From positions 1 to 25,309 of the IMG/VR virus record IMGVR_UViG_3300017743_000110: DNA of 25,309 nucleotides, one strand, 5' to 3'. Below, piece by piece: positions 1 through 25,309 of the stretch. The position numbers and the translations under genes are program-made. How positions within the stretch are numbered: the first letter of the stretch is position 1; every line of letters starts with the position of its first letter. Below the pieces are notes generated by a model. It was not told the DNA's origin. It did not search any database and saw only the letters and a program-made list of their open reading frames with translations. Source of the stretch: a virus.

Positions 1-3000
1 CTCTAATAAAACCATCATCATTAGTAATTTGTTTGTATGTGAATAGTTTCTGTACTTCGTTAATTTTCCACTCATCAATTTTAGCTTCTAACTTTGCTCC
101 AGATCCTGCTGGAATTATAGTAATATAAGTTGTATTCTTATCATAATCAGTTCCTTTTGTAAAAATTACAATTCTATCAATTCTACCACCAACAATGACG
201 GGAATTAATTTTGCTCCTTTACCAGATCCATTTACAATAATTTCTGGAATAGACGTATAATTTCTACCACCATTTTTTATTAACACACCTTCAATTCTAC
301 CATCAACAACTAGTGGTTCAAGATCTCCTTTACTTCCAGTATCTATTTCAAAAGTAGGTTGTCTATTGTAATTAAAAATACTATTAGATCCATATCTAAT
401 TCCTTCAGTATTGACAAATGCCCTGACAACACTACCTTTAAAAATGGGTTGTAAAACTGGTCTTCTTGTGGTAGAAGTAATTCCCGTTACTTCTACTTTA
501 ATTGGTGGATAGTTAAACTCATGGACAGATCTAGGTTGTACATAGATAAAGTCAACATATTGATTGGTTCTCAGATTAAAATCATCACCATTAACAGTAG
601 AAATTCCACATAATCTAAAATTATTTTTGTCAATAACATTAACAAGGTAATTAGTGTTATCTAATACACCTAATATTGCATCGTATATATCAATCCTCTT
701 ATAATTGATTATATCTCCATTATTATAACCATGATCATTTACATTGATACTATTATTATGAATATCAATATCTTCAGAGTTAATGAATACTCTTTTAGAT
801 CCATATTCGTACCCAGGATTAGTTACAACTATTGATTCAATTTTATTTTTATTCCTCAGCGATTTAAACTTCTGAATTCCTTTACCATACCCACTAAGAT
901 TTACTTCATTAATATTAGCAGAAACATCTTTTAGATTATTGAATAATTTAATAGAAAAATCATTAATAGTATTCACATAATACTTTGATCCTGTTTGTAG
1001 ACCAGTAATAATTTGTTGATCTTCTCCTGGTTCATAAACAACTTCTTCATAATCTCTAAATCTATGGAATGTCGAAAATCCAATAGTATTATTAGTTAAA
1101 TTAATTTTACTTGTATCTGCAGAATTAAATGATAATATATTTTCTACTGTTGCCAGTTTTACTTCAGCACTTGCTTCCTTTCCATTACCTCCACTTATAA
1201 TTACTCTTGGTTGAGAATAAAAATCAAATCCAGGATCAATTATATCAATTCTTTCTAAATTTCCTTGAATTTCAATATCAATAGTTGCCCCAGCTCCAAC
1301 AGAGTCACTAATAGTTACACTTGGAGGATTGATAACATCATAACCAGAACCCCCACCAGAAACTTCTACTTCTTTAATTCCACCAAAGAATATTGAATCC
1401 TTTGAAACATGATTTGATATTTCAACACCATTGTTAAATATTCCAACCGTATCATAATCTTTAGTTAGATATTTTTCATCTGTATATTCTGGATGAGGGA
1501 TTTTTTTTACAATTTTTGATGACTCTAAACTATCATTTGAATATTTTTGGAGAATAATTATATTTTCAAATATTTCTCCAACAATAGTATTACCATTACT
1601 ATCTACATATGAGGAATCACCTGAAGATATTGAAATATAATTACCCTCAAATAAATTTGCACGACTACTTGCAAGTTGAAAGGTTCTTTCGTCAATTCTA
1701 AGAACATAATAATATCCTGATCTAATATCTAATTTATTATTCCCTTGTCCTGGAATATATTGAACAAAATCTCCAGTAACAAAATTATGATTTTCTATCT
1801 GTATTAAAGGACCATTATATTGCCCAGAAAATTTTCTTTCTGGATTTATGGAACTTACTTTATAATTTGGTAATGAAGATGCTACAATGTATAGACTATC
1901 ATCTTTATCATAATAAGTATTTTGAATATTAGTTAAATTATTAGAAGAATTTGGAAAATTAGTAGCTTGTAACTTTTGAAGTTTTCTTTTGACACTTAAA
2001 GATTCTTCGGCAATAATATCCTTTACGCTAGTATCTAATGTTACAAAGAATGTACTTTTATCCTGAATATCAATAACTTCATATTCTTTTTCTAATAGAT
2101 TTCTAAATTTAAAGACTACTTTCTCATTAAGTTTAAATTTATTTTCAGATACTGTTTTTACTTTAAATAATCCACCTTCTATGATAACAGAATCTATATC
2201 ATATTTTATTGGCAAATTATAAAACAATTCACTATTTCTAATATCTAAAGCATTAGATTTTCCTAGAGTTTCAATTTCAATTTTATCACCAACTTGATAG
2301 AAATAATCACTATCTATAGATTCTACTCCACTGGCAATAGAAGATATTCTAAATTTTATTTGAGAATTTCCAATATACGCATATGAAAAAGAATTAATTC
2401 TTACAGATTCATTTTCAGATAAGTCAAGAGTTATTCCAGAACAACCTAAAAATTGATTATAATTTTTAGATGTATACTTAATTACATAATCTACAGTACT
2501 CCCAGGAAAACGATAGATAACACTTCCAGATTCTGGAAAACCTAAAGTTGATTCTACATTAATTGTAGTTGAATTTTTACTAACACTTTCAGTTAGTTTA
2601 GTTTTTGGATGTATGGAAAATTGTCCTACTACAGTTCCAGAAGTTACCGTTATATCTTTATCATAATCATAGTCTAATTTAAGAGTATAATAACTTTCAT
2701 TTCCTAATGATAGTATCTGAACATCACTTACAGAACCTTGAGCAAAATTGATTCCATTTGATACATCTTCATCCTGGAATATTGTTCTATTTTTAATATC
2801 TTCAAAATTTCCTGATAAAATTTCTATAGTTAAATTTTGAGATATTCTATACTTTGAACCTGAAGCTTCAATTGTATTCTCATAAGGTTTTGTTACACTT
2901 ACTTCCTTTCCATATAATGCACGGAATAATATTCTAAAAGATTCATCAGATCCTTTTGCAGAATAAAAATCTATTGAATTTGATAAAAATAAATTTTGAT

Positions 3001-3538
3001 TTAACCCATCTGCTAATTCTCTATTCTCAAATCCTGGAGATATCTGTTTTTTTAACTTTTCTAAAAATAGTCTTAAGGATAAACCACTAATATTATCAAC
3101 TTTAGTTCCATTAGTATGAGCACTAACGTTCGTTGAACTAAAAACTAATTCTTCAGTTACACTGGATTTACTAATACCATTAAATCCACGGCTGCAAAGT
3201 TTAAAAGAATTATTTCCTCTCTCTTTATATAAGATTATCTCGTCACCAATTTTGATAAGTCCATTTCTATCTGGAAATCCAATAGTATTACTTACAAAAA
3301 TTTCATTATCAAATAATTGTACATTAGAAGTTAGATTAGTACTCTCGGGAATACTTGACAATACATCCAGTTTGACATATCGATCTATATTATCAAGAAG
3401 ATCTTGAGGTAATCCTTGCCCATCAATAGAATCGTAATAACGTTTTAAAAACTCACTTATTAATGGAAATTCTGTCCGTACAAACTCTGGTAATTGAGTT
3501 TCAACGATTGAACTAACTTTTATTCTCTCTTGATTCAT
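1..3538 (-). CDS. Large baseplate-region structural protein, gp7 position (partial, C-terminus outside window)
   Basis: An open frame starts with ATG at 3538 (MNQERIKVSSIVETQLPEF) and runs without a stop to base 1, so at least 1178 residues are present. It begins 2 bases after the gp6 stop, the position held by gp7 in T4. The C-terminal half carries several repeats of a glycine-rich type (for example VSGGGSGYDVINPPSV, IIDPGFDFYSQP, IKNGGRNYTSIPE), which I know from large cyanophage virion proteins and which suggest repetitive beta structure. It is probably a baseplate wedge component assembled with gp6 and gp25. The gp7 label rests on position and size only, because I see no diagnostic motif. 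Confidence 0.75.
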   Translation of the reverse strand, partial: MNQERIKVSSIVETQLPEFVRTEFPLISEFLKRYYDSIDGQGLPQDLLDNIDRYVKLDVLSSIPESTNLTSNVQLFDNEIFVSNTIGFPDRNGLIKIGDEIILYKERGNNSFKLCSRGFNGISKSSVTEELVFSSTNVSAHTNGTKVDNISGLSLRLFLEKLKKQISPGFENRELADGLNQNLFLSNSIDFYSAKGSDESFRILFRALYGKEVSVTKPYENTIEASGSKYRISQNLTIEILSGNFEDIKNRTIFQDEDVSNGINFAQGSVSDVQILSLGNESYYTLKLDYDYDKDITVTSGTVVGQFSIHPKTKLTESVSKNSTTINVESTLGFPESGSVIYRFPGSTVDYVIKYTSKNYNQFLGCSGITLDLSENESVRINSFSYAYIGNSQIKFRISSIASGVESIDSDYFYQVGDKIEIETLGKSNALDIRNSELFYNLPIKYDIDSVIIEGGLFKVKTVSENKFKLNEKVVFKFRNLLEKEYEVIDIQDKSTFFVTLDTSVKDIIAEESLSVKRKLQKLQATNFPNSSNNLTNIQNTYYDKDDSLYIVASSLPNYKVSSINPERKFSGQYNGPLIQIENHNFVTGDFVQYIPGQGNNKLDIRSGYYYVLRIDERTFQLASSRANLFEGNYISISSGDSSYVDSNGNTIVGEIFENIIILQKYSNDSLESSKIVKKIPHPEYTDEKYLTKDYDTVGIFNNGVEISNHVSKDSIFFGGIKEVEVSGGGSGYDVINPPSVTISDSVGAGATIDIEIQGNLERIDIIDPGFDFYSQPRVIISGGNGKEASAEVKLATVENILSFNSADTSKINLTNNTIGFSTFHRFRDYEEVVYEPGEDQQIITGLQTGSKYYVNTINDFSIKLFNNLKDVSANINEVNLSGYGKGIQKFKSLRNKNKIESIVVTNPGYEYGSKRVFINSEDIDIHNNSINVNDHGYNNGDIINYKRIDIYDAILGVLDNTNYLVNVIDKNNFRLCGISTVNGDDFNLRTNQYVDFIYVQPRSVHEFNYPPIKVEVTGITSTTRRPVLQPIFKGSVVRAFVNTEGIRYGSNSIFNYNRQPTFEIDTGSKGDLEPLVVDGRIEGVLIKNGGRNYTSIPEIIVNGSGKGAKLIPVIVGGRIDRIVIFTKGTDYDKNTTYITIIPAGSGAKLEAKIDEWKINEVQKLFTYKQITNDDGFIR

Positions 3539-3540
3539 TT

Positions 3541-5436
3541 TTAAGGTCTTATTGGTAATCCGTTTGTAAAGCTAGGAGATGATACATGTGTAGATCCTGA
3601 AATATCTATTCCAGATGCCATTACATCAGTGAGTACATCAACCTCACTATTATTTACATCTAATTGAAGATAGATATCTTGAAGACCTATTATGTCATTT
3701 GACTCTGGTGTTACTGATATTTGTATTATATCTATACCATATTTTTTCTTGGTTGTACTCAAGACTTTAATTGCTACTAAATTAATTTCACCCTTATCAT
3801 AGTTTATTCTACCTACAGTTCGTTTTACTGATCTTAATGAAGCATTAGCTCCATAAGTAAACAGGAATAATGTTCCTTCTTTACCATTAGCATCTGGTAA
3901 ATCACCAATGTAAACAGTATCATTAATTCCAGAAACAACAAAACCAGAAGATTTTATATTATATCCTTTAGTTGGATTTTTAATCTTAAATGCATTTCCA
4001 TAGCAAATTTCATATTCGGCAAATTGATTAGTTTTGACCGCTAAATCTCTTCTAATGCTAATATTAGTAATATTAGAAGTTATTGATTTATGTGTATTAT
4101 CAATTAAAGTACAGAATTTACTATACTTAAATTTAGCTCCATAAGAATTTAATTCAGAGGATTTTGCAAACAAATCAATATTTCTTGTTATACTATCGTT
4201 TAATTGATCTCTGCCAGGGAAAATATTTGAATTATAATATGCAGTAGTATCATATTCGATAAAGAGATATTTTAGATCAACTATTTCTGGAAGAATACCA
4301 GCAACAGTATATTTTTTCAACTCCCGTATAATATTATCTTTTATTGAGTTTGGAACAAAGTCTCCAAATAATGGTTTAATCGCAGCAAAGACTTTTCCAA
4401 ATTGTGGAGGATCTAAGTCCTCTCCACCATAAACAGAAATTGATTGTACTTCTGGATAAATCTTGGGAATAATAGATTCATAATCAGATGCAGTTACTGC
4501 TCTGTTTTGTGCAGCATATATTTTAGTAGAGAATTTTCTGATTGATTCAACGTCTTCAATTTCAGCACCACCAAAACTTTGTCCATCTAAAGATAGTAAA
4601 GATTCATCTCCATTAACGACAATACCATTATTATCAATTACTCTACCATTATAATTCAAATAGGTTAATCCATTCGCAGATTCACCATCAGTAATAATAT
4701 AAGTAACTTCTATCTCATTTAAATTATTTAATTTTTCTCCAATAATACCATCACCAAAAATTAGTTCATATCTTTCATCTGCAACTTCATGAACAAAGAA
4801 TACTTTTGAATTTGATTTAACTTCAAAAATACTATTTGATTGAATAAAACGTTTTTTTACATTTGATCCCGAAGATGGTTTTACAAAAACTCGAATTGTA
4901 GAAACATCAATACCGGCATTATCTAATATAAATCTTTGATTCGGATTACTGGAATCTACGGTAAAAGATTTTCTAACTAATGTTCCCTGATATAATCTTA
5001 TATTATTGAAATATGCGATTTTATCAACAACTGGAACAATAATATCATCTGGAATTGAAAATATAAATCCAACATTAATACCTACAGATCCTTTCTGTAG
5101 TGTTAGTGTTACGGGATCAATGCTTAATTCCTTTATATTAATTGAAAACGTTGCATCAACTATAGAAGACTTTCTTGATTTTGGTACGTACCCAATATTA
5201 CGAGCAAGTGCTACAATATTTTCTCTAAGAGTCGCGCTATCAATGAATGTCTCATTGACTAGCATGTTTGCATTATATGAGTTGATGTATGTATTATATG
5301 CTAATACATCAATAATTGTAGATAAGTTAGACCCATCAAAATCATAATCAGTAAAGTTTGAATCAGATCTTAAATAATCCTTGATCGAAACTTTGATTTG
5401 ATCGAAATCTAAATTTGTAAACTTTGCAATTGCCAT
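3541..5436 (-). CDS. 6: Baseplate wedge subunit gp6
   Basis: This 631-residue protein is close to T4 gp6 in size (about 660). It starts MAIAKFTNLDFDQIKVSIKD and has the gp6/baseplate J-like features: an N-terminal segment of the type DVLAYNTYINSYNANMLVNE, then SATLRENIVALARNIGYVP, and a central ESIRKFSTKIYAAQNRAVTASDYE segment. gp6 forms the dimeric clamp that links wedges into the baseplate ring. The ATG directly abuts the gp25 stop and the stop lies 2 bases before the next large structural gene, giving the classic order 25-6-7. It is expected to be expressed late with the other tail genes. Confidence 0.93.
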   Translation of the reverse strand: MAIAKFTNLDFDQIKVSIKDYLRSDSNFTDYDFDGSNLSTIIDVLAYNTYINSYNANMLVNETFIDSATLRENIVALARNIGYVPKSRKSSIVDATFSINIKELSIDPVTLTLQKGSVGINVGFIFSIPDDIIVPVVDKIAYFNNIRLYQGTLVRKSFTVDSSNPNQRFILDNAGIDVSTIRVFVKPSSGSNVKKRFIQSNSIFEVKSNSKVFFVHEVADERYELIFGDGIIGEKLNNLNEIEVTYIITDGESANGLTYLNYNGRVIDNNGIVVNGDESLLSLDGQSFGGAEIEDVESIRKFSTKIYAAQNRAVTASDYESIIPKIYPEVQSISVYGGEDLDPPQFGKVFAAIKPLFGDFVPNSIKDNIIRELKKYTVAGILPEIVDLKYLFIEYDTTAYYNSNIFPGRDQLNDSITRNIDLFAKSSELNSYGAKFKYSKFCTLIDNTHKSITSNITNISIRRDLAVKTNQFAEYEICYGNAFKIKNPTKGYNIKSSGFVVSGINDTVYIGDLPDANGKEGTLFLFTYGANASLRSVKRTVGRINYDKGEINLVAIKVLSTTKKKYGIDIIQISVTPESNDIIGLQDIYLQLDVNNSEVDVLTDVMASGIDISGSTHVSSPSFTNGLPIRP

Positions 5437-5838
5437 TTATCTGCTGGACTGAAGTACGAAAGATAATTGTTGTGGTAATACATTAATACCGATAATACTA
5501 TATCTTATTGCTACATTAAATGCATTTCCTTCAAGATTTGCCTCGCATTGAGTATTAATCAACTTAATTCTTGGTTCATACTGTTCAAGGGTAAATTCAA
5601 TCTCACTTTTAATTCTACCTGCAGTTAATGAATCAACAGTATCAAATAATAATCTATTTACACCACATCCAATAGCTGGATCGAAAAATCTTTCTCCCTT
5701 AGAGGTAAGAATTAAATTTCGTACAGATCTTGCAACTGCAGTTTCATTTTTAATTGTTAGTATGTCACGATTAAAGGGATTAACCTTAAATGACATACTA
5801 ACATCCTTAAAGCTTTTAGATACTCGTTCTAAAGGCAT
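5437..5838 (-). CDS. 25: Baseplate wedge subunit gp25 (GPW/gp25 family)
   Basis: The product is 133 residues, against 132 for T4 gp25. The GPW/gp25 domain is recognisable from NPFNRDILTIKNETAVARSV, LTSKGERFFDPAIGCGVNRL and the later LEQYEPRI segment. The family is lysozyme-like in name but acts structurally in the baseplate inner ring, in the wedge with gp6. The gene is immediately upstream of gp6 with no gap. A GGAG sequence lies about 16 bases before the ATG, which is further than usual, so translation initiation may be weak or depend on leader structure. Confidence 0.95.
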   Translation of the reverse strand: MPLERVSKSFKDVSMSFKVNPFNRDILTIKNETAVARSVRNLILTSKGERFFDPAIGCGVNRLLFDTVDSLTAGRIKSEIEFTLEQYEPRIKLINTQCEANLEGNAFNVAIRYSIIGINVLPQQLSFVLQSSR

Positions 5839-5870
5839 GTATGTAGTTAATAAAGTCTCCTAATATTTAG

Positions 5871-6032
5871 TCAGTCTTGAAGGAAATCTTCAGAATCATC
5901 ATTCATAATTTCTTGGATGACTTTTTTCTGTGGTTTTTTTGTAAAATCACCGTAATCAGTTACAAGTGACTCTGTACCCCACATTTTTCTCATATATTCA
6001 ACGTCTCTATCTGGATTTGGATTGTTTCCCAT
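5871..6032 (-). CDS. Small conserved-type protein, 53 aa, upstream of gp25
   Basis: ATG at 6032 is preceded by AGGAG seven bases upstream, a good ribosome site. The product is 53 residues, starting MGNNPNPDRDVEYMRKMWG and ending with the acidic tail NDDSEDFLQD. No domain is recognised. It lies between the baseplate genes and the 236-residue gene, in the same direction, so it is probably co-transcribed with the late block. The strong ribosome site and full use of the gap support a real gene. Function is unknown. Confidence 0.7.
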   Translation of the reverse strand: MGNNPNPDRDVEYMRKMWGTESLVTDYGDFTKKPQKKVIQEIMNDDSEDFLQD

Positions 6033-6097
6033 CTGTTTTCTCCTAAATTTGGTTAAAACAGAACTTTTAGAGGGGTTGCTATCCCTTTTTTCATTTA

Positions 6098-6808
6098 TTA
6101 TGGGTCAATTGAACGATTTTCTTGAGATTTATACATGTCAAGATCACTTTCTTGCTCAATTTTGCGCTCTTTTGACGTTTTCCAGAAGTATTCGTCCTCT
6201 CGACCCATTCCAAGACGGTCAAAACCGTTCTCAACTTGATAAACTTGCGTTGAAACCTTAAAATCAGGCATTTTTGGGGTCTCAGGTGTTAAACTATTGT
6301 CAAAAATACGCATCCGATTGTTTGGATACAGTGCATATTGACCATTTTCTAGTTCAATTAGGTTATGTGACTTATGTTCAGCTGGATTTTCGCTCGTTGC
6401 ATAGTCAATCATATTGCAATCTTGGTGATAATTGTCAATAGTACAAATATAAGTCCCTTTCATGATACCATGATCTCTAGTATAACACTCAAAATCCATT
6501 GAACCAATGAATTGTTTGTGAATTGATACAACACCATAGTCCATACAATTCCAAAATTGAAGATTTGGTAAAGTCATATCAGGATCTGGTGTCTTTGGTT
6601 CTGAGAGGAACGCGCTGATTGGTAATTTGTCATACATTGCGGCATATTCTGGTAAATATGTCTCAAAATAAAATGCTCGCCCAGGTATGCTTTTTGCTGA
6701 TACCCAAACGCCTTTTACAAATTCACCATGACCACTTTGATGATCTGTTAGATATTCTTTTCTTACCCATACTTCTTCAGAGGGTAAATTAACGATTAAA
6801 CATGCCAT
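6098..6808 (-). CDS. Conserved-type phage protein, 236 aa, unknown function
   Basis: I chose ATG at 6808 (MACLIVNLPSEEVWVRKEYL) over an in-frame GTG at 6832, because the extra eight residues look non-coding and a GGAA sequence precedes the ATG. The protein is soluble and rich in aromatic residues, with segments such as GRAFYFETYLPEYAAMYDKLP and QFWNCMDYGVVSIHKQF. It shows no membrane segment and no catalytic motif I recognise. The mid-region DCNMIDYATSENPAEHKSH and GQYALYPNNRMRIFD look like a compact folded domain. Its place in the structural block suggests a virion or morphogenesis role, but that is only inference from context. Confidence 0.8.
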   Translation of the reverse strand: MACLIVNLPSEEVWVRKEYLTDHQSGHGEFVKGVWVSAKSIPGRAFYFETYLPEYAAMYDKLPISAFLSEPKTPDPDMTLPNLQFWNCMDYGVVSIHKQFIGSMDFECYTRDHGIMKGTYICTIDNYHQDCNMIDYATSENPAEHKSHNLIELENGQYALYPNNRMRIFDNSLTPETPKMPDFKVSTQVYQVENGFDRLGMGREDEYFWKTSKERKIEQESDLDMYKSQENRSIDP

Positions 6809-6847
6809 AGAGATTCCGGTTCCGGGCAACACACTATTTTATAAGAT

Positions 6848-6874
6848 AAAAAAAGAGACTCTTTATGAGTCTCT
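6848..6874 (-). terminator. Rho-independent terminator after the small basic gene
   Basis: A perfect 8-bp stem (AGAGACTC / GAGTCTCT, loop of 5 at 6862-6866) is followed on the minus strand by a run of seven T. It lies 7 bases past the stop of the 47-residue gene, so it ends the glycosyltransferase operon before the next structural gene. Confidence 0.9.
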
Positions 6875-6880
6875 GAAAGA

Positions 6881-7024
6881 TCAACGACCTTGACCACGAT
6901 AACGCTTGCGCTTTCCGTTTCGTGAACTTGCAGCATACTTAGTATGCTTCCCTGATCCTTGTCGAGTGTTCTTAGGAGTTGGTTCTAAAAACACTGTGCC
7001 GAGTGCTGATTTCTTAATTGCCAT
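6881..7024 (-). CDS. Very basic 47-aa protein
   Basis: ATG at 7024 follows a GAGGA ribosome site. The product starts MAIKKSALGTVFLEPTPKN and ends in a Lys/Arg-rich tail (RNGKRKRYRGQGR), which suggests nucleic-acid or nucleoid binding. I believe closely similar short basic proteins recur in T4-like cyanophages, but I cannot name a function. It overlaps the preceding gene by 11 bases and is directly followed by a strong terminator, so it is the last gene of a four- or five-gene transcript. Confidence 0.8.
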   Translation of the reverse strand: MAIKKSALGTVFLEPTPKNTRQGSGKHTKYAASSRNGKRKRYRGQGR

Positions 7025-7175
7025 AATTAATTTCCTCAAGTTGTATTTTAGTGGGATCAATTAACTCACCGTCATAATAACGACTCGCTATCTCTTCAAT
7101 GATATCAGATACTTCGTCGTATGACAAGTCTGTGAATAGTTCTTCATCCTTGTAGAGAAGTCTAAATTTACTCAT
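7014..7175 (-). CDS. Small acidic protein, 53 aa
   Basis: Starts MSKFRLLYKDEELFTDLSYD at ATG 7175, sharing the A of the glycosyltransferase TGA (TGATG), a clear translational-coupling arrangement. The product is acidic, with a probable helical SYDEVSDIIEEIASRYYDGEL segment. No domain is recognised. The tight overlaps on both sides support its being real. Confidence 0.8.
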   Translation of the reverse strand: MSKFRLLYKDEELFTDLSYDEVSDIIEEIASRYYDGELIDPTKIQLEEINYGN

Positions 7176-7951
7176 CAGATGATTCGAGTCTTCTCATGTC
7201 CTACACGAATACGAGGATCACACCAGATCTCATATCCTGCATCCTTTGCATCTAAACAGAATGAAACATCCTCTCCACACATGTCTTGTACTTCACCAGA
7301 TTCAAAGACTTGCATCTTAGGTGCAAACCAAGGATATTCGAGATTCTCAAATACTCCATTCTTAATCATTACCCACCCAAAACCTGTATAGTCTACTGTA
7401 AAGGGTTTCCGACGCTTCTGAATGCTATCTACAGTCTCATGATTCATGACTCCACCATTACTGCGGAAATCATCCTCCTCTAACCAATGAGCAACACTTG
7501 TAGTACGTCCATCCTCAGTAGCATACCATCCAGCAGTGATTCCTCTCTCTTCTCCTTCCTCAGGAACTGCTAGATCACATAGTTGCCAAAACTTATCAGT
7601 GTTAAACACAATGTCACTATCAATCCATAACTGATAATCATACTGTAAACGACCATCCCATGGTACTTGCTTAGGTCCTCTTAATACATTTGCACCTAAT
7701 ACTTTACAACGTGCAAAATTAACCATAGATGAATAATCTTGACTGATCTGAATATTCATCCCGTTTTGTACCATATCAAATGATAATTGTACAAACGATT
7801 TTAAAAATGTGTAAGAGCATCCTCTACCAGGTAGGCAGAATACAATACTCTTACCACGCATCCGTTCTTTGATCTTTGCATAGTCCCACTCTGGTGCTTC
7901 TTCCGCTTTCTTCTTTGGTGGAACGGTCTTAACAGTGAATCCTTTGGCCAT
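7175..7951 (-). CDS. Glycosyltransferase-like protein (GT-A fold)
   Basis: The product is 258 residues. A DxD-type motif (LWIDSDIVF, DSD at 111-113) typical of nucleotide-sugar and metal binding is followed by the acceptor-side segment GEDVSFCLDAKDAGYEIWCDP (226-246) and a conserved-type His in RVGHEKT (252). This order is that of GT-A glycosyltransferases. The N-terminal 35 residues are Lys-rich and probably unstructured. T4-like phages use such enzymes to modify DNA or virion and host glycans; the target is not visible here. It is preceded by overlapping sigma70-type and late-type promoters. A GAGG ribosome site lies 12 bases before the ATG. The family call is strong; the substrate is unknown. 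Confidence 0.85.
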   Translation of the reverse strand: MAKGFTVKTVPPKKKAEEAPEWDYAKIKERMRGKSIVFCLPGRGCSYTFLKSFVQLSFDMVQNGMNIQISQDYSSMVNFARCKVLGANVLRGPKQVPWDGRLQYDYQLWIDSDIVFNTDKFWQLCDLAVPEEGEERGITAGWYATEDGRTTSVAHWLEEDDFRSNGGVMNHETVDSIQKRRKPFTVDYTGFGWVMIKNGVFENLEYPWFAPKMQVFESGEVQDMCGEDVSFCLDAKDAGYEIWCDPRIRVGHEKTRII

Positions 7952-7974
7952 AAGAAATTAATACCTCAATGTCA

Positions 7975-8003
7975 ATTCTATATCAATATTTATTTTTTGT
8001 CAA
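7975..8003 (-). promoter_or_regulatory. Sigma70-type promoter for the glycosyltransferase operon
   Basis: TTGACA (8003-7998), 17-base spacer, TAGAAT (7980-7975), reading toward the ATG at 7951. The -35 box overlaps the stop of the 64-residue gene. The late-type box at 7994-7987 lies inside its spacer. Confidence 0.7.
7987..7994 (-). promoter_or_regulatory. T4-type late promoter box
   Basis: AATAAATA on the minus strand matches the NATAAATA late motif reported for T4-like cyanophages. It is 36 bases upstream of the glycosyltransferase ATG, a sensible leader length. AT-rich surroundings make a chance match possible. Confidence 0.6.
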
Positions 8004-8194
8004 TAGGAGGAATTTGCTATTTCCTCTTTATTGATTACTAGTTCCTCATACGATAAGTCCTCAGTATCATAATCAGTCTTTATTATTCCTACCATGTTAT
8101 TCAATTCTTTCCATGTTTTCTTAAATGAGTCCTCAGTTAAATTTGAATATATGCATTGTTTTTTTACATATATGTGATAAATCTTGGTTTCCAT
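8000..8194 (-). CDS. Small protein, 64 aa, cyanophage-type, unknown function
   Basis: Starts METKIYHIYVKKQCIYSNLTEDSF and contains KTDYDTEDLSYEELVIN. I recognise this pattern (KIYHIYVKxxCIY followed by DLSYEE) as a recurrent small protein of T4-like cyanophages without known function. It probably forms a short beta strand plus helix. It starts 6 bases after the preceding small membrane-protein gene. Its stop overlaps the -35 box of the next promoter. Confidence 0.82.
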   Translation of the reverse strand: METKIYHIYVKKQCIYSNLTEDSFKKTWKELNNMVGIIKTDYDTEDLSYEELVINKEEIANSSY

Positions 8195-8200
8195 TTATGA

Positions 8201-8389
8201 TTATGATGTCAATATACTATGTATCCACACTATCATAATTCCCAATGAAACACAAGTGATACGGAATACCGTGGAAGGATACCGTATAAACCAACCAGCA
8301 AATACTACACGCCAAAAATTCCAATAAGGTTCTCGGAGAGATTTTTTTATTCGGGGATTTTTTTTACGTGAAGCATTTCTAAGTGGCAT
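8201..8389 (-). CDS. Small membrane protein, 62 aa
   Basis: Starts MPLRNASRKKNPRIKKSLREP, a strongly basic N-terminus, followed by an aromatic WNFWRVVFAGWFI stretch and one clear membrane helix (FRITCVSLGIMIVWIHSIL). The positive-inside rule predicts a cytoplasmic N-terminus. There is no clear Shine-Dalgarno. It is the first gene downstream of the GC-rich gap at 8.4-8.6 kb. Function is unknown. Confidence 0.65.
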   Translation of the reverse strand: MPLRNASRKKNPRIKKSLREPYWNFWRVVFAGWFIRYPSTVFRITCVSLGIMIVWIHSILTS

Positions 8390-8586
8390 TTTTACTACCG
8401 GGATTTTTTTTATTTTTATTGATATCTAAAGGTCAAAAGCAAGACCTTATAGATTAAGGGATCCTACCGTTTTTAGGAAGGGGGGGCCGGTACGCCCCTA
8501 CGGGGCACGGAGGGGACGCTTAAACAACTGTCATATGTGCCCGAACGAACAGTAAGGGGACACCTGTTGTAGTGTCCCCAGACGGT
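8390..8586. other. GC-rich intergenic region with several hairpins
   Basis: No open frame of note. It contains four inverted repeats: AAGGTC/GACCTT at 8429-8448; CCTA/TAGG around 8463-8477; GCCCC-TAC-GGGGC at 8494-8506; and a perfect 8-bp stem GGGGACAC/GTGTCCCC at 8556-8579 with an 8-base loop, 7 bases past the stop of the gene at 8587. Poly-T follows only in the most distal part (8402-8418). The base composition is sharply different from the AT-rich structural block next to it. Confidence 0.7.
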
Positions 8587-8865
8587 TTACAGGTTGTCTG
8601 CTTTAGTGCAGACCCATCGGATGTATCCGATCCTCTCACCCGCTAGCCACTGTTCAGGTGTCACACACCATGCGAACGACATATAAGCGTCCGCACGATC
8701 CCTTGTGAATCGATCCCAATCAGCAGGAGTGAAACGGTCACGATACTGTTCGGGGACGACTGAGAAGGGCGAGGGGGTGCCACCGATGCGAGATCTAAAC
8801 AATTCCGCTGCTTGATCAGCAGGGGAGAGATCCTCAGACCATGGACGGTGTTCGGTGTTGTTCAT
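8587..8865 (-). CDS. Hypothetical protein, 92 aa
   Basis: Starts MNNTEHRPWSEDLSPADQAAELF. The middle reads FSVVPEQYRDRFTPADWDRFTRDRADAYMSF, with an internal PEQY/PADW/PEQW pattern recurring about every 20-30 residues, probably short helices. No known domain is recognised. Base composition is more GC-rich than the structural block. The leader carries a promoter and a short sequence also found before two other genes. An AGGA lies close before the ATG. Confidence 0.75.
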   Translation of the reverse strand: MNNTEHRPWSEDLSPADQAAELFRSRIGGTPSPFSVVPEQYRDRFTPADWDRFTRDRADAYMSFAWCVTPEQWLAGERIGYIRWVCTKADNL

Positions 8866-8895
8866 TGTCCTGTGGTGTTGAACAACCGGATCATA
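8866..8895 (-). promoter_or_regulatory. -10 box and shared leader of the 92-aa gene
   Basis: TATGATCC (from 8895) is followed by GTTCAACACCACAG just before the ATG at 8865. The same arrangement precedes genes at 9170 and 9664. A TTCACA 18 bases upstream of the -10 box is a possible -35 box; it lies in the loop of the upstream terminator hairpin. Confidence 0.6.
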
Positions 8896-8899
8896 CCAT

Positions 8900-8926
8900 A
8901 AAAAATGGAAGGGTGTGAACCCTTCC
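8900..8926 (-). terminator. Rho-independent terminator of the 77-aa gene
   Basis: A perfect 7-bp stem GGAAGGG/CCCTTCC with a 6-base loop (8914-8919) is followed by A and a run of six T on the minus strand. It lies 10 bases past the stop of the gene at 8937. Confidence 0.85.
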
Positions 8927-8936
8927 GTGACATAAG

Positions 8937-9170
8937 TTAATACCCGATACCCTTTGGATTATAGAGTTCAGGAAACGCTTGATAGAGTCGGATCCTGTTG
9001 TTTAGATCTGCCTTTTCAAGTGCTGCGAACATACGCTGTGAGAATCCCCCCTCCCAACCTAGTTCCATGGCGTGGAGGTGTTTCCATAGGGTCTCATCTC
9101 CTGCCCGCATCCTCTCATTCCAATAATCGTAGGATGGCATGGAGGTGTGTTGAGTGAGTGAACGTGTCAT
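8937..9170 (-). CDS. Hypothetical protein, 77 aa
   Basis: Starts MTRSLTQHTSMPSYDYWNERM. The remainder (GDETLWKHLHAMELGWEGGF, MFAALEKADLNNRIRLYQAFPELY) looks like two or three short amphipathic helices. There is no recognised domain. It has its own promoter-leader at 9171-9202 and is closed by a terminator, so it is a one-gene transcription unit. An alternative start is the internal Met at residue 11. Confidence 0.75.
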   Translation of the reverse strand: MTRSLTQHTSMPSYDYWNERMRAGDETLWKHLHAMELGWEGGFSQRMFAALEKADLNNRIRLYQAFPELYNPKGIGY

Positions 9171-9225
9171 GCTGTTCTGTGGTGTTGAACAATTGGATCA
9201 TACCATAAGGTGATCGCTTTGGGTA
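9171..9225 (-). promoter_or_regulatory. Promoter and shared leader of the 77-aa gene
   Basis: TATGAT (9202-9197) with a weak TACCCA -35 box 17 bases upstream (9225-9220). The leader GTTCAACACCACAG matches the one at 8866-8895. The -35 region overlaps the TAGTGTTCTG repeat. Confidence 0.55.
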
Positions 9226-9271
9226 GTGTTCTGCTAGGGATCCACCACAGAACACTGGCAACAGAACACTA
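9224..9271. repeat. Inverted and direct copies of a 9-bp motif
   Basis: AGTGTTCTG (9225-9233) is inverted as CAGAACACT at 9248-9256 and again at 9263-9270 within CAGAACACTA (9262-9271). Three copies within 48 bases immediately upstream of a promoter look like operator half-sites. Confidence 0.6.
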
Positions 9272-9295
9272 CAGAAAACGATCAACCCTAAAGAT

Positions 9296-9505
9296 TTAAC
9301 GGTAGGATACAACCGGAGCGGAAATGTTTCCAGGATGAATACACATATAGGTATCACCTAAAAATGTTCTCCCAAAAACGATTTTATGTGATCCACCGCT
9401 TTCTAAACATCGCAACTTTGCTTCATTATTCATTACGATGTGAGCAGGAAGAAATGTTGCACAGGTGGCAAAAATGCCTGCTAAAAATGGAAGTGAATTT
9501 TTCAT
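9296..9505 (-). CDS. Small secreted or membrane-anchored protein, 69 aa
   Basis: Starts MKNSLPFLAGIFATCATFLP, a short basic N-terminus plus hydrophobic core that resembles a signal peptide or anchor. It is followed by a small domain with two Cys (KLRCLESGGSHKIVF, DTYMCIHPGN) that could form a disulphide outside the cytoplasm. The ATG is 3 bases after the preceding stop. Function is unknown. Export is inferred only from the N-terminus. Confidence 0.7.
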   Translation of the reverse strand: MKNSLPFLAGIFATCATFLPAHIVMNNEAKLRCLESGGSHKIVFGRTFLGDTYMCIHPGNISAPVVSYR

Positions 9506-9508
9506 GAT

Positions 9509-9664
9509 TTAAGAATAAGTAAGTTCTACGGATTGAACTTTAGCGGGAGAACCACAAGAAAGGTAGAAAGTTTTCATCCTTTCAGCTTCTTCTAAAGTAG
9601 AGAATTCTTGAGTTCTCCATTCACAATCACCATAGGGTGACTGATAAAAAACAAGGAAAATCAT
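9509..9664 (-). CDS. Small protein, 51 aa
   Basis: Starts MIFLVFYQSPYGDCEWRTQE and continues with a helix-like STLEEAERMKTFYLSCGSPA and a strand KVQSVELTYS, a beta-alpha-beta pattern. It is the first gene after the dyad-bearing promoter at 9689-9717 and is followed by the small exported-type gene with a 3-base gap, so the two form an operon. There is no Shine-Dalgarno; the leader is the shared GTTCA-type one. Confidence 0.75.
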   Translation of the reverse strand: MIFLVFYQSPYGDCEWRTQEFSTLEEAERMKTFYLSCGSPAKVQSVELTYS

Positions 9665-9688
9665 GGTGTCTGTGGTGTGAACTTCCGG

Positions 9689-9741
9689 ATCATAAGGGAT
9701 CGGGTGAAATCAATCACCGAACCAGACCAGTTCAATAACTG
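9689..9741 (-). promoter_or_regulatory. Dyad-class promoter 1 (before the 51-aa gene)
   Basis: TATGAT (9694-9689), 17-base spacer, weak -35 GTGATT (9717-9712). Upstream is a perfect dyad CAGTT-CAAT-AACTG at 9728-9741, extended to CCAGTT/AACTGG. The outer end of the element is 27 bases from the -35 box. It lies in the last codons of the preceding gene. Confidence 0.65.
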
Positions 9742-9946
9742 GCACAGAACCTAGTGCAGTCTCATGAGAATTCGACAGTTGCCGAGACTGCTGTGGTATA
9801 TTGTGAAGGAATTCTGAAGGAGCATTTTTCACAGAGCACAGAACCCCTTGCAATCCACGGATCGCTTTATGAACATTTACACTATGTGGGTTCACACAAA
9901 CAACAGCACATCCCGCAGAATCTCCAATGATCAAAAACTTATTCAT
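9710..9946 (-). CDS. Hypothetical protein, 78 aa
   Basis: I chose ATG at 9946 (MNKFLIIGDSAGCAVVCVNP) rather than an in-frame start at 9997, because the extra residues are Gly/Pro-rich and unlike a protein start. A hydrophobic beta strand (KFLIIGDSAGCAVVCVN) leads into a polar region. The frame resembles a short nucleotide-binding-like start, but no motif is complete. There is no Shine-Dalgarno. Its 3' end contains the dyad of the next promoter. Its own promoter is not obvious. Confidence 0.55.
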   Translation of the reverse strand: MNKFLIIGDSAGCAVVCVNPHSVNVHKAIRGLQGVLCSVKNAPSEFLHNIPQQSRQLSNSHETALGSVPVIELVWFGD

Positions 9947-10491
9947 GGGTGGTGGATCGGTTCCCCCACATCCTGACTCAGATCCTGCTAATGGCAACCC
10001 CTCAAACCTGTATCAATCCTGAAACCAACACACGAATTTATGTGACAAAAACTCGACAATTCATCAAAAACTGTTATGGAGGTTCCAATCTAAAAAGTGT
10101 CACACTGACAGTTGACAAATCGGAACAGTACGGTAATAAGAATATAAGGGAAGAAAGAATAACAATAAGGGGAAAGATACAGAGGAAAAATATAAACAAC
10201 TGGAAGAAAGAAAAAATAATAATAAGAGAAAAAATACAAAAGAAAAAATATTATCAATCATCGAAAGATTTCAAAATTAAAATGAAACATAACGCGCACA
10301 CACATCTAGAACATAATGGCGCTGTGCCACCTCCAGAAGCGTCCACAAGGTGTCTATACACCATATCAGGTGTGATAGACTATGTGAAACATAAAGAGAG
10401 GAGAGGTATCCTTGTTGACGAAAATGTTCGACACCCAACCTGTCTACAACTATTCTTATTAAAATGATACTATTATATGTGATATACTATT
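9947..10491. other. Region without a confident gene
   Basis: A plus-strand frame runs from ATG 9991 to 10467. Its first 45 codons (MATPQTCINPETNTRIYVTK and onward) look protein-like, but the rest is a purine-rich low-complexity stretch (10135-10265) and then a copy of an intergenic repeat, and no ribosome site precedes it. I treat it as a possible gene remnant only. A TTGACA with TAATAA 16 bases later lies on the plus strand at 10109-10136. Confidence 0.5.
10323..10377. repeat. 55-bp dispersed repeat, copy 1
   Basis: Ungapped match to 11946-12000, about 42 of 55 positions identical by eye, with an identical core AAGCGTCCACAAGGTGTCT and identical ends TGTGCCAC and TGATA. Not inside a confident gene. 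Confidence 0.75.
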
Positions 10492-10589
10492 GTGTGATTT
10501 AAACTAGATGTATATGTGTGATTTAAACTAGATTAGTTAAGTGTGATATATCTAGACTAGATTTGTGTGATATAATCTAGTCTAGATTT
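10492..10589. repeat. Four tandem 24-25 bp repeats containing CTAG
   Basis: Units begin GTGTGAT at 10492, 10516, 10541 and 10565 and end with a CTAGAT-type core; the last two carry the near-palindromes TCTAGACTAGA and TCTAGTCTAGA. A partial fifth unit may lie at 10477-10490. The last unit shares ATAATCTAGTCTAGATTTC exactly with 12549-12567. Confidence 0.85.
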
Positions 10590-10612
10590 CTGGGGATTAT
10601 ATCATCCCCAGA
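10589..10612 (-). terminator. Hairpin at the stop of the winged-helix-like gene
   Basis: A 9-bp perfect stem TCTGGGGAT/ATCCCCAGA with a 6-base loop overlaps the stop codon at 10602-10604. No T-tract follows on the minus strand, so it may be a weak terminator or 3'-end stabiliser. Confidence 0.5.
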
Positions 10613-10901
10613 TCAATCGTGCGATTCTCTCACGTTTCCGCAGTGGTGCCAAGCGAGTGTATTCTACCCACCGTGCTCCCAATTCGTGACGCTTTACCAA
10701 TCCAGTCCGTGCCATCTCCTTAAGTAGGATTGAAACGGTTGTACGTGCTTCCTTAGGCATTCCTAAGGATTCATTAATATCAGTTGGACGCAAACCATCC
10801 TGCTCATGTCCGGGTCTGCCATTGTCCATGGGGAGAACCGATAAGATGGCATTCTGATAGGTTGCTCCGAATCGGTTGCGCTGTGTGATGGAAGTAAACA
10901 T
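10602..10901 (-). CDS. Winged-helix-like putative transcription regulator, 99 aa
   Basis: Starts MFTSITQRNRFGATYQNAIL. Residues 37-83 read LRPTDINESLGMPKEARTTV, then SILLKEMARTGLVKRHELGA and RWVEYTRL: helix, turn, recognition-type helix and a beta wing, as in small MarR/ArsR-like winged-helix proteins. The tail is basic (PLRKRERIARLIWG). The family call is from this pattern only, with no search. It follows the 45-residue gene and has a promoter of the TTGCAG-17-TAGGAT type. It lies near the promoters and repeats it might control, but no target is shown. Confidence 0.7.
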   Translation of the reverse strand: MFTSITQRNRFGATYQNAILSVLPMDNGRPGHEQDGLRPTDINESLGMPKEARTTVSILLKEMARTGLVKRHELGARWVEYTRLAPLRKRERIARLIWG

Positions 10902-10931
10902 GTTCAGGGTGTGATTGGTTTGAATAAACGT

Positions 10932-10960
10932 ATCCTACAGGATGGAGAGCAGTTCTGCAA
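10932..10960 (-). promoter_or_regulatory. Possible promoter of the winged-helix-like gene
   Basis: TTGCAG (10960-10955), 17-base spacer, TAGGAT (10937-10932), inside the 3' end of the 45-residue gene. The leader TTCAAACCAATCAC resembles the one before the gene at 11072. Confidence 0.45.
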
Positions 10961-11072
10961 CATCCACTCCTAGCAGTTGTGCCAGTTCTTCATTTGTCTT
11001 CCCGCTGATGATAGTGTAATCCTCAGGGGGAAGGAGTTCTTCAATCTGCTGATCAGTTGTCCAGGGATCCAT
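10935..11072 (-). CDS. Small acidic protein, 45 aa
   Basis: ATG at 11072, product starting MDPWTTDQQIEELLPPEDYT and continuing ISGKTNEELAQLLGVDVAEL, which resembles a short helix-turn-helix-like or helical segment. Too short for a confident family. It is followed 33 bases later by the winged-helix-like gene, in the same direction. A good TATAAT precedes it. There is no Shine-Dalgarno. Confidence 0.65.
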   Translation of the reverse strand: MDPWTTDQQIEELLPPEDYTIISGKTNEELAQLLGVDVAELLSIL

Positions 11073-11095
11073 GGTGATTGGTTTGAACTGATCCT

Positions 11096-11151
11096 ATTAT
11101 AAGCACAGAATGGGGGGATCGGTCAATCCCCCCCACAAACTTTACTTACTG
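11096..11151 (-). promoter_or_regulatory. Promoter with hairpin at -35 and a degenerate dyad
   Basis: TATAAT (11101-11096). TTGACC (11126-11121) is 19 bases upstream and sits in the loop of a perfect 8-bp GC-rich hairpin (11112-11133). A weak dyad CAGTA-N4-AAGTT (11151-11138) lies 28 bases upstream of TTGACC, the same register as the stronger copies. Confidence 0.5.
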
Positions 11152-11909
11152 TAACCTGCAAACTGTTTCGACTTGCGACGATCACGGATCGCAGCACCCC
11201 AGTCAGATCCCTTAGGTTGTGTGCCATGAACTAACAAAGCAAAGGGATTATCACCGAAACAATGTGAATCATCATGATCAACTTCCAGTCCCTCACTAAT
11301 AGCCTCCTCTTCATATTTGAAGACTTTAGAATATCTTGGGAAATAGTTTCTATCAATTAGATGATCCCATTGTCCGCCATAAGATGCAGTCATGTAAAAG
11401 TTTTCTGGCATATCAATAAGTTCTGCATCCAATTCATTAGTAAGAAAGAATGGCAAAGATTTACTATAGCAATAGAACTTAAGATCAGGATTGTTCTTTG
11501 CTACTATCAACCATGCTTCCAAATAAAGACTGGAGAAGAAGTCACCACTTTCATGAATTCTCACAAGTTTAGTGTTTTTTGTACGATGATAATTGATAGC
11601 GTATTCAATAACTTTGGCACATTCTTCCTGACTGATCTTCAAAGCAGAAACAATTATGTCCATATTGTTCTTACGGTTCTCAAATACTGCATCATATTGA
11701 ACCTCTGATGATGCTGCAAAGCATCGGAAGATTGTTTCTTTACCATCCAAGATCTTACGCTTCCCGCTTTCATAAACTGCGGACGATTTACAGAACCTAG
11801 CACCAGGGCAAGTCTTCCCTGCCGGTAGATTAAAGATCAAAGTTTTTTTGCCAAGTTTGGCGTTTCCTTTGGAAAAGTTCAGCATGGGAGGTGTGGTGGC
11901 GATGAACAT
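11142..11909 (-). CDS. GP88-like phage protein, 255 aa
   Basis: Starts MFIATTPPMLNFSKGNAKLG. The segment LPAGKTCPGARFC (28-40) and the later VRIHESGDFFSSLYLEAW (116-133) with FYCYSKSLPFF match the pattern I know from the phage 'gene product 88' family, which is widespread in phages and of unknown function. The Cys in TCPGARFC and the later CFAASSE could bind a metal. The gene is monocistronic: it has its own leader and is followed by a GC-rich hairpin. A copy of the 55-bp repeat lies just upstream of its promoter region. Confidence 0.8.
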   Translation of the reverse strand: MFIATTPPMLNFSKGNAKLGKKTLIFNLPAGKTCPGARFCKSSAVYESGKRKILDGKETIFRCFAASSEVQYDAVFENRKNNMDIIVSALKISQEECAKVIEYAINYHRTKNTKLVRIHESGDFFSSLYLEAWLIVAKNNPDLKFYCYSKSLPFFLTNELDAELIDMPENFYMTASYGGQWDHLIDRNYFPRYSKVFKYEEEAISEGLEVDHDDSHCFGDNPFALLVHGTQPKGSDWGAAIRDRRKSKQFAGYSK

Positions 11910-11945
11910 AGTATGCCAGTCAGATCCAACCTACGCAACCACCTT

Positions 11946-12000
11946 TGTGCCACTGCTAAAAGCGTCCACAAGGTGTCTCAAAATGACCTCAGGCATGATA
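11946..12000. repeat. 55-bp dispersed repeat, copy 2
   Basis: Matches 10323-10377 without gaps. It lies 37 bases upstream of the GP88-like start and just downstream of a terminator, so it occupies that gene's promoter region. Confidence 0.75.
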
Positions 12001-12003
12001 CCC

Positions 12004-12034
12004 AAAAAAAGGGGAGACCCTCCCAGATCTCCCC
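12004..12034 (-). terminator. Rho-independent terminator
   Basis: A 7-bp stem GGGGAGA/TCTCCCC with a 10-base loop is followed by seven T on the minus strand. It ends the transcript of the 38-residue and KTSC-like genes before the GP88-like gene. Confidence 0.88.
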
Positions 12035-12083
12035 CAATAACCCTTGACAATAATTAACAAACTTAATTTTTATATTATTATTT

Positions 12084-12200
12084 TTATTCTCCCTTTACTG
12101 TATCATGTTCGGTAGTTTCGATTATGGCATCAAGGATCTGTATGATCTCTTTACCATTTGATCCTTTTCTTAACAATGATATCAGAGTGTGTGTAGGCAT
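12084..12200 (-). CDS. Very small protein, 38 aa
   Basis: ATG at 12200; product MPTHTLISLLRKGSNGKEII followed by QILDAIIETTEHDTVKGE. The RKGSNGKEIIQILDAI part looks like a well-formed helix and recalls short cyanophage proteins. It lies between the KTSC-like gene and a terminator. Upstream is a GT-rich tract (12185-12262). There is no clear Shine-Dalgarno, so confidence is moderate. Confidence 0.55.
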   Translation of the reverse strand: MPTHTLISLLRKGSNGKEIIQILDAIIETTEHDTVKGE

Positions 12201-12272
12201 TTGTGATAATGCGTGTGTGTAAGTTATGTGGGTGTGTACGCTGTGTGAGCACCATACACACCCGTGTGTTCA

Positions 12273-12488
12273 TCAGGCAGCGACAGTGACGGTAGTCAGC
12301 ATGTCCTCGCGCAGGGCACGATTGATGAACTGACCCTTAGAGGTTGCTTCGTTAAACATTGTAACGAACTTTTCAACGTCTGAAACACCATAGGTGTACT
12401 TGCGTCCACCTGCGAAAGTTACATCAACATTACCATCGGTGCTGTTGGTGATACTCTCGATTGCGGATGAAGTGAAATCAGCGAACAT
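12273..12488 (-). CDS. KTSC-like domain protein, 71 aa
   Basis: Starts MFADFTSSAIESITNSTDGN; the pattern SSAIESI...DVTFAGGRKYTYGVSDVEKF...ATSKGQFINRAL matches the small KTSC domain, found in phage and bacterial proteins and alone or fused to other domains. Its biochemical role is not established. It is driven by a dyad-class promoter with a consensus TTGACA and a leader of about 55 bases. No strong ribosome site is seen. Confidence 0.85.
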   Translation of the reverse strand: MFADFTSSAIESITNSTDGNVDVTFAGGRKYTYGVSDVEKFVTMFNEATSKGQFINRALREDMLTTVTVAA

Positions 12489-12550
12489 AGTGTGAATCTC
12501 GATAAGGTTTTCTAGTGGAGTCTTTAAGGCGCTGCCGTTCCTATGTCGAT

Positions 12551-12604
12551 AATCTAGTCTAGATTTCCGTGAGTGTCAATCTCGACTAGACACTTTTTCA
12601 ACTG
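12551..12604 (-). promoter_or_regulatory. Dyad-class promoter 2 (before the KTSC-like gene)
   Basis: TTGACA (12579-12574), 17-base spacer, TAGATT (12556-12551) that lies in a CTAG repeat. The dyad CAGTT-N4-AAGTG is at 12604-12591, its outer AACC 28 bases from the -35 box. It overlaps the TGA of the 95-residue gene. Confidence 0.7.
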
Positions 12605-12885
12605 GTTGCAAGTTGATGTTGTAACATGAGTTGCTCTTCCGTGACCTCATCCACACAATCTTGAATTACAGTGTAGATGTAATCAATGTTCCCAACATCA
12701 TTGAAGATACGTTCTGCCAGTTCAGGAGTTATTTCTTCAGGAAGATACACCGGTTCATCATCACCTTCATCGCGAATCATACAATCTTCTTTAGTATAGA
12801 TCCATGCGGCACAATGGGCATCTTCACCCTGTTCTTTGATCATACTTGATACTCTGTCTTGGAGTTGTTTGAGAGTGTAGTTCAT
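12598..12885 (-). CDS. Acidic hypothetical protein, 95 aa
   Basis: Starts MNYTLKQLQDRVSSMIKEQG. Segments DAHCAAWIYTKEDCMI and PVYLPEEITPELAERIFNDV look like a small alpha/beta fold, close to short proteins common in T4-like phages. The strongly acidic composition is shared with the two genes before it. The ATG is 4 bases after the previous stop. Function is unknown. Confidence 0.8.
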   Translation of the reverse strand: MNYTLKQLQDRVSSMIKEQGEDAHCAAWIYTKEDCMIRDEGDDEPVYLPEEITPELAERIFNDVGNIDYIYTVIQDCVDEVTEEQLMLQHQLATS

Positions 12886-12889
12886 TGAT

Positions 12890-13132
12890 TCAGGATGCTG
12901 GTTTCATTGTATCAGAATAAGATACCTTGATGGAAGAATCTGGTGACAGATCTTTAAGTGTCTCCTCACCATAAAGATCAACAATTTCTGCTTTTACTTC
13001 TTCCTCATTCCATGTTTCGATGTTTTCCATGATACTATCAAAAGCAAATGTGATGAGAGTATCCATGTCCATCCCATCGATGATCATGTGAGTGTAATTC
13101 TCTTTAAGAGTTTCGAGTTCAGATTCATTCAT
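12890..13132 (-). CDS. Acidic hypothetical protein, 80 aa
   Basis: I prefer ATG 13132 (MNESELETLKENYTHMIIDG), 2 bases past the preceding stop, over an in-frame ATG at 13147 that would overlap it. Mostly helical and acidic (FAFDSIMENIETWNEEEVKA). It is the middle member of a three-gene operon. There is no domain name. Confidence 0.78.
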   Translation of the reverse strand: MNESELETLKENYTHMIIDGMDMDTLITFAFDSIMENIETWNEEEVKAEIVDLYGEETLKDLSPDSSIKVSYSDTMKPAS

Positions 13133-13134
13133 AA

Positions 13135-13269
13135 TCAGAAGTCCCATTTAGAATTAAGAAATGCTTCCAAAGTTTCATCATCAGACTTAGGTGATTCTTC
13201 AAAAGGATCTAATCCTTCATTCATTTCATCAACTAAGTCTGCAATTGAAAAGAGTTCAAATTCATCCAT
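13135..13269 (-). CDS. Small acidic protein, 44 aa
   Basis: ATG at 13269; product MDEFELFSIADLVDEMNEGL followed by DPFEESPKSDDETLEAFLNS and KWDF. Highly acidic. First gene of the operon driven by dyad-class promoter 3. Its stop is tightly packed against the next start. An acidic, possibly DNA-mimic-like composition is only a remark, not evidence. Confidence 0.7.
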   Translation of the reverse strand: MDEFELFSIADLVDEMNEGLDPFEESPKSDDETLEAFLNSKWDF

Positions 13270-13313
13270 GAGATTGAAAGGATTGAGTGATTGAGGTCTT
13301 TCCCCATGAACTT

Positions 13314-13367
13314 AATATAGAGGCACTGTAGGAGAATACAAGTACCTCTGTGACAGTTCTCAAACTG
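13314..13367 (-). promoter_or_regulatory. Dyad-class promoter 3
   Basis: TATATT (13319-13314), 17-base spacer, weak -35 CTTGTA (13342-13337). A perfect dyad CAGTT-TGAG-AACTG (13367-13354) is followed by TCAC; its outer AACC is 28 bases from the -35 box. It overlaps the TGA of the 169-residue gene. Confidence 0.7.
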
Positions 13368-13869
13368 GTTCAAGTACCTTCAAAGGTTCTTCTGTATTGA
13401 AATCATATTCCACAGTGTTAGTCTCACCCCAACCAAGTTTCCAACACTGCCAACCATGATCTGGGGTGAAAAGATAACACCATTCCTCACCACAATCGTC
13501 AGAGAGAAACTCATCGAAAGTAGACATACAAACCTCTATTTCTTCACCACGTTCGGTGTAGTACATAGGGCCAGGAATTTCTTTCTCAAGATCCATTATC
13601 CAGGAACCATCAGGGTGCTCCATGTAGATTAATTCAGTTTCTCCATCTGCACGAATCACACGACGTTTGAGTGGTTTAGAATCCCATGTATGTCTTGATT
13701 CAAGACAGGACATTCCACCACCATCGATTAACTCTTGAACCTGTTCTTTGGTTGTGTACTTAGCACAAAGAATGCGACCATTGTTACGAATGTAACCGTC
13801 GTAGTGACAATAAACACTAATGATCTGATCTGAACCAACTGCAAGTCCGATACGAGAACGAGTGCCCAT
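13360..13869 (-). CDS. Conserved phage protein, 169 aa, 'MGTRSRIG' type
   Basis: Starts MGTRSRIGLAVGSDQIISVY followed by CHYDGYIRNNGRILCAKY, a pattern I know from many phage and some bacterial small proteins of unknown function (typically SIYCHWDGYPENNG). The C-terminal part is rich in aromatic and acidic residues (EEWCYLFTPDHGWQCWKLGW). It follows the tRNA and is probably transcribed with it. There is no Shine-Dalgarno; a T-run lies just before the ATG. Confidence 0.88.
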   Translation of the reverse strand: MGTRSRIGLAVGSDQIISVYCHYDGYIRNNGRILCAKYTTKEQVQELIDGGGMSCLESRHTWDSKPLKRRVIRADGETELIYMEHPDGSWIMDLEKEIPGPMYYTERGEEIEVCMSTFDEFLSDDCGEEWCYLFTPDHGWQCWKLGWGETNTVEYDFNTEEPLKVLEPV

Positions 13870-13890
13870 GATAGGAAAAAAAGATTAAGG

Positions 13891-13974
13891 TGCGAGTGGG
13901 GAGACTTGAACTCCCACGGGATTACTCCCAACAGATTTTAAGTCTGGTGCGTCTACCGATTCCGCCACACTCGC
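13891..13974 (-). tRNA. trnL: tRNA-Leu (anticodon UAA)
   Basis: Perfect 7-bp acceptor stem GCGAGTG/CACTCGC, D-region GGCGGAATCGGTAGACGC, anticodon loop CTTAAAA within CCAGA/TCTG, a long variable arm typical of class II tRNA, and a T-arm GGGAGTTCAAGTCTCCC. The discriminator is A, as needed for Leu. CCA is not encoded in full (CCT follows). The promoter is at 13989-14017. Confidence 0.96.
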
Positions 13975-13988
13975 TTGAGTACTTCACA

Positions 13989-14017
13989 AATATAGGGGAT
14001 CGGTAGAGGTTTGTCAA
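13989..14017 (-). promoter_or_regulatory. Sigma70-type promoter of tRNA-Leu
   Basis: TTGACA (14017-14012), 17-base spacer, TATATT (13994-13989), about 15 bases upstream of the tRNA 5' end. It lies directly after the stop of the 48-residue gene. Confidence 0.75.
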
Positions 14018-14018
14018 G

Positions 14019-14165
14019 TCAAATATCAAACACTTTGACTGACCTGAGTTCATCCTCGAAGAATGGGTGGAACTCCTCCATCGTATCCAGCGAAAGGAGA
14101 TCGTTGTAGATCTGAGACCACTTATCGCAGTGGCACATGAGTTCTTCGTGTTCTTTATCACTCAT
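14019..14165 (-). CDS. Small acidic protein, 48 aa
   Basis: ATG 14165 shares the A of the previous TGA (TGATG). Product MSDKEHEELMCHCDKWSQIY then NDLLSLDTMEEFHPFFEDEL. The CHC could bind metal but is isolated. A GAGGA lies 9-11 bases upstream inside the preceding gene. Second gene of a two-gene operon. Function is unknown. Confidence 0.72.
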   Translation of the reverse strand: MSDKEHEELMCHCDKWSQIYNDLLSLDTMEEFHPFFEDELRSVKVFDI

Positions 14166-14302
14166 CACATGAATTCCTCAATAAAGTAATCAATTGTAAT
14201 CTCTTGTTCTTCACAATACTTTTCAAGATCTTCTGGTAAGTCATTAAGAATATTACTCCAGGAAAACTTCTCCCAGAGTTTGTAGAATTGATCAGAGTTC
14301 AT
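14165..14302 (-). CDS. Small acidic protein, 45 aa
   Basis: ATG 14302 with an AAGGA ribosome site and a perfect consensus promoter just upstream. Product MNSDQFYKLWEKFSWSNILN then DLPEDLEKYCEEQEITIDYF. Probably two amphipathic helices. Early expression is expected from the promoter. There is no family name. Confidence 0.75.
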   Translation of the reverse strand: MNSDQFYKLWEKFSWSNILNDLPEDLEKYCEEQEITIDYFIEEFM

Positions 14303-14329
14303 AAAGTCCTTATCAAAGCGGACAAACCT

Positions 14330-14358
14330 ATTATAATCATATAATGCATATGTGTCAA
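14330..14358 (-). promoter_or_regulatory. Perfect consensus sigma70 promoter
   Basis: TTGACA (14358-14353), 17-base spacer, TATAAT (14335-14330). The start would be near 14323, giving a leader of about 20 bases to ATG 14302. No dyad is seen upstream. Confidence 0.85.
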
Positions 14359-14383
14359 CCTTATTGTTATTATTTCAGGACAT

Positions 14384-14406
14384 AAAAAAAGACCCCTCTC
14401 GGGGTC
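14384..14406 (-). terminator. Rho-independent terminator
   Basis: A 6-bp stem GACCCC/GGGGTC with loop GAGA is followed by seven T on the minus strand, 6 bases past the stop of the 56-residue gene. Confidence 0.92.
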
Positions 14407-14412
14407 ATAAGA

Positions 14413-14583
14413 TTACCAACGATCTGGACACGATAGGTTCTCTACGTATGCGTTTATCTTCTCGGCACCCTGAATGTCTAGAGTCTTCTCCCAATCAATC
14501 TGATGTGGGTCGAAGTCTTCTAGTACTTCTAGTTCTAGAGTGATGCGATACTTTTGCTTTTGACCGAGAAGATAAGCTGGCAT
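14413..14583 (-). CDS. Small protein, 56 aa
   Basis: I chose ATG 14583 (MPAYLLGQKQKYRITLELEV) over an upstream in-frame start at 14643, because AAAGGG lies just before it and the extra residues overlap the promoter. Pattern of beta strand then acidic loop then DWEKTLDIQGAEKINAYVEN. It recalls a recurrent small cyanophage protein. A one-gene unit with its own promoter and terminator. Confidence 0.8.
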   Translation of the reverse strand: MPAYLLGQKQKYRITLELEVLEDFDPHQIDWEKTLDIQGAEKINAYVENLSCPDRW

Positions 14584-14611
14584 GAGAACCCTTTGCGATG
14601 AACTTAAGGTT

Positions 14612-14640
14612 AATATAGACCAATATCGATGACCTGTCAA
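14612..14640 (-). promoter_or_regulatory. Sigma70-type promoter of the 56-aa gene
   Basis: TTGACA (14640-14635), 17-base spacer, TATATT (14617-14612). Confidence 0.8.
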
Positions 14641-14641
14641 C

Positions 14642-14773
14642 ATGTGAGTATGACAGATCTCGATGTGTCTCGATATGCATATAATCTTATATAGACATGA
14701 TACTATAAAATATGTGAATACTCACATATCTCGACTAGATTCTTATGTGAATAAGTGTGTGATCTCGACTAGA
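14642..14773. repeat. Tandem repeats with ATCTCGACTAGA core
   Basis: Two about 30-33 bp units start TATGTGAATA at 14711 and 14744 and each contain ATCTCGACTAGA (14728-14739, 14762-14773). A degenerate third copy (ATGTGAGTAT then ATCTCGA) lies at 14642-14677. The same 12-mer is at 12579-12590. Confidence 0.75.
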
Positions 14774-14817
14774 AAAAAAGAACCTCATGAGACCATGCTG
14801 TTGTCTCGACGAGATTC
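14773..14817 (-). terminator. Strong rho-independent terminator
   Basis: About 14 bp of stem with one bulge and two G-T pairs (GAATCTCGT and C-GAGAC against GTCTC-ATGAGGTTC), loop of 9, then seven T on the minus strand. Confidence 0.8.
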
Positions 14818-14830
14818 TTAGCAACCCCAC
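14773..14830 (-). ncRNA. Putative small RNA, about 58 nt
   Basis: A good promoter (14837-14865) is followed within 15-20 bases by a strong terminator ending in seven T at 14773. The only open frame between them is the 4-codon ATG-TGG-GGT-TGC. The product would be a short RNA that is mostly the terminator hairpin. It could instead be an attenuator or a terminated leader. It lies in a gene-free stretch. Confidence 0.5.
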
Positions 14831-14836
14831 ATAAGA

Positions 14837-14865
14837 ACTATAAGGCATGAGAGTGATTCTGTCAA
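14837..14865 (-). promoter_or_regulatory. Sigma70-type promoter of the putative small RNA
   Basis: TTGACA (14865-14860), 17-base spacer, TATAGT (14842-14837). Confidence 0.78.
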
Positions 14866-14926
14866 CCCCTGAGTGCTTATGGTTTTGATTGATAAAGAGA
14901 CCTTATGGGAAAATATTTCGGGTCCC

Positions 14927-14955
14927 TTGACAAAAACTTATGGTCGTGTTATAAT
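14927..14955 (+). promoter_or_regulatory. Perfect consensus sigma70 promoter on the plus strand
   Basis: TTGACA (14927-14932), 17-base spacer, TATAAT (14950-14955). It reads toward the HNH gene, with a leader of about 255 bases. It is back to back with the small-RNA promoter. Confidence 0.82.
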
Positions 14956-15219
14956 AAAACGTCTAAGATCACCCATAAGATTCACAAAAAGATTCATAAG
15001 ATTCACAAAAAGATTCATAAGAATTAAGAAAGAATCAGGAAAAAAATAGAAAGAATTATAAGGATTGAGAAAGAAATAGAAGATAATAATAAGAAAAACT
15101 AATTGTCCATCAAGAACATAAAACCATAAAAAAACCTTAAAATGTTTTTAATGTTATGATTCTCCTACATAATAAAAAATGAAGTCTATTTATAAGGTTT
15201 TCAAAGGGGTATTTTTGAG
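14956..15219 (+). other. Purine-rich leader of the HNH gene
   Basis: The region holds the 21-bp tandem repeat (14974-15022), then a purine-rich, A-rich run to about 15110, then AT-rich sequence. I see no gene except a 14-codon frame at 15179-15223. The purine-rich composition resembles 10135-10265. Confidence 0.6.
14974..15022. repeat. 21-bp tandem repeat, 2.3 copies
   Basis: Exact unit CATAAGATTCACAAAAAGAT plus T at 14974-14994 and 14995-15015, with the start of a third copy to 15022. Confidence 0.9.
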
Positions 15220-15223
15220 GTGA
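15179..15223 (+). CDS. Possible 14-aa leader peptide
   Basis: ATG at 15179 encodes MKSIYKVFKGVFLR and its TGA overlaps the GTG start of the HNH gene (GTGA). This could couple translation of the two, but so short a frame may be chance. Confidence 0.25.
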   Translation: MKSIYKVFKGVFLR

Positions 15224-15753
15224 GAAAGAAACTAAGTGACATCAAAGGACTGGAACTATTCTCTGAATATGAGATAGATTCCGATGGTTATGTTGTATCT
15301 CATAAGGGTAGAACACCCAGGGTATTAAAACCATACTGGACATATTGTCCTGGTGAGTATAGAGCAATACAGTTATATGATACAGAGAAGAAAAGAAAGA
15401 TTCTTTATATTCATAGATTAGTTGCAGAAGCATTCATACCTAACCCTACTGATAGTTGGGGAGTTAGACATAAGAATGATGATCATGATAATAATCATAT
15501 TGATAACTTAGAATGGACACCTAAGCGTGTATATGATAGTAATAAGAATATAATTGATAATGATAGTTTAATACTCTCTCCTGATATATCTGATTATATT
15601 AAATTAGTACATCGTGCATGTTTAGAGAAAGGTGTACCAGTTCCGAATGAATATGACTTTTATCATACTATGATTGAACACTCATTAACTGAATATATTA
15701 ACCGTTATGGTTTAAAGAAGACAATACATCAGATAACACATTCCAACCAGTAA
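15220..15753 (+). CDS. HNH homing endonuclease-like protein, 177 aa
   Basis: N-terminal NUMOD4-like segment (YEIDSDGYVVSHKG, 17-30), then HRLVAEAFIPNP (65-76) and the HNH_3-type core VRHKNDDHDNNHIDNLEWT (82-100), with catalytic-type His84 and Asn/His in NNHIDN. The C-terminal 75 residues are probably for DNA recognition. The start is GTG with AAAGGGG about 10 bases upstream; an upstream in-frame stop at 15193 limits other starts. It is the only confident plus-strand gene here, with its own consensus promoter, as expected of a free-standing mobile endonuclease. Its last 56 bases overlap the convergent oxygenase gene. Confidence 0.88.
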   Translation: MRKKLSDIKGLELFSEYEIDSDGYVVSHKGRTPRVLKPYWTYCPGEYRAIQLYDTEKKRKILYIHRLVAEAFIPNPTDSWGVRHKNDDHDNNHIDNLEWTPKRVYDSNKNIIDNDSLILSPDISDYIKLVHRACLEKGVPVPNEYDFYHTMIEHSLTEYINRYGLKKTIHQITHSNQ

Positions 15754-16225
15754 GAATAAACTTATGTTGTGTAGGTGAGTTAACACCATGATGAACATAT
15801 GGAAACTTAGCAGGCCATATACTAAGATTACCTTGTATTGGTTGAATCATTGTATTCTGTTCTGGGAAATAAGTTCCTCCTTGATCTGTTACAGTATTAA
15901 GGTTAATCATCCATACAAGAACACGATATCTTGACATATCTTCCAAATCATATTGATGTTCAATGTGAGGTATAGAATAACATTGATTAGGTTTATAATG
16001 TTGTATATTCTTATATTGAAATTGGTGATGATGAATTAATTTTAATTGTGGGAATAGATCTTCATAATGTTTAATTTGATCTTCAATTGGAATTATCTCA
16101 TCAATTGTAATACCAGTATAAAACCCCGTCCAATTATCTTTATTAGAATCCTTCTTATACTTTTCAATATAATACTCACATTGTTCTTGACTGAACGCAT
16201 GTGGGTATTGTTGAATATGATTCAC
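15698..16225 (-). CDS. 2OG-Fe(II) oxygenase, 175 aa
   Basis: Iron ligands fit H87-x-E89 (PHIEHQYD) and distal H145 or H146 (VHHGV), with K155 (QHKFILTGW) as the 2-oxoglutarate carboxylate ligand, in the prolyl-4-hydroxylase-like order. Such proteins are common in T4-like cyanophages; their substrates are unknown. It begins in an ATGA overlap with its paralogue upstream. The last 18 codons, after LTGW, overlap the 3' end of the HNH gene on the other strand, and this C-terminus differs from that of the paralogue. Confidence 0.88.
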   Translation of the reverse strand: MNHIQQYPHAFSQEQCEYYIEKYKKDSNKDNWTGFYTGITIDEIIPIEDQIKHYEDLFPQLKLIHHHQFQYKNIQHYKPNQCYSIPHIEHQYDLEDMSRYRVLVWMINLNTVTDQGGTYFPEQNTMIQPIQGNLSIWPAKFPYVHHGVNSPTQHKFILTGWNVLSDVLSSLNHNG

Positions 16226-16803
16226 TTAAATCCTTTTGGAGGTGCTTTCTTACTATTAGGCATCCATTGTGGAATAAAACTACACCATCCAGTTACAATA
16301 TACTTGTGTTCAGTATTTGATACAATACCCATATGTGAATGTGTCCAACCAGCAGGCCATACAATCATCATTCCTTCAGTTGCATTTGCATAAACCTTTT
16401 GTTGTAACCATCTTGTACCACCACCATCTCTTACAGTGTTAAGATAAATCATCCATGCTAACATTCTTCTTGAACTGACTTCATCATAACCAGTTTCCAT
16501 ATGTTCTCCATTATACGCCATTCCTGGTTTATAATGTTGTAAATTAGCATCTTTATCAATTGCCCATTTAACTGGTGTATGAATTAAAAAATTATGCTTT
16601 TGAGCATACTGTGTGATTCTTTGCTTTACAGGTTCAGATAAGATGTTATCTTCCATCATATTCAATGGTAATTGATAATATAATGGTTCAAATGAAGGTG
16701 CCAAGCGTCCTTCATTATCATCAAATCTTTTAATTACTTCCTTACAATCAGCACTCGTAAGTGCATCTTGATATACTTCAATATGATTTAACTGTTGTTT
16801 CAT
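16222..16803 (-). CDS. 2OG-Fe(II) oxygenase, 193 aa (paralogue)
   Basis: H101-x-E103 (NGEHMETGYD), distal H157 (THSHMGI) and K167 (EHKYIVTGW) give the full ligand set. It shares QHYKP, AWMIYLNTVRDGGGT and the WPA...H...TGW run with the next gene, so the two arose by duplication. The C-terminus is a Lys/Pro-rich tail (NSKKAPPKGFK). It overlaps both neighbours by four bases, in an operon of the order 17354, 16803, 16225. Confidence 0.9.
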   Translation of the reverse strand: MKQQLNHIEVYQDALTSADCKEVIKRFDDNEGRLAPSFEPLYYQLPLNMMEDNILSEPVKQRITQYAQKHNFLIHTPVKWAIDKDANLQHYKPGMAYNGEHMETGYDEVSSRRMLAWMIYLNTVRDGGGTRWLQQKVYANATEGMMIVWPAGWTHSHMGIVSNTEHKYIVTGWCSFIPQWMPNSKKAPPKGFK

Positions 16804-17354
16804 TTTAATTTCATAGCACTAACCTTATCCCATACTGGCATATGATGAATAATATTCTTTTCAATATAATCCTTTCTTACACTTTGATTTACACCATCAA
16901 TTAACATATAAATCGTTTCTCTTACATCACCATCTAAATCACCATTATTATTCACTCTATCACGCCATTCATCTAATGTTAAATAAACTTCCTGTTGACG
17001 TAAAAATACATATGGTTTCACATCAGTAATTGTTGTCAAATAAAAATTCTCTTCCTCTAATTTTAATTCACATGATCCTTCAACAGCAACAAGGAAATCT
17101 TCATTCATATACTTACTATCAACAACAATCTCTTGATGTGTTGTGACATTGATTTGATATGTTCCTTTTCCAAATTCGGAATAGATGGTATCAAAGAAGT
17201 TTGCAAAGTCTAAGCATTCCCAAATACCAAGTGCTTCATCAATATTCGTATACTGACTACGATCTTCTTCTTTTACATTTTTGACACGATCAGCAAAGAC
17301 TTTCTCTGTCATTGCAAAGATCACATCACCTTCTTCATTCTTGTAGAAATTCAT
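16800..17354 (-). CDS. Hypothetical protein, 184 aa
   Basis: Starts MNFYKNEEGDVIFAMTEKVF. Soluble, acidic, with mixed strands and helices; a DEWRDRVNNNGDLDGDVRET segment might be an exposed acidic loop. No catalytic motif is seen. ATGA overlap on both sides links it to the membrane protein before it and the oxygenase after it. The context suggests it may act with the oxygenases, but this is inference. Confidence 0.8.
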   Translation of the reverse strand: MNFYKNEEGDVIFAMTEKVFADRVKNVKEEDRSQYTNIDEALGIWECLDFANFFDTIYSEFGKGTYQINVTTHQEIVVDSKYMNEDFLVAVEGSCELKLEEENFYLTTITDVKPYVFLRQQEVYLTLDEWRDRVNNNGDLDGDVRETIYMLIDGVNQSVRKDYIEKNIIHHMPVWDKVSAMKLK

Positions 17355-17836
17355 TCCTGTACCTCAGTTGTTGTATCGTTGTTGATTGATTGTTTGATTT
17401 CATTCCCTTTCACAAATCCAATACCACCAAGAAGTAAACTTAATATAAGCACAACTGAAATGGCACCATGTCCTTTATCATCATCAGAATCAGCATATTC
17501 TTCAATACTTTGTCCAGTGATCTTTTCACCAAACCATGCACCAGTTGCACCCATACCAAACATCAAAATCCAAGGAGTGAATTCAATCAATAAAAAGAGA
17601 ACAACCGCAGCAACTGCAATTCCTCCCCAACTACCAATATCTATACTACCACCAGATGATGAATTTGATTGATCATCATTATCCTCTCGGACTAAAAATA
17701 CTCTCTGAACATCTTTTTCATCGACACCTTCACGTCGTGCAATGTTCCTTCTTGCTTGAAATACATTTTGAGCATTGATCTCCGCATCATAAGGATGATC
17801 ATCTTTAACCCAGACTTGTGCAGTGAAACGTGGCAT
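17351..17836 (-). CDS. Membrane protein, 161 aa
   Basis: A soluble N-terminal domain (MPRFTAQVWVKDDHPYDAEI ... NIARREGVDEKDVQRVFLVR) is followed by a Ser/Asp-rich linker, then hydrophobic segments at about 71-97 (GGIAVAAVVLFLLIEFTPWI and on) and 124-144. There is a glycine-rich turn between them. The N-terminal pattern resembles small cyanobacterial proteins that handle ARRN-type helices. No function is assigned. Confidence 0.8.
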   Translation of the reverse strand: MPRFTAQVWVKDDHPYDAEINAQNVFQARRNIARREGVDEKDVQRVFLVREDNDDQSNSSSGGSIDIGSWGGIAVAAVVLFLLIEFTPWILMFGMGATGAWFGEKITGQSIEEYADSDDDKGHGAISVVLILSLLLGGIGFVKGNEIKQSINNDTTTEVQE

Positions 17837-17838
17837 AA

Positions 17839-17970
17839 TTAACCTTTGATGAAATGATATACTTTGGTTACATCCATGTTACCATGAATATAACCTGCAA
17901 CTATCACACTGAGAGTGACAAATATCACTCCCAGAAACATTGATACTGGTATCCAACGATTATCTTGCAT
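17839..17970 (-). CDS. Small membrane protein, 43 aa
   Basis: I chose ATG 17970 because AGGAGGT lies 7 bases upstream, the best ribosome site in the window; a longer in-frame start at 18024 is deep inside the previous gene. Product MQDNRWIPVSMFLGVIFVTL then SVIVAGYIHGNMDVTKVYHF. One membrane helix. It overlaps the preceding gene by 11 bases. Confidence 0.85.
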   Translation of the reverse strand: MQDNRWIPVSMFLGVIFVTLSVIVAGYIHGNMDVTKVYHFIKG

Positions 17971-18403
17971 AAAGATAACCTCCTGCCCAATCTGCATTTT
18001 TAAATAACCATTCACGTTGCTCAATCAATCTTAGATCAAAACGAACACCTTTGGCAGGTGATTTCCATGATGCTGCTTTATATACTTCACCAGTCCTTTT
18101 ATCAACAAATGCATGAGTACTACGTTGATTATTCACCATTATAACCTTGTGATACTTACGACCAGTGTCAATCACAAAATCATACTCTGAAATACCTTTC
18201 TCAAGTTTATCAATACATTCAGCATGATAACCAGTAGAATCACCATCAGCACCGATGTTCAATTTGTGCATCCTGATACTGTAATCAAGGTAGTTCTGAC
18301 GCAGTGCTTCACACAATGCTAGTGTATGTGCAAGAACTGCCTCCTCAATCTGCTTTCGTGCTTCAGCAGATTCTGCGTATTCAGCGAATGTAGTGGTGGT
18401 CAT
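17960..18403 (-). CDS. Conserved-type phage protein, 147 aa
   Basis: I chose ATG 18403 (MTTTTFAEYAESAEARKQIE) over TTG 18445, as the latter codes for unlikely residues over the promoter. The middle (DFVIDTGRKYHKVIMVNNQR, then STHAFVDKRTGEVYKAASWK and PAKGVRFDLR) matches a widespread phage small-protein pattern of unknown function (GRKYHKI...HAFVDK.TGDVYKAASWK). First gene of the operon from dyad-class promoter 4. Confidence 0.88.
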   Translation of the reverse strand: MTTTTFAEYAESAEARKQIEEAVLAHTLALCEALRQNYLDYSIRMHKLNIGADGDSTGYHAECIDKLEKGISEYDFVIDTGRKYHKVIMVNNQRSTHAFVDKRTGEVYKAASWKSPAKGVRFDLRLIEQREWLFKNADWAGGYLYAR

Positions 18404-18427
18404 GAGAAGAATTGCTTTGATGAACTT

Positions 18428-18481
18428 ACTATAATCTAAAATCAATGATGTGGAAGTGGTGGTGTGCCACTTCCTGAACTG
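18428..18481 (-). promoter_or_regulatory. Dyad-class promoter 4
   Basis: TATAGT (18433-18428), 17-base spacer, weak -35 CTTCCA (18456-18451). The dyad CAGTT-N4-AAGTG (18481-18468) is followed by GCAC; its outer AACC is 28 bases from the -35 box. It lies just after the stop of the 75-residue gene. Confidence 0.68.
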
Positions 18482-18483
18482 GT

Positions 18484-18711
18484 TTAAGAAGGCATCTTTT
18501 CTACATTGTAACCAGTAACCTTGGCACCGTTAGAAATGCGATCAGACCACTCCTTATGTGCTGTAGAAGCAGTGACAACACTATAACTCTTGAGACCACT
18601 CTTATTGAAAGTAACACGCTTCATGAAACGTTTGATAACAGTGCCAGACTCCTCAGCAATAAATGCTTCGGGAAAAAAGTCAATAGTAGTGACGAATGTA
18701 GTGAGTTGCAT
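18484..18711 (-). CDS. Hypothetical protein, 75 aa
   Basis: Starts MQLTTFVTTIDFFPEAFIAE. Beta-rich with basic mid-part (KRFMKRVTFNKSGLKSYSVV). The ATG overlaps the preceding TAA (TAATG). Last of three genes read from 19252-19088 onward. No domain is recognised. Confidence 0.78.
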   Translation of the reverse strand: MQLTTFVTTIDFFPEAFIAEESGTVIKRFMKRVTFNKSGLKSYSVVTASTAHKEWSDRISNGAKVTGYNVEKMPS

Positions 18712-18878
18712 TAGACCAATTTTAGATGCTTGTGAAGTTCTTCAACTGTCATGCCAAGTTCAGCAGATGCTTCCTCATCCCATTGACGATTGTTCGCTTC
18801 ACATTGTGCGATGAACATTGGATCATTTGACATCTCTGCAATAAGATCTTTAAATGGATCTCTCATGATGAATGACAT
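18711..18878 (-). CDS. Small protein, 55 aa
   Basis: ATG 18878; product MSFIMRDPFKDLIAEMSNDP then MFIAQCEANNRQWDEEASAE. Helical and acidic. TAATG overlap with the next gene. An alternative start is Met5. Function is unknown. Confidence 0.75.
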   Translation of the reverse strand: MSFIMRDPFKDLIAEMSNDPMFIAQCEANNRQWDEEASAELGMTVEELHKHLKLV

Positions 18879-18896
18879 TGGTTTACAAGAATGATT

Positions 18897-19088
18897 TTAA
18901 CTGTTTAATGCTTCAACCTCATAACGAATCTGATTGGGATAAGTTTCCTGTGCCCACTTAAGCACTCGCTTATTCTGTGCTTTGATACCTTTCTGTGATG
19001 TTGGTTTGGTGGGCAGAGTGCGAGTTGTTTGCATCATTGTGAACTCATCGTAGAGTCGAACAAGATACGTTTGAGTTGTGCTTTTCAT
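18897..19088 (-). CDS. Small basic protein, 63 aa
   Basis: Starts MKSTTQTYLVRLYDEFTMMQ; Thr/Lys-rich middle (TLPTKPTSQKGIKAQNKRVL) and WAQETYPNQIRYEVEAL. TGATG overlap with the previous gene. It might bind nucleic acid by composition, but no motif is seen. Confidence 0.75.
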   Translation of the reverse strand: MKSTTQTYLVRLYDEFTMMQTTRTLPTKPTSQKGIKAQNKRVLKWAQETYPNQIRYEVEALNS

Positions 19089-19252
19089 CAGAGAGAATCA
19101 ATAATTGAACGACGTACTTCGTAAGCAACGAATTGATTTGGGAAAGTTGCAATCTTAGTGAAGTCATCTTTCCAATAGAGTGCCCACTTAGTGGAACCCC
19201 AAACTGCTTTGACTAGGATTGGGTTATCGATGCCAAGTGGATAAGGTTTCAT
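19088..19252 (-). CDS. Small protein, 54 aa
   Basis: ATG 19252 with AAGGA 8 bases upstream. Product MKPYPLGIDNPILVKAVWGS then TKWALYWKDDFTKIATFPNQ. First gene after dyad-class promoter 5. Short beta-rich protein of unknown role. Confidence 0.78.
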   Translation of the reverse strand: MKPYPLGIDNPILVKAVWGSTKWALYWKDDFTKIATFPNQFVAYEVRRSIIDSL

Positions 19253-19275
19253 GGTGGGGTTCCTTTGACTCCTAT

Positions 19276-19328
19276 AGAATACATGGTTTTGATACCCTGT
19301 AGGAGGATAGTGGACACTTTACCAACTG
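19276..19328 (-). promoter_or_regulatory. Dyad-class promoter 5
   Basis: TATTCT (19281-19276) with CCTACA (19303-19298) 16 bases upstream; both boxes are weak. The dyad CAGTT-N4-AAGTG (19328-19315) has its outer AACC 28 bases from CCTACA. It lies just after the stop of the gene at 19334. Confidence 0.55.
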
Positions 19329-19333
19329 GTTCA

Positions 19334-19504
19334 TCACTTGAGATCAATTAAACCTTGTTGAGCAAGCATGGACAGTGTGCGTCCATAATGACCTTGCAAC
19401 CACTGATATGCTCTGGTGTCGAAAATTTGTTGAAAGAGATCCAAAAATTCTTCTTCAGAAAGTTCTCCGTTTTCGTAACGCATGAGGAGATCAGAGTCAA
19501 TCAT
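19334..19504 (-). CDS. Small conserved phage protein, 56 aa
   Basis: I chose ATG 19504 (MIDSDLLMRYENGELSEEEF) as it makes an ATGA overlap with the previous stop. The pattern RYENGELSEEEFLDLFQQIF then DTRAYQWLQGHYGRTLSMLA matches a very common small phage protein (YExGELxxxxxLFQxLxxTGxAWxLQGxYGR). Role unknown. Confidence 0.9.
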   Translation of the reverse strand: MIDSDLLMRYENGELSEEEFLDLFQQIFDTRAYQWLQGHYGRTLSMLAQQGLIDLK

Positions 19505-19725
19505 GATGAAATTAATTTTGTGGAAGAAATTGTTAGAAGAAACACTAACATGATTACAACATCCCAAGACTTGTTTTTAATGAAGTATGGGATTGAAATC
19601 ATATCTGCAATAAAGTTCATGATCACTCCAGTAGTGACATTAACATGAAGGATAACAAAATACGCCGAAACTACTAGAAAACTACCAATAACTCTGGCAA
19701 TAATTAGGTTGCGGTGTATCGTCAT
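19501..19725 (-). CDS. Membrane protein, 74 aa, cyanophage type
   Basis: Starts MTIHRNLIIARVIGSFLVVS. About three hydrophobic segments (8-28, 29-48, 54-70) with a short KNKSWD loop. I recall close relatives in T4-like cyanophages. It is driven by the promoter at 19753-19781. Function is unknown. Confidence 0.82.
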   Translation of the reverse strand: MTIHRNLIIARVIGSFLVVSAYFVILHVNVTTGVIMNFIADMISIPYFIKNKSWDVVIMLVFLLTISSTKLISS

Positions 19726-19752
19726 CAGATCTGCAAGATTGATTACTTAGTC

Positions 19753-19806
19753 AGTATACAGACCAAATCACGATCAGTCAAGGTGGTGTGGACAGTTTAT
19801 TTTTTG
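19753..19806 (-). promoter_or_regulatory. Promoter of the 74-aa gene with a half-dyad
   Basis: TTGACT (19781-19776), 17-base spacer, TATACT (19758-19753). Upstream, CAAAA-N4-AACTG followed by TCCAC (19806-19793) keeps the right half of the dyad perfectly, 28 bases from the -35 box. Confidence 0.65.
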
Positions 19807-19952
19807 TCTATAAGTCCCTTTTGATACTTTTCCATTTTGTCTATGATTTCCCTTAGATGTTTAATCGTCTCATCTTTTTTATCCATTTCAAACCTGAGAG
19901 TCTCAAGTTCTCGGTGGAGTTGGTAAAACATAGAGCTTTGTTCGTAGGTCAT
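19797..19952 (-). CDS. Small coiled-coil protein, 51 aa
   Basis: I use ATG 19952 (MTYEQSSMFYQLHRELETLR); an in-frame GTG at 20003 would add 17 residues. The rest (FEMDKKDETIKHLREIIDKM) has a clear heptad pattern, so a coiled coil is likely. Neither start has a good ribosome site. Its stop region holds the half-dyad of the next promoter. Function is unknown. Confidence 0.65.
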   Translation of the reverse strand: MTYEQSSMFYQLHRELETLRFEMDKKDETIKHLREIIDKMEKYQKGLIDKK

Positions 19953-20036
19953 ACTTGATGGGGGTAGGGGACAGATAAGTATTCGGTTTTGTGTAAGATG
20001 CACATAATTCTTATATTCAAAGAAAATATTTAGAAT

Positions 20037-20456
20037 TTATAATTTTGATGTAAAATAGTGTTCAAAAAGAACTTTTTCGGTACGATGTGCTTCAATTTCC
20101 CATGGTTGATCTTGGTAATCACTCTCAGAGTAGTCTACACCTTTCCAAAGACGTAGTGAACCTTTGTCTCTTAAATCACCTTTGACATGTTGATGAACAT
20201 GGACTAATTCATGAAACAAAACTCGTAAGTATTGTTCAATATCAAGTCTATTATGAATTTCAATCAAGAAACATCTGGGTCGATGATCATTATCAGTTAC
20301 ACTACACCATCCATATACTCCTTCCCGCAAAAGTCCTCGATGATGTACTTCAATGTCTATTTTATGCCTAGGCATATATTTTGCCATAAACCACATAACA
20401 GCGTCCTTACAGCGCCTTTTAGGTGCCTTGTGGCCGCTAATATCAAGAAAGAGCAT
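20037..20456 (-). CDS. HExxH zinc metallopeptidase-like protein (SprT-like), 139 aa
   Basis: LFHELVHVHQ gives HELVH at 82-86, the zinc-binding and catalytic motif; E122 in PWEIEAHRTE is a plausible third ligand. This arrangement resembles SprT-like or related small metalloproteases. The N-terminal strand region (KIDIEVHHRG, GWCSVTDNDHRPRCFLIEIH) fits the fold. There is no signal peptide, so a cytoplasmic role. It overlaps the 33-residue membrane peptide before it by 14 bases. Substrate unknown. Confidence 0.82.
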   Translation of the reverse strand: MLFLDISGHKAPKRRCKDAVMWFMAKYMPRHKIDIEVHHRGLLREGVYGWCSVTDNDHRPRCFLIEIHNRLDIEQYLRVLFHELVHVHQHVKGDLRDKGSLRLWKGVDYSESDYQDQPWEIEAHRTEKVLFEHYFTSKL

Positions 20457-20544
20457 AATCGATTACCTTTTGGGAAATACGTACACCCCAGTTCATCAAC
20501 CATAGAAATGATCCAACGAAAAGAAGTTTTTGTGTGGTGGTCAT
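20443..20544 (-). CDS. Tiny membrane peptide, 33 aa
   Basis: ATG 20544 with GAGGA 5 bases upstream. Product MTTTQKLLFVGSFLWLMNWG then VRISQKVIDYALS: one hydrophobic helix. It begins about 14 bases after the predicted start of dyad-class promoter 6, so it is the first gene of the metallopeptidase operon. Confidence 0.7.
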   Translation of the reverse strand: MTTTQKLLFVGSFLWLMNWGVRISQKVIDYALS

Positions 20545-20564
20545 GATTTCCTCAATTCATCACA

Positions 20565-20619
20565 AATATAAAACCCTTCACAGGTTTTGTAAAGGGTCAG
20601 TGTGACAGTTTTTAATCTG
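20565..20619 (-). promoter_or_regulatory. Dyad-class promoter 6
   Basis: TATATT (20570-20565), 17-base spacer, TTTACA (20593-20588). The dyad CAGAT-N4-AACTG (20619-20606) is followed by TCAC; its outer AACC is 29 bases from the -35 box. It overlaps the TAA of the 54-residue gene. Confidence 0.68.
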
Positions 20620-20776
20620 GTTTATTATCCTCAGGTTCTTTCAATTTTCGTACAAGATGTTCTGCGTAATCTTCCATTTTATCTGGATGAACTGCTCTGA
20701 TACCAGAATCCTTGATTGCTTTTTCAATAGAATTGATCTCTTCTGGGCAAATTTTCTTTTCTTTCGGAAGAGTCAT
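20612..20776 (-). CDS. Small protein, 54 aa
   Basis: ATG 20776; product MTLPKEKKICPEEINSIEKA then IKDSGIRAVHPDKMEDYAEH. Charged and mostly helical. A TAAAAT sequence some 40 bases upstream may be its -10 box. No domain is recognised. Confidence 0.68.
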   Translation of the reverse strand: MTLPKEKKICPEEINSIEKAIKDSGIRAVHPDKMEDYAEHLVRKLKEPEDNKPD

Positions 20777-20850
20777 AGTAGAATGTTTAACTGTTAGTAT
20801 TTTATCAGGAAATCAACAAAAACACAAATTTCTTTACATTATATTCATAT

Positions 20851-21366
20851 TCACCCGTAGGAAATCCGCAAAAATTCAGACGGAACTTGCAAAACGTTTT
20901 CAATTTCATCATCATAGATTCGATAAAATCTACTTTTTATTCTACCATCATCAGCACGGTATCTTCTAACTGAACCCAGGTGCATATTGTACCCAATGAA
21001 TCCATTCTCAATAAAATCTAATACTGTGGTGACTGGATGATAATCATAGAGAAGTCCAGGTGTTCTTGCTTCATAGATGAAGGTATAAGTTTCTCCTGGA
21101 ACTGGGTAACTTTTAATTTCTGGTATGTGAATTAAATCTTCTTTAGACAAAACTTCAATCAACTCATTCATGTAGTATCTTGAATCCATGTTGACTGCAA
21201 GATTACTCAAAAGAGTTTCCATTCTTGTTAAAGTTGGTTCTTCACTCTGTTGCCTTAACTTTTCTCTCTGACGTGTGAGGAAACTTCCTTTTCTTTTAAT
21301 TCCACCTCGTTTACTTCGACCAGTTACATCACTTCGGTCATTAAAATTTTGAAAAGAGTTGGTCAT
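20851..21366 (-). CDS. Probable late protein, 171 aa
   Basis: Starts MTNSFQNFNDRSDVTGRSKR with a basic, likely disordered first 40 residues, followed by a folded domain (YYMNELIEVLSKEDLIHIPE, YTFIYEARTPGLLYDYHPVT, FYRIYDDEIENVLQVPSEFL). I recall similar proteins in cyanophage genomes without assigned function. It follows the 108-residue gene by an ATGA overlap downstream of a late-type box, which suggests a virion or packaging role. Confidence 0.83.
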   Translation of the reverse strand: MTNSFQNFNDRSDVTGRSKRGGIKRKGSFLTRQREKLRQQSEEPTLTRMETLLSNLAVNMDSRYYMNELIEVLSKEDLIHIPEIKSYPVPGETYTFIYEARTPGLLYDYHPVTTVLDFIENGFIGYNMHLGSVRRYRADDGRIKSRFYRIYDDEIENVLQVPSEFLRISYG

Positions 21367-21689
21367 TTTTTACCCAGTGTGCGCTTAACTCCTTTTTTTA
21401 CAAGTTTATACGCAGCACTGCCTAATTCTTGTCTTTGTTGTTTGCTTTTTTCTATATGACGTGCTTTTTTTTCGTTCGCTGCTTCAGCATCATTGGATCG
21501 CTTCTCTGCTGCTGCGTCTACTTCAGATTCAGTATCTTTATTTTTCTCTGAGGAACGTTCTTTAAACTTTTCTAAGTTGTCTAAAGATCTTTGCTTTGCA
21601 AGTTCTTTTCTTGATATTAATTTAGAAACTGATTCAGACTCTTTATCATTAGAGTCTGAATCTTCCTTAAAATGTTTAAAAGATTTCAT
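21363..21689 (-). CDS. Highly charged probable late protein, 108 aa
   Basis: Starts MKSFKHFKEDSDSNDKESES. Almost wholly Lys/Glu/Ser/Asp with long helix-forming stretches (DNLEKFKERSSEKNKDTESE, SKQQRQELGSAAYKLVKKGV), so coiled-coil or disordered. Composition recalls scaffold or internal head proteins, which is only a hint. The late-type box AATAAATA is 22 bases before the ATG. Confidence 0.8.
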   Translation of the reverse strand: MKSFKHFKEDSDSNDKESESVSKLISRKELAKQRSLDNLEKFKERSSEKNKDTESEVDAAAEKRSNDAEAANEKKARHIEKSKQQRQELGSAAYKLVKKGVKRTLGKK

Positions 21690-21710
21690 TAAATCTTATG
21701 ATCTTTTGAG

Positions 21711-21718
21711 TATTTATT
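21711..21718 (-). promoter_or_regulatory. T4-type late promoter box
   Basis: AATAAATA on the minus strand, 22 bases upstream of ATG 21689 and overlapping the stop of the 46-residue gene. Confidence 0.65.
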
Positions 21719-21854
21719 CAAATAACTCCGAATCATCCAAATGAAATTCTTTACGTAAAGAATCAGACTCTTCTATAAGACCAAGATCCAATAAATGAAT
21801 CATTCTTTCGCAAAGATAACTTTCGACTTCGATTGAGGTTTTTTCTTTAAACAT
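21714..21854 (-). CDS. Small acidic protein, 46 aa
   Basis: ATG 21854, 2 bases after the previous stop. Product MFKEKTSIEVESYLCERMIH then LLDLGLIEESDSLRKEFHLD. Helical. Its stop TAA lies within the late-type box. Function is unknown. Confidence 0.7.
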   Translation of the reverse strand: MFKEKTSIEVESYLCERMIHLLDLGLIEESDSLRKEFHLDDSELFE

Positions 21855-21856
21855 GA

Positions 21857-22096
21857 TCAGGTGGTGAATTGTTCTACAATTTTAGACTCAATATTCTCTG
21901 CAAGTGCATATGTTGGCGCTTTCATAACATTCTCACGAAGACGACCATAAGAGTCATCATTCATTCCTTGATCTGCATCAGCAATTAAATCAAAACATTC
22001 ATTATCACTTTCGGCAACAACATTCCAGACACCGCCATATTCAGATCTGGGGAACGGAATAAAGTGATTAACGACGTAGAGAAACTTTTGAGTCAT
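21857..22096 (-). CDS. Small protein, 79 aa, cyanophage type
   Basis: Starts MTQKFLYVVNHFIPFPRSEY and continues GGVWNVVAESDNECFDLIAD, a strand, loop, strand, helix pattern. Driven by the TTGACA promoter at 22120-22148. I recall comparable small phage proteins (FVPFPxSEYGGVWxVIAE). Function is unknown. Confidence 0.82.
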   Translation of the reverse strand: MTQKFLYVVNHFIPFPRSEYGGVWNVVAESDNECFDLIADADQGMNDDSYGRLRENVMKAPTYALAENIESKIVEQFTT

Positions 22097-22119
22097 TGGT
22101 TTGTGTAAATTACCTTTTT

Positions 22120-22148
22120 AGTTTAGTGTGGATTGATCCTGGTGTCAA
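22120..22148 (-). promoter_or_regulatory. Sigma70-type promoter of the 79-aa gene
   Basis: TTGACA (22148-22143), 17-base spacer, TAAACT (22125-22120). The -35 box starts 4 bases after the stop of the 41-residue gene. No dyad is seen. Confidence 0.7.
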
Positions 22149-22151
22149 GGG

Positions 22152-22277
22152 TCAGTTGGTTATGATGTTTCCATAGATCGTGTTGTTTTTGATCTCATAA
22201 TTGTAACAATCTATGATTTCTTTGTAAAAATCATAAGAATACTTAACCTTGAACGATAATTTTTTATTCTTCACCAT
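22152..22277 (-). CDS. Small basic protein, 41 aa
   Basis: I chose ATG 22277 (MVKNKKLSFKVKYSYDFYKE) with GGGAG 8 bases upstream; the frame extends further but would overlap most of the previous gene. It overlaps that gene by 14 bases. No domain. Confidence 0.65.
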   Translation of the reverse strand: MVKNKKLSFKVKYSYDFYKEIIDCYNYEIKNNTIYGNIITN

Positions 22278-22551
22278 AATCTTGCTCCCAAAAATTGTTC
22301 CAATGGTTTTTACAAATTTCAGATTCATCATTAGAGTCACAAAACATACGATCAACAACTTTAAAACAAACTGAATTAAATTTGCCCACTATCCCCTTTA
22401 ATTGTATTTTTGTATGTTGCGAATGAACTTTAACATCTTTTACAGTGTAAAATTTTCCCACAGTACATGGAGGCCAATCATTGTTACCCCATAAGACTTG
22501 TTCTTTGATACATCCAACATATTCAACTGTGTCACCTATTTTGATATTCAT
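22264..22551 (-). CDS. SH3-like small protein, 95 aa
   Basis: I prefer ATG 22551 (MNIKIGDTVEYVGCIKEQVL) over 22563. The pattern KIGDTVEYV...CTVGKFYTVKDV...TKIQLKGIVGKFNSVCFKVV is that of small SH3-like beta-barrel proteins common in T4-like phages. It overlaps the deaminase-like gene by 20 bases. Function is unknown. Confidence 0.8.
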   Translation of the reverse strand: MNIKIGDTVEYVGCIKEQVLWGNNDWPPCTVGKFYTVKDVKVHSQHTKIQLKGIVGKFNSVCFKVVDRMFCDSNDESEICKNHWNNFWEQDYGEE

Positions 22552-22915
22552 AGAGAAATCCATTATCTGTAGTATAATAAACTTTATGTATCCCTGCCTC
22601 TTCTAATGCAAGAGTACAAATTGGACATGGTTTTGCCATTCTGAGTTTGTTTTGAGGATTAACTCTTGCAACAACAATTGTATCACACTCTTCCTTGCAT
22701 TTGACAAGGGCAGCAATTTCAGCATGAAGAAAGATCTTTTCATGAAGACCAACTCTCTCTGCAAATCTTGCTTGAAGTGGATGTGATTTTGTTTCAAGAT
22801 TAGTTGCTGAAACAACGACTTTATTCTTGCTCAACAAAACTGCACCTACTTTCTTTTTTGATGGTGATGATTTTGCTGTTTCAATTACAAAATCATAAAT
22901 GTTGTCAGAAAGCAT
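22532..22915 (-). CDS. Cytidine/deoxycytidylate deaminase-fold protein, 127 aa
   Basis: Zinc site HAEIAAL (HAE at 64-66, Glu as proton shuttle) and PCPIC (96-100, two Cys ligands), followed by ALEEAGIHKVYYTTDNG, are diagnostic of the CDA superfamily. Deamination of dCMP or cytidine would feed dTTP synthesis, which fits a phage with purine genes nearby. It is shorter than T4 gene cd (193), so the exact substrate is open; a tRNA or free-nucleoside deaminase is also possible. Confidence 0.85.
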   Translation of the reverse strand: MLSDNIYDFVIETAKSSPSKKKVGAVLLSKNKVVVSATNLETKSHPLQARFAERVGLHEKIFLHAEIAALVKCKEECDTIVVARVNPQNKLRMAKPCPICTLALEEAGIHKVYYTTDNGFLYEYQNR

Positions 22916-22955
22916 TTGAATCAGTTTCTATATTAGTAGTATATCAAATAACTTC

Positions 22956-23162
22956 CTAACTGGGGTTCGTAATGTGCGATTTTTGATCTGGCACATTATT
23001 GTCCCAATGACGAATTACTCCGCTAACAATAAAACAATTAGTAACCATATAAGAAATGAATATAATAGTACGTATGCCAGCCACGTAGTTATCATATGGT
23101 TTTGTTTTATCATCGGAGAAACTCCCTATTGAATACTTCCATATTTCCCATAATTTGTTCAT
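22956..23162 (-). CDS. Small membrane protein, 68 aa, cyanophage type
   Basis: Starts MNKLWEIWKYSIGSFSDDKT; one membrane helix (IRTIIFISYMVTNCFIVSGV). I recognise the MNKLWEIWxYxxGSFSD...YDNYVxxxRTxIF pattern from T4-like cyanophages, role unknown. It starts 9 bases after the previous stop. Confidence 0.87.
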   Translation of the reverse strand: MNKLWEIWKYSIGSFSDDKTKPYDNYVAGIRTIIFISYMVTNCFIVSGVIRHWDNNVPDQKSHITNPS

Positions 23163-23171
23163 GGTAACATT

Positions 23172-23372
23172 TTAACGATCATCATCCGTTGGAGTTAATC
23201 CAATAGTTCTCATAGTTTCTTGCTGTTTCATATACAATTTAATCCAGCATCTTGCCATGTCTCTAAGCATGTCAATATCATCACATTCTTCAATTTGACG
23301 TGATAACTTTTCATATTCAAACATTTTAGCAGTGCTTTGTAGCACTATTTCTGCTGGATTAAATTGACTCAT
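23172..23372 (-). CDS. Small helical protein, 66 aa, cyanophage type
   Basis: I chose ATG 23372 (MSQFNPAEIVLQSTAKMFEY), 7 bases after AGGAG; a longer in-frame start at 23396 overlaps the previous gene. The pattern NPAEIVLxSTxKMFEYEKLSRxI...MLRDMARCWIKLYMKQQE recurs in T4-like cyanophages. Function is unknown. Confidence 0.88.
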   Translation of the reverse strand: MSQFNPAEIVLQSTAKMFEYEKLSRQIEECDDIDMLRDMARCWIKLYMKQQETMRTIGLTPTDDDR

Positions 23373-23386
23373 TGTTCCTCTCCTTG

Positions 23387-23842
23387 TTATCTCCAATTTT
23401 TTGGTGTTTTACTAATTTTATATGCATTTTTTCTCAGACTATACCGTTTGATATATTTTTGCATATGTTCTTCACATTGAAAGTAGCAAACTTTCATTTC
23501 CTTTATATTTTTTTGCTTATGTACAAACTTGATGGGAAATGTTTCATGAAATGATGAGTTATCATTGCCAACAAAACCAGAGTCAATAAGTTCTTGTTTT
23601 TTAGTATATTTTTCTACTGCTTTTGGTTTAGCAGGTGTTTTTGGTTTGGCAGGAGTTTTAGGTTTACTAGTTGTTTTTGGTTTAGCAGGTGTTTTTGGTT
23701 TGGCAGGAGTTTTAGGTTTAGTTGTTGCCTTTGGTTTTTTAGTTGTTACCTTTGGTTTTTTAGTTGTTGCCTTTGGTTTAGCAGGAGTTTTAGGTTTGGG
23801 TGTTACCTTTGGTTTGGAAATTCTTTTCTTTCTCTCTGTCAT
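23387..23842 (-). CDS. Lys/Pro-repeat protein with C-terminal domain, 151 aa
   Basis: Residues 9-75 are built from KPKTPAKPK, KPKATTKKPK and KPKTTSKPK units, like histone H1-type or AlgP-type tails that bind nucleic acid. Residues 76-151 form a separate domain (DSGFVGNDNSSFHETFPIKF, CYFQCEEHMQKYIKRYSLRK), not recognised. ATGA overlap with purM. DNA-binding or compaction is inferred from composition only. Confidence 0.85.
   Translation of the reverse strand: MTERKKRISKPKVTPKPKTPAKPKATTKKPKVTTKKPKATTKPKTPAKPKTPAKPKTTSKPKTPAKPKTPAKPKAVEKYTKKQELIDSGFVGNDNSSFHETFPIKFVHKQKNIKEMKVCYFQCEEHMQKYIKRYSLRKNAYKISKTPKNWR
23605..23815 (-). repeat. Degenerate tandem repeat coding for Lys/Pro units
   Basis: Short units such as CCTAAAACTCCTGCC and CCAAAAACACCTGC recur, covering the low-complexity half of the gene. 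Copy number is likely to vary between relatives by slippage or recombination. Confidence 0.8.
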
Positions 23843-24768
23843 TTAACTTCTCCAATAACCCAAGATTTCATACCATGTGGTAGATCTGCAATAATTTCTT
23901 GAGACAATGTTACTACTTCTTCGGGTACAATTATACAGAATCCAATCCCAAGATTGAATACATTACGCATCTCATCTTCAGCAATGTCCCCTGCCTGTTG
24001 GATCTTATTGAAGAGTTCTGGTCTCTCCCAAGCAGAGTAATCAACATCAACAGTAAGACCTTTTGGGAGGCATCTAGGAAGGTTCTCAGGTAGTCCTCCG
24101 CCTGTAATATGTGCCATACCTAAGATAGGAACTTCATCTAATAGTTGTTGGATTAGATCAGAGTAGATGGTAGTTGGTGTCAACAACTCAGGCATCTCTT
24201 TATAAAAAATATTATGTCTAGACAACATATCATTGATCAGTGTATATCCATTACTATGAAGTCCACTACTCTCAATACCAATGACTACATCACCTGCTCT
24301 AATATTACTACCGTCAATAGTAGCGTTTTTCTCTACAACACCAGTGCAGAAACCAGCAAGGTCATAATCACTTGCTCTGAAATGCTCTGCAGTTTCTCCA
24401 CCTAGGAGTTCCATACCAGCAATCTCACACCCTTTAACAATTCCATGCACGATGTCATTAACATTAGAATCTATAGTTTTAGTAGAAATATAATCAAGAA
24501 AATATAGTGGTTTGGCACCACTACAGATTACATCATTGACACACATGGCAACAAGATCTTGTCCAATGGTAGTGTAATCTCTAGCAATCCTACAGACGTT
24601 AATTTTAGTTCCGACACCATCAGCACCAGATACTAAGACAGGTTTCTCATATCCAGATGGGATCTCCATCATTCCATTGAACCCACCAATGGTAGGTGCT
24701 ACAATTTTAAGATGCTCTACAAATGCTCTACCCTTTTCAATATCAACACCAGAAGTTTTGTAGTCCAT
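23839..24768 (-). CDS. purM: Phosphoribosylformylglycinamidine cyclo-ligase (AIR synthetase)
   Basis: 309 residues, against 345 in E. coli. The family motifs are in order: SGADGVGTK (47-55), GGETAE (123-128), SSGLHSNGY (167-175) and HITGGGLPENLPR (220-232). PurM closes FGAM to AIR with ATP in de novo purine synthesis. It is a known auxiliary metabolic gene of T4-like cyanophages and probably boosts nucleotide supply. TAATG overlap with the gene before it; purC lies just upstream. Confidence 0.97.
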   Translation of the reverse strand: MDYKTSGVDIEKGRAFVEHLKIVAPTIGGFNGMMEIPSGYEKPVLVSGADGVGTKINVCRIARDYTTIGQDLVAMCVNDVICSGAKPLYFLDYISTKTIDSNVNDIVHGIVKGCEIAGMELLGGETAEHFRASDYDLAGFCTGVVEKNATIDGSNIRAGDVVIGIESSGLHSNGYTLINDMLSRHNIFYKEMPELLTPTTIYSDLIQQLLDEVPILGMAHITGGGLPENLPRCLPKGLTVDVDYSAWERPELFNKIQQAGDIAEDEMRNVFNLGIGFCIIVPEEVVTLSQEIIADLPHGMKSWVIGEVK

Positions 24769-25037
24769 TAATGTATTTCTCCTTTCGCAATTTGTTCACG
24801 ACGTTTTAGTTTCCATACAATATACTCCATGGTGGGTACACACTGGGGGTTCCATCCAGCAAAAGTAGAGTGTTCTCCACTTGGGATCTGCCAACAGGGG
24901 GAGTCATCATTTTCAAGATCTAATGATTCTCTATAAGCATCATCACCGAGTAGAACAACTGCTCTCTCTGCTGAATTTAAACTACCAAAGCAAGCAAAGC
25001 AGCTCTTTCTAATCTCATCAGGGATATGGTGTTTCAT
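24768..25037 (-). CDS. Conserved-type small protein between purC and purM, 89 aa
   Basis: Starts MKHHIPDEIRKSCFACFGSL, then NSAERAVVLLGDDAYRESLD, PCWQIPSGEHSTFAGWNPQC and TMEYIVWKLKR. Two Cys in CFACF. I recall this protein from cyanophages in the same place. No domain name. ATGA overlap with purC and TAATG overlap with purM make a tight operon, so a role with the purine genes is possible but not shown. Confidence 0.85.
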   Translation of the reverse strand: MKHHIPDEIRKSCFACFGSLNSAERAVVLLGDDAYRESLDLENDDSPCWQIPSGEHSTFAGWNPQCVPTMEYIVWKLKRREQIAKGEIH

Positions 25038-25309
25038 TGAATAGCAAGCGGTTGCAGTCTATCTAGAATCTGACGATAAGCAGGTACAATATCACCTTCA
25101 TCTTTTCTGAACAAATCCTTATCAAATCTCTCATCACTACCAATCTTCCATAGTCTCATACTATCAGGACTAATCTCATCTGCAAGGTACAAATCTCCAT
25201 GAGCATCATAACCATACTCAACCTTAAAATCTACAAGGTCAATACCCAAGATGTAGAACATCTGTCGGAGATAATCATTAATCCGTAGTGTCATCTCAAT
25301 GAAAGGTTC
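25034..25309 (-). CDS. purC: SAICAR synthetase, C-terminal part (5' end outside window)
   Basis: The frame is open to the window edge (coding GAA CCT TTC ATT GAG before an internal Met at 25294). The visible 91 residues contain DFKVEYGYDAHGDLYLADEI, then SPDSMRLWKIGSDERFDKDL, the end of PurC (E. coli: DFKLEFG...GDEFSPDGSRLWD). PurC joins aspartate to CAIR. Partial; the start is not visible. Confidence 0.9.
   Translation of the reverse strand, partial: EPFIEMTLRINDYLRQMFYILGIDLVDFKVEYGYDAHGDLYLADEISPDSMRLWKIGSDERFDKDLFRKDEGDIVPAYRQILDRLQPLAIQ

Follow-up and report, generated by a model that had tools for sequence, protein, structure and literature searches.

A palindromic repeat array in a cyanomyovirus gene block

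The window analysed here is an entire IMG/VR virus record of 25,309 bases, which we assign by its genes (baseplate wedge proteins, ferredoxin and PurM) to a T4-like cyanomyovirus, of which it is a fragment; its DNA matches mainly Synechococcus phages. The conserved genes around the array run on the minus strand, where the order in the coding direction is a cluster of palindromic sites (the third cluster), F68, further sites, GP88, a winged-helix gene, the array, F54 and the MAKG gene. F68 is a phrog_12516 gene (14413–14643, minus strand; PHROG E 1.1e-21) that lies downstream of the third cluster and is likely to have its true start at 14583. A KTSC-like ORF of 71 amino acids (12273–12488, minus strand; PF13619 E 0.0011, below the curated cut-off) lies downstream of the second cluster, and the GP88 family protein (PF17338), a member of the conserved block, is encoded at 11142–11909 on the minus strand. 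Downstream of the array, the first conserved gene to be recognised is that of the F54 family, a 51-aa ORF (GDCEWRTQEF...SCGSPA) at 9509–9664 (minus strand).

The array itself, at 10492–10589, is real and not a product of chance. Its four tandem units of 24–25 bp were found where the initial annotation had placed them, with GTGTGAT[A/T]TA beginning at 10492, 10516, 10541 and 10565 (spacing 24, 25 and 24 nt) and a fifth, weaker GTGTGAT-like half at 10477, and TRF delimits the repeat to 10490–10589 with a period of 24, 4.1 copies and a score of 102, which exceeds the best score (81) of all 200 dinucleotide shuffles. Each unit had also been described as carrying a near-palindrome with CTAG; this holds fully for the last two units, which contain the perfect palindromes TCTAGACTAGA (10551–10561) and TCTAGTCTAGA (10576–10586), whereas the first two carry a degenerate form, TTTAAACTAGA, with two mismatches (10498–10508 and 10522–10532). 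The rarity ascribed to CTAG amounts in the window to a mild scarcity only (43 occurrences vs 59 expected, with at least 43 in 98 of 100 shuffles), and six of the 43 fall within the 98 bases of the array.

When the unit is sought across the whole window, GTGTGATWTA at one mismatch shows no excess (8 matches vs 6.3 by chance), but the exact palindrome does. Comparison of the window palindromes by eye identifies the odd palindrome TCTMGWCKAGA, not the whole 24–25 bp unit, as the constant element, and its only exact occurrences in the window are at 10551, 10576, 12553, 12580, 14729, 14763 and 14804, seven copies against a mean of 0.04 and a maximum of 2 in 200 shuffles. At two mismatches the window holds 18 matches, no excess over the 16.05 expected by chance. 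The exact copies lie in three gaps of one minus-strand gene block: besides the two in the array, TCTAGTCTAGA at 12553–12563 and TCTCGACTAGA at 12580–12590 form the second cluster, and the third comprises TCTCGACTAGA at 14729–14739, TCTCGACTAGA at 14763–14773 with GTGTGTGA just before it, and TCTCGACGAGA at 14804–14814.

Several further repeats are present in the window. A 55-nt imperfect repeat (76%) with GCGTCCACAAGGTGTC, at 10323–10377 and 11946–12000, constitutes a second repeated non-coding element, and by eye a similar CTTGTG...GGCACA element is seen in the gap of P-SSM2 that holds palindromes. A 36-nt repeat (92% identical; 8866–8901 and 9173–9208) precedes two small minus-strand ORFs and probably represents duplicated promoter and start regions. 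The arms of a 29-nt inverted repeat (86%) lie 10.5 kb apart, at 10091–10119 and 20586–20614, with GTGTCACACTGACAG on one arm, and the minus-strand ORF 23387–23842 encodes a repetitive protein, with 18-, 21- and 54-nt tandem repeats at 23618–23779.

Recurrence of the palindrome in related phages

The composite unit of GTGTGAT and CTAG, real in the array, is not a general unit in relatives. Scanning viral contigs for GTGTGATN{0,6}CTMGWCTAGA returned 30 loci, of which 16 were judged by inspection to hold clusters, so that they do not form an unbiased set, and 14 were judged to be chance matches, mostly intragenic. Whole-record searches covered 24 of the 30 loci: the 16 cluster records contain 3–8 palindromes each (two of them with one reversed-control match), and the eight records with a supposed chance match contain none or one.

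The palindrome, by contrast with its controls, is abundant. At least 119 stretches with a site pair are found in viral contigs, compared with 10 for the complement control, and 115 viral loci selected for the pair contain 480 sites and a single reversed-control site. A fairer sample is provided by 38 loci picked by the winged-helix protein alone, several of them near-identical contigs and some overlapping with the GTGTGAT-type scan, which contain 113 sites and no reversed control; the site is present in 23 of these, and 13 of the other 15 hold less than 4 kb upstream. Since many loci are related, site counts are not independent events. In the 115 loci, 392 of the 480 sites lie outside ORFs of at least 80 aa, which cover 65% of the bases.

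Sixteen named phages, 15 cyanophages and T4, were searched as whole records. Clusters are present in five, namely S-BM3 (4 sites), S-SRM01 (6, one of which, at 154364, is solitary and inside a gene), P-SSM2 (4), S-SKS1 (2) and S-T4 (8). Syn9 (inside a gene) and DSL-LC03 have a single site each, and no exact site occurs in the whole records of S-SCSM1, S-PM2, S-SM2, S-RSM4, ACG-2014b, Sf-FR1, Bellamy, S-CAM7 and T4. Exact sites are thus absent from eight of the 15 cyanophage records and single in two more, and because the reversed control gives 10 matches against 26 sites over the 16 records, a lone site in a complete genome can be due to chance. In S-T4 (MH412654), four sites with identical spacing lie at 2777–2934 and again at 174346–174503, near both ends of the record, which suggests a duplicated assembly end or terminal redundancy. 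S-CAM7, without an exact palindrome, has five close copies of CGCAGNATAT at 54655–54750, partly inside a small annotated ORF and a short distance ahead of its F68 homologue; at this same locus, the phage may have a diverged operator specificity.

Architecture of the site

Conservation spans ~15 nt, AATCTMGWCKAGATT, with none further out, and centres on (A)TCTMGWCKAGA(T), in which two 5-bp half-sites flank one central base. The palindrome is constant among relatives, with its core switching between CTAG and CTCG. Neighbouring sites are spaced 13–78 nt apart (counted up to 80), with modes at 24 and 31–32 nt in the pair-selected set, where the site-pair pattern itself favours spacings of 21–41. 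The proposal that the spacing is compatible with helical turns is not borne out: 24–25 bp corresponds to ~2.3 turns, the site spacings have no 10.5-nt phase, and phase coherence for spacings up to 55 nt peaks near a period of 9. Generic palindrome density and local 8-mer repeats were uninformative.

The symmetry of the sites could also be read at the level of RNA, as hairpins in the transcript leader and gaps that serve processing, protein binding or antitermination. Symmetric sites could form five pairs with a 3-nt loop, the sense strand of the linkers is A-rich and G-poor, and of 430 unique sense-oriented sites 272 have A and 158 have T at the centre. However, the half-sites vary independently in the same 430 sites, with 147 unpaired combinations at the closing positions against 158.9 expected (Fisher p 0.15), and this independence of the two variable positions implies that the sites are not maintained as a base-paired RNA stem. 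In addition, many sites fill promoter spacers and would not be transcribed from that promoter. These observations render the hairpin reading extremely improbable. A tRNA is the sole Rfam match to reach gathering score in the window.

Relatives differ in how many 24-nt tandem units they carry, with five in L017 and L032 and two plus a variant in L015 and L025, and some sites lie within coding frames, as might be expected of a selfish or mutation-driven palindromic repeat that spreads without function by tandem duplication and copying. Yet the flanks are not conserved beyond ~15 nt, so no larger mobile unit moves, and the sites occupy conserved places and strike promoter spacers above chance, which makes such a repeat quite improbable. 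In L017 (2231–2343) and L032 (13698–13810) we note that the five 24-nt copies lie in an opposite-strand open frame that reads QESRLDHT five times; in the relatives L015 and L025 this frame stops at the first full palindrome.

Conserved positions within the gene block

Comparison of the gap sequences among relatives, as the initial annotation had proposed, shows that palindrome clusters recur at conserved places. The fullest order on the coding strand (for example in L056) is sites, small acidic gene, F68, sites, GP88, winged-helix gene, sites, F54, MazE/AbrB-like gene and MAKG gene, of which most loci cover only a part; the window has no recognisable small acidic gene or MazE/AbrB-like gene. 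Among 128 site-bearing loci, the small acidic gene (MYDDYDLDY...DLDEDYA...AYRHYA; median pI of the protein 4.1) is found in 77, at a median of 15 nt from a site, the F68 (phrog_12516-like) gene in 84, at 224 nt, and the F54 gene in 37, at 47 nt. When 40 loci were examined, a palindrome was found within 1.2 kb upstream of F54 in 13 of the 14 loci with this gene, which include the window and groups of near-identical contigs; in L068–L072, F54 precedes the winged-helix gene. Given this synteny, the simplest reading is that the array is the syntenic counterpart of the clusters of 2–4 palindromes that precede F54 in relatives.

The word also reaches into coding sequence. In 68 unique small acidic genes, LDE or LDD is written CTMGACGAG in 83 of 118 cases, compared with 2 of 57 in other long ORFs at the same loci, a codon bias which implies that within this gene the word is maintained, or has been introduced recently, as DNA sequence. 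Either would be unusual for an operator of a lytic phage.

Overlap with promoter-like sequences

Two of the window clusters are associated with sigma-70-like promoters on the minus strand. Upstream of the ORF at 12273–12488, TTGACA-17-TAGATT (10/12; 12579–12551) has its spacer and second hexamer overlapped by the palindrome at 12553–12563, and its first hexamer is abutted by that at 12580–12590. TTGACA-17-TATAGT (11/12; 14837–14865) immediately precedes the third cluster in the coding direction. Single matches of this kind are weak evidence, as 24 promoter-like sites are found in 9500–15300 vs 17.2 in shuffles, and within this region no strong promoter-like site adjoins the array.

Across the 115 pair-selected loci the association is pronounced. 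With a strict pattern, TTG[AC][CA][AT]-16/18-TA[TC]AAT within 150 nt of a palindrome core, the core falls inside the spacer in 46 of 89 promoter-like sites, compared with a mean of 18.3 and a maximum of 31 when the cores were rotated at random within the same 300 nt (1000 trials). A loose form of the promoter gives 63 of 149, against 30.6 by rotation (maximum 44). In P-SSM2, the palindrome constitutes the spacer of a perfect TTGACA-17-TATAAT before PSSM2_098.

Candidate binding proteins

The winged-helix gene (10602–10901, minus strand), next to the array, encodes a basic protein of 99 aa with a predicted MarR/IclR/ArsR-like fold. Its Pfam matches lie below the cut-off (MarR_2, E 0.0051, 17.4 bits vs a cut-off of 27; HTH_IclR, E 0.0055), a fold model (pLDDT 77.9) has the order H-H-H-E-E-H and a winged-helix fold with recognition helix and wing, and the top Foldseek matches, mostly of ArsR/MarR type, are weak (best E 4.6e-3, none at or below 0.001); a profile search of solved-structure sequences with the protein found nothing convincing. 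Related proteins are encoded at 38 loci, and a second winged-helix family, related to the first by profile with an hhalign probability of 75%, at 19; the families are basic (median pI 10.5). An unannotated frame of S-SRM01 (MW015081; 90334–90636) encodes a homologue 51% identical to that of the window, near the site cluster of that phage at 90907–91006. We regard the 99-aa protein as the likeliest binder of the palindromes among those encoded in the window, an assignment that we put forward tentatively. The partner is not universal: relatives of this protein (P0001) occur in only 5 of the 115 pair-selected loci, many of which are short, and neither winged-helix profile matches the site-bearing S-SKS1, S-T4, P-SSM2 or S-BM3.

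TubR, which matches the winged-helix protein weakly in Foldseek (3m9a, rank 21), likewise combines a winged-helix protein with a tandem array of sites. In the TubR system the iterons are direct repeats with a motor gene next to them; no motor gene was found among the subset of window ORFs searched against PHROGs or Pfam. The partition role suggested for the array finds no support.

A MazE/AbrB-like protein (phrog_661) was also considered. Its gene is present in 32 of the 38 loci selected by the winged-helix protein, in 41 of the 115 selected by site pair, in 7 of the 30 selected by the GTGTGAT pattern and in none of 10 control loci. In all 71 cases it is located on the 3' side of the nearest site, a placement that may only reflect the block running one way. 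In a comparison of five site-positive with four site-negative complete genomes, for families present in the former and absent from the latter, it was the sole obvious dimeric DNA-binding family among those listed. We disfavour it as the binder: it is acidic (median pI 4.1), was not found in the window, and is also present in S-PM2, S-RSM4, ACG-2014b and S-CAM7, all without an exact site. Syn9 and DSL-LC03, with one site each, encode it as well.

The sites could instead be bound by a host transcription factor, through which the phage would read the state of the host. The promoters resemble host sigma-70 promoters, and the site-positive phages were not found to share any one phage DNA-binding protein. 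Against this, a scan of one genome per species for 84,980 bacterial and archaeal species, which covers site pairs only, returned 26 stretches, none of them titled as a cyanobacterium (two titles say only 'bacterium'), and we consider a host factor very unlikely. Of these bacterial loci, 25 have only two or three sites; the remaining one, L210, has seven, as well as two ORFs with similarity to those of cyanophages, and probably represents binned phage DNA. Three other bacterial loci have one such ORF.

DnaA boxes near the palindromes

The initial annotation had also raised a role in replication, and the palindromes might be origin iterons that, next to DnaA boxes in a long, AT-rich non-coding gap, bind an initiator of the phage or the host. 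Indeed, perfect DnaA 9-mers occur as pairs (within 120 nt) in 20 of the 115 pair-selected loci, compared with one for the reversed control, and of 74 DnaA boxes 58 are no more than 600 nt from a palindrome, compared with 7 of 21 control words. The densest DnaA-box group of the genome is at this locus in S-SKS1 (151414–151464), S-BM3 (6754–6786) and S-SM2 (58064–58093, inside an annotated ORF of 34 aa), and the extreme of the detrended cumulative GC skew is near the cluster in P-SSM2 (65745 vs 66030); in S-T4 it is no more than 3.3 kb from one of the cluster copies (171107 vs 174346). However, the two elements part company: the window has no perfect DnaA box, so that a replication role for this array is not supported; S-SM2 has DnaA boxes and no exact palindrome; S-SRM01, S-T4 and P-SSM2 have palindromes without a DnaA-box pair; in S-SRM01, S-SKS1 and S-BM3 the skew extremes lie a long way from the clusters; and palindromes recur in gaps several kilobases away, between genes and within coding sequence. 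Origin iterons are accordingly an unlikely explanation of the palindromes. The DnaA-box pairs or triplets, which in 19 of the 20 loci (L112, L116, L128, L134, L155, L160 and 14 others) lie 113–438 nt from the nearest palindrome, may themselves mark a DnaA-dependent origin in the same gap of T4-like cyanophages. A single theta origin was predicted for Syn9, according to a review (PMC2984593).

A proposed dispersed operator-like regulon

The suggestion that the array is a row of protein-binding sites is the reading best supported by the sequence data, namely by symmetry, recurrent places, promoter overlap and independent half-sites. We consider it probable that the array belongs, as one cluster among several, to a dispersed family of operator-like sites for a dimeric DNA-binding protein, which would act as operators or roadblocks. 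From the position and symmetry of the sites alone, we infer binding by a protein that may be phage-encoded, repression, and an early character of the block. The dimer would contact the palindrome at its two half-sites; at sites within or adjoining a sigma-70-like promoter, the bound protein would compete with RNA polymerase, and tandem sites in gaps within the block, such as that at 10492–10589, could provide extra cooperative sites or roadblocks to transcription. The predicted outcome is that the genes of an early-type block are timed together, probably by being shut off.

The nearest functional analogue is provided by the stoperators of mycobacteriophage L5, which are bound by the Gp71 repressor in short gaps along the genome and at an early promoter and are thought to silence through-transcription; these sites are asymmetric and oriented, and the protein is the immunity repressor of a temperate phage. 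Both systems repeat a short site in gaps and at promoters, and the sites described here recur far above chance in such locations. They are, however, symmetric, lack the L5-type orientation, are mostly clustered in one block and belong to T4-like cyanophages, and are not members of the L5 class. Operators of the P1 C1 and lambda type bind dimeric or symmetric repressors, overlap sigma-70 promoters and occur several per control region. The symmetric sites described here likewise overlap sigma-70-like promoters, but are also found in promoterless gaps and inside a coding region, and no immunity repressor of the P1 C1 or lambda-type families was identified here.

T4 belongs to the same phage superfamily and faces the same regulatory problem, which it solves with the MotA/AsiA switch from early to middle transcription, whereas, according to a review (PMC2984593), motA and asi are missing from cyanomyoviruses and it is not settled how these phages conduct early and middle transcription. 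A comparative study that looked in cyanophages for promoters of the sigma-70, late, Pho and NtcA types (PMC3037559) does not contain the string 'palindrom', and the sites are not described in the available portions of the cyanophage literature searched, including PMC8557907, PMC5082946, PMC3037559 and PMC2984593. We raise the possibility, still short of an even chance, that lytic T4-like cyanophages possess an operator or roadblock regulon, written into early-type promoter spacers, gaps of the gene block and codons of the small acidic gene and served by a phage-encoded winged-helix or other regulator, that replaces MotA/AsiA, and that this proposed regulon sits in a gap which in some phages also resembles a DnaA-dependent origin. 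The defined site, with its conserved places in promoters and its presence in P-SSM2, S-SKS1, S-BM3, S-T4 and S-SRM01, would offer DNA bait and reporter targets with which to approach the missing regulator of these phages.
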